Origin: Desulfovibrionales bacterium
Lineage (GTDB): Bacteria > Desulfobacterota > Desulfovibrionia > Desulfovibrionales > Desulfovibrionaceae
Length of the DNA stretch: 46,479 nucleotides
Direction: 5' to 3'
NCBI GenBank assembly: GCA_030156255.1
Contig: JASGMV010000031.1
Span: 1-46,479 of the forward strand
Shown: positions 1 to 46,479 of the stretch, one piece after another
How the letters are laid out: each line of letters begins with the position of its first letter
Numbering within the stretch: the stretch's first letter is position 1
Notes under the pieces: model-generated
The model's input: the letters and a program-made list of their open reading frames with translations, nothing else
Database searches by the model: none
Told to the model about the DNA's origin: nothing
Program-made: the position numbers and the translations under genes

Positions 1-8
1 ACTGCTCG

Positions 9-82
9 GCAAGGATTTGTCCGCAAATCCTTGCTGCGAAATGCTTGTAGGCGAGCTACGCTCGCCGTGAAGCAAGCATTTC
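9..82. repeat. Nested inverted repeats: hairpin plus long-stem hairpin
   Basis: Two adjacent dyads are exact by eye. The first is an 11-bp stem (9-19 with 24-34) around a 4-nt loop. The second pairs GAAATGCTTG (38-47) with CAAGCATTTC (73-82), and its loop carries another perfect 7-bp hairpin, GGCGAGC at 50-56 with GCTCGCC at 60-66. RNA or single-stranded DNA of this stretch would fold into two or three stacked stems. There is no T-tract, so it is not a simple terminator. It may be a dispersed palindromic element or the 3' region of a gene outside the window. Only one copy is visible here, so multicopy status is an inference. Confidence 0.6.
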
Positions 83-192
83 AAGCGTAATATGCTCTAT
101 AAGGAACGCCAGAGCCGGAAAAAACGAGTTTTTCGTCTTCTGGGTTGGTTCGACTTTATTTACCCCAACGACGGTGGGTTTCTTGAAAGCGA

Positions 193-228
193 CAAGGCCC
201 CGAGCCCTCAACGGGGCGCGGGGCCTTG
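193..228 (-). terminator. Hairpin downstream of the TPR-methyltransferase gene
   Basis: CAAGGCCCCG (193-202) pairs perfectly with CGGGGCCTTG (219-228), a 10-bp GC-rich stem whose loop also holds CCC/GGG. It starts 24 nt beyond the stop of the minus-strand gene ending at 252. On the minus strand only a short, interrupted T/C-rich stretch follows, so termination is plausible but not textbook. Confidence 0.5.
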
Positions 229-251
229 TTGCGCGAGCGCCGGCAGTAGAT

Positions 252-2114
252 TCAGGGAACGGACAGCACCGCGACCCAGCCGGGTACGGGCGTTTCCTCC
301 TCCTTGCGGGTGGAGGTTTGCTGCAGCATTTTGACCTCGAAGCCGTTTGCGCGGGCCGTTTGCTCCAGGTAATCCCGACTGTGGGCGTAACGCATGGAGT
401 CCCCCAGAGCGTAGCCGGGCTGGTCGAGCCGTTCGGCCGTGAAGGCGAACAATCCTCCGGGGCGCAGAGCCTTCCGGGCCGCTTCGAAAACCGGCGACAG
501 ATCGCCGATGTACACCAGCACGTCGCCGGCCGCGATCAGGTCGAACCTCCCGGTGTTTTTCCCGAGGTAGTCCGTCACCTCGGCTGTTTCCAACTCGTCG
601 AAGATACCGCGTTTTTTCGCTTGTTCGAGCATGGCCGGCGAGAGATCGACGCCCGCGAGCCGTTTGGCGTAGGGCCTGAGCACCACACCGCACAGTCCCG
701 TGCCGCATCCCAGGTCCAGAACGTCGAGCCGGGCGTCCGGAGCCAAAAATTCCGCCAGGGCCTCGTGCAGCACGGCCGGGCCTTTGTACTCCAGGGCCTC
801 CTGCAAATGGGCGTCGAAGTGGGAGGCGTAGTAATCGAACAACCCCTGGACAAAGGCGTCGGAGGCGCGCTTCGGCGCTTCGGACCGGCCGAGTCGGGCC
901 AGGCAGAGTTGCGCGCCCCAGGAGTCGGCTGGTTCATACTCCAGGCAGCGTTCGAATTCGGCGGCGGCCTCATCCACTCGCCCGAGCTCCTGGAGCGCCG
1001 CGCCAAGGCGAAATCTCGTTTCGGCGTCGTCCCGGAGGCCCACGGCCCGGCGGGCCGTTTCTTCGGCTTCGTCCATCCGGCCGGCGATCTGCAGGCTGCG
1101 CGCCAGGTTGAGCATAGCCTCGGCATAGTCCGGTTGGACCTCAAGGGCTTTGCGGTAGTGCTCCGCGGCGCCTTCGAGATTGCCCTCGTCCTTGAGCGCC
1201 GCGCCCAGGTTGGCCCAGGCCTCGGCGTGCTGCGGGTCTTTTGCGACGACCTGCCGCAACAAATCCTCGGCTTGGTCCGGATGGCCTTGTTCGCGCAGAA
1301 TGTTGGCCAGATTGTTCATGGCGTCCAGATAATCCGGCCGCAGGGCCAGGGCCCGCTGGTAGTAGCCCTTGGCCTCCTCGACGCGTCCCTGCCGGTGGAG
1401 AAGCACGGCCAGGTTGTTGAGGGCCCGTTCATGCTCCGGGTCGGCCTTCAAGGCGTCTTCGTAACGCGCCTGGGCCTCGTCCGTCCGTCCGGCCAAGTCC
1501 AGAGCCAAGGCCAGATGATGCAGCACTTCCGCATCCTTGGGGAGTTTTTCGGCCAATGCGGTGTAATGCTCGATGGCTTCGTCGATGCGGCCAAGCTCCT
1601 GAAGCGAGTTGGCCAAATTGAAGCGGATGGCCCGGTCGTCGGGCGATAGAGCCAGAGCGCGGGCGTAGAGCTCCTGGGCCGAGTCCAACAGGCCTGTTTC
1701 CACGTACGCGTTGCCCAGATTGTACAGCGCGCTGGAGTTGTCGGGAGCGAGTTCGATGCATCGCTCGTAGGAGCTGACGGCTTCATCGACTCGCCCCATG
1801 TCCCGCAGCACCTTGCCGCGGCTGAACCATATTTCGTCCGCTTCGGGCTCCAATTCGCAGGCCTTCTCCAGCAAGGGCAGGCCTTTTTCGGAATCGCCCA
1901 ACAGATGTCGGGTCAACCCGGTCATGTACAGAGCGTCGGCGTTGTTCGGCGCCGTCTCCAGGGCCTTTTCGTAAAGCTCCAAAGCATCCGGGATGCGCCC
2001 GACCCTATGCAGGGCGAGGCCTTGCTGGAGGATGGATTCGACCTTGGCGTCCCGAGCGCGCCGTTGGGCGTTTTTTTCCTGCTTGCTTTTGCGGGGCTGT
2101 GTCTTTTTAGTCAT
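252..2114 (-). CDS. TPR-repeat protein fused to a class I SAM methyltransferase
   Basis: This 620-residue protein starts with a short Lys/Arg-rich segment. A long array of tetratricopeptide repeats follows (about residues 25-400), with the usual 34-residue spacing and blocks such as ALYNLGNAYVETG and AEAWANLGAAL. The last 190 residues form a Rossmann methyltransferase: motif I LDLGCGTGLCG, then GVDLSPAMLEQA, then the FDLIAAGDVLVYIGDL region and a KALRPGGLFAF strand. TPR-methyltransferase fusions are known in bacteria, but substrates are rarely established, so the target is unknown here. The array suggests a protein partner. The start overlaps the end of the upstream trmO by 8 nt, so it is the last gene of the overlapping operon. 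A hairpin follows the stop. Confidence 0.85.
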   Translation of the reverse strand: MTKKTQPRKSKQEKNAQRRARDAKVESILQQGLALHRVGRIPDALELYEKALETAPNNADALYMTGLTRHLLGDSEKGLPLLEKACELEPEADEIWFSRGKVLRDMGRVDEAVSSYERCIELAPDNSSALYNLGNAYVETGLLDSAQELYARALALSPDDRAIRFNLANSLQELGRIDEAIEHYTALAEKLPKDAEVLHHLALALDLAGRTDEAQARYEDALKADPEHERALNNLAVLLHRQGRVEEAKGYYQRALALRPDYLDAMNNLANILREQGHPDQAEDLLRQVVAKDPQHAEAWANLGAALKDEGNLEGAAEHYRKALEVQPDYAEAMLNLARSLQIAGRMDEAEETARRAVGLRDDAETRFRLGAALQELGRVDEAAAEFERCLEYEPADSWGAQLCLARLGRSEAPKRASDAFVQGLFDYYASHFDAHLQEALEYKGPAVLHEALAEFLAPDARLDVLDLGCGTGLCGVVLRPYAKRLAGVDLSPAMLEQAKKRGIFDELETAEVTDYLGKNTGRFDLIAAGDVLVYIGDLSPVFEAARKALRPGGLFAFTAERLDQPGYALGDSMRYAHSRDYLEQTARANGFEVKMLQQTSTRKEEETPVPGWVAVLSVP

Positions 2115-2523
2115 GGGGGCGTCCGCGCATGGCCGGTTTGATGTCCACCACGGGCGTGCCGTCGAGGGCTTCCAGGTGGTCCACGGTGATGCGCAGGCCG
2201 TCGATGGCGGCCACGGCGACGTGATGCAGGGCGATGGGATTGGGCCTGGCCGGGGACCGGGTGGAGAAGACGCCGGTCAAAGGCCGGCTTTGGTCTCCGC
2301 GGGGGTGGACCTTGAGCACCTCCCGGTCGGACAGGTGAAACCAGGTGAAGAGCAAAAGCTCCTGGCCGACTTTGATGTCTTCGGCCGCCTCGGCGTACTC
2401 CGGCTTGATCTCCACTACGGCCGAGGGCGCTTGCCCGGTATTCTGCTTGGGGCATTGATCCAGGTCTTTCAAGTCGGAGCGGATCACTCCGACGGCTCTG
2501 AGCCGCATTTCAGGCTTCGCCAT
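2107..2523 (-). CDS. trmO: TrmO/TsaA-family tRNA t6A37 methyltransferase
   Basis: The 138-residue protein fits the TsaA/UPF0066 family, whose E. coli member TrmO adds a methyl group to N6-threonylcarbamoyladenosine at tRNA position 37 using SAM. Seen directly: the early GVIRSDLKD segment, the LLLFTWFHLSDR strand, and the family signature GVFSTRSPARPNPIALHHV at about residues 84-102, followed by the DGTPVVDIKP strand. The length suits the minimal family form, without the extra C-terminal domain of E. coli TrmO. It overlaps thiL upstream by 14 nt and the TPR-methyltransferase downstream by 8 nt, so translational coupling is likely. Archaeal-type TsaA members are less well characterised, so the exact tRNA reaction is inferred. 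Confidence 0.85.
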   Translation of the reverse strand: MAKPEMRLRAVGVIRSDLKDLDQCPKQNTGQAPSAVVEIKPEYAEAAEDIKVGQELLLFTWFHLSDREVLKVHPRGDQSRPLTGVFSTRSPARPNPIALHHVAVAAIDGLRITVDHLEALDGTPVVDIKPAMRGRPHD

Positions 2524-3514
2524 GGTCGCCTCCTTGGGAAAAGTGGTCGAATCCGGATGCTGAAAAAGGATGTCCGTTGAGCCGTAATCCCGGCCGATCC
2601 AGGACCTCGCCGATTTTTACGGCCTCCGGCAGGCGCGCGGCAAGCTTCGTCCAGTCGGCCGGATCCAGGGCGCCGAGCAGGGCGTAGTCCTCGCCGCCGA
2701 GCACCATGTGCTCCACGGGGTCCAGGTCTTCCCGGCTACAGTAGGCGAGCACCTCGGGATGCGCAAAGTCCTCTTCGATGGAAAGGTTGGCGCCCAACGA
2801 GCCAAGGAGACGGGGCAAGTCCCGCGCCAGGCCGTCCGACACGTCCATGAGCGCCCGCACCTTGCCGAAGCGCCCGATCTCCTCCGCGGACTGAAGCCGC
2901 ATGGGGGGCCGCAGGTGGGCGGCGCAACTGGACGGGAAGGCGGTTTTGGCCGCGGCGCCCATTCGTTCGAGCGCCAGCAGGCCGGTTCTGGCCAGGCCGA
3001 TTCGCCCCACCGTGAACAGCATGTCGCCGGGTCGGGCGCCCGAGCGCGTCACGAACCTTTGGCCCACGGCTTGTCCCCAGATGGTGATGCTGAAGCCCAG
3101 CTTGTCGCCGCCGGAGATGTCGCCGCCCACCAGCTCCGTGTCGCAATCCCGGGCCAGGGCGGCCATGCCCGCGAACAATCTGTCATAGAACGCCGCTGAA
3201 GCCGGGCGGGGGGCGATGAGGGACAAGGAGAAACCCAGCGGCCGGGCGGCCATGGCGGCGACGTCGCTCACGTTCACGGCCAGGGCCTTGTAGCCGATGT
3301 CTTCGGGTTCGAAGTAGGATCGCCGGAAGTGGGCGTCTTCCAGGAACAGGTCCGTGGACAGGCAGATTTCTTCGGGGCAGGGCAAAATGGCGCAGTCGTC
3401 TCCCCGGCCGAGGGCCGCGCGGCCGGCCTCAGCGCCGAAATGGCGGTCGATCACGCGCAGGAAGGCGTCTTCACTGTCCAGAACGGATGATTGCCCGGCA
3501 ACGTCGGAGGCCAT
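2510..3514 (-). CDS. thiL: Thiamine-monophosphate kinase
   Basis: ThiL phosphorylates thiamine monophosphate to the cofactor thiamine diphosphate with ATP. The 334-residue reading has the family motifs in order: GRGDDCAIL near the N-terminus, STDLFLEDAHF, the AVNVSDVAAMAARP helix, GGDISGGDKL, ALMDVSDGLARDLPRL, and GGEDYALL near the C-terminus. These Asp-rich loops bind Mg2+ and nucleotide in known ThiL structures. I chose the ATG at 3514 because it begins right before the conserved domain and overlaps the uvrD stop by one base (TGATG). The open frame continues upstream only as a shadow of uvrD. Placing thiL inside a repair and tRNA-modification operon looks like housekeeping packing rather than a pathway. 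Confidence 0.93.
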   Translation of the reverse strand: MASDVAGQSSVLDSEDAFLRVIDRHFGAEAGRAALGRGDDCAILPCPEEICLSTDLFLEDAHFRRSYFEPEDIGYKALAVNVSDVAAMAARPLGFSLSLIAPRPASAAFYDRLFAGMAALARDCDTELVGGDISGGDKLGFSITIWGQAVGQRFVTRSGARPGDMLFTVGRIGLARTGLLALERMGAAAKTAFPSSCAAHLRPPMRLQSAEEIGRFGKVRALMDVSDGLARDLPRLLGSLGANLSIEEDFAHPEVLAYCSREDLDPVEHMVLGGEDYALLGALDPADWTKLAARLPEAVKIGEVLDRPGLRLNGHPFSASGFDHFSQGGDHGEA

Positions 3515-5664
3515 CAAAGCATCTCCAGGTAGTCTTCTATGATTACTTTCAGGCCGAAGCCCGGAAAGTTTACCTGGTACTTGTTCGGCGGCAAAAAAGC
3601 CACGATTTTCCCCGGACCGAAAATGCGGTGCCGGCACATGCCGAGGTCCTTGTTGCCCTGGCCGATCGCAGGCGAGGCGGCCGGCTGGATCCCCGGTTCG
3701 ATCCCGGGGTCCGGATCGGCCGAAGGCGGCGCCAGGGGTTTGATCGTCGGGGTGCGGCCGGATTCCCTCGCCAAGCCGCCGCCGATGGTTTCCCGGTACA
3801 CGTCCAGGCTCGCATAGGGAACGTCGCGCACAAAGGGGCTGAGCCGCGCGGGTTCGCTCATGGACTTGAAGCGATTCCACAGGCATTCGGGTGCGAACAT
3901 GGTCAGGGAGTCTTTGGCGCGGGTGCAGGCCACGTACATGAGCCGGCGTTCCTCCTCCATGTCGTCGGGCCGGTCCAGGGCCCGTTTCATGGGAAAGCGC
4001 TCCTCCACGAGGTCGATGAGGAGGACGGCGGAGAACTCCAGGCCCTTGGCCGAATGCACGGTGGTCAGGACCAATTCGTCTTCGGGATGGGACTCGCCTT
4101 CCTCGGGATCCAGGACCAGATCGGCCAAGAAATCGTCCAGGTCCTTGTAGGCGGCGCCGATCTGGGCCAGCTCCTCCAGTCCGGCCTGGCGGCGCGGATA
4201 GTCGTCCGGGAACATCTGCACCATGATGGGCTGGTAGAAGCCGATGACCCGGGAGAGCTTGGCCTGAAAATCCTTCAATCCGCGAATGGCGTCCAGCTCG
4301 GAGAACAGTTCGTCCAGCTGGGGGGTCTTCCTTCTGCGCTTGGTCAGCGCCTTTTCGTCGCCTTGGAGCGACTCCAGCGCGATTTTGCCGCAGGTCTTTT
4401 CCCCCACGCCCTTGATGTGCGCGGCGGCTCTTCGCCAGGCCAGGGCGTCTCCGGGATTGCGCACCAGGCGCAGGAAAGCGAGCACGTCCTTGACGTGGGC
4501 CGCCTCGTGAAAACGCACGCCTCCGTATTTTCGGAAGGGCAGTCCGGCCTTGGTCAGGGCCAGCTCCAGGGGGTAGGACTGGTAGCCGGCCCGGAACAGC
4601 ACCGCGATTTCGTGCAGGGGATAGGTCCGACGCAACTCGCGGATGCGCTCCAACACGCGGCCGGCCTGGCTCACGTCGCTCATGGTCCGGATGAGCCGGG
4701 GCGTTTCGCCCTCGGTGCGCTCGGTGTAGAGGCGTTTGTCGAATTTTTCCTTCGCCTCGGCCAAGATGGCGTTGGACACGTCCAGAATGGGTTGGGTGGA
4801 GCGGTAGTTGCGTTCCAGCCGCACGACCTTGGCGCCGGGAAATATCTTGGGGAAACCCAGGATGTTGGCTACGTCCGCTCCGCGGAAGGCGTAGATGGAT
4901 TGTGCGTCGTCGCCCACGGCCATGACTTCGCCGTCCTCGCCGGCCAGCAGCCTGACCAGCCGGGCCTGCACCTTGTTGGTGTCCTGGTATTCGTCCACCA
5001 TGATCTGGCGGAAGCGTTCGCGCAGCCGGTCGCGGAATTCCTGATGCTCCGTCAGCGCCTTCTCCAGTTCGAAAAGCAGGTCGTCGTAGTCGAGCAGGCC
5101 GTTGCCGGCTTTGAGCTTTTGGTAGCGCTCGGCGATTTTGCCCATGTCTTCGGCGTAGGGAAGCAGGTGGACGGCCTCGCGTCCCACCAGGTCGGGCAGT
5201 TCCAGCTCTTTGTTGCGCGACTTGCTGATGATTTCCTGCAGCGTGGATTTCTTGGGGAAGGATTTGTCGCCCTTGCCGAGCCCCAGCTCCTCCTTGGCCA
5301 TGCGCGTGATGTCTTCGGCGTCGGCCTTGTCGATGACCGTGAGTCCGGCCGGCCCTTGCCCCAGGGCGGCGAGCCGGCGGAGTTGGGCGAAGGCGAAGGA
5401 GTGGAAGGTGCCACCCACGGCCCGGCGCAGGCTCGACCCGAGCAGGGTCTCGGCCCGAGAGAGCATCTCGGCCGAGGCCTTGCGGGTGAAAGTCAGCAGC
5501 AGGATGCGCTCCGGGTCCACGCCGCCCTCCACCAGCCGGGCCAGGCGAAAGACGATGGTTCTGGTCTTGCCGCTGCCGGCGCCGGCGATGACCAGCAAGG
5601 GGCCGCCCTCGTGGCGAACCGCCTCCAACTGCCGTTCGTTGAGCAGTTGCTCGTAGTCGATCAT
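3514..5664 (-). CDS. uvrD: UvrD/PcrA/Rep-type superfamily I DNA helicase
   Basis: This 716-residue ATP-dependent 3'-5' helicase carries the SF1A motifs in order: the Q-motif and Walker A AGAGSGKTRT (27-36), motif II DEYQDTN, motif III GDDAQSIYAFRGAD, motif IV with RNYRSTQPIL, motif V TTVHSAKGLEFSAV and motif VI RRLMYVACTRAKD. The C-terminal 60 residues (CRHRIFGPGKIVAFLPPNKY) look like the Tudor-like domain that in PcrA/UvrD contacts RNA polymerase. Expected roles are nucleotide-excision repair, mismatch repair or clearing recombination intermediates. The ATG at 5664 overlaps the preceding gene's stop by 4 nt (ATGA), and MIDYEQLLNERQLEAV matches family N-termini. Whether it is the cell's UvrD, Rep or a paralogue cannot be decided from this window. 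Confidence 0.93.
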   Translation of the reverse strand: MIDYEQLLNERQLEAVRHEGGPLLVIAGAGSGKTRTIVFRLARLVEGGVDPERILLLTFTRKASAEMLSRAETLLGSSLRRAVGGTFHSFAFAQLRRLAALGQGPAGLTVIDKADAEDITRMAKEELGLGKGDKSFPKKSTLQEIISKSRNKELELPDLVGREAVHLLPYAEDMGKIAERYQKLKAGNGLLDYDDLLFELEKALTEHQEFRDRLRERFRQIMVDEYQDTNKVQARLVRLLAGEDGEVMAVGDDAQSIYAFRGADVANILGFPKIFPGAKVVRLERNYRSTQPILDVSNAILAEAKEKFDKRLYTERTEGETPRLIRTMSDVSQAGRVLERIRELRRTYPLHEIAVLFRAGYQSYPLELALTKAGLPFRKYGGVRFHEAAHVKDVLAFLRLVRNPGDALAWRRAAAHIKGVGEKTCGKIALESLQGDEKALTKRRRKTPQLDELFSELDAIRGLKDFQAKLSRVIGFYQPIMVQMFPDDYPRRQAGLEELAQIGAAYKDLDDFLADLVLDPEEGESHPEDELVLTTVHSAKGLEFSAVLLIDLVEERFPMKRALDRPDDMEEERRLMYVACTRAKDSLTMFAPECLWNRFKSMSEPARLSPFVRDVPYASLDVYRETIGGGLARESGRTPTIKPLAPPSADPDPGIEPGIQPAASPAIGQGNKDLGMCRHRIFGPGKIVAFLPPNKYQVNFPGFGLKVIIEDYLEML

Positions 5665-6158
5665 TCGCGACCGCTCTGCGAAGGAGCGCTGCTTTCTTCG
5701 TCCCAGCGGAAGGCGAACATGCAGGCCGGAGCGCCTTGGGCGATGGTTCGGGAGCGGGACAGTTTCAAATGGGGGGAGTAGCCTTGGGCGAAGATTTCGT
5801 CTCTGGAGCAGGAAACGAGTTTGGCGAATTCGCCGTCCAGGCCCATTTCGGCGTAGGCCTGCACGTAACCGCACCGCGTGACGGCGAAAGTGAAGTGGTC
5901 GTCGCGCAAGTCTTCCTCGGCGATGTCCAGGGCCCCCCCTTGCGTCCAGCTCTTGATAATCGTTGCGAAATGGGCGAGATTCGGACCTTCGGGGGCCGAC
6001 TTGGCGAATTGCCGCCCGGCTTCCAGCGCCGCCGTCCGCACGGCGCCCAGGACGATTTCCGTGGCGGCGTCGGCTCCGTACCGGCGTTCGATTTCCTGTT
6101 TGAGGCGCTGCAGCATCGCGGCTTCAATGACTCGACGTTCCAACTGTGGTATGTTCAT
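5661..6158 (-). CDS. L-2-amino-thiazoline-4-carboxylate hydrolase-family protein
   Basis: This 165-residue protein resembles the ATC hydrolase family (PF14196). Visible similarities are the middle CGYVQAYAEMGLDGEFAKLV segment, a SCSRDEIFAQGYSPHLKL stretch and the C-terminal SRSRTIAQGAPACMFAFRWD block, which fits the family's closing pattern (RTxTxxxGxxxCxFRF). The characterised member opens the thiazoline ring on the way to L-cysteine. Many delta-proteobacterial homologues have no tested substrate, so family membership is a better claim than the reaction. It is the first gene of the minus-strand operon and overlaps uvrD by 4 nt. The ATG at 6158 gives a sensible N-terminus but has no clear Shine-Dalgarno. 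A start at the internal Met 15 is possible. Confidence 0.65.
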   Translation of the reverse strand: MNIPQLERRVIEAAMLQRLKQEIERRYGADAATEIVLGAVRTAALEAGRQFAKSAPEGPNLAHFATIIKSWTQGGALDIAEEDLRDDHFTFAVTRCGYVQAYAEMGLDGEFAKLVSCSRDEIFAQGYSPHLKLSRSRTIAQGAPACMFAFRWDEESSAPSQSGRE

Positions 6159-6177
6159 GACAACGAAGGATTCGTAT

Positions 6178-6852
6178 ATGAAGGTTTGTGTTCGATTCGC
6201 GGCCGCGGCGATTTTGCTGTCAGCCGTGGTGCTTTTGCCGTCGCTTGGCGAGTGCGAGAATATCACCGAACGGATGCAGAGACAATACGAGGAATTGCAG
6301 TCGTTCCGAGCGCAGTTCGACCAGGTTTTGACCAACGCCGCGAGTCGGGAGAGCGAGGAGCGCGCGGGATCCATCGAATTCATGCAGCCGTCGCTGGTGC
6401 GTTGGACCACCGTGACCCCCGAAAAGGAAGTGCTGGTCGTGGGCCGGAAGTTCGTTTGGGATTACTACCCGGCGGACGAAGTGGCCTTCAAATACCGGCT
6501 GGACCAGATGTTCAGCTCCAGGACCATGCTGCGGTTCTTGTCCGGCCAGGCGAATCTGGCCGAGGATTTCGTGGTGGACAAGCAGTCCGAGGAGAAGGGA
6601 CTGGTTCATTTGAGCCTTGTTCCCAAGAATCCCGAACCCGGTCTGGTGCGGGCCGAGGCCTGGATCGATCCGGACACGGCCTTGCTGCGCGGCGTGCTCA
6701 TCGAGGACTTCTACGGCAACACCAATCGGTTGTTTTTGAAGAACATCAAGCTGAACGTGGGTCTCACGGCCGAGCATTTCGACTTCACGCCGCCCAAGGG
6801 CGTGGTGGTCCAGGACAGCTCTATCGAAAAGATGCTGGACCCGGGGGAGTAG
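6178..6852 (+). CDS. lolA: Outer-membrane lipoprotein carrier protein LolA
   Basis: LolA ferries lipoproteins across the periplasm from the LolCDE complex to the outer membrane. The 224-residue protein has a signal peptide (MKVCVRFAAAAILLSAVVLL, cleaved near residues 22-26). The mature part has the LolA fold pattern: a helical start (ITERMQRQYEELQSFRAQFDQ), then the strand-rich body with GSIEFMQPSLVRWTT, KFVWDYYPADEV and a late FDFTPPKGVVVQ strand, which is the usual LolA ending. The ATG at 6178 has AAGGA at 6166-6170, 7 nt upstream. It is transcribed away from the ATC-hydrolase-family gene with only 19 bp between starts, so its promoter must lie inside that gene's 5' end. Confidence 0.9.
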   Translation: MKVCVRFAAAAILLSAVVLLPSLGECENITERMQRQYEELQSFRAQFDQVLTNAASRESEERAGSIEFMQPSLVRWTTVTPEKEVLVVGRKFVWDYYPADEVAFKYRLDQMFSSRTMLRFLSGQANLAEDFVVDKQSEEKGLVHLSLVPKNPEPGLVRAEAWIDPDTALLRGVLIEDFYGNTNRLFLKNIKLNVGLTAEHFDFTPPKGVVVQDSSIEKMLDPGE

Positions 6853-6985
6853 CGAGGGGCGGCGTCCGCCCGCTTTCGTTCGTCTTTGAGGAACTATCGT
6901 CCTCCCATGGCGCTTCGTTTTTGCACGGGCGCCGTCGTTGCGCTTCCTGCGCCGAAAAAAGGCGCCTCCCCGAACCGCTCCCCCC

Positions 6986-7015
6986 TTTACAACCGGCCCT
7001 TCCTGGGGCAATGAT
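6986..7015 (+). promoter_or_regulatory. Candidate sigma-70 promoter for argFGH
   Basis: TTTACA (6986-6991) and AATGAT (7010-7015) are separated by 18 bp and lie 37 bp upstream of the argF start. The matches to consensus are 5/6 and 4/6. The position is good and the -10 is moderate. I see no obvious Arg-box palindrome nearby. Confidence 0.35.
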
Positions 7016-7051
7016 GCTCCTTTTCAGCAACGTAGCGGACAAGGAGCGAGT

Positions 7052-8008
7052 ATGGTTCGCCACTTCCTGCGCATTCCGGACATCCCGCGGCTTGAGGCCG
7101 CCCAATTGGTCTTGCGCGCCAGGCAATTGAAGAAGGGCAAGCTGCGGCCTCAGATTCTGGCCGGAAAAACCGCGGCCATGATCTTCGAGAAAAGCTCCAC
7201 GCGAACCCGCGTATCCTTCGAGGTGGCCGTGCGCCATCTCGGCGGGTATCCGCTCTTCATGACGCAGGCCGACTCGCAACTCGGGCGCGGCGAGCCGCTC
7301 AAAGACACGGCCCGGGTCCTGTCCCGCTACACCGACGCCATCATCGTGCGGACCTTCGAACAACAAAAGCTTGTCGAGCTGGCGCAGTACGCGGCCATCC
7401 CCGTGATCAACGCCCTGAGCGACTCCTACCATCCGTGCCAGGTGATGAGCGACGTGCTGACCATGTTCGAGAACGAGCCGGACCTGCGCGGCGCGCGCGT
7501 GGCCTGGATCGGCGACGGCAACAACATGTGCCATTCGCTGATCAACGCGGCCGCCTATTTTCCGTTTACCCTGGCCGTGGCCACGCCCGAAGGTTACGAA
7601 CCTGACGCGGGCGTCGTCGCCGAAGCCGAGTCCCTGGGCGCGCGCCTGGAGATCGGCCATGATCCCGAGGCTGCGGCAAAGGGCGCCCGGTTCATTCACA
7701 CCGACGTGTGGGCTTCCATGGGCCAGGAGTCGGAGCAGGCCGGCCGCGAAGCCGTGTTCGCCCCGTACCAGGTCGATGCGAGGCTGATGGCTCTTGCCGC
7801 GGACAACGTGCAGTTCATGCACTGCCTGCCCGCCCACCGCGGGGAGGAGGTCACGGAGGAAATTTTCGAGTCCAAGGCGTCCATCGTCTTCGACCAGGCC
7901 GAGAATCGCCTGCATATGCAGAAGGCGATCCTGGAGTGGGCGCTCCAGGGGATCGACGTGGAAGAAGACGCGGTGGAGCGCCTGGTCAATCACATCCCTC
8001 TGTCATGA
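7052..8008 (+). CDS. argF: Ornithine carbamoyltransferase
   Basis: ArgF joins ornithine and carbamoyl phosphate to citrulline in arginine synthesis. The 318-residue protein has the carbamoyl-phosphate-binding signature [13 protein letters not shown] (about residue 49), the [18 protein letters not shown] segment, an HPCQVMSD loop, the ornithine-binding DGNNMCHSL region, and the [11 protein letters not shown] motif carrying the catalytic cysteine. AAGGAG at 7041-7046 sits 5 nt before the ATG. It is first in an argF-argG-argH operon. Its stop TGA (8006-8008) falls 17 nt before the preferred argG start. The HCLPAHRG motif and the arg context favour ornithine over aspartate carbamoyltransferase. 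Confidence 0.95.
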
Positions 8009-8025
8009 TTCGAGGAGCGAAGAAC

Positions 8026-9225
8026 GTGAGCGATATCAAAAAGGTCGTGCTCGCCTATTCCGGCGGGTTGGACACATCCGTCATCCTGCGTTGGCTCATC
8101 GAGGCCTACGACTGCGAAGTCGTGACGCTGACTGCGGATTTGGGCCAGGGAGAAGAGCTGGACGGCATCGAGGAAAAGGCGCTCAAGACGGGCGCGGTCA
8201 AGGCCTACGTGGAGGACCTGCGCGAAGAGTTCGCCCGGGACTACGTGTTTCCCGCCTACCGCGGCGGGGCGATCTACGAAGGCCGCTATCTGCTGGGCAC
8301 TTCCCTGGCGCGTCCGCTCATCGCCAAGCGCCTGGTGGAGATCGCCGAGTTGGAGGGCGCCCAGGCCGTGGCCCACGGCGCCACAGGCAAGGGCAACGAC
8401 CAGGTCCGCTTCGAACTGGCGGTCATGGGCCTGAATCCGGAGTTGAAGGTCATCGCCCCCTGGCGCGAATGGGATCTGCTTTCCCGCAGCGACCTCATGG
8501 ATTTCGCCGTGCAGCATGGCATAAACATCCCAGTGACCCGCCGGAAACCGTGGTCCATCGACGCCAACCTGCTGCACATGAGCTTTGAGGGCGGCGAGTT
8601 GGAGGACCCCTGGACCGAGGCCCCGCGGGAGTGCCATCGCATGACCGTTCCCATGGAGGACGCCCCGGACGAAGCCGAAATCATCACCCTGGACTTCGAG
8701 CGCGGCGATCCTGTGGCCATCAACGGCGTGCGCCACTCGCCGGCCAGCCTGGTGGAGGCCCTCAACAAGGTCGGCGGCAAGCACGGCGTGGGCCGGCTGG
8801 ACATGGTCGAGAATCGTTGCGTGGGCATGAAGTCCCGCGGGGTGTACGTCACCCCCGGCGGAACCATCATTCATTTCGCCCACCGCGACCTGGAGGGCCT
8901 GACGCTGGACCGCGAGGTCATGCATCTGCGCGACTCCCTCATTCCTCGTTACGCCGAGATGATCTACAACGGCTTCTGGTTCGCCCCGGAGCGCGAGTGC
9001 CTGCAGGCGCTCATCGACAAGAGCCAGGAGCGCGTCACCGGTACGGTGCGCCTCAAATTGTACAAGGGCCACGTCATCGCCCTGGGCCGCAAGTCCCCGT
9101 ACTCGCTGTACAGCGAATCCCTGGCCACCTTCGAGGACGACAAGGACGCTTACGACCAGTCCGACGCCGAAGGGTTCATCAGGCTGCTGGGCCTGCGGCT
9201 CAAGGGACGGATGCGCAAGGAGTAG
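8026..9225 (+). CDS. argG: Argininosuccinate synthase
   Basis: ArgG condenses citrulline and aspartate to argininosuccinate, using ATP through a citrullyl-AMP intermediate. The 399-residue protein opens with [12 protein letters not shown], the PP-loop ATP-binding motif, followed by [11 protein letters not shown], the [18 protein letters not shown] segment and the [13 protein letters not shown] signature. I prefer the GTG at 8026: it has GGAG at 8014-8017 (8-nt spacing) and gives [14 protein letters not shown], the usual N-terminus. An in-frame ATG at 8005, overlapping the argF stop as ATGA, would add seven residues and lacks that ribosome site. The length is typical of the short bacterial form. 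Confidence 0.95.
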
Positions 9226-9227
9226 CC

Positions 9228-10616
<1,389 letters not shown>

Positions 10617-10639
10617 CCTCGCTTGCGATGCAAAGCTAC

Positions 10640-10669
10640 AGGCCCGGGCTCGTCCCGGGTCTTTTGTTT
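10640..10669 (+). terminator. Intrinsic terminator of argFGH
   Basis: AGGCCCGGG (10640-10648) pairs with CCCGGGTCT (10654-10662), a 9-bp stem with one G-U pair and a 5-nt loop, followed by TTTGTTT. It lies just after argH, the expected place and strand. Confidence 0.85.
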
Positions 10670-10815
10670 GGTGAACTTGCGGATGCGTGGGGCGATTTTA
10701 TTTTTCAAGCTGGCGTTGCGCTTTCAGGGAAGGATTTTCGCTTTCATGAGAATTTCGGCGCAACCCCTTCTTTTCGTTCGATCGGAATCCTGCTACCTTT
10801 CCTGACATTGCACCA

Positions 10816-10824
10816 TGATATGCT
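10816..10824 (+). promoter_or_regulatory. Possible extended -10 element before the histidine kinase
   Basis: TGATATGCT has the TGN extension followed by TATGCT (4/6 to consensus). It lies 38 bp upstream of the GTG start at 10862. No convincing -35 exists at the right distance, which extended -10 promoters can tolerate. The evidence is weak. Confidence 0.25.
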
Positions 10825-10861
10825 GAAAGGGCGCCGTCCGGCGGCGTTATGGAGGCGAGAC

Positions 10862-12373
10862 GTGAGCGAGGAGAAAACACGGCGGGCCATCCACTGGCCC
10901 AGCCTGCGATTCAAGATATTCGCCTTGCTGGTTGGTTTGGTGGTCGTCACCATGGCCGGCGCCGGGTTTACGCTTTGGTACACCAGCAAAACTCAGCAGC
11001 TTCTCGACTATATGATGGAGCGCGACATCTCGGCGCTTCTGGCGGCCCAGGGGTTGGAGAGTTCCTTGGTCATGCAAAAAGGGTACGCCACCTATTATTT
11101 CCTGAGCCGCGACCCCTCTTGGTTGGAGAAGCTGGAAGTCCACAATCGGGAATTTCAGAAATGGTTGGACCGCGCGCGGGACTCCACCTATCTCGACCAG
11201 TCGCGCGGAGTGCTGAACCGCATCGAATCCGCCTATCTCCATTACGCCCATTACCGCGATCAAGTGCTGGCTTTGTACAAAGCCGGCCGAAGCGAGGAGG
11301 GCGCGAAGCTGCACTGGGAGGTCCGGCAGCAGTTTTTGGACATCTACGGCCTCTGCGAGCAATACAAGCGCTTGCACGAAGAGAAAATGGTTCACGACAG
11401 CAAGGCGTTTCAAAAGAAAGGCCGCATGGTGACCTGGATGGCCTGGGCCGCCGCCCCGACGTCGGTTCTGCTGGGCCTGCTGTTGGCCTGGGTGCTGCTC
11501 AAGCAGGTGCTGGAGCCCGTCCGGAAACTCGCGGTGGGCGACGCCCGGTTGGAGGCCGGCGCCGTGGGCCTGCGCGACGAGGTGCAGGCGTTGCAAACGC
11601 GTATGCAGGGGCTCATGGACGACATGGACCAGACGCACATCCAGCTCAAGGAAAGCCGGGAGCACCTGCGACAGACCGAAAAACTGGCGCTGGTCGGCAA
11701 GCTGGCGGCCGGCGTGGCCCACAGCGTGCGCAATCCGTTGACTTCGGTGAAGATGCGGCTCTTCTCCCTGGAGCGCAGCCTGGACCTGGACGTCATGCAA
11801 AAGGAGGATTTCGAGGTCATCTCCGAGGAAATCCGCCACTTGGACACCATTATTCGCAACTTTCTGGAGTTCTCCAGGCCGCCCAAGCTCAAGACGCAGC
11901 GAGTCAGCCCGTCGGAAGTGGTGGACATGACGCTGCAACTCACGCGCCACCGGCTGGACTCCGCCGGCGTGGAGGTCCGGGTCCTTCGGGCGACGCCGTT
12001 GCCGGCCATCGAGATCGATCCCGAGCAGCTCAAGGAGGCGCTGGTCAATATTTTGATGAACGCCTGCGACGCCATGACCGGCGGCGGCGAAGTGCGCATC
12101 GTCGAGGAGATGGGGGTGGTGGAGCCGCAGGGCGAGGTGGCGATTTTGCGCATCAGCGACACCGGCCCGGGGATTCCGGACGAAATCAGGGAAGAGGTCT
12201 TTCAGCCGTTCTTCAGCACCAAGGAGGAAGGCACGGGGCTTGGGCTCGCCATCTCCAAACGCATTATGGAGGAGCATGGCGGCTGGCTTCATTTGACCCG
12301 GGCCGAGGGCGGCGGGGCCGCCTTCGTGCTGGCCATTCCCACCAAGGAGAAGTTGAGATGGCTGAGATCCTGA
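10862..12373 (+). CDS. Membrane sensor histidine kinase, NtrB-like catalytic core
   Basis: The 503-residue protein has TM1 at about 18-40, an extracytoplasmic helical domain (about 41-190, rich in aromatic and charged residues, no known family recognised), TM2 at about 191-213, a coiled linker, and a HisKA domain with phospho-acceptor His287 in GVAHSVRNPLTS. The HATPase domain follows, with the N box ILMNACDAM, DTGPGIPDE and GTGLGLAIS. The AHSVRNP form of the H box is typical of kinases paired with sigma-54 activators. I chose GTG 10862 because GGAGG (10851-10855) lies 6 nt upstream and the protein then starts cleanly. It overlaps the next gene by 16 nt, so the two form a cognate pair. The signal is unknown. 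Confidence 0.9.
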   Translation: MSEEKTRRAIHWPSLRFKIFALLVGLVVVTMAGAGFTLWYTSKTQQLLDYMMERDISALLAAQGLESSLVMQKGYATYYFLSRDPSWLEKLEVHNREFQKWLDRARDSTYLDQSRGVLNRIESAYLHYAHYRDQVLALYKAGRSEEGAKLHWEVRQQFLDIYGLCEQYKRLHEEKMVHDSKAFQKKGRMVTWMAWAAAPTSVLLGLLLAWVLLKQVLEPVRKLAVGDARLEAGAVGLRDEVQALQTRMQGLMDDMDQTHIQLKESREHLRQTEKLALVGKLAAGVAHSVRNPLTSVKMRLFSLERSLDLDVMQKEDFEVISEEIRHLDTIIRNFLEFSRPPKLKTQRVSPSEVVDMTLQLTRHRLDSAGVEVRVLRATPLPAIEIDPEQLKEALVNILMNACDAMTGGGEVRIVEEMGVVEPQGEVAILRISDTGPGIPDEIREEVFQPFFSTKEEGTGLGLAISKRIMEEHGGWLHLTRAEGGGAAFVLAIPTKEKLRWLRS

Positions 12374-13785
12374 TCGTGGACGACGACGGGCAGCTTCGAT
12401 CCAGTTTCGAGAAGCTGCTGACCGCGGAAGGCCACCTCGTTCGCACGGCCTCGTCCGGAGAAGCCGGTCTCGAAGCCGTGCAGGAGAGGATTCCGGACTT
12501 GGTGGTCATGGACGTGCGCATGCCCGGCATGGACGGGCTTGAAGCTTTCGAGGCCATGCACCGCATCGAGCCCCGGCTGCCCGTGGTCATCATGACCGCC
12601 TACGGCTCCACGGACACCGCCATCAAGGCCACCAAACTCGGAGCCTACGATTATATTCTCAAGCCTTTCGACATCCCGGACGTCCTGGAGCTCATCAGCC
12701 AGGCCCTGGAGGCCGGCCGGTTCATGCGCGCCAAAGTGGCGTTGACGGCCGCTCCGGGGGAGGAAGACGACAGTGAAGCGCTCATCGGCCAAAGCCGGGC
12801 CATGAATGAAGTCTACAAGTCCATCGGCCGGGTGGCCGGCACGGACGCGCTGGTCCTGATCCGAGGCGAATCCGGCACGGGCAAGGAGCTTGTGGCTCGC
12901 GCCATTTTTCAGCACAGCCAACGCTCCAAGCGGCCTTTTATGATAATCAATTGCGTGGCCATTCCAGACACGCTGCTGGAGAGCGAACTTTTCGGTTACG
13001 AGAAGGGCGCGTTCACCGGCGCGACCCAGCGCCGGATAGGGAAAATCGAGCAGGCCAACCACGGCGCCGTGTTTCTGGATGAAATCGGCGACATGCCCGT
13101 GAACATTCAGGCCAAGATTCTGCGCTTGCTTCAGGAGAAAAAGATCGAGCGCCTCGGTGGGCGCGAAACCATCGACGTGGACGTGCGGATCATCGCCGCC
13201 ACCAACCGGGACCTGGAGGCGGCCGTGGCCGAAGGCGCTTTCCGGGAGGACCTCTACTACCGGCTCAAGGTCGTCACCTTGACCATTCCTCCGCTCCGGG
13301 ACCGCAAAGAAGACATTCCGCAGCTGGCCAACTATTTCCTGCGCCGTTTCGCCAGGGACATGGACATGGATAATCCGGGGTTGACCAAGGAGGCCTTGGA
13401 GGCGCTCATGGAGTACAATTGGCCGGGCAACGTGCGGGAACTGGCCAATGCGTTGCAAAAAACGCTGGTTTTCAGCCGGGGCGGGGCCTTGGGCGGGCCG
13501 GACGTGCTCAAGGCCGTGGGAGACTCCAAAAACGGGTCGTGCCCGCTTGCGCCTTACAGCCCCGACGGGCCGCTCCGCGACTGGGTTCGCTCCTGCCTGG
13601 CCGCCCCCGGGGATTCGGCTTTCGACACCTGCATGGACCAGATCGGGCGGCTGGTCATCCGCGAGGCGCTGGAGATCACGGACGGCAACCGGACCCGGGC
13701 GGCCAAGCTTTTGGGACTATCCCGGCCCACTTTGTTGGCCAAGATCGAGAAATACGGCCTGCGCATCAAGGCGCAGATTTCCTGA
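12358..13785 (+). CDS. Sigma-54-dependent response regulator (NtrC family)
   Basis: The 475-residue activator has three domains. The receiver (1-120) has the acidic pair near residues 8-10, phospho-acceptor Asp52, Thr80 and Lys102. The central AAA+ domain (about 140-370) has Walker A GESGTGKE (170-177), the sigma-54 contact loop GAFTGA (217-222), Walker B GAVFLDEIG, and the WPGNVREL segment. The C-terminus is a Fis-type helix-turn-helix (NRTRAAKLLGLSRPTLLAKI). It should drive ATP-dependent opening of RNA polymerase-sigma-54 promoters when phosphorylated by the overlapping kinase. AAGGAG at 12344-12349 supports the ATG at 12358. A near-consensus sigma-54 promoter lies only 173 bp after the stop, in front of the next operon, making that operon the prime target. 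Confidence 0.95.
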   Translation: MAEILIVDDDGQLRSSFEKLLTAEGHLVRTASSGEAGLEAVQERIPDLVVMDVRMPGMDGLEAFEAMHRIEPRLPVVIMTAYGSTDTAIKATKLGAYDYILKPFDIPDVLELISQALEAGRFMRAKVALTAAPGEEDDSEALIGQSRAMNEVYKSIGRVAGTDALVLIRGESGTGKELVARAIFQHSQRSKRPFMIINCVAIPDTLLESELFGYEKGAFTGATQRRIGKIEQANHGAVFLDEIGDMPVNIQAKILRLLQEKKIERLGGRETIDVDVRIIAATNRDLEAAVAEGAFREDLYYRLKVVTLTIPPLRDRKEDIPQLANYFLRRFARDMDMDNPGLTKEALEALMEYNWPGNVRELANALQKTLVFSRGGALGGPDVLKAVGDSKNGSCPLAPYSPDGPLRDWVRSCLAAPGDSAFDTCMDQIGRLVIREALEITDGNRTRAAKLLGLSRPTLLAKIEKYGLRIKAQIS

Positions 13786-13853
13786 CGGCCGGGGCTCGCC
13801 TGGTTTCGTTTCCTGCGTCCCGTTAGGCCCCGCTATCGCTTGACGCTGTGTAA

Positions 13854-13886
13854 AAGATGCTGACACGCAGTCGGCGTCTTTTTTTT
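13854..13886 (+). terminator. Intrinsic terminator after the sigma-54 regulator
   Basis: AAGATGCTGAC (13854-13864) pairs with GTCGGCGTCTT (13870-13880): 11 bp with two G-U pairs, a 5-nt loop, and then six more T. This separates the two-component pair from the downstream operon, which therefore needs its own promoter. Confidence 0.85.
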
Positions 13887-13957
13887 ACCGCCATTCCTTC
13901 TTTTTATAAACTACATTTAAATTCAGTGTATTAGGATTGATCCTCCCCTCGGTCTCC

Positions 13958-13973
13958 TGGCCCGCTTCTTGCC
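13958..13973 (+). promoter_or_regulatory. Sigma-54 (RpoN) promoter for the 14017-21676 operon
   Basis: TGGCCCG, four bases, then TTGCC matches the -24/-12 consensus TGGCACG-N4-TTGCW at all but two positions, with the invariant GG and GC correctly spaced. Transcription would begin about 13985, 30 nt before the first ATG (14017). It lies between a strong terminator and the first gene, on the right strand, and next to a gene for a sigma-54 activator. The upstream AT-rich stretch (13905-13935) could hold activator sites. Confidence 0.75.
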
Positions 13974-14016
13974 TTTGAGCCTTTGTTCGCAGGTCTTCAT
14001 CAAGAGGTAAGAGGTC

Positions 14017-14397
14017 ATGCAGCGGGTTCTTGTTCTGGACCGCAATCCATATGTCCGGAGTTTTCTTCGCAGGTTGTTGGCCCAACGTCGTTTGGCGGTC
14101 CAAGAGGCGAAGAACGGCGCGGAGTTGTTGGCTGCGTTGGACTCGGACGCTTGTCCCCATTTGGTGGTGTACGACCCTGACGCTCCGGGCGCGCAAGGGG
14201 GGAGCCTTTTGCGAACCGTCCGCACCAAACGGCCGGGGCTCCACATCATTTTGCACGCCTACCAGTGCGATGAAACGGAACCCGAGGCTTCGGAGCTGGC
14301 CGCGGTCTGCGTGGAAAAATCCGCCGACCCCACGCCCCTTTTGACGACCGTGGACAGGCTGCTTAAACGGCGCGACGGACAAACGGGAGAGCTATGA
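14017..14397 (+). CDS. Degenerate single-domain response regulator
   Basis: The 126-residue protein has a CheY-like receiver fold only. The N-terminal acidic pair is reduced (LDRN at 7-10, only Asp8 kept). Asp53 sits at the phospho-acceptor site in VVYDPDAPG, the usual Thr/Ser position reads HAY (80-82), and Lys101 is present. Missing one Mg2+-binding acid and the switch Thr suggests altered or no phosphorylation, perhaps an adaptor. A GAGGT stretch lies upstream of the ATG. It is the first gene after the sigma-54 promoter and overlaps the sensor kinase by 4 nt (ATGA). It carries no output domain. Confidence 0.8.
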   Translation: MQRVLVLDRNPYVRSFLRRLLAQRRLAVQEAKNGAELLAALDSDACPHLVVYDPDAPGAQGGSLLRTVRTKRPGLHIILHAYQCDETEPEASELAAVCVEKSADPTPLLTTVDRLLKRRDGQTGEL

Positions 14398-16142
14398 GCC
14401 ACGAAGCTTCCTACAAAAGTCTCCGGCGCTCCATGATCCTGATGTTGATCCTTGTATCGCTGGCGCCGCTGGTGATGGTCTCGGCGGTGCTCGGCAATCG
14501 GTTCCATACTTCCTATAAGGAAAAGGCCCTCGCCCATCTCGACGAGGTGCTGCTCAAGCACAAACAGACCATCGACAGCTTTCTGGACGCCAAGGTCGCC
14601 GAAATTCGGGTCCTCGTCGATGTGACGCCATTCAAGGCGTTTTTCGATCCCCAAACTCTGGAGAGTCTGCTGCTCTCGCTTCAGGACCGGCACCACGGCG
14701 TTTTCGTCGATCTCGGGGTCGTGAACGCCGAAGGCGAGCAGGCGGCGTACGCCGGCCCCTTCCTCCTGGGAAGCGCCGATTACTCCCAGGCCCATTGGTT
14801 CCAGGCGGCGATGCGCCGCCAAGTGTACATCAGCGACGTGTTTCTCGGCGTGCGAGGGCTGCCGCACTTCATCGTGGCGGTGCGCAAGAAGTACGAGGGG
14901 CGAGATTGGATCGTCCGGTCCACCATCGATTTCGCGGCCTTCAACCGTCTGGTGGAGAACGTGCGCATCGGCGACACGGGGTTGGCGTTCATCGTCAACA
15001 AGGACGGCGAGTTCCAGACCAAACCCCGCATGGACATCTCGTCCGAGCTGCCGAAGCTGATGGCGCTCATCAAGAGTCGCGGAAAACCGGGCGCCGGGCG
15101 GTGGCTGTCCCGCGCCAAGGACGCCTCGGGCGTTTGGTCCTGCCTCTTCGAGAGTCCCTCCACGGGGCAGGAATACGTGGTGCTGATGACCGAACTGAAG
15201 GGCGGGGAGTGGACGTTGGTCTACCAGCAGACCGAGAGGGACGCCTTCCAGGATCTGTACCGCAGCCGGATCGCCGCCATCGTGATCGTTTTGCTCGGGG
15301 CGGCGGCTATCGTGGCCGCGGCCTTATACGTGTCGCAGCGCTTTGTGAACCACTTGCGGCGCCTCGACCGCGAGAAGGAGGTCCTGAACGAGCAGATGCT
15401 GGAGACGGGCAGATTGGCTTCGGTGGGTGAATTGGCCGCGGGCGTGGCCCATGAGATCAACAACCCGGTGGCCATCATGATGGAGGAGGCCGGCTGGGTG
15501 GAGGATCTGCTGGAAGACGAGAACCCTTGGGAGAACGAAGAGGAAATCCGGCGGGCGCTCTCCCAGATCAGGACGCAGGGCGGCCGCTGCCGCGAGATTA
15601 CCCACAAACTGTTGAGCTTCGCCCGCAAGATCGATCCCACGGTGGTGCTGTTGGACCTGAACCAGGCGGTGGAGGAAATCTCCGAACTCTCCGAACAACG
15701 GGCGCGTTACGCCGGTGTGCAGATCATTACCGACCTTGCGTCGGACTTGCCGGAGGTGCGGGCTTCCGCTTCGGAGCTGCAGCAGGTGCTGCTGAATCTC
15801 ATCAACAACGCCATCGACGCCATGGACGGCCGGGACGGGCGTCTGACCCTGACCACCCGCAAGGTCGGCGAGGACGTTCAGCTGGAAGTTGCCGACACCG
15901 GCCGGGGAATACCGGCCGCCAATCTCCAGCGCATTTTCGATCCGTTTTTCACCACCAAGCCGGTGGGCAAGGGAACGGGGCTTGGGCTGTCCATCTGCTA
16001 CGGGGTCATCAAAAAGATGGGCGGAGACATCACCGTTTCCAGCAAAGTGGATGCGGGCACGGTGTTCCGCATCCGCGTGCCCGGGGCCGAGGATACGCAC
16101 GTCCCGGCCGGGAAGGACGCGCAGAGCAGGACCTCGGCCTAA
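14394..16142 (+). CDS. Sensor histidine kinase with large periplasmic (Cache-like) domain
   Basis: The 582-residue protein has TM1 at about 14-34, a 255-residue periplasmic region whose [20 protein letters not shown] and [15 protein letters not shown] segments look like a double-Cache ligand domain, and TM2 at about 292-313. HisKA follows with His353 in [12 protein letters not shown], then HATPase with [17 protein letters not shown], and [17 protein letters not shown]. Cache domains usually sense small organic ligands outside the membrane. It should phosphorylate one or both response regulators just downstream. The Asp/Glu-rich insertion after the H box (about residues 363-378) is slightly unusual. 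Confidence 0.9.
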
Positions 16143-16160
16143 GGGACTGAGGAGGCGGCC

Positions 16161-16568
16161 ATGAACGGGAAGACGGCTCAGGACGGAATGTCTCGCATGT
16201 TGCGGGTGTTGATCGTGGACGACGAAGCGGGGTTTGTGGACGTGCTGCGCAAACGGTTGGCCCGGCGTGGCGTGAAGGTCCAGGCCGCATACTCCGGAAC
16301 CGAAGCCGTGCAGGCCATGCGTCGGCAGGAGTTCGACGCGGCCGTGGTGGATTTGAAGATGGAGGACATGGGCGGCATCGAGGTGCTGCAGGTCTTCCGC
16401 CGGATGGCGCCGGAAACGCCCGTGATCATGCTCACGGGCCACGGCTCCGAGGAGGCGGCCAGGGAAGGGCTCAAGTACGGGGCTTTCGACTATTTGTTGA
16501 AGCCCTGCGACATGGACGCCCTGCTGGCCAAGATACATGAGGCTGCAGGCCAAGGGGGCCGATCATGA
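16161..16568 (+). CDS. Single-domain response regulator (CheY-like)
   Basis: The 135-residue receiver has the acidic pair DDE at 20-22, phospho-acceptor Asp64 in AVVDLKM, Thr in IMLTGHG, and Lys in LLKPCD. There is no output domain, so it probably acts by protein contact or as a phosphorelay shuttle. GAGGAGG (16149-16155) lies 5 nt before the ATG, and a few extra N-terminal residues precede the fold. It overlaps the next receiver gene by 4 nt. Confidence 0.9.
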   Translation: MNGKTAQDGMSRMLRVLIVDDEAGFVDVLRKRLARRGVKVQAAYSGTEAVQAMRRQEFDAAVVDLKMEDMGGIEVLQVFRRMAPETPVIMLTGHGSEEAAREGLKYGAFDYLLKPCDMDALLAKIHEAAGQGGRS

Positions 16569-17002
16569 ACGAACACGCCATGAAGCTTTTGGTTGTGGAT
16601 GACGAGCGTCACTTCCTGGAGACTTTGGTCAAGCGTTTGGGACGAAGAGGATTTTCGGTCAGAGGGGCGGACTCTGGAGAACGCGCTTTGGAGGAAATGT
16701 CCGCCTCCCCGGCCGATGTCGTGGTGTTGGACGTCAAGATGCCCGGCATCTCGGGTCTGGAGACCTTGCAACGCATCAAGGCCGACTACCCTTTGACCGA
16801 GGTGGTCATGCTGACCGCCCATGCGGACATGGAGGCGGCGGCCGAGGGCATGGAGTTCGGGGCTTTCGACTATCTCATGAAGCCCATGGACATCGATGAG
16901 CTGGTCTACAAGATCGAAGACGCCTGGCGTCGCAGATCCCTGAGGGGGCTGAAGATTCAACAGATGAGAAGCCGCGCCCGGACTTCGCCGGACGAAACGT
17001 GA
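16565..17002 (+). CDS. Single-domain response regulator (CheY-like), second copy
   Basis: The 145-residue receiver has DDE at 12-14, Asp56 in VVLDVKMPG, Thr in VMLTAHA, and Lys in LMKPMD. A basic C-terminal tail follows (about 125-145, with RRRSLRG and MRSRAR), too short for a known DNA-binding domain. It resembles its neighbour (FGAFDYLMKP against YGAFDYLLKP), consistent with tandem duplication. ATGA overlap couples it to the preceding gene, and 72 nt separate it from the permease gene. Confidence 0.88.
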   Translation: MNEHAMKLLVVDDERHFLETLVKRLGRRGFSVRGADSGERALEEMSASPADVVVLDVKMPGISGLETLQRIKADYPLTEVVMLTAHADMEAAAEGMEFGAFDYLMKPMDIDELVYKIEDAWRRRSLRGLKIQQMRSRARTSPDET

Positions 17003-17074
17003 GCAGGGCTCTGACACAGGGCGTCCGGCGCGGTTGCGGAGTGCGTCAACTTTAACTTTAGATGGAGAACATGC

Positions 17075-18343
17075 ATGAAAGCCGCAAGAAGATTGTATGA
17101 CATGTTGATGTACGCCTCTGCGGCCCACGCTCGGTGGGATTACGAGGCATCCATGAACATTCTGAGAAGCCGCAAAAAGATGCTGATCATCTTGGCGCTG
17201 GCGGCGCCGGCCATTTTGGTGTCCATCGCCATGGCCGCGGATATTGACGTGCTGCCGGCGGCGTTGGGAGGCAAGGCGGCTTACAGTCCGGCCTATTACA
17301 CGCCGGGCATCTTTGTAGTCTCGATATTCATCGGGTTGGCCGCCGGCTTGATCACCGGCTGCATCGGAGCGGGAGGCGGCTTCATCATTACACCGGCGCT
17401 CATGAGCGCCGGCATCAAGGGCATCCTGGCCGTGGGAACCGACCTGTTCCACATCTTCGCCAAGGCGATCATGGGAACCGCCGTGCATAAAAAGCTCGGC
17501 AACGTCTCCGTGGGGCTCGCCGTAGCCTTCCTGGGAGGCTCCATCGTCGGCGTCATGGGCGGCGGCGTGGTCAACCGGGCCCTCTACGAAGCCAACCCGG
17601 TGCTCAGCGACACGTTCATCAGCGTGGTCTATGTGGTATTGTTGGGCTTCCTGGGCTTTTATTCTCTTGCGGACTTTCTGAAACAGCGCGGCAAGGACGA
17701 CGCCGGCGCCCACGGCGCCCACGGCGCCGAGCCCGAAGGGCAAAGCCTGCCTTCCAAGCTTCAATCGGCCCGCATCCCCCCCATGATTACCTTCGACACC
17801 GACCTGGTGCCCGGCGGCAAGCAGATATCCTGGGTGTTCGTAGCGTTTTGCGGCGTCATCGTGGGCGTCACCGCGGCCATCATGGGCGTGGGCGGCGGCT
17901 TTTTGACCTTCCCCATGTTCGTGTACGTCCTGGGCGTGTCCTCGTTCACCACTGTGGGCACGGACATCCTCCAGATCATCTTTACGGCCGGCTTCGCCGC
18001 CATCAGCCAATACGCCGTGTATGGATTCATCTTCTACACCCTGGCCATGGGCATGTTGCTGGGCTCTTTGCTGGGCATCCAGCTCGGGGCTTTGACCACC
18101 CGGGTCATCAAGGGCATCTACATCCGCGGCTTTTACGCCACGGCCATCCTGGCCGGTTTCCTGAACCGGCTCTTTGCATTGCCCGGAAAGCTCAACGAAA
18201 TGAAGCTGATCGAACTCTCCGAACCCACGGCCAAGATGTTGACCACGGCGGGCAACTGGGTCTTTTTCGCGGTGGTCGGCGTTTTCGCTGTGTGGGTCTT
18301 GTCCACATTCTTCAGCAAGATCAAGCTGCTCAAGGAGGCTTAG
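17075..18343 (+). CDS. TauE/SafE-family anion exporter-like permease
   Basis: The 422-residue integral membrane protein has about eight to nine TM segments. The duplicated TauE/SafE signature is visible: GLAAGLITGCIGAGGGFIITPAL in the first half (about 90-112) and an equivalent glycine-rich IMGVGGGFLTFPMF in the second. Family members move sulfite, sulfoacetate or other organosulfur and carboxylate anions. The substrate here is unknown. A cytoplasmic or periplasmic linker (about 205-235) holds an Ala-Gly-His repeat encoded by a 9-nt tandem repeat. The first 30 residues before the initial TM are not typical, and translation might instead start at Met27. GGAG at 17064-17067 supports 17075. It is followed after 3 nt by a small membrane protein gene. 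Confidence 0.85.
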   Translation: MKAARRLYDMLMYASAAHARWDYEASMNILRSRKKMLIILALAAPAILVSIAMAADIDVLPAALGGKAAYSPAYYTPGIFVVSIFIGLAAGLITGCIGAGGGFIITPALMSAGIKGILAVGTDLFHIFAKAIMGTAVHKKLGNVSVGLAVAFLGGSIVGVMGGGVVNRALYEANPVLSDTFISVVYVVLLGFLGFYSLADFLKQRGKDDAGAHGAHGAEPEGQSLPSKLQSARIPPMITFDTDLVPGGKQISWVFVAFCGVIVGVTAAIMGVGGGFLTFPMFVYVLGVSSFTTVGTDILQIIFTAGFAAISQYAVYGFIFYTLAMGMLLGSLLGIQLGALTTRVIKGIYIRGFYATAILAGFLNRLFALPGKLNEMKLIELSEPTAKMLTTAGNWVFFAVVGVFAVWVLSTFFSKIKLLKEA

Positions 18344-18346
18344 GCC

Positions 18347-19054
18347 ATGATTGTCCATGACAAAAAGCACTTTATCCTGGGCTCCGTGATGGCGGTGTCG
18401 TTCCTCATCGCATTGAGCTTCATGTTCACGCCCCATTTCGGCGGCGTGAACGCCTTCCACGCATCGGACCGGTTGTTCAACACCATCGCCAAGGGCTCCA
18501 CGTATTATATGCCGGCTCTGCAGGAACAGATCAAAGCCTTTCCCGAGGACGAGATCGACGTGACCTTGCACCGGGGCAACGAGAAAATGGCCGCCTTGCA
18601 GGCGATTTTGGCCGCCAAGGCCGGTTTTACCGCCGTTCCTTCGCCGGAAGGCCTGAAGCTTCAGGGCAAGCTGAACGATCTGTTGACGGCGGCTGTCCGG
18701 GATTCCGACGACATGTTCTACAACAAGGGCGATGAGGTCAGCGCCCGTTACGGCATGGAGCCCAAGCAGGCCATGTTCGTGTGGTGGAGCCTGTGCAAGG
18801 ATTTGGAGAACTCCTTGAAGCAGAGGAAAGACTTCAAGGCCGCCAAGCTGGTCCACGAAGTCCAGGCCCGCGGCGTCGAGGTGGGCTACAACTTCTACGG
18901 TATCGAACCGGAAAGCGCCTCCAGCCGGATCGGCGCGTTGTCCTTTGCCTTGGTGTTCTATGTCGTGTATACTATCTGGTGGGGATTCGCCCTGTTCTTT
19001 CTCTCGGAAGGCATCGGGCTGCAAATGAAGTCCGGTGGTAAGAAGGAAGTCTAA
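18347..19054 (+). CDS. Two-TM membrane protein of unknown function, TauE-associated
   Basis: The 235-residue protein has an N-terminal TM (about 9-29, FILGSVMAVSFLIALSFMF), a hydrophilic domain of about 160 residues with no cysteine cluster or recognised motif except a single Cys (WWSLCKDLENSL), and a C-terminal TM (about 198-220, SFALVFYVVYTIWWGFALFF). With two TMs the domain is probably periplasmic. The ribosome site GGAGG lies inside the end of the permease gene, and only 3 nt separate them, so the two products are probably made together. I recognise no family. It could be an accessory or ligand-capturing subunit of the permease. Confidence 0.75.
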   Translation: MIVHDKKHFILGSVMAVSFLIALSFMFTPHFGGVNAFHASDRLFNTIAKGSTYYMPALQEQIKAFPEDEIDVTLHRGNEKMAALQAILAAKAGFTAVPSPEGLKLQGKLNDLLTAAVRDSDDMFYNKGDEVSARYGMEPKQAMFVWWSLCKDLENSLKQRKDFKAAKLVHEVQARGVEVGYNFYGIEPESASSRIGALSFALVFYVVYTIWWGFALFFLSEGIGLQMKSGGKKEV

Positions 19055-19078
19055 CAGAACGGAAGATAAGGCGGGAAT

Positions 19079-21676
19079 GTGATCCGAGCGCTGATATCCC
19101 GCCTCCTGGCCGCCCTGGGATGGGGAGATGCATCCTCGTCCCGGGGCGTCGCCGTGGAGGAGCTCCAGGCCGAGTTTCAGGCCCGTTACCATCATTTCAA
19201 ACTGTTGCTGTCGGCCAACAGCGAGGCCTTGGAGGCCATGACCCTGCTGGAGGAGGCCCTGCACGGGCAGACTCCTTTCGGCATGCATTTTCTGAGAGCC
19301 ACCCTGACTAGGCTCAGTTCCTCCGTTTCCCGCATCATCCACCATCTGGAGGCTATCGCCCCGGGGAAATACACGGCCTTGCTTCACCAGTTCCAGTCCA
19401 TCCGGCATGAAGTTTCGCCATTGCTGGCTTCGAACGCCGAACCGCCCTCCGGACCGTTGACGCTGCCGTTGTCCTCCATTTCCCGAAACGACGTGGACCG
19501 GGTGGGCGCGAAAATGGCCAACCTCGGCGAATTGCGCAATCGCCTGGACATCCCTGTCCCCGACGGCTTCACGGCCACCGCCGCCGCCTATGCGGCCTTT
19601 CTGTCTCACGACGGGCTCGGCGGCGAACTGGATCGCATGATCCAGGCCCGCAGCATGGACGGGCCTGAGGCCCTGCACAGCCTGAGCTCCTCCCTGCAGG
19701 AGCGGATCATCATGGCCGAGCTGCCTTCCGAAATTTCCGACGCCATCATGGCCGAATACGAGGCTCTGGCGTCCAGGCTGGCGTCTGCGCCCCGCTTGGC
19801 CGTCCGCTCCAGCGCCTTGGGCGAGGACGAGCCCGGTTTGAGCTTTGCCGGGCAGTACCGGTCCGAACTCAACGTAGGGCGCGACAACCTGCTGCTGGCC
19901 TACAAGGAGGTCGTGGCGGCCAAGTACAGTCCCCAGGCCATGAGCTACCGGCTGAACAAGGGCGTGCGCGACGAGGACGTGCTCATGTGCGCGGGGTTTC
20001 TGTGCATGGTTCAGGCGGCGGCCGGGGGCGTGGCCTACTCGCGCAATCCGGCGTCCATGAGCGATACGGCCATGGTGGTCAACGCCGCTTTGGGGCTGCC
20101 AAAGTCCGTGGTGGACGGCGCCGCCCCGTCGGACATGTACGTGGTCAAACGCAAGGGTGGCCTGCACATCCAGTCCATGACCATCGCCGACAAGAACATG
20201 CGGCAGGTTTGCCGGGAAGGCGAAGGGATTTTCCGCCAGGAGGTCGGCGCCGAGGAGGCGATGCGACCGGCCCTCGCCGAGGAGGAGATTCTCGAATTGG
20301 CCGAGTTGGTGTTGCGGCTGGAGCAATACTTCGGTCGGCCGCAGGACGTGGAGTGGGCTCTGGATCAGGATCGCCGCATGGTCTTTTTGCAGTGCCGCCC
20401 CTTGTACGGCGGCCCGCGCGCCCCCTTCCGGGGCGACAAGGGGGTCCCGGCGAACGCCCAGCGCCTGGCCTCCGGCGTTTGCGCCAGTCCCGGCGTGGCC
20501 GCAGGTCCCGTGGTCTTTGTGAAAAAAGACGCCGACGCCTTGAGTTTTCCCGAAGGAGGCGTTCTGGTGCTGGGGCATCCGCTGCCGCGATTCGCCTCTC
20601 TGCTGGGGCGGGCGGCGGCCGTGGCCGCGGAGCAGGGGGCCATTACCGGCCATTTGGCCAATGTGGCCCGGGAGTTTCAGGTCCCTGCCGTGTTCGGGGC
20701 CCCAGGAGTGATGGGCGCCGTCCGGGAGGGCGAGGAGGTGACGGTGGACGCCGACGCCGGCCTGGTTTTGCGGGGCCGGGTGGAGCGGTTGCTCGAAAGC
20801 AGGCCCAAGGCCCGCAACGTCATGGAGGGGAGCTCCGTGCTGGCTGTTTTGAGGAGCATTACGCCTCACGTTTTGCCTCTTCATCTGGTGGACCCCGACG
20901 CCCCTGAGTTCAAACCCGCCTGGTGCAAGACCTTCCACGACATCACGCGCTTTTGCCATGAGAAGGCCGTGGTGGAGATGTTCCGGTTCGGGCGGGAGCA
21001 GAATTTCCCGGAGCGGCGGGCCCGGCAGCTGGTGACCGACGCGCCCATGCAGTTCTGGGTGCTGGACCTGGACGACGGTCTGGCCGACGGCGAATGGAAG
21101 CCCACCGTGCACATCAGCGACGTGCGCTCCATCCCCATGCTGGCCCTGTGGCGCGGCATGTCGGCCATTCCCTGGCCCGGGCCTCCGCGGGTCAATCCCA
21201 GGGGATTTTTGGCCGTGCTCTACGAGGCCTCCGCCAACCCGGAATTGGACCCGTCCATGGCGTCGTCCTACAACACTCGCAACTATTTTATGGTCGCCCG
21301 CAGCTTCGTGAGCCTGCAGTCCCGGTTCGGCTTCCACTTCAGTTCGGTGGAGGCGTTGGTCAGCGACCGGCGCAGCGAGAACTACGCCAGTTTCCGGTTC
21401 AAAGGCGGCGCGGCCGACGCCGGCCGGCGCACCGCCCGCGTGCGGCTGATCGGACAGTTGCTCGAAGAGCAGGATTTCCGTATCCGGCTGCGCGAGGATT
21501 GCCTGGAGGCCCGCCTCGACGGCCGGCCGGCCGCTGAAATGGAGAAGCGGCTCATGGCCTTGGGCTATCTGATCATCCACACCCGCCAGTTGGACATGAT
21601 CATGAACAACCCGAACGAGGCCGCGGCGCAACGAACCCGCATCCGGAGCGATCTGGACCAGTTGTTTCAGTCCTGA
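19079..21676 (+). CDS. PEP-synthase-like phosphotransferase lacking the PEP-binding barrel
   Basis: The 865-residue protein begins with a helical region (1-130) of unknown type. An ATP-grasp domain like PEP synthase/PPDK follows (about 135-445): RVGAKMANLGEL, LAVRSSALGEDEPGLSFAGQY and DVEWALDQDRRMVFLQCRP. Next is a swivelling phosphohistidine domain (about 463-566) with QGAITGHLANVAREF, His525 in the place of the phosphorylated His. The C-terminal TIM barrel of PEP synthase is absent. In its place are 300 residues (about 570-865) of no family I know, with His/Arg/Tyr-rich segments. The layout resembles the ATP, His and acceptor scheme of rifampin phosphotransferase but with a different acceptor domain. 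A GTG start at 19079 is used. The 24-nt gap to the previous gene indicates the same operon. The substrate is unknown. Confidence 0.85.
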   Translation: MIRALISRLLAALGWGDASSSRGVAVEELQAEFQARYHHFKLLLSANSEALEAMTLLEEALHGQTPFGMHFLRATLTRLSSSVSRIIHHLEAIAPGKYTALLHQFQSIRHEVSPLLASNAEPPSGPLTLPLSSISRNDVDRVGAKMANLGELRNRLDIPVPDGFTATAAAYAAFLSHDGLGGELDRMIQARSMDGPEALHSLSSSLQERIIMAELPSEISDAIMAEYEALASRLASAPRLAVRSSALGEDEPGLSFAGQYRSELNVGRDNLLLAYKEVVAAKYSPQAMSYRLNKGVRDEDVLMCAGFLCMVQAAAGGVAYSRNPASMSDTAMVVNAALGLPKSVVDGAAPSDMYVVKRKGGLHIQSMTIADKNMRQVCREGEGIFRQEVGAEEAMRPALAEEEILELAELVLRLEQYFGRPQDVEWALDQDRRMVFLQCRPLYGGPRAPFRGDKGVPANAQRLASGVCASPGVAAGPVVFVKKDADALSFPEGGVLVLGHPLPRFASLLGRAAAVAAEQGAITGHLANVAREFQVPAVFGAPGVMGAVREGEEVTVDADAGLVLRGRVERLLESRPKARNVMEGSSVLAVLRSITPHVLPLHLVDPDAPEFKPAWCKTFHDITRFCHEKAVVEMFRFGREQNFPERRARQLVTDAPMQFWVLDLDDGLADGEWKPTVHISDVRSIPMLALWRGMSAIPWPGPPRVNPRGFLAVLYEASANPELDPSMASSYNTRNYFMVARSFVSLQSRFGFHFSSVEALVSDRRSENYASFRFKGGAADAGRRTARVRLIGQLLEEQDFRIRLREDCLEARLDGRPAAEMEKRLMALGYLIIHTRQLDMIMNNPNEAAAQRTRIRSDLDQLFQS

Positions 21677-21835
21677 GCCTCGGCCGGCCGTCTTGGGTCC
21701 GCCGGGCGCGTCTTTCCTTCGTCGGTTCACCGCCTTTTGCTCCCGTCCGCTACGTTCGACAGTCCGTTGCATGGGCCGCTGCTCGCAAGAAATTTGCATA
21801 GTTCGCCGGAGAAGGGCGAATATTTTGCAGATGCC

Positions 21836-21864
21836 TTGACTTTAGAGTGGTAGTCTTATATATG
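21836..21864 (+). promoter_or_regulatory. Candidate sigma-70 promoter, upstream of two
   Basis: TTGACT (21836-21841) and TATATG (21859-21864) have 17-bp spacing (5/6 and 4/6 matches) in AT-rich DNA. A transcript would have a leader of about 400 nt before the CheC-like gene, or could be a separate small RNA. Confidence 0.4.
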
Positions 21865-21931
21865 CGAGGCCGTTCAAAACGAAAGAGCGGCGTTGATTTT
21901 TGTTTTTAGAATGAATCATGGATAATTTTCT

Positions 21932-21960
21932 TTGACAGTATTAAATGCGGCAATAAAAAT
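21932..21960 (+). promoter_or_regulatory. Candidate sigma-70 promoter, downstream of two
   Basis: A perfect TTGACA at 21932-21937 is followed after 16 or 17 bp by TAAAAA or AAAAAT (21954-21960; 4/6). The surroundings are AT-rich. It is a good candidate for the CheC-like gene and possibly the diguanylate cyclase, with a leader of about 300 nt. Confidence 0.4.
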
Positions 21961-22267
21961 TCATATGAAAAATTTTCATGATTTCGAGATGTTCGGAGCT
22001 GGCGTGTCACGATGGCTCGCTGGACGCCGAGGAAGTGGTTGCCTGAAAAAAAGGCGGATCGAACATCAGTCCGCATGGTGATGGCTACAATCAGGCGGGG
22101 AGCGTATCCGGCGAAGGCGTCTTGATCGGCGCCGCCTGCAAATCCGGAAGCCGACCGCGGTCGACGGCCCGCCTTCTTGCTTTGTGAACGTCGAAGAGGA
22201 GCATCGTGTTGTGCAACGCTGTAGTGAAATGGCCCGCGGCCGGAAGGCGGGGAGGTTGGATTCTGTG

Positions 22268-22879
22268 ATGGCGTCTGCTGCGCACTCCGACGCGGCCCTC
22301 GACTCCATGCGAAGGCTGATCAACGGCGGCGTCGCCCGGGCGGCCGGCATGCTCAATCAAATGACGGCCTCCCATGTTGATCTCGCCGCGTCCGAAGTGA
22401 GCCTGCTGGCGTCCGACAAGCGCTGGTGGGAGAATTACTGTCTCGAAGACGTTATTTCCGCAGTGCGGCTGGAGTTCAGCGGCTCCGCCGAAGGGGCCGC
22501 ATGGTTGATTTTTCCACCCAGAAGCTCCGGCCAGTTGGTGAGTTGCTTGATCGGCGAGCGCATCATGGATACCGAGGACATGGACACCTTGCGGCTTGGG
22601 GCGCTCCAGGAAGTCGGCAACATCGTGTTGAACGGCGCCGTGAGTTCTCTCGCGGGGGTCTTGGGCGGCCGCATCGAGTACATGCCCCCGGACTATTGCG
22701 AAGGGTCTTTGGAGCGTCTGCTCCGAGCCTGCCGCGCAGTCCCCGGCGGCGCGCTGTTTTTGGGACGTATTTCCTACAACGTGGATCGGCCGGGCGTCGC
22801 CGGCGATATCCTGTTACTCTTTCAACTGGGAGCATTCGACAAATTTCAAAGCGGCGTCGGCGCTTCGCTCAGCCAGTGA
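22268..22879 (+). CDS. CheC/CheX-like phosphatase-family protein
   Basis: The 203-residue protein matches the CheC pattern. The first half has LDSMRRLINGGVARAAGMLNQM, the second half LGALQEVGNIVLNGAVSSLAGVLG, and in both the conserved E/N positions lie on the helix that in CheC/CheX dephosphorylates CheY-P (EVGNIVLNG keeps E and N; the first half is less complete). The expected role is response-regulator dephosphorylation. I prefer ATG 22268 (or GTG 22265) since GGGGAGG at 22249-22255 precedes it and family proteins begin close to this point. GTG 22211 and GTG 22184 are alternatives. No chemotaxis genes lie nearby. The next gene is a diguanylate cyclase. Confidence 0.75.
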   Translation: MASAAHSDAALDSMRRLINGGVARAAGMLNQMTASHVDLAASEVSLLASDKRWWENYCLEDVISAVRLEFSGSAEGAAWLIFPPRSSGQLVSCLIGERIMDTEDMDTLRLGALQEVGNIVLNGAVSSLAGVLGGRIEYMPPDYCEGSLERLLRACRAVPGGALFLGRISYNVDRPGVAGDILLLFQLGAFDKFQSGVGASLSQ

Positions 22880-23104
22880 ATTCGGTTTTGGCTCATCTCT
22901 TTGTACGCGCTCATGCCTCTGATGGATGTATGCCATCTTCATTGCAATAATCCTTGAAATTCTTCATGATTTCGCGGCCCCGGAGGGTTTGAGCCTGCAA
23001 CGGTCGCGGCAATCCTGTGGGCCGAGGCTATGGTGGAGCCCTGGAAGTTTTTTACGGGGCGCGTCGGGTCTGTGAGGCTCGCAGTTCGCCGAGAGGGCGC
23101 ACGA

Positions 23105-24460
23105 ATGGTTGGACGAGAGTCGCTGGAAGGACAATATAAGATTTTGGACTTCATGCCCATGGGGGCGATGGTTTTGGATCGGCGTTACCGGGTCCTGTGT
23201 TGGAACCGTTGCCTGGAATGCTGGACCGACGTCAAAAAAAAGGAAATGCTGGGCCGGGATCTGCGGGAGTTGGCTCCCAAGTTGCGGGAGCCTAAATATG
23301 GCAGCCGGTTCCAGGTGGTGTTCGAGGGCGGTCCTCCGGCCATTTTTTCTCCGCAAATGCATCAGAATTTGATCCCTTGCTGGTTGCCCAACGGCGAGCC
23401 CCGGCTGCAGCATATCATTGTTACGGCGTTGCGGGCGGGCGATTCGGAAGAATTTTACGCGTTGTTGACGTTGCAGGATGCAAGCGAGGCGCAGCGGCGT
23501 TTGCAGGACTATAATCGTATGCGCATGGAGGCCTTGCGGGAAGTTGAAGTGCGCTGGCAGGCCGAAACAGCCCTGCGCGCCAGCGAATCCAAGCTGGCGG
23601 CCGTCGCCAACGCCTCTTTGGACGCCATCGTGATGGTGGACTCCTTGGCGCAGGTGGCCTTCTGGAATCCTGCGGCCGAGCGGATGTTCGGTTACACGGC
23701 CGAGGAGGCGCTGGCCCGGAGCCTGCTGGATTTGATCGTGCCGGAGCCGATGGTCGAGCGGATGCGAACCGGTTTCTCCAAATTCGCCTGGAGCGGGCAG
23801 GGATCCCTGGTGGGGCGCAGTTTCGAAGCCACGGCCGTTCGCAAGGACGGAACGGAGTTTCCTCTGGAGATTTCCATCGGGGCCGTGGAGATGGGCGACC
23901 AGTGGTGGGCCGTGGGCACGATGCGCGACATCACGGATCGCAAGCAAAACGAGGCGAGGCTGGTGGAGTTGGCCACGACGGACAGCCTGACCCTGCTCGC
24001 CAACCGCAGCCATTTTATCGAACTCTCCAGCCATGAACTGCAGCGCGCAAAGCGTTATGGGCTCAAGCTCGCTTTTTTGCTGATGGACGTGGACCACTTC
24101 AAAAATTTCAACGACGATTACGGCCATGACGTCGGCGACGAGGCGCTTCGCCACGTCGGCCGGGAGCTGCGCCAAGCGTTGCGGGAGGTGGATATCGCGG
24201 GTCGCATCGGCGGTGAGGAGTTCGCCGTTCTGTTGCCGGAGACCGACGAGGCCGGCGCTTTGCGCGTGGCGGAAAGAGTTCGCCGGCGATTCGAAGACCA
24301 TCCGGTGCAATACGGGCCGCAAAAGCTTCCGCTGACGGTGAGCATCGGCGTGGCGTCGGGCGTGACGGAAGAATTCGGAACGCTCATGAAGCGCGCCGAC
24401 AAGGCGCTTTACCTCGCCAAAAAACTGGGCCGCAACCGGGTCGAGCACCCTTTGGCCTGA
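23105..24460 (+). CDS. PAS-PAS-GGDEF diguanylate cyclase
   Basis: The 451-residue soluble protein has PAS 1 (about 13-130), a short coiled linker (about 135-165), PAS 2 (about 168-290, with IVMVDSLAQVAFWNPAAERMFGYTAEEAL and a closing DITDRKQNEARL), and GGDEF (about 295-450). The active site reads GGEEF, so synthesis of cyclic di-GMP from GTP is expected. REVD five residues before it forms the RxxD inhibitory site. DVDHFKNFNDDYGHDVGD and the late ADKALYLAKKLGRNRV segment are classic. I chose ATG 23105 for its GAGAGG at 23091-23096. An in-frame ATG at 23030 is possible. It lies 225 bp after the CheC-like gene and may share its transcript. Confidence 0.92.
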   Translation: MVGRESLEGQYKILDFMPMGAMVLDRRYRVLCWNRCLECWTDVKKKEMLGRDLRELAPKLREPKYGSRFQVVFEGGPPAIFSPQMHQNLIPCWLPNGEPRLQHIIVTALRAGDSEEFYALLTLQDASEAQRRLQDYNRMRMEALREVEVRWQAETALRASESKLAAVANASLDAIVMVDSLAQVAFWNPAAERMFGYTAEEALARSLLDLIVPEPMVERMRTGFSKFAWSGQGSLVGRSFEATAVRKDGTEFPLEISIGAVEMGDQWWAVGTMRDITDRKQNEARLVELATTDSLTLLANRSHFIELSSHELQRAKRYGLKLAFLLMDVDHFKNFNDDYGHDVGDEALRHVGRELRQALREVDIAGRIGGEEFAVLLPETDEAGALRVAERVRRRFEDHPVQYGPQKLPLTVSIGVASGVTEEFGTLMKRADKALYLAKKLGRNRVEHPLA

Positions 24461-24500
24461 GCCCCGCGGCTTCTTGCGGGCCTGAACCCGTTCAAGGTCT

Positions 24501-24529
24501 TTGACTCCGCCTGCGGGCGGGGGTATGTA
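24501..24529 (+). promoter_or_regulatory. Candidate promoter of rdgC
   Basis: TTGACT (24501-24506), 17 bp, TATGTA (24524-24529; 3/6). This would give a leader of about 170 nt holding two hairpins. The -35 is good and the -10 is weak. Confidence 0.3.
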
Positions 24530-24536
24530 GCCTTTT

Positions 24537-24623
24537 CATCTTGAAAAGATGGAGTGGCCGCGCGCAAGACGCGTGCGCCGGAGCGAAGGAGTCCATGGAG
24601 AAAACGCGTTCTTCTCCATGGAC
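24537..24623 (+). promoter_or_regulatory. Structured rdgC leader: short hairpin and 12-bp perfect dyad
   Basis: CATCTT (24537-24542) pairs with AAGATG (24546-24551). GTCCATGGAGAA (24591-24602) pairs perfectly with TTCTCCATGGAC (24612-24623) around a 9-nt loop that itself contains the palindrome AACGCGTT. The large dyad ends 81 nt before the rdgC start. It could be an operator for a dimeric repressor or an RNA stem in the leader. No T-run follows, so it is not an intrinsic terminator. Confidence 0.55.
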
Positions 24624-24704
24624 ATTGCTTGAGGCGCAGAACGTATTGCAAGCCTGCGCCGCCATGGACCGCTTTCGCCGTTTCGCCAGGAGGTTCTTTT
24701 CGCA

Positions 24705-25325
24705 ATGCTGCAAGCCAGTGTCAGCCTCAGTCGTTACCGCATCGTGGAGCAGCCCCAGCCGGCCGGCCTCGCCGACGTTCCCGAGAAGCTTCGGCAGTAC
24801 GCTTTTCAAGACATCGACGGGACCACGGACGAGCGCAGCTTCGGATGGGTCAATTTCGACGACATGCTCGATTCGAACTGGAAGGTCTCCCCGCCGGAAA
24901 AGGGAGATTTTTTCGCCTTCGCTCTGCGGCTGGACACCCGCCGCGTGCAGCCGGCCGTGCTCAAGAAGCACGTGCAAATGGCGCTGAACGACGAACTGGT
25001 CAAGGCCAAGGAGCAGGGCCGTAATTTCGTGGGCCGCGACCGCAAACGCGAGATCAAGGAGCAGGTGGCCCTGAAGCTGCGCGCCAGGGCGCTGCCCATT
25101 CCGGCGGTGTTCCCCGTGGTTTGGGAGCCTGCGAACAACCGCATCTATTTCGAGTCCACCAACGCAAAGTCGAAGTCCCTGTTTGAGGACCTTTTTTCCG
25201 ACACGTTCGGCTTGACTCTGGAGCCGCTGACTCCGTTTTTCATGGCCTTGGAGGAGTTGGGCGAAGAAGCCGTGAGCCGGCTGGAGAATCTTGAAATCAC
25301 CTCCTTTGTGGAGCCTGGAGCCTGA
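24705..25325 (+). CDS. rdgC: RdgC-like recombination-associated protein, short form
   Basis: The 206-residue protein resembles the RdgC family, whose E. coli member (303 residues) forms a ring dimer on DNA and limits RecA loading. Supporting segments are an N-terminal YRIVEQPQP strand, ERSFGWVNFDDMLDSNW, FFAFALRLDTRRVQPAVLKKH, the basic RDRKREIKEQVALKLRARALPIP block and the FESTNAKSKSLFEDLFSDTF segment, all in the family order. It is about 100 residues shorter than the proteobacterial form and ends after the second-domain equivalent, a variant I recall from delta-proteobacteria. AGGAGG at 24688-24693 is 11 nt before the ATG. The next gene starts 1 nt after the stop, probably a dedicated partner. 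Confidence 0.75.
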   Translation: MLQASVSLSRYRIVEQPQPAGLADVPEKLRQYAFQDIDGTTDERSFGWVNFDDMLDSNWKVSPPEKGDFFAFALRLDTRRVQPAVLKKHVQMALNDELVKAKEQGRNFVGRDRKREIKEQVALKLRARALPIPAVFPVVWEPANNRIYFESTNAKSKSLFEDLFSDTFGLTLEPLTPFFMALEELGEEAVSRLENLEITSFVEPGA

Positions 25326-25326
25326 T

Positions 25327-25845
25327 ATGGACTTGACCCTGCTCGCCGAACGCGAATCCAATCTTCTCGGCCGCGAATTTCTCACCTGGCTGTGGTTCGA
25401 GTCCGAACACCGGGACGCCTTTGAATCCGCGGACGGCTCCCATTTCGTCCTGAGCTTTGAGAAGCGCATCAGCGTGGAGGGAGGAGAAGGCGAGACCCTG
25501 CAGCAGGCCACGGTTTCCGGCCAGGGGACGGAGATGTCCGAGGCCATGGCCGGCCTGCGCACCGGGAAAAAAGTGGCCAAGGCCTTCCTCAAGATCGCCA
25601 TGGACCAGGACGAGTGGACGTTGACGCTCTCAGCCAAGGACTTCGCCGTCTCGGGGCTCAAGACGCCCAAAGTCGAGGGGCAACCCGAGGAGGGCGAGGA
25701 CCCTGACGCTTTGTTTCTTGAGAAGGTGTTTCTGGTGGAGCGCTGCCTGTCGCTTGTCGATGAACTGTATCTGCGGTTCGTGAAGCTCCGGCTTTCTTCC
25801 GATTGGGGGGAGACCGTCGTCGCCATGCGCAGCTGGATTGGCTAG
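25327..25845 (+). CDS. Hypothetical protein paired with rdgC
   Basis: The 172-residue acidic soluble protein has no family I can name. It has an N-terminal LLGREFLTWLWFESEHRD segment, a strand-rich middle (FVLSFEKRISVEG, ATVSGQGTEM) and a C-terminal helix with CLSLVDELYLRFVKLRL. The LGREFLTWLWF opening recurs, as I recall, in small genes next to short RdgC genes, which suggests a two-part system. The ATG at 25327 is 1 nt after the rdgC stop. Its stop codon shares the palindrome CTAG with the stop of the convergent membrane gene, so the two coding regions overlap by 4 bp and leave no terminator space. Confidence 0.75.
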   Translation: MDLTLLAERESNLLGREFLTWLWFESEHRDAFESADGSHFVLSFEKRISVEGGEGETLQQATVSGQGTEMSEAMAGLRTGKKVAKAFLKIAMDQDEWTLTLSAKDFAVSGLKTPKVEGQPEEGEDPDALFLEKVFLVERCLSLVDELYLRFVKLRLSSDWGETVVAMRSWIG

Positions 25846-27020
25846 GACTCGCCTTCCGAATTCTTGTCGGCCGCCTTCTCCCCGTTTATGCCGCGCAAGG
25901 CGTCGCGGTATTCTTCTCCGTAGATTTCGAGCATGACGATGACGAAGCTCAGAATCAGCGGACCGTAGAGAATGCCGATGGCGCCGAATACGGTCATGCC
26001 GCCCAGAATGGACAGGAAGATGACCAGAATGGGCAGGCGCGAGCCTCCGCGCAGAAAGATGGGCCGCAGGACCGTATCGATGGTCGAGACGATGATGATG
26101 CACCACGCCGCCAGGAAGACGGCCCATTGCCATTTCCCGACCAGAAAAAGATAGACCGTCGCCGGTATCCAGATGATGGAGCTGCCCACCACCGGGATGA
26201 AGGAGGTGAAGCCCATCATGGTTCCCCAGAATACGGCCGGCAATCCGGCGATGGCCAACCCGACCCCTCCGGCGAATCCCTGTCCCACGGCGATGATGAT
26301 GGTTCCCAGGAAGAATGAACGCAGCACCTTTTGCAGGCTGGTCAGGATGATGTCCTCCTGGGACTCGCGCAGGGGCGTCAGATAGCGCAGCCGCACCAAC
26401 AGTTTTCCGCCGTCGCGCAGAAAATAGAAGAGCAGCATGATCATGAGCAGAAAGCGCAGGGCGATGGCCGTGGCGTTGGCGACGATCTGCGTTGAATAAC
26501 TGAATAAGGCCTGGCCGAAGGATCTGGAAAACTCCAATATTTTCGACTGGATGTCCAGGTTCTTCATGTCCAGAAACGGCAGCTTCATCTGGAGCCAATG
26601 CAACTGTTCGTCGATGATGTCCAAATGCAGAGCCTGCTGAAGGTCCGTCTGGCGAATCCAGTTGTTGACGTCGGCCAGGGTGTGCACGCCCTGGTTCAAA
26701 AGCCCGGTGATGAAAATGAAGACCGGCGCCAGCAGAGTGACGGCCAGGATGGCGGTGGTAATCAACGCGGCCAGAGTCTCCCGCTGCTGGAGCCTGTTCA
26801 GGATGCGCACGTAAAGCGGGTGAACCAGGACCGCCAGAACGATGGTCAGGATAATGGTGTGGAGGAACGGCGAAGCGATCAGATACGCCAAGTAGAGCCC
26901 GAAGCCCAGGAGCAGGAACAAAAAGATGGGAAAGATTTTTTCCGAAAGAGCGTTCGGCGACTCCCCTGGAGGTCTGGGAGCGCCGCCCTCAGTCGTGGGC
27001 GGAAGGAACATGGGGGGCAC
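25842..27020 (-). CDS. AI-2E family (PF01594) membrane protein
   Basis: The 392-residue protein has a Pro-rich N-terminal tail, TM1-TM2 (about 29-65), TM3 (about 85-108), a 90-residue amphipathic extracytoplasmic stretch (about 110-190), and then TM segments to about 365. Family features are FYFLRDGGKLL before a gating loop, VGQGFAGGVGLAIAGLPAVFWG, FIPVVGSSIIWIP, and the closing GGMTVFGAIGILYGPLIL segment. Members include exporters of autoinducer 2 and Na+/H+ antiporters, so the substrate is uncertain. The start is GTG 27020, 3 nt after the hybrid kinase stop. ATG 27011 is an alternative. Cotranscription with the kinase is likely. Confidence 0.88.
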   Translation of the reverse strand: MPPMFLPPTTEGGAPRPPGESPNALSEKIFPIFLFLLLGFGLYLAYLIASPFLHTIILTIVLAVLVHPLYVRILNRLQQRETLAALITTAILAVTLLAPVFIFITGLLNQGVHTLADVNNWIRQTDLQQALHLDIIDEQLHWLQMKLPFLDMKNLDIQSKILEFSRSFGQALFSYSTQIVANATAIALRFLLMIMLLFYFLRDGGKLLVRLRYLTPLRESQEDIILTSLQKVLRSFFLGTIIIAVGQGFAGGVGLAIAGLPAVFWGTMMGFTSFIPVVGSSIIWIPATVYLFLVGKWQWAVFLAAWCIIIVSTIDTVLRPIFLRGGSRLPILVIFLSILGGMTVFGAIGILYGPLILSFVIVMLEIYGEEYRDALRGINGEKAADKNSEGES

Positions 27021-27023
27021 GGC

Positions 27024-28955
27024 TCAGTTGTTCTCCAAAGCGCTGTGGACCTGGGCCAGTGTCTGCTCCATGATTTGCTCCATGAGCGCCATGGTTTCCG
27101 TTGCGGCGTCCAATCGTCCGTATTGGACGTCGGAGCTCAGCATCTCGGTGGCGCGGACCAGACGTTCGGCCCCGATATTCACGGCTGCTCCGCGCAGGGT
27201 GTGGTTTCCTCTGCGTACGTCTTCCATATTTTTTTCTTCCAAGGCCTGCTGAATGCTTTGGAGCCTTTTTGGGGCGTCTTCCTTGAATGCAATGAGAATT
27301 TCCCGATGCAGTTCGACGTCGCCGGCCATACGCTCCAAGGTCGCTTCGATTTCAAGCAGCGGAGACTGCTCTACAAACTCTGCTTTATTTTCCGCTTTGT
27401 CGTCAAGACCCAGGACTTCACTGATTGTTTTCAATAGGTTGTTAATATCCAACGGTTTGGAGAGATAGCGATTCATCCCCGCCTCCAGGCAGCGTTGCGC
27501 GTCGCCTTTCATGGCGTGGGCCGTGGTGGCGACGATGGGAATGTTGGGATGTACGCGCTTCACTTGGCCGGATCGGATGCGGCGCGTGGCCTGGATGCCG
27601 TCCATGATCGGCATCTGGACGTCCATGAGCACCAGATCGAAGGACTCCGTCGCCAGGGCTTCGAGGGCCTGCTGTCCGTCCTGAGCCGCTTTCGCCGTCG
27701 CTCCGTACTGGCTGAGCAGCCGGACGGCCAGGGTGCGGCTGGTGGCGTTATCTTCCGCCACCAGCACCTTGACGCCGCTCAGATCGATTTGGCTGGGGGA
27801 CTCCTCGCGCCTCGTCCCAACGCCCGGCTGCAGGCCCAGCAACGCCGTGAAATGGAACGACGCCCCGCCTCCGCTGTTGGATTCAATCCAGATACGGCCG
27901 CCTAAAAGCTCCACCAGGCGGCTGGCGATGGTTAGTCCCAGCCCAAGCCCTCCCTGGCTCCGGGTCATGTAATCTTCGCCCTGGGTGAAACTTTCAAAAG
28001 CGTTTTGCGCCTGCTCCTCGGAAAGCCCGGGGCCGGAGTCCGACACCGACACGTGCAGCCGAATGCGGGGAAGGGCGTGTTCATCCGTTTCCTCATCGAC
28101 GCTCTTCACCTCGACGTTCACGGCCCCCTGATCCGTAAATTTCACCGCATTGTGCGCGAGATTGGAAATCACCTGCTTGAGTCTGGCCGCGTCTCCTTCG
28201 AGGTCCGCCGGGATATCCGGCGACACGGACACCTCGAAGCCGAGGCCCTTGGCCTGGGCCTGCTCCCGCCACGGCGCCACCGCGGTTTCGATAGCCTGAA
28301 CCAGGTTGAACGCGCTGTTGTGGAGCTGCAAGGTTCTGGCTTCAATGCGGGAGTAGTCGAGAATGTCGTTGAGCACGCTGAGCAGCCTGAGCGACGAGTC
28401 CTTGATGAGGCCGGCGTATTCCCTTTGCTCGTCGTCGAGTTTGGTCATGAGCATCAATTCGGTCATGCCGATGATGCCGTTCATGGGGGTGCGCAACTCG
28501 TGGCTGACCGTGCCCAGAAAAGACGTTTTGGCGTCGTTGGCCGCTTCGGCCTCAGCCTTGGCCTGGCGCATGCGCTGCTCGACCTGATGCTTGTACACCG
28601 CAAGCTCGATGGCCGAGTGGGCTTCCCTTTCTTCGAAAGGCTTGAGCAGGTAGCCGAAGGGCGAGGACGCCTTGGCCCGTTGCAGCGTGTCCGAATCCGC
28701 GTAGGCGGTCAGGAAGATGACCGGGATGTCGTAAAGCCGCTGGATGCGCCGAGCGGCCTCGATGCCGTCCATTTCGCCCTGAAGGCGCACGTCCATGAGC
28801 ACGAGGTCGGGCCGAATGCGACCGGCCTTGTCGACGGCCTCGGCGCCTTCGGCGGCGGTTTCCGCCACCTTGTAGCCCAGCCGTCCAAGGGTGCTTTTGA
28901 TGTCCAGCGTGACGATGCGTTCGTCTTCGACTACGAGAATGCTTTCGCCTGCCAT
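27024..28955 (-). CDS. Hybrid sensor kinase: REC-HisKA-HATPase-REC-HPt
   Basis: The 643-residue soluble protein has an N-terminal receiver (1-120; Asp55 in [10 protein letters not shown]), a coiled linker (120-145), HisKA with His152 in [12 protein letters not shown], and HATPase (about 255-375; [26 protein letters not shown]). A second receiver follows (about 395-515; Asp445 in [13 protein letters not shown]), then a C-terminal HPt domain (about 535-643; His585 in [12 protein letters not shown]). All phosphorelay residues are present, so phosphate can pass His152 to Asp445 to His585. The receiver at the N-terminus in place of a sensor means input comes from another kinase. The ATG at 28955 has GGAAGG just upstream. 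Confidence 0.93.
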
Positions 28956-28997
28956 ATCCCTTCCGCGATTGCATACAAGGTTTTTGACCAATGTTAT

Positions 28998-29228
28998 TTA
29001 TTGGCGCCAACGATTCGCCTCGTCAAGTGGAAGGCGAATTTTATCTTTTATGGCGAAAATGGCGTTGCCGTAAAAATTGGACTGAATCTTGAACATTTCT
29101 ATTTCCATTTGAGCCATGTCCGCAACTTTCAGGGCCTTTGGATCGTTTTTGCGTTGCGTTTTATACTTTTCAAGGCTTTTTTCGAATGGAGCATAGAAGG
29201 TTGCCAGCCCGTCGCTTTTCGGCTGCAC
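28998..29228 (-). CDS. Small hypothetical protein, uncertain
   Basis: This is a possible 76-residue highly charged helical protein. The stretch QMEIEMFKIQSNFYGNAIF and the following KDKIRLPLDEANRW look like real protein, and it lies just upstream of and codirectional with the hybrid kinase gene (42 nt gap). The AT content is higher than in neighbours. Against it, the start would be GTG at 29228 without a ribosome site, or ATG 29117 giving only 39 residues. There are no motifs. It may be a real short gene or a chance frame in an AT-rich leader. Confidence 0.45.
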   Translation of the reverse strand: MQPKSDGLATFYAPFEKSLEKYKTQRKNDPKALKVADMAQMEIEMFKIQSNFYGNAIFAIKDKIRLPLDEANRWRQ

Positions 29229-29588
29229 GAGACTTTCAAACGGCAGTATATCCCGCTTCAGTGATGTCGCGTAGATTCGTCGCCGGGTCGGCCATGGCAG
29301 GATGGAATTTTACAGAAAAATTTGCGGCGTTCTGGGGCGTTGCTTCGTCAGCCGGACCTTTTCGTTGGAGACCGGCGGCCGCCGGGCGCCAGGAGTCGTT
29401 TCCACGCCTTGAGCGCTTGGGGCGCGCCTATGCTGAAGGCTGCTCCTTCCGAGGGAAGGCGGGCTTGACTTCGCCCGTCGGGGCGGCGCGGGAATTGGGC
29501 CTAAAAAAACCGCGGAAACCGCGGTCTGAAAGAGGGGCGGGAGGCGAACCTCCCGCCTGAAGAGGTTATTTCCGGAGTTCGAATCCGA
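29229..29588. other. Gap between small gene and lpxC
   Basis: About 270 bp (29229-29502) hold no convincing gene, promoter or repeat that I can support. The last part (29503-29557) contains the two lpxC-side hairpins listed separately. Confidence 0.5.
29503..29557 (-). terminator. Tandem hairpin terminator of the rpmE-lpxC operon
   Basis: Reading the minus strand after lpxC: first GGCGGGAGG-TTCG-CCTCCCGCC (29557-29536), a perfect 9-bp stem closed by a stable UUCG-type tetraloop. Then CCGCGG-TTT-CCGCGG (29524-29510) runs straight into seven T (29509-29503). The second is a textbook intrinsic terminator. The first probably protects the mRNA 3' end or backs up termination. Confidence 0.88.
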
Positions 29589-30521
29589 TCACGCGAGAGA
29601 GGGGGTAACCTCCACGTCGCGTCCCGATTCGGCCTCCTTCCTCCTTTCGCCTTGTCTTTGCGGGGTCGCGAGGACCGTCTCTTCAAGATATATTTCTCTG
29701 TTGGCGTAGAGGTAACGCAAAAATTGGTTGTTGAGCTGATGCCCGGATGCGAAGATCTCGAAGCGTCCCATGACGGGCATGCCGATGACCGCCATGTCGC
29801 CGATGAAGTCCAGCAATTTGTGGCGGACGAATTCATCCGCATAGCGCAGGCCTTCGGAGTTGACCACCCCGTAGTCGTCCAGGACCACGGCGTTGTCCAG
29901 GGAGCCGCCGTTGGCGAGTCCGTTGGCTTTGAGGTACTCCACTTCGCGCAGGAAGCCGAAAGTGCGGGCTTTGGCCACTTGTTGGGCGAAGGTGTCCGGG
30001 TCGATATCCACGGCCAGCTGTTGGCGTCCGATGAGGGGATGGTTGAAATCTATGGTGTAGTCGACGGTGAATCCGTCGTGGGGCGAAGCCTGGATGCGTT
30101 TGCCGTCCCTTTCGAACACGACCGGGGTCTTGATCTTCAGAACGCGGCGGTCTTTGGACTGGCGGCGCAGGCCGGCCTGCTTCAGGAGATAGACAAAGGG
30201 GCCCGCCGAACCATCCATGATGGGCAGCTCGCCGCCGATGACTTCAATGCGCACATTATCCACGCCCATTCCCATGATGGCGGCCAGAACGTGCTCCACC
30301 GTGGAAACGCACTCGGAGCCGTTGCCCAGCGTGGTGGCCAGGGCAGTGGTGACGACCATCTCGGGATTCGGAGTCAAAAACGTGGACCCGGCGCCGTTCT
30401 GGATGGAAAAGAGGATGCCGGTGTCCTCGGGAGCGGGGTGCAAAGCCAACTCGACTTTCTTCCCGCTATGAAGACCGATGCCTTTGCACCGGACTTGTTT
30501 CTGCAATGTTGTTTGGCGCAT
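29589..30521 (-). CDS. lpxC: UDP-3-O-acyl-N-acetylglucosamine deacetylase
   Basis: LpxC is the zinc enzyme for the committed step of lipid A synthesis. The 310-residue protein has the starting LQKQVRCKGIGLHSGKKVEL, STVEHVLAAIMGMGVDNV with the first zinc-ligand His, the IMDGSAGPFVYLL strand, and FVRHKLLDFIGDMAVIG with further zinc ligands. A GHQLNN segment late in the protein supplies the catalytic His. The ATG at 30521 has GGAGG 4 nt upstream. It is the last gene of the rpmE-DUF1385-prfA-prmC-lpxC run, 142 bp after prmC, and ends in a double hairpin. Its presence shows an LPS-bearing Gram-negative cell. Confidence 0.95.
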   Translation of the reverse strand: MRQTTLQKQVRCKGIGLHSGKKVELALHPAPEDTGILFSIQNGAGSTFLTPNPEMVVTTALATTLGNGSECVSTVEHVLAAIMGMGVDNVRIEVIGGELPIMDGSAGPFVYLLKQAGLRRQSKDRRVLKIKTPVVFERDGKRIQASPHDGFTVDYTIDFNHPLIGRQQLAVDIDPDTFAQQVAKARTFGFLREVEYLKANGLANGGSLDNAVVLDDYGVVNSEGLRYADEFVRHKLLDFIGDMAVIGMPVMGRFEIFASGHQLNNQFLRYLYANREIYLEETVLATPQRQGERRKEAESGRDVEVTPSLA

Positions 30522-30663
30522 AGAACCTCCGGCATTATACAAGCAATATGCGTGCCTAGTAGCTATTTCGAATAACGCTTTGAATTTGTTGAGATATTGT
30601 TTTAGAGTTTTTCTGAAAAACGTATCTTTTTTACAACTCGTGGTTTTTCTGCAACTCTTACGG

Positions 30664-31515
30664 TCAACTGGCGTGGCCAACGACGATTCGATTGCAGCCT
30701 GCCAAATCTTTGAGGATTTGTACATCCTGGAAACCATGCGACGCCAAAATCGATCGGGCTTGCGGGCCTTGGTCGAAGCCTATCTCCAAAACGGCCAGGC
30801 CGCCCGGCTTCAGGGCGCAAGCCATGGAGCGAACCGCGGATTCGAACGCCTCAAGCCCCGTGGGGCCGGACACCAACGCAAGCCTCGGCTCGAATTTTCG
30901 GACTTCCGGCGACAGGCCGGGGTAGTCGGCCTCCCGGATGTACGGCGGGTTGGAGACGGCCAGATCCAGGGAGCGTTCCGGAGCGGGAAGGCGGTCGAAG
31001 TCCGCCCGGGCGAAGGCCAGGCGATGGTCCACGCCGTGGCGCCGGGCGTTTGATAACGCGGTTTCGACGGCCCGGTCGGAGGCGTCCACGGCGAGCCCCT
31101 TGCTTTCGGGCAAATGGACGGCCAGGGTGACGGCCAGGGCGCCGGAGCCCACGCCGAGATCGGCGAAGGTTACGGCCGCCTTGGCGTCGATGCGCTCCAA
31201 CACGGCCTCCACGGCGTGCTCCGTCTCGGGCCGGGGAATGAGCACGGACGGGTTGACTTCGAAATCGAGGCCGTAGAATTCGCGCGCGCCGAGAATGTAG
31301 GCGGCGGGTTCGCCCGTTGCGCGCCGGGCGACCAGCTCGCGGACGCCGCCCAGGTCCTGGTCGTCGAGCATTCTGTCGAGCTGGAGAAACAGATCCAGTC
31401 GGGAGATTCCCAGACCGCGGGCGGCCATGAGCTGGGCCGAGAGGCGAGGCGAGTCCACGCCGTGTTGGGCGAGGTAGGCCTCGCTGCGCCGGATGACTTC
31501 CCTCAGAGTGAGCAT
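30664..31515 (-). CDS. prmC: Peptide chain release factor N5-glutamine methyltransferase
   Basis: PrmC methylates the glutamine of the GGQ motif of release factors. The 283-residue protein has the N-terminal helical domain (about 1-75, with the RRATGEPAAYILG motif), the SAM-binding FADLGVGSGALAVTLA, and the N6-adenine-like catalytic motif SNPPYIRE. A GGLAVLEIGFDQG segment follows. Its substrate gene, prfA, lies immediately upstream (27 nt), the usual pairing. The ATG at 31515 has a distant GAGG. An AT-rich 142-bp spacer separates it from lpxC. Confidence 0.95.
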   Translation of the reverse strand: MLTLREVIRRSEAYLAQHGVDSPRLSAQLMAARGLGISRLDLFLQLDRMLDDQDLGGVRELVARRATGEPAAYILGAREFYGLDFEVNPSVLIPRPETEHAVEAVLERIDAKAAVTFADLGVGSGALAVTLAVHLPESKGLAVDASDRAVETALSNARRHGVDHRLAFARADFDRLPAPERSLDLAVSNPPYIREADYPGLSPEVRKFEPRLALVSGPTGLEAFESAVRSMACALKPGGLAVLEIGFDQGPQARSILASHGFQDVQILKDLAGCNRIVVGHAS

Positions 31516-31542
31516 GGGATCGGCCGCCTCGGGCCAAAGCCG

Positions 31543-32610
31543 TCAGGCGTCTTGCTGCTGCAAGGCCAGGGTCTGGTAGTGTTGGTTCAGCGCGTCCAGA
31601 ATGTCGTCGATTTCGCCCTGCATGGCCTGTTCGAGCTTGTACAGGGTGAGGTTGATGCGATGGTCCGTGACGCGGCCCTGGGGGAAGTTGTAGGTCCGGA
31701 TGCGCCCGGAGCGGTCGCCGGTGCCCACCTGATCGCGCCGGGCCTGGTCCAGCTCCGCCTTCTGGCGGTCCTGCTCCTGCTGCAGCAGCCGGGAGCGCAA
31801 GACCTTCATGGCCTTGGCCTTGTTTTTGTGCTGGGACTTCTCGTCCTGGCAGATGACCACCAGCCCGGAGGGAAGGTGCGTGATGCGGATGGCCGAGTCC
31901 GTGGTGTTGACGCTCTGGCCGCCGGGGCCGGAGGCGCGGAAGACGTCCACGCGCAGTTCCTCGGGCTTGATGTCCACATCGACCTCTTCGGCTTCGGGCA
32001 GAATGGCCACGGTCACGGCCGAAGTGTGGATGCGCCCCTGGGATTCCGTGGCCGGCACGCGCTGGACGCGGTGGGTTCCGGATTCGTATTTGAGGCGGCT
32101 GTAGACGCCTTGGCCGGAAATTTCGGCGATGACTTCCTTGAAGCCGCCGGAGCCGGTCTCATGGGAGTTGAGAATCTCCACCTTCCACCGATTGAGCTCG
32201 GCGAACCGGCTGTACATCCGGAACAGTTCGGCCGCAAAAAGGGAGGCCTCTTCCCCGCCGGTGCCGGCGCGGATTTCGAGAATGATGTTTTTCTCGTCCA
32301 GGGGGTCCTTGGGCAGCAGCAGGACCTTGAGCTTGTCCTCAAGTTCGGGCAGCCGATCCTTGATTCCATCGATCTCGGCCTCGGCCATTTCCCGGATGTC
32401 GGGATCGTCGTCTTCGGCCAGCTCCCGGTTTTCCTCCAGCTCTTGCTCCAGCTTGCGGTATTCCCGGAACGTCGCGACCACGGGCGACAGGTCGGCGTGG
32501 CGCTTGGTCAGTTTCGTGTAACGCTCCCGGTCGGACAGGACTCCCGGATCGGAGAGCTGGGTTTCCAGGGCGATGAAAGTTTTCTCGATCTCCTCAAGCT
32601 TGGCGAGCAC
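31543..32610 (-). CDS. prfA: Peptide chain release factor 1
   Basis: RF1 ends translation at UAA and UAG. The 355-residue protein has the coiled N-terminal domain, the [18 protein letters not shown] segment, the codon-reading PAT tripeptide in [16 protein letters not shown], which distinguishes RF1 from RF2 (SPF), and the catalytic GGQ in [17 protein letters not shown]. The start is GTG 32610, with AGAGG 6 nt upstream. It begins 2 nt after the DUF1385 stop. Confidence 0.97.
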
Positions 32611-32612
32611 GT

Positions 32613-33554
32613 TTACCTCTTGGCGGCGACAGCAGAGTTCAGGGCGGCGATGGCGACTTCAAGCTGGGCGGAGTCCGGCTCCTTGGTGGTGAGCATTTGG
32701 AGCAAGAGGCCGGGGCCGGTGAGCAGCTTGGGAAAGATTCCCGAGCCAAGCCTGCCGGCGAACTTGATCATTTCATAAGCCACGGCGCTGATGGGGACCA
32801 TGAGCACGATTTTTATCGCGACGATATAGGTGTGGCGCAGGATGACGGTCTGGGGCGTATAGAGAGCGAGCAGCAGGGGCACCAGCGCCGCGAACAACAG
32901 AATGGAGATGGCCAGCACGAAAAGCAGGAAAGCGGTGCCGCAACGCGGATGCAGCCGGCTTCTCAACCGGGCGGTCTCGGGCGTCAGATGCTGGCCTTGT
33001 TCATAGGTCCAGATGACCTTGTGCTCCGCTCCGTGATACTGGAACACCCGTTTGATGTCCGGGATGAGCGAAATGCCGTAGATGTAGCCCGTGAACAGGA
33101 CCAGCTTGAACAGCCCGTCCCAGGCCTGGAAGCTCATGGTGCGCGCGTCCCCGCCCAGGCCCGCGGCGTTCATGCCCGCGGAAAAAAGATGGGGGAGCAC
33201 CACGAACAGGCCGATCGCCATGCCAAGGGCCGCGACCACGGTCAGGGTCACGTGCCATGGCTTGAGCTCTCCGTCTTCCTCTTCGTCCACCGCCAGCTTC
33301 GCCGAATGGTTCAGGGCCTTGATCCCGTTGACCAGCGTCTCCAGCAGGATGGGAAACCCCCGGATGAAGGGCTTTCGCAACAGCGGCAGCCTGGTCAAGG
33401 AGAACCAGGGGCGCACCTCCACCTGGATGGCGCCTTCGGGGCGGCGCACAGCAATGGCCAGGCGTTTGCCGGCTCGCATCATGACGCCTTCGATGACCGC
33501 CTGCCCGCCTACCGTGGCGGGGGCGGCCAAAAGCATGGCCTTCAATGGATTCAC
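32613..33554 (-). CDS. DUF1385 (YqhQ-type) membrane protein
   Basis: The 313-residue protein has the family's opening [15 protein letters not shown], the cytoplasmic strand-rich part, TM segments around 105-125, 145-170, 208-235 and 240-265, and the conserved [15 protein letters not shown] followed by [11 protein letters not shown], whose His and Cys residues suggest a metal or active site. The function is not established. The family regularly sits between rpmE and prfA. GTG 33554 is chosen because GGGAG lies 6 nt upstream. ATG 33536 is an alternative. The open frame extends further upstream only as a shadow of rpmE. Confidence 0.9.
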
Positions 33555-33583
33555 ACGGCGCTCCCTGTTGGAGGGCGAAAGAG

Positions 33584-33805
33584 CTATTTGGAGGACTGCT
33601 CCTGGAATTTTGCGTACTTCTTGCGGAAACGGTCGATACGGCCCGCCGTATCCACAAAGCGTTGCTTGCCCGTATAGAAGGGGTGGCAGTTGGAGCAAAT
33701 TTCCACGTCCACGTTTTCGCCCTTGGTGGAGGGCAACTCGGCCTCGTAGCCGCAGTGGCAGCGGAATTTGGCTGTGTAGACCTTGGGATGGATGTCTTTC
33801 TTCAT
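33584..33805 (-). CDS. rpmE: 50S ribosomal protein L31, zinc-binding form
   Basis: The 73-residue protein starts [20 protein letters not shown] and has [22 protein letters not shown], the L31 signature. The cysteines of the zinc site are kept (RCHCG and CSNC), so this is the C+ form made when zinc is adequate. AGGAG lies 9 nt before the ATG at 33805. It is first in the rpmE-DUF1385-prfA-prmC-lpxC group. Confidence 0.97.
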
Positions 33806-33846
33806 GATCGGAGTCTCCTGGTAAATTTCTAACCGCGAAACAAAAG

Positions 33847-33875
33847 CTGATAACACCGAATTTACCGATAGGCAA
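33847..33875 (-). promoter_or_regulatory. Candidate sigma-70 promoter of rpmE
   Basis: On the minus strand TTGCCT (33875-33870), 17 bp, TATCAG (33852-33847), each 4/6 to consensus, about 42 bp before the rpmE ATG. The position and spacing are good and the match is moderate. Confidence 0.35.
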
Positions 33876-33987
33876 GGGCTCGCCCACGGTTTTTCCCCGG
33901 AGAAGGAAGCCGCCCGGCTTTGTTTTCTTGGAGGGCCGCCGGGAAAGCGGCGTTGGCGTCAAGTTCAATAAAATTTGCTTTTGCCTG

Positions 33988-34015
33988 TTGACTGAAGGTC
34001 GTGTCTGATTATTTT
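33988..34015 (+). promoter_or_regulatory. Candidate sigma-70 promoter for the Hsp20 cluster
   Basis: TTGACT (33988-33993), 16 bp, TATTTT (34010-34015). The leader would be about 280 nt, long enough to hold regulatory RNA structure. Confidence 0.4.
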
Positions 34016-34246
34016 AGGATTGTCATCGCGACCCGGTCTGTTGGAACGATAGCCCGGGCGCGGGCATTCGAATGCAAAGCGATGTTTGTCCGGAGTTTTC
34101 TCTTCGAGGGAAGACAGTATAGCGGTCAACTTCGTAGTTTTGCAACCGCCAGCCGCCTTCCCTGAACAGACTGCTCGTAATCGGGCTCATGCAAAAGACG
34201 CTTTGCCGTAGTGTTGTGCGCTGCGTTGCGTACGAATGTTGCAGTC

Positions 34247-34270
34247 AAACAACAGAAAAATCTGTTGTTT
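34247..34270 (+). promoter_or_regulatory. Perfect AT-rich inverted repeat before the first Hsp20 gene
   Basis: AAACAACAG (34247-34255) and CTGTTGTTT (34262-34270) are exact complements around an A/T loop, ending 17 nt before the AGGAGG ribosome site (34288-34293). A stem of mostly A-U pairs would melt on warming, and it may equally be a repressor operator. TATAAG follows at 34277-34282. Confidence 0.6.
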
Positions 34271-34300
34271 CAATTCTATAAGATGACAGGAGGATCGGAC

Positions 34301-34711
34301 ATGGTTATCGACTTCAGCAATTTTTACGATTTGTCGCGGGAGTTGGACCGATTTTTTGACGAAACCTCCCGGCCTCTCTTCTTCAGCCAGCGCCGGGTCG
34401 CCTACCCCATGGTCAACGTCGCGGAGGACGACCAGAATTATTATGTGGACGTGAATCTTCCCGGCGTCGATCCGAAAGAATTCGAGCTGACTCTGACCGA
34501 CAAGAATCTGGTCGTCAAAGGCGAGCGCAAGCCCGAGGAGGGCCGGTACTACCGCCGCGAGCGCCTGCAGGGCGTTTTCCAGCGGATCGTGGCCATGGGC
34601 GCTCCGGTGGAGCGGGAGAAGGTCGCCGCCAAGTTCACGGACGGCGTGCTGCACGTGACCCTGCCCAAGTCCGAGGCCGTGAAACCCAGAAAGATCGCCA
34701 TCGATAATTAA
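34301..34711 (+). CDS. Hsp20/alpha-crystallin small heat-shock protein 1
   Basis: The 136-residue ATP-independent holdase has an N-terminal FYDLSRELDRFFDE helix of the IbpA/Hsp18 type and the alpha-crystallin domain (about 38-125): YYVDVNLPGVDPKEFELTL, NLVVKGERK and the late AKFTDGVLHVTLPKSEA with the A-x-x-x-G-V-L signature. The C-terminal IAI motif used for oligomer docking follows. AGGAGG is 7 nt before the ATG at 34301. It is first of three tandem paralogues with gaps of 33 and 17 nt. The longer upstream reading frame covers the dyad and is not coding. Confidence 0.93.
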   Translation: MVIDFSNFYDLSRELDRFFDETSRPLFFSQRRVAYPMVNVAEDDQNYYVDVNLPGVDPKEFELTLTDKNLVVKGERKPEEGRYYRRERLQGVFQRIVAMGAPVEREKVAAKFTDGVLHVTLPKSEAVKPRKIAIDN

Positions 34712-34744
34712 CGGTCGGGCGACCGACGAAAGAGGAGACAAGCC

Positions 34745-35113
34745 ATGAGCACTGATATCGCCAAGAAGGAAGCAAGCGCGCTGCCCAACTACGCTCCGGC
34801 CAGCGACATCGTGGAGATGGAGGATGGTTTCCACATCCTGCTGGACATGCCCGGCGTGGGCCGGGAGGATTTGGTCATCGACCTCAAGGAAAACGAGGTG
34901 ACCATCAGCGGGCGCAGCGCCTACGCCGCGCCGGAGGGCGCCAAACTCCTGCATCAGGAGTTCGCCGCGGGGGATTATTCCCGCACCTTCGCCCTGTCGG
35001 ACGCCGTGGATCGCGAGAAGATCAAGGCTGTGTTGAAAAACGGCGTGCTCAACCTCTATCTGCCCAAGGCCGAAGAGTTGAAGCCGCGCCGAATCGAAAT
35101 TGTCAGCGAATAA
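34745..35113 (+). CDS. Hsp20/alpha-crystallin small heat-shock protein 2
   Basis: The 122-residue protein has a very short, helix-poor N-terminal arm (MSTDIAKKEAS), then the alpha-crystallin domain with GFHILLDMPGVGREDLVIDL, EVTISGRSAY, and AVLKNGVLNLYLPKAEEL, and a C-terminal IEI docking motif. A short arm usually means smaller oligomers or hetero-oligomers with the neighbours. GAGGAG lies shortly before the ATG. Confidence 0.92.
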   Translation: MSTDIAKKEASALPNYAPASDIVEMEDGFHILLDMPGVGREDLVIDLKENEVTISGRSAYAAPEGAKLLHQEFAAGDYSRTFALSDAVDREKIKAVLKNGVLNLYLPKAEELKPRRIEIVSE

Positions 35114-35130
35114 CCCAGGAGGATTGCACG

Positions 35131-35586
35131 ATGTTCGCCAGATTCCTGCCCTCGCTGCGGCGCCGCCCGGAGGAGCCGGAGGCGGTCCGCAAACCGAAGG
35201 ACGTATTCGAACTCATGGATGAGATGCTGCAGGCGCCTTTTGGCCAGGCCGGCGCTCTCTCCCGCGGATTCCCTTCCATGGACGTGAAAGAGACCGACGA
35301 CGACGTGGTGGTTTCGGCCGAACTGCCGGGCTTGGCGCCCGAGGACGTCGAACTCTACGTGGAGGCCGGCCGGTTGGTCCTGCGCGGTGAAAAGCGCAGG
35401 GAGTCCGAGGAGAAGGACGAAGATTTCCACCGGTTGGAGCGCAGCTACGGCTCTTTTTACAGAGCCGTGGACTTGCCCGCTCCGGTGGATCAGGCCAAAG
35501 CCAAGGCGTCCTTCAAAAACGGCGTGCTCACCGTGCGCCTGCCCAAGGACGAAGCGGCCAAGCCCCGCAAAGTAGCCATCGAATAA
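35131..35586 (+). CDS. Hsp20/alpha-crystallin small heat-shock protein 3
   Basis: The 151-residue protein has a basic N-terminal arm (LPSLRRRPEEPE), an FELMDEMLQAPF helix, and the alpha-crystallin domain: DVVVSAELPGLAPEDVELYV, LVLRGEKRRE, YGSFYRAVDLPAPVD and ASFKNGVLTVRLPKDEA. It ends VAIE, keeping the V-x-I motif. AGGAGG lies 17 nt after the previous stop. GC-rich hairpins follow the stop. Confidence 0.93.
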   Translation: MFARFLPSLRRRPEEPEAVRKPKDVFELMDEMLQAPFGQAGALSRGFPSMDVKETDDDVVVSAELPGLAPEDVELYVEAGRLVLRGEKRRESEEKDEDFHRLERSYGSFYRAVDLPAPVDQAKAKASFKNGVLTVRLPKDEAAKPRKVAIE

Positions 35587-35609
35587 GCCCCTTCCCTTGC
35601 CGCCTTGAG

Positions 35610-35655
35610 CCCGCCGCCTTACCCGGCGGCGGGTCCGGGCCGTTTCGCCGCCGGG
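35610..35655. terminator. Competing GC-rich hairpins between convergent genes
   Basis: CCCGCCGCC (35610-35618) pairs with GGCGGCGGG (35625-35633). Overlapping it, CCCGGCGGCG (35622-35631) pairs with CGCCGCCGGG (35646-35655). The two stems cannot form together. They fill the space between the last Hsp20 gene and the convergent methyltransferase, so they may act as a bidirectional terminator, though neither side has a T-run. Confidence 0.55.
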
Positions 35656-36459
35656 TTACATTGCCGACGCCGGCGAGGAGGGACTCCCGTCGCTGAAGTT
35701 CTTGTCGGGATCGGCTTTCCAGAGCAAAAGTTCGATCTTGTAATCCGTTCGCTCCACATAGACGCCCGGCTCCTGTTGAAAACGCTCGATGTATTGCTCC
35801 ATGAACGCCTTGTCGGGCGTGACGGAATAGGGCTGCAGCATGGAGGCGCAGGCATCGATGGTTTCCTGTTTGCCGCGCGTTTGCACCCACTGGCCTTCCA
35901 GCAGATGGCTCGTGTAGGAGACGCCCTGTTCGTCGAGCCATTGCTGCATTTCCAGGCCGCTATTGAAAACTCTCGGCGTCACGTGGTGCTCGGCGAAGAG
36001 TCCGTTCAGCATGTCCGAGGACATCACTCCGGCGAAGCCCATGAAGACGGTCCAGGCTCCGGCGTAGCGGAACAGTTTGCGGCGCGATGCGTCGCTTTGG
36101 ATGGCGGGCGTCATGGAGCAGAACACGATATCATAGACCGCGTCGCTGTGAAAATCATCCCAGCCTGAGCGGATGTATTCGATGTTTTGGACGCCAAGCC
36201 TTTCCGCGTCCTCCCGGAGAATTCGCAGCATCCCTTCGGAGATATCCACGGCCGTGACGCGGCGCGCCTCCTGGGCGATGCGCAGGGTGTACATGCCGCT
36301 TCCGCAGCCCACGTCGAGAACCGTTTTGCCTCGGAAGTCCACGCCATACGTTTTGATCGTGTTGAGTACGCCTGCCTCGTAGTTGTGTTCTCCCGCTTCG
36401 TATCGGGGAAACGTCTTCGCCTTCTCATCCCAGAACGTCACTTTCTGATCGTCTTGCAT
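35656..36459 (-). CDS. Class I SAM-dependent methyltransferase, unknown substrate
   Basis: The 267-residue protein has motif I VLDVGCGSGMYTLRIA (about 47-62), motif II VTAVDISEGMLRIL, an acidic motif III region with VQNIEYIRSGWDD, and motif IV YDIVFCSMTPAI. The opening TFWDEKAKTFPRYEAGEHNYE is common to small-molecule methyltransferases of anaerobes. A C-terminal Asp/Ser-rich tail follows. It stands alone, convergent to the Hsp20 genes and 257 bp from phnM, so its substrate cannot be inferred. Confidence 0.85.
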   Translation of the reverse strand: MQDDQKVTFWDEKAKTFPRYEAGEHNYEAGVLNTIKTYGVDFRGKTVLDVGCGSGMYTLRIAQEARRVTAVDISEGMLRILREDAERLGVQNIEYIRSGWDDFHSDAVYDIVFCSMTPAIQSDASRRKLFRYAGAWTVFMGFAGVMSSDMLNGLFAEHHVTPRVFNSGLEMQQWLDEQGVSYTSHLLEGQWVQTRGKQETIDACASMLQPYSVTPDKAFMEQYIERFQQEPGVYVERTDYKIELLLWKADPDKNFSDGSPSSPASAM

Positions 36460-36716
36460 CGTGGCTCCCGGTCAAAATTTGCGGTCGGTTGCGTTATGGC
36501 GGGGCGCTTTGCGCGCCGAACCGGCTGGTTGCATCTTTCCATGCGCCGTAGCGGCGAGTTCCGGCAAATGATAGAAAAAAGTAACACGATTGGAAAGGCC
36601 CCTTGCTCCGTATGGGAAGCAGGGAGGGCTCGGAAGTTTCGGCGTTTTTTCGATTCCTATTAGTGAAAGAATGGGGCTATCAGCATGTTGAAAAATTCCT
36701 TGAGAACAGGCCGGAT

Positions 36717-37880
36717 CTATCCGGCGCCGCGCGGCGCCAGGACCGGCGCTCCGTTGACGAAGACCTGCGTGATGATCGGGCGGGTTTCGACGAGCCGCAC
36801 TCGGAGGACGTCGGCCAGCAACCCTTCGCTCAGGCGGCCGCGATCCGTGAGGCCGAGCATGCGGGCCGGATTGGCCGTGACCAGCGCAACGCACTCCGGA
36901 AGCGGCTTTTCCTCCTCCGCGTGCAATTGAAACGGCGCCAGCAGCAGGCTCGCCGGCGTATAGTCCGAACTCAGCACATCCAGCAGGCCGGCGCGAAAGA
37001 CTTCGAGGGCCGAAACGTTGCCGGCGTGCGAACCGCCCAGCACGATGTTGGGCGCCCCCATGACCACGTCCATTCCCGCGGCGTGCGCGGCTTTCGCCGC
37101 CGTCAGCGTGGTCGGAAACTCCGAAATGGCGACGCCTTCCTCCTGAGCCTGGCGCACGTGGGATTCGTCCGCGTCGTCGTGCGAGGCCAGGCGCACGCCG
37201 CGTTGGCGGCATTGGCGAATGATGTGGGCTCGCTGGTCGGCCGCGTGCATTGCCTGCAGACGCTTGAGGCGGGCGCAGACCTCGGCGAACTCCTCGTCGG
37301 TCCATCCCTGGCCAGCGTAGTATTCGCGGAATTTTTGCGCATCGCGGTACTGGCGTTGTCCGGGAGTGTGGTCCATGAGCGAAACCATCTGCACCAGTGG
37401 GTTGTCGAGATGGGGCTGGAGGAAGTCCGACGCCTTGGGATCGGCCGTTTCGCAACGCAGGTGCAGCAGATGGCGCGATCGGAACAGCCCGAGCCGTTCG
37501 CCCTCGGACACTGCCTGAATGCAGTCGTTGAACATGCGCAGCTTCGCCTCCTCGGTGGGGAAGGCTTCCGCGCACAGGGAGTCCAGCACGGTGGCGACGC
37601 CGCATCCGCACAGCAGGGCGTCGCTGGCCATGGCCGCGGAAAGCCTTGACGGCCAATAGACTCCGTTTCTCGGCGCGAACTGGCGTTCGATGTGGTCCGT
37701 ATGGACGTCGATCAATCCCGGAATGAGGTACTCCCCCGCGCAATCCGTCCTGTCGCTGCGGCGCGTCGACGCGGGACCGCTGTCTATGGCCTGGATGCGT
37801 TGGCCGCGCAGGGCGAGGCTTCCGGAAATAACCTCGTTTTCCAAGACAATGCGTGCGTTGCAAAGAATGCGTTCCTTCAA
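36717..37880 (-). CDS. phnM: PhnM, ribose-1-methylphosphonate 5-triphosphate diphosphatase
   Basis: PhnM releases pyrophosphate from alpha-D-ribose-1-methylphosphonate-5-triphosphate in the C-P lyase pathway. The 387-residue amidohydrolase-superfamily protein has the metal-binding LIPGLIDVHTDHIE, a long SLMDHTPGQRQYRD segment, the RLASHDDADESHV motif, EFPTTLTAAKAAHAAG, and a SDYTPASLL block before the NPARMLGL ending, all typical of PhnM. The start codon is TTG (37880) with GGAGG 5 nt upstream. It is divergent from the GntR gene. No other C-P lyase gene (phnG-L) is in the window, so its partners must be elsewhere or its role has changed. Confidence 0.92.
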   Translation of the reverse strand: MKERILCNARIVLENEVISGSLALRGQRIQAIDSGPASTRRSDRTDCAGEYLIPGLIDVHTDHIERQFAPRNGVYWPSRLSAAMASDALLCGCGVATVLDSLCAEAFPTEEAKLRMFNDCIQAVSEGERLGLFRSRHLLHLRCETADPKASDFLQPHLDNPLVQMVSLMDHTPGQRQYRDAQKFREYYAGQGWTDEEFAEVCARLKRLQAMHAADQRAHIIRQCRQRGVRLASHDDADESHVRQAQEEGVAISEFPTTLTAAKAAHAAGMDVVMGAPNIVLGGSHAGNVSALEVFRAGLLDVLSSDYTPASLLLAPFQLHAEEEKPLPECVALVTANPARMLGLTDRGRLSEGLLADVLRVRLVETRPIITQVFVNGAPVLAPRGAG

Positions 37881-38029
37881 GGGGGCCTCCGGCGCAACAC
37901 GCTAGGGGCGACCGGGGATTTCGACAACCGGTTCCGTGGTTTGTCTCGAATTTGTAACACGATGGACAAGAAGCCATCATCGAAGGGGGCGCATCTTCGC
38001 TTAATTTGAACAAAGACGGGAGGGGCGCT
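37881..38029. promoter_or_regulatory. Divergent control region between phnM and the GntR gene
   Basis: This 149-bp region should hold both promoters. Features seen: the palindrome AACCGGTT (37926-37933), the 10-mer GTAACACGAT (37954-37963, also found at 36581-36590 beyond phnM), a weak TTGTAA-17-CATCAT promoter for the GntR gene starting at 37953, and two small stem-loops, GATGG/CCATC (37961-37978) and CGAAG/CTTCG (37981-37999). GntR autoregulation is likely but the operator is not identified. Confidence 0.4.
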
Positions 38030-38749
38030 GTGGCGCAGACAAAGGCTCCGCTATGGAAACAGGTGCGGGATGCATTGGCCGAAGACATACGGGGAGGGAC
38101 GTTGCAGCCCGGTGAACGTTTACCCACGGAACAGGTTTTGTCGGAGCGTTTCGGCGTGCATCGGCATACGACCCGCCGCGCTTTGCAGGAGCTGCGGGAG
38201 ATGGGGCTCGTGCGCACCGACCAGGGACGGGGGAGCCTCGTTCTGGAGCGGCCCTACGAGTACCAGATGGGCCGCAGGACGCGGTTCAGCGAAAACATGA
38301 GCCTGAACAGCCTCAATGCCAGGAGCCACTTCCTTTACGGCGACGTCATTCCCGCCTCGGACATCGTGGCCGAGCGGTTGGAGATCCCGGTTCGCAGCAA
38401 GGTCAGCTACATCAAGATGTACGGAGAAGCCGGGGGCAAGCGCGTCTTCGTGGCTTCGCAGTACATGCCCTACACCGACATGGAGGACTTGATCCGCTAC
38501 TTCCGGGAAACCGGCTCCATGACCCGCTCCTACGCCCGTTACGGCATCAGCGATTATTTCCGGAAGGTCAGCCGGATCACCACCCGCATGTCCAACGCGG
38601 ACGAAGGGGCAGTGCTCGGGCTTGCGCAGAAGCAGCCGCTTCTGGTCGTCGAATACGTCAACGTGGACAAGCGGGACCGGCCGCTTGAATTCGGCGTTAC
38701 CCGGTTCTGCGGCGAGCGCATGGAGATCGTGGTGCGGGGCGAGGTGTAG
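38030..38749 (+). CDS. GntR-family (PhnF-like, UTRA) transcription regulator
   Basis: The 239-residue protein has an N-terminal winged helix (about 5-75: LWKQVRDALAEDIRGG, GERLPTEQVLSERFGVHRHTTRRAL, GLVRTDQGRGSLV) and a C-terminal UTRA ligand domain (about 90-235, ending PLEFGVTRFCGERMEIVV). The HutC/PhnF subfamily senses small metabolites. Its place at the head of the phosphonate genes indicates control of phnM and the 2-AEP genes. GTG 38030 is chosen for GGGAGGGG at 38018-38025. The TTG at 38006 lacks a ribosome site. Confidence 0.88.
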   Translation: MAQTKAPLWKQVRDALAEDIRGGTLQPGERLPTEQVLSERFGVHRHTTRRALQELREMGLVRTDQGRGSLVLERPYEYQMGRRTRFSENMSLNSLNARSHFLYGDVIPASDIVAERLEIPVRSKVSYIKMYGEAGGKRVFVASQYMPYTDMEDLIRYFRETGSMTRSYARYGISDYFRKVSRITTRMSNADEGAVLGLAQKQPLLVVEYVNVDKRDRPLEFGVTRFCGERMEIVVRGEV

Positions 38750-38789
38750 GGGCGCCGGATTTTGTCATCGTCACGACTTCGGAACGGAG

Positions 38790-38801
38790 GGTTGCGCAAC
38801 C
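38790..38801 (+). promoter_or_regulatory. Perfect 12-bp palindrome, possible operator
   Basis: GGTTGCGCAACC is a perfect palindrome 166 bp before the transporter's first gene, in the gap after the GntR gene. Symmetry and position suit a dimeric regulator. A TTGTATGTT element at 38833-38841 could be a -10. No second copy was found upstream of phnM. Confidence 0.35.
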
Positions 38802-38967
38802 GTGACCGAAAGTGAGGACAACTCCGGCAGGTTGTATGTTCTGCAAACAGTCTCCCCCGGTATCATGGAGCCGTTTTCGGGATTGGCCCGAAGGCTGACA
38901 AGCATCAGGACTGCCCCCGGATCGACCTGGTCCGGCAACGCGGACGCCCAATGGAGGAGAAGACGCG

Positions 38968-39990
38968 ATGAATCGTTGCAAATTTTTGATCGTCGCCATG
39001 GCGGCGGCGATCATGCTGCTGGTTTCGACGGCCGCTTTCGCCGGCGAAATTTTGGTCTACACGGCCCTGGAAGATGATGAGATCCCCATCTACTTGGATA
39101 TTTTCAAGAAATCGCATCCCGACATCGACGTTAAAATAGTTAGGGACTCCACCGGCATCGTCACCGCCAAGCTGCTGGCGGAAAAAGACAATCCCCAGGC
39201 CGACGTGGTCTGGGGCACGGCCGCCACGTCGCTGATGCTCTGCGACCAGGCCGGCATGTTGGAGCCGTACGCTCCGAAATACCTCGCCAAGGTGCGCCCG
39301 ACCATGCGCGACAGCAACACGCCTCCCCGCTGGGTCGGCATCAAGGCGTGGATGACCGGTTTCGTGACCAACACCATCGAGGCCAAGCGTCTCGGCCTGC
39401 CCATTCCGCAGTCCTACGCCGACCTGATCAAGCCCATCTACAAAGGCCAGATCATCATGCCGAACCCGGCTTCCTCCGGCACCGGCTTCCTGACCGTTTC
39501 CGCCATTCTTCAGCTGATGGGCGAGGAAAAGGGATGGGCCTACCTCGACAAGCTGCATGAGAACATTCTGCGTTACACCCATTCCGGCTCCAAGCCCGCG
39601 AAGCTGGCCGGCGCCGGCGAGGCCGCCGTGGGCGTTTCCTTCGGCTACCGAGGCTTCATGCAAAAGCAGAAGGGCGAGCCCGTGGTGACCACCTTCCCCA
39701 AGGAAGGCTCCGGCTGGGACGTGGAGGCCAATGCGCTCATCAAGAAGGACCACATCAAGCCCGACGCCAAGGTCTTCCTCGACTGGGCCATCAGCCCTGA
39801 GGTCATGGCGGCCTACGGCAAGGTGTATCCCGTCACCGCCTACCCCAGCGGCAACCCCATTCCCGAGGGATACCCGAAGGACCCGCAGGCCCAGATGATC
39901 AAGAACGACTTCCAGTGGGCCGCCAAGAACCGCATGCGCATCCTCAAAGAGTGGACGCGCCGCTACGACGGCAAGAGCGATCCCAAGTAA
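38968..39990 (+). CDS. phnS: 2-Aminoethylphosphonate ABC transporter, substrate-binding protein
   Basis: The 340-residue periplasmic protein has a signal peptide (1-25, cleavage after AFA). The mature chain is a type II periplasmic binding protein of the iron(III)/2-AEP class: [20 protein letters not shown], an [11 protein letters not shown] segment, a [13 protein letters not shown] strand, [16 protein letters not shown] (anion-binding loop region), GVSFGYRGF and [16 protein letters not shown]. Location next to phnX and phnW identifies 2-AEP as the likely ligand rather than iron. The ATG is preceded by GGAGAAG. A large hairpin follows the stop, consistent with making more binding protein than transporter. 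Confidence 0.88.
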
Positions 39991-40018
39991 CCCCCTTTCG
40001 ATTCGAAACAGCCAGCTG

Positions 40019-40046
40019 CGCCCGGGCCGGCCCGCCGGTCCGGGCG
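40019..40046 (+). terminator. Intra-operon hairpin after the binding-protein gene
   Basis: CGCCCGGGCCGG (40019-40030) pairs with CCGGTCCGGGCG (40035-40046): 12 bp with one G-U pair and a 4-nt loop, followed only by TTTC. It would stabilise the upstream mRNA or terminate partially, allowing more binding protein than ATPase and permease. Confidence 0.7.
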
Positions 40047-40066
40047 TTTCAAGGATTTTGAGACGC

Positions 40067-41164
40067 ATGAGCACAGGACAAGAAGACTATCTGCGCGTCG
40101 AAGGCGTGACCAAACGTTTCGGCGCGTTCACCGCGCTTGATGCGGTTTCCTTCGGGGCCGCCAAGGGCGCGTTCATTTCCATCCTCGGCCCGAGCGGATG
40201 CGGCAAGACCACCTTGCTGCGCGCCGTGGCAGGACTGGAGCGGCAGGACGAAGGCCGGGTGCTGATCGCCGGCCAGGACGTCTCCCAACTGCCGGTGTCC
40301 AAGCGGCATGTGGGCATCGTCTTCCAATCCTACGCCTTGTTTCCGAACCTCACGGCCCGCGCCAACGTGGCCTACGGCTTGTCCAAAAACATGAAGAGCC
40401 GCAGAGGGGTGAACAAACGGGTGGACGAACTCCTGAACCTCGTGGGGCTCAAGAATCTGGGCGACAAATACCCCGGGCAGCTTTCCGGCGGCCAGCAACA
40501 ACGCGTCGCCCTGGCCCGGGCCATGGCCCTGTCGCCCAATCTTCTCTTGCTGGACGAGCCCCTTTCCGCCCTGGATGCGCAGGTCCGGGTCATGCTCCGG
40601 ACGGAGATACGCGACATGACCAGGCGGTTGGGGCTCACGACCATCATGGTGACCCACGACCAGGAAGAAGCCCTGACCATGGCCGACCGCATTCTGGTCA
40701 TGAAGGACGGAAAACTCGTTCAGAACGGATCGCCCTGGGAAGTCTACGACGAGCCCAAGACGCCCTTCGTGGCGTCTTTCATCGGCTCCATGAATTTTTT
40801 GCGGGGGAGTTTCAACGACGCGACGAGGATATTCTCCAAGGGCCTCGTGCGCATGGAGGTTGCGTCGGAGTCCGCGAGTCTGCAGGGGAGCGTTCTGGCG
40901 GCGATACGCCCCGAAGACGTGCTGGTCGGCGTGAACGGCGAACAGGGGCGCAATGTGTTCGAAGTGGGGGTTCGCCTGGTGGAGTACCGCGGCCCGGTGT
41001 ACCGGCTGGCGCTCGACCTGCCGCTGGGCCAGAGCGAAACGGCTCCGCTCATCGCGGAGGTGCCGGCCGAAAAGGCCCGGCGGCTGCGTCTTGGCGCCCA
41101 GGAGCGGGTCAAGGTGATTCTTCCTCCGGAACGCGTGCGCATTTTCGCCGAAGAGGCGGTGTAG
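40067..41164 (+). CDS. phnT: 2-Aminoethylphosphonate ABC transporter, ATP-binding protein
   Basis: The 365-residue ATPase has Walker A GPSGCGKTT, Q-loop VFQSYALFP, signature LSGGQQQRVALARAMA, Walker B LLLLDEPLSALD and the switch His in TIMVTHDQEEA. The C-terminal 130 residues form a TOBE-like regulatory domain with AAIRPEDVLVG. ATG 40067 is preferred (AAGGA 11 nt upstream). A TTG at 40058 would be too close to that site. Its stop is 1 nt before the permease ATG. Confidence 0.93.
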   Translation: MSTGQEDYLRVEGVTKRFGAFTALDAVSFGAAKGAFISILGPSGCGKTTLLRAVAGLERQDEGRVLIAGQDVSQLPVSKRHVGIVFQSYALFPNLTARANVAYGLSKNMKSRRGVNKRVDELLNLVGLKNLGDKYPGQLSGGQQQRVALARAMALSPNLLLLDEPLSALDAQVRVMLRTEIRDMTRRLGLTTIMVTHDQEEALTMADRILVMKDGKLVQNGSPWEVYDEPKTPFVASFIGSMNFLRGSFNDATRIFSKGLVRMEVASESASLQGSVLAAIRPEDVLVGVNGEQGRNVFEVGVRLVEYRGPVYRLALDLPLGQSETAPLIAEVPAEKARRLRLGAQERVKVILPPERVRIFAEEAV

Positions 41165-41165
41165 C

Positions 41166-42911
41166 ATGGCCGAGGTCACCGGCGGCCTGCCGGCTTCGCG
41201 CCTGGCGCGCGTGGACGTGGAAGGGTGGTTGAAGCGCTGTTTGCTCCTGTTGGCGTCGGCATGGCTGGCCGTCGTCGTGATCCTTCCGCTGCTGCAGCTG
41301 CTTTCCAAGAGTCTTCTGGACAACCAGGGGAATTTCGTCGGGCTGCTCAACTACGCGGAGTATTTCAGCACGCCCGCGTTGCGGAACTCCATCGGCAACT
41401 CCTTGTACGTTTCCGTGGCGACCACCATCGTCTCCGTGCTGTTGGGATTCGGGTTCGCCTACGCCCTGACCCGGACCAACCTGCCGGGCAAGGGCGTTTT
41501 CCGCAGCATCGCCATGGCGCCGATCTTCACGCCCACGCTGCTCAACGGCATCGGGCTCATTTATCTCTTCGGCCGCAAGGGGTTGATAACGCGCGGGTTC
41601 TTCGGCGCCATCCCCGGCGTTGACATCGGCCTGTACGGTTCCACCGGCATCATCATTTCCGAGGTCCTCTTCACGTTCCCGCAGGCCATGATGATTCTTT
41701 CGGTGGCGCTTCGCATGACGGACGCCCGGCTGTACGAGGCCTCGGAGTCCCTCGGGGCGTCGCGTATCCGAACCTTTTTCGCGGTCACGCTTCCCGGCGT
41801 CAAATACGGACTTATCAGCGCGGTGTTCGTCTGCTTCATCCTTGCGTTCACGGACTTCGGAGCGCCGCAGGTCGTGGGCGGGAACTACAACATTCTGGCC
41901 ACGGATATCTACAAGCAGGTCATCGGCCAGCAGAATTTCGTGATGGGCGCCGTGGTGAGCGTGGTGCTGCTCATCCCCACGGCCCTGGCCTTCATCGTGG
42001 ACCGCATCGCGCAGCGGCGCCAGGTGGCCCTGATCCAGGCCCGCTCGGTTCCGCTGGTCCCGAAGCGCGACGCGGTCCTGGACGGCGCCGCGCTCGGGTA
42101 CTGCGTCTTCATCTCCCTGCTCATCCTCGGGTTTTTCGCCACGGCCGTGTTCGCCTCGCTCGTCAAGGTCTGGCCGTACACCCTGGACCTCGGCCTTTGG
42201 CACTACAGCTTCAAGGGAACAGGCGGGGGAGGCTACCAGGCCTTGTGCAACTCCATCCGCATGGCCCTGTACTCCGCCGTGTTCGGAACCGCCCTCACGT
42301 TCGGCGCCGCCTATCTCATCGAAAAATCCCGGGGCCAGAACGTGTTGCGGCAGGCCAGCTATTTCCTTTCCCTGCTGCCGCTCGCGCTGCCGGGGCTGGT
42401 CATCGGCCTGGCGTACATCTTTTTCTTCAACGCCCCGGGCTGGGACGTTCTCGGCGTGCGCATCCCCAATCCGCTGAACTGGATGTACGGGACCATGGCC
42501 ATTCTGGTGCTGTCCAACGTCGTGCACTTCTACTCCGTGAGCTTTCTCACGGCCACGACGGCCCTCAAGCAGCTGGACCGCGAATTCGAAACGGTCTCGG
42601 AGTCCCTCGGCGTGCCGTTCTACGTGACCTTTTTCCGGGTGACGGTTCCGGTCTGCCTGCCCGCGATCCTGGAGGTGGCCATGTATTATTTCGCCAACTC
42701 CATGGCCACGGTCTCGGCCGTCATCTTCCTGTATTCGGCGGATACGCCGCTGGCCTCCGTGGCCATCGCCAACATGGACGACGCCGGCGACATCGCGCCG
42801 GCCTGCGCCATGGGCGTGCTGGTCGTGCTCATCAACGTTCTGGTTCGCATGCTTTACTCCCTGCTGACGCGGGGCGTGAAGCGCCGCTCCCAGCGTTGGA
42901 CCATTCGTTGA
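41166..42911 (+). CDS. phnU: 2-Aminoethylphosphonate ABC transporter, fused double permease
   Basis: The 581-residue integral membrane protein has about 12 TM segments in two halves, each with its own EAA coupling loop (DARLYEASESLGASRIRTFF in the first, a matching FETVSESLGVPFYVTFF in the second). It therefore provides both membrane halves that Salmonella splits between PhnU and PhnV. The starting hydrophobic segment is at about 20-45. It overlaps no other gene. 165 bp separate it from phnX, with no strong terminator. Confidence 0.9.
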   Translation: MAEVTGGLPASRLARVDVEGWLKRCLLLLASAWLAVVVILPLLQLLSKSLLDNQGNFVGLLNYAEYFSTPALRNSIGNSLYVSVATTIVSVLLGFGFAYALTRTNLPGKGVFRSIAMAPIFTPTLLNGIGLIYLFGRKGLITRGFFGAIPGVDIGLYGSTGIIISEVLFTFPQAMMILSVALRMTDARLYEASESLGASRIRTFFAVTLPGVKYGLISAVFVCFILAFTDFGAPQVVGGNYNILATDIYKQVIGQQNFVMGAVVSVVLLIPTALAFIVDRIAQRRQVALIQARSVPLVPKRDAVLDGAALGYCVFISLLILGFFATAVFASLVKVWPYTLDLGLWHYSFKGTGGGGYQALCNSIRMALYSAVFGTALTFGAAYLIEKSRGQNVLRQASYFLSLLPLALPGLVIGLAYIFFFNAPGWDVLGVRIPNPLNWMYGTMAILVLSNVVHFYSVSFLTATTALKQLDREFETVSESLGVPFYVTFFRVTVPVCLPAILEVAMYYFANSMATVSAVIFLYSADTPLASVAIANMDDAGDIAPACAMGVLVVLINVLVRMLYSLLTRGVKRRSQRWTIR

Positions 42912-43076
42912 TTTCCCCTGCATCGACGCGCAATTGTCACATCGGACACGGACAACCTGCGCAACTCATCCGTTCGGCGCCGCCGGCATCCGGGTATGAT
43001 GCTCCATGGCGCGGCAATGGCCGTTCGCCGAAGGAAATGGCGCCCTCGCGCGGAGCGGAGCAAGGAGGACAAAGGT

Positions 43077-43919
43077 TTGTCTGTTTTCATTCGAAACAAA
43101 GCGTACACGGGGCCGGTGCAGGCCGTCGTATTCGATTGGGCGGGAACCGCCGTGGACCACGGATCCGTCGGTCCGGTCGCCGTTTTCGTCGAGGTTTTTT
43201 CACGCCAGGGCGTGGAGGTTTCCTGGGCCGAGGCCCGCAAGCCCATGGGATTGATGAAGCGCGACCACGTGGAGGCCATGTGCGCCGATCCCTCGGTGCT
43301 GGACAAGTGGCGCGCGGCCAAGGGCGCGAACCCGGCGCAGGCGGACATCGACGCCATGTATCAGGAGACGGAGCGGCTGATGGTTTCCTGCATCGCGCTG
43401 CATTCCGACCCCATCCCCGGCGTGCTCGACGCCGTGGGAACGCTGCGCCGCATGGGCGTCAAGATCGGCTCCAGCACCGGCTACACCGGACCCATGATGA
43501 AGGTGCTCGCTCCGGCCGCCGCGGCCAAAGGCTATGCGCCGGACGCCATTGTGACCTCCTCCGACGTTCCGCGCGGCCGGCCGTATCCCTGGATGTGCCT
43601 CCAGAACGCCATCCGTCTGGAAACGTACCCCATGGAGAGCATGATCAAGGTCGGCGACTCCATGAGCGACGTGCAGGAAGGACTCAACGCGGGCATGTGG
43701 ACCATCGGGATCAGCCGCACCGGCAACGAAATGGGGCTGACGCTCGATGGGTTGGCGCGGCTTTCCGACAATGAGCGCGCAACGCGGCTTTCCGCCATCG
43801 CCGGGCGCTTCAAGGCCGCGGGAGCGCATTACGTCGCGGAGTCCGTCGCCGACGTCCCGGCTTTGGTGGAGGCCGTCAATGAACGGCTGGCCCGCGGCGA
43901 AACCCCCGACTTCCGGTAA
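43077..43919 (+). CDS. phnX: Phosphonoacetaldehyde hydrolase
   Basis: PhnX hydrolyses the C-P bond of phosphonoacetaldehyde to acetaldehyde and phosphate. The 280-residue HAD-family protein has the nucleophile Asp20 in VVFDWAGTAVD, the Schiff-base Lys61 in PMGLMKRDHVEA (this Lys is special to PhnX), IGSSTGYTGPMM (motif II Ser/Thr) and MIKVGDSMSDVQEGLNAG (motifs III/IV). The TTG start at 43077 is supported by AAGGAGG (43062-43068) 8 nt upstream and by the conserved start. The frame extends upstream without a ribosome site. It is followed after 4 nt by the PLP lyase gene. Confidence 0.94.
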   Translation: MSVFIRNKAYTGPVQAVVFDWAGTAVDHGSVGPVAVFVEVFSRQGVEVSWAEARKPMGLMKRDHVEAMCADPSVLDKWRAAKGANPAQADIDAMYQETERLMVSCIALHSDPIPGVLDAVGTLRRMGVKIGSSTGYTGPMMKVLAPAAAAKGYAPDAIVTSSDVPRGRPYPWMCLQNAIRLETYPMESMIKVGDSMSDVQEGLNAGMWTIGISRTGNEMGLTLDGLARLSDNERATRLSAIAGRFKAAGAHYVAESVADVPALVEAVNERLARGETPDFR

Positions 43920-43923
43920 CGCC

Positions 43924-45291
43924 GTGGCGGATCGCAAACCGGCGCATCTCACGGAAGGGGACGTGAACCTGTCCCCCCGCCGTCGCGCGTGGCGCTCGGA
44001 GCGCAGCCCGGAGACGCGCAAGCTGCTGGAGGACGACGCCGAGGTTTTCCTGCACCAGTCTTTGTCCACGCCGTGCCTCGACGCGCTGGCCTCCTGCGAA
44101 GGAAGTGTGTTGACGGACGAGGACGGCCTGGAGTTTTTGGATTTTCACGGGAACTCCGTCCATCAGGTCGGCTACGCCAATCCCTACGTTCTGGACGCCG
44201 TGCGTCGGCAGCTCGACGCCTTGCCGTTCTGCCCCCGCCGGTTCACCAACCGGCCGGCCGTGGACCTGGCGCGCAAACTGGCCGATCTCGCGCCGGAAGG
44301 ACTGGGAAAAGTGCTGTTCGCTCCGGCCGGAACGCTGGCCGTGGGCATGGCCTTGAAGCTGGTCCGAAAGGTCACGGGCCGGTTCAAGACCGTCTCCATG
44401 TGGGACTCCTTCCACGGCGCCTCGCTCGACGCCGTCTCCGTGGGCGGCGAGGCCCTGTTCCGCGCCGGAATCGGCCCGCTGCTGCCGGGCGCCGAGCATG
44501 TTCCGCCCCCGGACCCGGACCACTGCCTTTGGCGGCCGGACGGCGACTGCGCCGCCTGCGATCTGCGCTGCGCCCGGTACGTCGAATACGTCCTGGAGAA
44601 GGAGGGCGACGTGGGCTGCGTCGTGGCGGAGCCGGTCCGCTGCACCACGGTGAGCCCGCCGCCCGAGGGCTACTGGCGGTTCGTGCGCGAGGCCTGCGAC
44701 CGGCGTGGGGCGCTTCTGGTGTTCGACGAAACCGCCGTGTGCCTCGGCCGCACCGGGACCATGTTCGCCTTCGAGCATTTCGGCGTCGAGCCGGACATCG
44801 TGGCGCTCGGCAAGGGGCTCGGCGGCGGCGTGCTTCCCCTGGCCGCCATGATTGCGCGCACGGATTTCGACCGCGCCGGCGACGTCGCCCTCGGCCATTA
44901 CACGCACGAGAAGAATCCCACGGCCTGCGCCGCGGGCTTGGCGACGATCGAATACATCGAACGAAACGGCCTGGTCGAGCGCTCCCGCGAGCTGGGCGCC
45001 TCGACGCTTCGCGTCTTGGATGACATGCGCGGCCGCCATGCGTGCGTGCGAGCCGCCCGCGGCCTCGGCCTGGCCATGGGGCTGGAGCTGCAGCCGGTCG
45101 GCAACGCGGCGGCCGAGGATTTGGCGGACGGCGTGCTGTACGCCTGCCTGCGGGGCGGACTCAGCTTCAAAGTGTCGGGCGGAAATTTTCTGACCCTGAC
45201 GCCGCCGCTGACCATTACGGACGAGGAAATGGAGCGGGCGCTGTCTGTTTTGGAGCAAGCCGTCTCCGAGGTCGAGGCGGGCATGGCCTGA
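43924..45291 (+). CDS. pbfA: PbfA-like (R)-1-hydroxy-2-aminoethylphosphonate ammonia-lyase
   Basis: This 455-residue class III aminotransferase-fold, PLP-dependent protein has Lys297 in DIVALGKGLGGG as the Schiff-base residue and Asp268 in LLVFDETA. Segments FLHQSLSTPCLDAL, LDFHGNSVHQVGYANPYV, RRFTNRPAVDLARKLA and MWDSFHGASLDAVSVGGEA match what I recall of PbfA. PbfA eliminates ammonia from (R)-1-hydroxy-2-aminoethylphosphonate, giving phosphonoacetaldehyde. The phnX and phnW neighbours support this rather than a plain transaminase, but lyase versus transaminase activity cannot be told from sequence alone. GTG 43924 is chosen 4 nt after phnX. GTG 43963, behind a GGAAGGGG stretch, is an alternative. 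Confidence 0.75.
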   Translation: MADRKPAHLTEGDVNLSPRRRAWRSERSPETRKLLEDDAEVFLHQSLSTPCLDALASCEGSVLTDEDGLEFLDFHGNSVHQVGYANPYVLDAVRRQLDALPFCPRRFTNRPAVDLARKLADLAPEGLGKVLFAPAGTLAVGMALKLVRKVTGRFKTVSMWDSFHGASLDAVSVGGEALFRAGIGPLLPGAEHVPPPDPDHCLWRPDGDCAACDLRCARYVEYVLEKEGDVGCVVAEPVRCTTVSPPPEGYWRFVREACDRRGALLVFDETAVCLGRTGTMFAFEHFGVEPDIVALGKGLGGGVLPLAAMIARTDFDRAGDVALGHYTHEKNPTACAAGLATIEYIERNGLVERSRELGASTLRVLDDMRGRHACVRAARGLGLAMGLELQPVGNAAAEDLADGVLYACLRGGLSFKVSGGNFLTLTPPLTITDEEMERALSVLEQAVSEVEAGMA

Positions 45292-45314
45292 AAAATATCG
45301 ATGAGGATTGCTTG

Positions 45315-46430
45315 ATGGATACGAAACTGCTGCCTGATAATCCCTACGTGCTGCTGACGCCGGGGCCGTTGTCGACCACCAAGAGCGTCAAGGCCGCCAT
45401 GCTCCAGGACTGGTGCACCTGGGACGACGATTACAACGCGATCGTCCAGGAGATCAGGGCCAGGCTTGTGGATGTCGCGGGCGGAGGCGACCTGACCGCC
45501 GTGCTCATGCAGGGCAGCGGCACCTTCGCCGTGGAGGCGGCGATCGGCGCCTCCGTGCCGGAAAACGGCAAGCTGTTGGTCATCTCCAACGGTTGCTACG
45601 GCGAACGCATGGGCCAGATCGCCGACTACCTGCATATCGAAAAACGCCTGCTCGATTTCGGGGAAGTGGGGTGGGCCGATCCCCGGACCGTGGTCGAAAC
45701 CCTGGACGCGGATTCGGACATCACTCACGTGGCCGTGGTGCATTGCGAAACCACCACGGGCATGCTCAATCCCGTCCAGGAGATCGGATCGGAGGTGAAG
45801 CGGCGCGGCAAGACTTATCTGGTGGACGCCATGAGCAGCTTCGGCGGCGTTCCTCTGGATATGGACGACGTGAAGTGTGATTTTCTCATTTCCAGCGCCA
45901 ACAAATGCATCCAGGGCGTTCCGGGATTCGGCTTCATTCTGGCGCGGCGCGAGGCCATGGAGCGGTGCGCCGGCAACGCGCGGTCCTTGAGCCTGGACCT
46001 GTATCGGCAGTGGAGCGAGATGGAGCATAAGAACGGCAAGTGGCGTTTCACCTCGCCCACGCACGTGGTCCGGGCCTTCGCCCAGGCGCTCAGGGAGCTG
46101 GAGGACGAAGGCGGCGTACAGGCGCGACACGCCCGCTACCGGGCCAACCACCGGGCGCTGGTGGAGGGCATGGAGGCGCTCGGTTTTTCCTGTCTGCTGC
46201 CCGAAGCCTGGCGGTCTCCGGTCATCACGTCCTTTCTGACGCCCGACCATCCGGACTTCGAGTTCCGCCGGTTCTATGGAGAGCTCAAAAGCCGCGGCTG
46301 GGTGATCTACCCCGGCAAAGTCAGCAGCTCGGACACCTTCCGGATCGGCAACATCGGGGACGTCGCTTTGGACGACATGCGCCGGCTCATCGAGGCCGTG
46401 GGCGCGTCCATGTACTGGTCCCGGCCGTAA
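45315..46430 (+). CDS. phnW: 2-Aminoethylphosphonate-pyruvate transaminase
   Basis: PhnW moves the amino group of 2-AEP to pyruvate, making phosphonoacetaldehyde and alanine. The 371-residue class V aminotransferase has the start YVLLTPGPLSTT, DWCTWDDDYN, MQGSGTFAVEAAI, VVHCETTTGMLNPV, the PLP-binding Asp171 in YLVDAMSSFGG and the Schiff-base Lys197 in SSANKCIQGVPGFGF. GAGG (45303-45306) precedes the ATG by 8 nt. It is the last gene of the phosphonate run. Its product feeds PhnX. Confidence 0.96.
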   Translation: MDTKLLPDNPYVLLTPGPLSTTKSVKAAMLQDWCTWDDDYNAIVQEIRARLVDVAGGGDLTAVLMQGSGTFAVEAAIGASVPENGKLLVISNGCYGERMGQIADYLHIEKRLLDFGEVGWADPRTVVETLDADSDITHVAVVHCETTTGMLNPVQEIGSEVKRRGKTYLVDAMSSFGGVPLDMDDVKCDFLISSANKCIQGVPGFGFILARREAMERCAGNARSLSLDLYRQWSEMEHKNGKWRFTSPTHVVRAFAQALRELEDEGGVQARHARYRANHRALVEGMEALGFSCLLPEAWRSPVITSFLTPDHPDFEFRRFYGELKSRGWVIYPGKVSSSDTFRIGNIGDVALDDMRRLIEAVGASMYWSRP

Positions 46431-46447
46431 GGGCCGTGGTGCGGCCC
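46431..46447 (+). terminator. Hairpin between phnW and the CRISPR repeat
   Basis: GGGCCG (46431-46436) pairs with CGGCCC (46442-46447) over a 5-nt loop, directly after the phnW stop. It is short and lacks a T-run, so it is a possible but weak terminator insulating the array. Confidence 0.4.
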
Positions 46448-46450
46448 CTC

Positions 46451-46479
46451 CGCTTCATCCCCGCGTGCGCGGGGAACAC
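46451..46479 (-). CRISPR. Single type I-E CRISPR repeat at the window edge
   Basis: The final 29 bp, read on the minus strand, begin GTGTTCCCCGCG, form the 7-bp stem CCCCGCG/CGCGGGG, and end GGGGATGAAGCG. This matches the type I-E repeat in length, stem and ends. One repeat ends exactly at the window's last base, so no spacer is visible. By comparison with E. coli orientation, crRNA would be transcribed toward phnW, making this the leader-distal end of an array lying beyond the window. No cas gene is in the window. Confidence 0.75.

What the first reader, a model, noticed from the sequence alone, without database searches (positions are those of the whole stretch)
13958..21676. Possible undescribed sigma-54-controlled phosphorelay, transporter and dikinase system
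One strand carries a near-consensus sigma-54 promoter, a degenerate receiver, a Cache-type kinase, two receivers without output, a TauE-type permease, an unknown two-TM protein and a barrel-less PEP-synthase-like enzyme, mostly with overlapping or few-base gaps. A sigma-54 activator pair lies immediately upstream. None of the receivers has an output domain, so signalling may act directly on the transporter or the phosphotransferase.
Basis: partly seen in the sequence, partly recalled or inferred. Interest (0 to 1): 0.75.

Follow-up and report, generated by a model that had tools for sequence, protein, structure and literature searches.

The report
Sulfate-reducer anion transporter with signalling genes
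A switchable set of genes, shared by many sulfate-breathing bacteria, joins a membrane transporter and its partner protein to a local signalling chain and an unusual phosphate-transferring enzyme, and probably controls how a sulfur salt enters the cell.

Summary
Window 13840-21676 carries an enhancer, a sigma-54 promoter and seven tightly packed genes: pseudo-receiver, dCache histidine kinase, two receivers, TauE, a two-TM protein ("TM2") and a PEP-synthase-like enzyme without its barrel. A kinase/NtrC-type activator pair lies upstream. The order is conserved beyond Desulfovibrionales.

New here: (1) TauE of this subfamily and TM2 are one unit: all 35 TauE copies at 58% identity or more in 59 relative genomes lie within 64 nt of TM2, and one distant pair is fused. 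(2) In 178 phylum genomes, 42 of 43 TM2 carriers have dsrA and 41 of 43 aprA; TM2 occurs in 1 of 85 dsrA-negative genomes. Six carriers outside the phylum all have dsrA. This ties the transporter to dissimilatory sulfate reduction. (3) An enhancer motif lies about 120 nt above the promoter in many loci. (4) The enzyme family keeps its phosphotransfer histidine, has an unmatched C-terminal domain, and its paralogues sit near signalling genes.

Closest precedent: the published Desulfovibrio "nitrate cluster" (TauE, receiver, dikinase-like enzyme), where mutants in several parts become nitrate resistant. Best reading: sigma-54-controlled sulfur-oxyanion transporter, gated by local receivers and the dikinase. 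Gating is inferred. New variant of a known kind.

The parts
10862..12373 (+). Sensor histidine kinase of the activator pair (HisKA, HATPase_c; weak 4HB_MCP/CHASE3 sensor matches below cut-off); ORF listed from 10628, start probably GTG 10862
   Evidence: Pfam; homologues mostly begin at residue 73-93; GTG read
12358..13785 (+). NtrC-type sigma-54 activator: receiver, AAA+ with GAFTGA, Fis-type HTH
13840..13864 (+). Enhancer (UAS) TTGACGCTGTGTAAAAGATGCTGAC, consensus TTTACA-N3-TGTAAAA-N4-CTGACA
   Evidence: 0 mismatches to the pattern, none in 100 shuffles; score >=15 of 19 in 18 of 28 loci, window included, against 0.7% of random stretches
13852..13886 (+). Rho-independent terminator of the activator operon, overlapping the enhancer
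   Evidence: 13-bp stem plus U tract, -20.8 kcal/mol, z -3.27 for 13836-13892
13958..13972 (+). Sigma-54 promoter TGGCCCGCTTCTTGC, 59 nt before the first gene
14017..14397 (+). RR1, stand-alone pseudo-receiver (phospho-Asp and Lys kept, acidic pair D to R, no Thr/Ser)
   Evidence: Pfam 7.9e-10; R in 13 of 15 relatives
14394..16142 (+). HKc, membrane histidine kinase with dCache_1 sensor
   Evidence: Pfam; orthologue (>=45% id) upstream of TauE in 23 of 50 loci with room
16161..16568 (+). RR2, stand-alone receiver, phosphorylation residues intact
16565..17002 (+). RR3, stand-alone receiver next to TauE, phosphorylation residues intact
   Evidence: receiver within 550 nt of TauE in 49 of 64 loci with room
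17075..18343 (+). TauE/TSUP permease of a distinct subfamily with about 78 extra N-terminal residues
   Evidence: PF01925 121 bits; other TauE matches in the relatives are 38% identical or less and, apart from the distant pairs in G007 and G027:C44, align only from residue 65 or later
18347..19054 (+). TM2: two-TM protein with a periplasmic alpha/beta domain (TM 6-26, domain 36-183, TM 191-223); transporter partner
   Evidence: AlphaFold mean pLDDT 91.9; within 64 nt of all 35 subfamily TauE copies; distant fusion
19079..21676 (+). Dikinase-like phosphotransferase: helical N-domain, ATP-grasp about 124-443, swivelling His domain (His525) to about 579, unmatched C-terminal domain 580-865, no PEP/pyruvate barrel

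Best explanation
A sigma-54-controlled operon for a two-subunit anion transporter (TauE plus TM2) that brings a sulfur oxyanion, most likely sulfate, into the cell for dissimilatory sulfate reduction, with its own post-translational control. Proposed steps: (1) the upstream kinase phosphorylates the NtrC-type activator, which binds the TTTACA-N3-TGTAAA/CTGACA enhancer and opens the sigma-54 promoter (sites strongly supported by conservation; that this activator is the binder is inferred from its position). (2) TauE and TM2 form the carrier (strongly supported by linkage and a fusion). (3) Its substrate belongs to sulfate respiration (supported by co-occurrence; direction and exact ion inferred). 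(4) The dCache kinase senses a periplasmic ligand and charges RR2 and RR3, with the pseudo-receiver RR1 as adaptor (inferred). (5) Charged receivers switch the dikinase-like enzyme, which uses ATP to charge His525 and passes phosphate to an acceptor bound by its C-terminal domain, so setting transporter activity (inferred from linkage and from nitrate-cluster genetics).
For: Promoter: 24 of 64 against 2.8%. Enhancer: 18 of 28 against 0.7%, including 6 of 9 loci not used to draw the consensus (one of these six, L146, off position); 18 of the 20 best sites start 113-124 nt above the promoter. One other site within 1 mismatch in the own genome. TauE-TM2: 35 of 35; 78 of 80 named loci, the other two with TM2 at the contig start; one fusion. 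TM2 against dsrA 42 of 43, p=1.6e-13; against aprA 41 of 43, p=7e-18; within dsrA-positive genomes 40 of 72 with aprA against 2 of 21 without, p=1.4e-4; 6 of 6 carriers outside the phylum by record title have dsrA. Receivers next to TauE intact in 48 of 53. Receivers and enzyme co-occur. Enzyme active-site residues invariant in 46 sequences and kept in 64-65 of 66 paralogues. Published: isolated transposon mutants in TauE (DVU0251), the hypothetical gene (DVU0250), receiver (DVU0247) and dikinase-like gene (DVU0246) all grew equally with and without 100 mM nitrate, and G20 mutants of the cluster are said to be mildly sick on thiosulfate (PMC4001038).
Against: No biochemistry. TM2 is absent from 51 of 93 dsrA-positive genomes, so it is not required for sulfate reduction. 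TM2 carriers are not enriched for lack of SulP (19 of 41 aprA-positive carriers have SulP, 10 of 32 non-carriers; p=0.23; SulP counted at E<1e-20), so 'the' sulfate transporter is not shown. No fusion of a receiver to the enzyme or TauE among the fetched ORFs (165 enzyme ORFs, some the same gene fetched twice). The TauE N-terminal extension is kept where receivers and enzyme are missing, so it is not a receiver-specific dock. Ten of 60 loci count as receiver or enzyme alone (one of them, L081, has a 39.9% identical enzyme just under my cut). The own genome shows aprA but no dsrA, and dsrB only as a weak match, an unexplained exception. In the nitrate cluster the pooled D. vulgaris DVU0250 mutant had low fitness (-5.82) against the isolated mutant's resistance, and transposon polarity is not excluded in what I read.
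Confidence: 0.5

Rival explanations
1. The receivers and dCache kinase only tune transcription: they act as phosphate sinks or cross-talk partners for the upstream kinase/activator pair, and the dikinase-like enzyme does ordinary metabolism. The transporter is controlled only by its amount.
For: Activator pair and conserved enhancer. Stand-alone receivers acting as phosphate sinks are known (recalled). Some loci have TauE-TM2 with a sigma-54-like site upstream and no local receivers or enzyme (L099, L120).
Against: Receivers stay next to TauE and the enzyme, and RR-enzyme pairs also occur downstream of TM2 (L138, L140). In 59 loci that I chose, 26 of 68 enzyme genes have a receiver within 300 nt and 61 of 68 some signalling gene within 3 kb. 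In the nitrate cluster, receiver and enzyme mutants share the transporter-mutant phenotype (PMC4001038).
Confidence: 0.25
2. TauE-TM2 is an exporter (sulfite, sulfide-related or toxic oxyanion) protecting sulfate reducers, not an importer.
For: The family name comes from a proposed sulfite exporter (discussed in PMC4287615, passages). Universal stress protein genes are common near loci with a reduced gene set (10 of 105 neighbours scanned).
Against: Loss of the related nitrate-cluster TauE protects from nitrate, as expected if it lets the anion in (PMC4001038). Within dsrA-positive genomes TM2 follows aprA (40 of 72 against 2 of 21), i.e. sulfate rather than sulfite use. Neighbouring anion carriers of CitMHS (5), Na_sulph_symp (3) and PHO4 (2) type.
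Confidence: 0.25
3. The dikinase-like enzyme phosphorylates the transported solute or another small molecule after entry (like rifampin phosphotransferase acting on a small acceptor), and signalling merely switches this metabolic step.
For: Best structural matches over 124-568 are rifampin phosphotransferase and PEP synthase (Z 40.5 and 39.1). The C-terminal domain holds a conserved set of polar residues that looks like a binding or active site (D621, R624, H627, R749, H753, R787, D807, R836, D839; each in 61-65 of 66 paralogues).
Against: One to fourteen matches per genome in the 56 of 59 genomes that have any, in varied signalling contexts, fit a regulatory enzyme better than one pathway step.
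Confidence: 0.3

Closest known systems
Desulfovibrio 'nitrate cluster' DVU0251-DVU0245 / Dde_0597-Dde_0605 (PMC4001038; passages and section 14 read)
   Same: TauE-type permease, small hypothetical protein, histidine kinase, receiver-only protein and barrel-less PPDK-like enzyme in one cluster; several parts share one mutant phenotype.
   Different: Has a PtxB-like binding protein and a phosphatase gene. In unnamed relatives with a TauE-RR-enzyme cluster of that shape, the gene after TauE is a DUF4881 protein in L164 (5e-92) and weakly, under the cut-off, in L148 and L162 (L155's was not scanned). Their TauE is 31-32% identical to ours. The DVU and Dde proteins themselves were not compared.
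Sigma-54 regulome of D. vulgaris Hildenborough (PMC4641369; passages and section 5 read)
   Same: Nine sigma-54 operons carry TSUP or PSE transporters; two-component sigma-54 activators with nearby targets.
   Different: No receiver/dikinase logic or TauE-TM2 pair is described in the parts read.
Rifampin phosphotransferase / PEP synthase / PPDK
   Same: ATP-grasp and swivelling His domains, catalytic residues kept.
   Different: No PEP/pyruvate barrel; own helical N-domain and unmatched C-terminal domain; domain order ATP-grasp, His, C-terminal.
TSUP (TauE/SafE) family, PF01925
   Same: Two TSUP halves with conserved glycine motifs.
   Different: Extra N-terminal 78 residues and a constant partner protein.

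Membership tests
TSUP / TauE-SafE (PF01925) | Match over the Pfam cut-off | tested here: met
   121 bits, cut-off 32.6
TSUP / TauE-SafE (PF01925) | Transport of a sulfur-containing anion | not testable with these tools
   Only co-occurrence with dsrA and aprA
PEP synthase / PPDK | ATP-grasp domain with catalytic residues | tested here: met
   PPDK_N 5e-82; K145, R243, R291, D423, E425, Q438, R440 invariant in 46 sequences; their roles are recalled from PPDK
PEP synthase / PPDK | Swivelling phosphohistidine | tested here: met
   His525 aligned with the His of solved PEP synthases; 65 of 66 paralogues
PEP synthase / PPDK | PEP/pyruvate-binding TIM barrel | tested here: not met
   Pfam gives PPDK_N, PEP-utilizers and one weak unrelated hit under its cut-off; C-terminal 291 aa give no credible PDB sequence match (best E 1.7). 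Hence not filed as PEP synthase
NtrC-type enhancer-binding proteins | Receiver, AAA+ with GAFTGA, Fis-type HTH | tested here: met
   GAFTGA in the translation
Sigma-54-dependent operon | -24/-12 promoter with upstream enhancer, conserved | tested here: met
Desulfovibrio nitrate cluster | TauE, HK, receiver-only protein, barrel-less dikinase-like enzyme | tested here: met
   against the gene list of PMC4001038
Desulfovibrio nitrate cluster | PtxB-like binding protein and phosphatase gene in the cluster | tested here: not met
   The seven genes in 13786-21676 are accounted for by other domains or, for TM2, none
Canonical response-regulator receiver (RR1) | Two acidic residues, phospho-Asp, Thr/Ser, Lys | tested here: not met
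   R in the acidic pair and no Thr/Ser in the window's RR1
Canonical response-regulator receiver (RR2, RR3) | Two acidic residues, phospho-Asp, Thr/Ser, Lys | tested here: met

The most novel reading that the evidence does not exclude
The barrel-less dikinase is a new kind of two-component output: a stand-alone receiver switches an ATP-driven phosphohistidine enzyme that phosphorylates a protein target, here the TauE-TM2 carrier or its receivers, so that sulfur-oxyanion entry is gated by phosphorylation. The family (one to fourteen matches in 56 of 59 genomes of the order searched) would be a general signalling layer of sulfate reducers.
Probability: 0.25. Interest if true: 0.85.

Novelty: new variant of a known kind. 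Interest (0 to 1): 0.62.

Why it matters
How sulfate reducers bring in their electron acceptor, and how they regulate that step, is not settled; the comparative study read here says that predictions of TSUP function in these organisms are not feasible (PMC5840216, passages). This work names a TSUP subfamily with a constant partner that follows the sulfate-reduction genes across phyla, gives its likely regulator and enhancer, and links it to a multi-copy phosphohistidine enzyme family whose role can be tested directly. It also offers a frame for the published but unexplained nitrate-resistance cluster, which bears on nitrate treatment of souring oil wells.

Tried and rejected
Chance or strain-specific order: rejected; the order recurs in the 80 named loci (best 80 of 479 relatives, so biased to the closest). 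TauE N-terminal extension as a receiver dock: rejected, kept also where receivers and enzyme are absent. Fusions of receiver and enzyme: none among 165 enzyme ORFs of the fetched loci. SulP replacement by TauE-TM2: no significant pattern. A wider regulon: one further enhancer-like site within 1 mismatch (G000:C63:85337) lies in a region with a ThyX-like gene and no sigma-54 promoter that I could see; with 2 mismatches the genome has 3 sites against 2 for the reversed control pattern. TM2 fold: Foldseek on PDB gave no match at E<=0.001. Enzyme residues 580-865: no credible PDB match by sequence, and barely tested by structure because the first domains fill the list. A downstream CheC/CheX-like gene as receiver phosphatase: no homologue appeared in the neighbourhood tables, so treated as incidental. 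I wondered whether this TauE is the 'clade B' TSUP of PMC5840216; not tested, because those proteins were not fetched. Two papers on perchlorate and nitrate resistance were not held.

Limits: the 178 phylum genomes are not independent (TM2 carriers span 21 families and 28 genera). dsrA and aprA are counted over the family cut-off; 'negative' means below it. The promoter score is my own weighting. The enhancer consensus was drawn by eye from the 19 regions, then scored on 28 loci: of the 37 with a promoter score of 13 or more, those at 15.5 or more, less L068, a near-copy of L067. The 59 paralogue loci were picked by me from the list, across genomes and identities, away from TM2, not at random. 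Of 143 neighbour proteins listed, 105 were scanned. The six outside-phylum carriers were picked by record title. Statements that the system is not in print rest on searches of an open-licence library only.

Full report
What is there. The seven-gene block and the activator pair are real. From the 5' side: a kinase (probably GTG 10862 to 12373) and an NtrC-type activator with GAFTGA (12358-13785); a terminator whose DNA also holds an enhancer (13840-13886); a sigma-54 promoter (13958-13972); pseudo-receiver RR1; dCache kinase HKc; receivers RR2 and RR3; TauE; TM2; and the dikinase-like enzyme. Gaps within the block are 72 nt or less.

Is it more than chance? The promoter alone says little. Conservation makes the case. 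A scan with a TM2 alignment found 479 relatives in the genome collection and kept the best 80, most of them in records titled as Desulfobacterota-type organisms and a few in Myxococcota-, Nitrospirae- and Firmicutes-type MAGs. The promoter scored 16 or more of 17 in 24 of 64 upstream regions, the window included, against 2.8% of random stretches. Reading the regions above 19 of these promoters showed TTTACA-N3-TGTAAAA-N4-CTGACA. At a score of 15 of 19 or more it is found in 18 of 28 loci against 0.7% of controls, and in 6 of the 9 loci not used to see it (L146 off position); of the 20 best sites, 18 start 113-124 nt above the promoter. In the own genome one other site has 1 mismatch or fewer, so the activator looks local; that this activator binds the site is inferred from its position.

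The transporter unit. In 59 relative genomes TM2 was found in 35. The same search with TauE gives 35 places at 58% identity or more, all within 64 nt of TM2; the other TauE matches are 38% or less and, apart from the distant pairs in G007 and G027:C44, align only from residue 65 or later. The G027:C44 pair is a single open frame, TauE followed by a TM2 domain at 46 bits (L066). AlphaFold gives TM2 a confident model: one helix, a periplasmic alpha/beta domain, one helix (mean pLDDT 91.9), with no PDB relative at E<=0.001. I infer that TM2 is a transporter subunit.

What it serves. In a phylum sample of 178 genomes, TM2 occurs in 43, dsrA over its cut-off in 93, and aprA over its cut-off in 73. 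Of the 43, 42 have dsrA and 41 have aprA (p=1.6e-13 and 7e-18); the dsrA exception is the own genome, which has aprA but no dsrA and only a weak dsrB match in its 106 contigs. The aprA exceptions are G095 (fragments only) and G226. Among dsrA-positive genomes TM2 is in 40 of 72 with aprA and 2 of 21 without (p=1.4e-4). Six carriers outside the phylum, picked by record title, all have dsrA. TM2 is missing from 51 of 93 dsrA-positive genomes, so it is one option among several. SulP presence does not explain which. Neighbours of loci with a reduced gene set include Usp (10), CBS (8), CitMHS (5), Na_sulph_symp (3) and PHO4 (2) among 105 proteins scanned of 143 listed. This points to sulfate, or another anion of sulfate respiration, as the substrate; import is my inference.

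The signalling parts. Receivers next to TauE keep all phosphorylation residues (48 of 53 nearest, 28 of 29 second, 16 of 18 third), whereas the receiver before HKc has R in the acidic pair in 13 of 15 and the full set in 1 of 15. Receivers and enzyme occur together in 43 of 60 loci with room, neither in 7, one alone in 10 (p=0.001); one of the ten, L081, has an enzyme just under my identity cut.

The enzyme. It has PPDK_N and PEP-utilizers domains and no barrel. The model (mean pLDDT 84.7) matches rifampin phosphotransferase and PEP synthase (Z 40.5 with 421 aligned at 3.2 A over 124-566, and 39.1 with 381 aligned at 5.0 A over 126-568). His525 aligns with the phosphohistidine of PEP synthases. 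In 46 operon-linked sequences the ATP-site residues and His525 are invariant. In 66 paralogues at 30-50% identity His525 is kept in 65, and D621, R624, H627, R749, H753, R787, D807, R836 and D839 in 61 to 65. The family is present in 56 of 59 relative genomes with one to fourteen matches each (weak matches may include true PEP synthases). In 59 loci that I chose, 26 of 68 genes have a receiver within 300 nt on the same strand, 12 a sigma-54 activator within 300 nt, and 61 some signalling gene within 3 kb; 7 have none. The own genome is rich in receivers (150 matches scored, of 188 candidates; 24 of the 150 lie in frames of 200 aa or less), so part of this is background. Assuming about 3,400 genes, I estimate that roughly 1% of random genes would have a lone receiver so close; no random-gene control was run.

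Precedent. PMC4001038 (passages and section 14 read) describes the 'nitrate cluster' of D. vulgaris and D. alaskensis: TauE, a hypothetical protein, PtxB, kinase, receiver, PPDK-like enzyme and phosphatase. Isolated transposon mutants of DVU0246, DVU0247, DVU0250 and DVU0251 grew equally with and without 100 mM nitrate, and the authors suggest a leaky thiosulfate transporter. The pooled D. vulgaris data disagree for DVU0250 (-5.82), the DVU0245 mutant stayed sensitive, and polarity is not excluded in what I read. Clusters of that shape in unnamed relatives (TauE, 1.5-1.8 kb, receiver, enzyme; L148, L155, L162, L164), with a DUF4881 protein after TauE in L164 and weakly in L148 and L162, are a sister design. 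At L114, and in part at L097 and L118, related modules sit side by side with ours. PMC4641369 (passages and section 5) reports nine sigma-54 operons with TSUP or PSE transporters and no data on their substrates. PMC5701242 (passages) lists a sigma-54 activator and a 'pyruvate phosphate dikinase' with neighbouring locus tags, both lowered by NO.

Mechanism and certainty. Transcription by the activator at the sigma-54 promoter: about 0.9. TauE-TM2 as one carrier: about 0.85. A sulfur oxyanion of sulfate respiration as substrate: about 0.65. Receivers and enzyme gating the carrier after translation: about 0.5. The target of the phosphoryl group is unknown; it could be a protein or a small molecule.

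Verdict. A real, widely conserved and mostly uncharacterised system; a new variant of a published kind (nitrate-cluster-like TSUP modules), with a possibly new type of signalling output in the dikinase family.

Noticed in passing
own genome G000 (106 contigs): aprA is present (1079 bits) but no dsrA, and dsrB only as a weak non-specific match, in a 99.3% complete assembly whose sampled family members have dsrA; assembly gap or true loss not resolved.
   Followed up: partly
22184-22879: CheC/CheX-like gene about 500 bp downstream of the operon; could act on receivers, but no homologue appeared beside related operons in the neighbourhood tables.
   Followed up: partly
13840-13886: The enhancer of the transporter operon overlaps the terminator of the activator operon, so the DNA site and the RNA hairpin share bases.
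   Followed up: yes
L175, L177, L178, L181-L184, L192: A third arrangement: TauE of about 345 aa near and opposite to a sigma-54 activator that directly precedes a dikinase-like gene.
   Followed up: no
L191 (own genome C29) 3869-5583: Another TauE (322 aa) paired with an Alph_Pro_TM (PF09608) protein beside a Usp gene and a dikinase-like gene: TSUP branches may each have their own small partner (TM2, DUF4881, Alph_Pro_TM).
   Followed up: partly
L163 5530-8160: One dikinase-like paralogue has Asn in place of the phosphohistidine in the alignment, perhaps an inactive pseudo-enzyme.
   Followed up: no
L066 9408-12146: Natural TauE-TM2 fusion with a long Pro/Ala-rich tail.
   Followed up: yes
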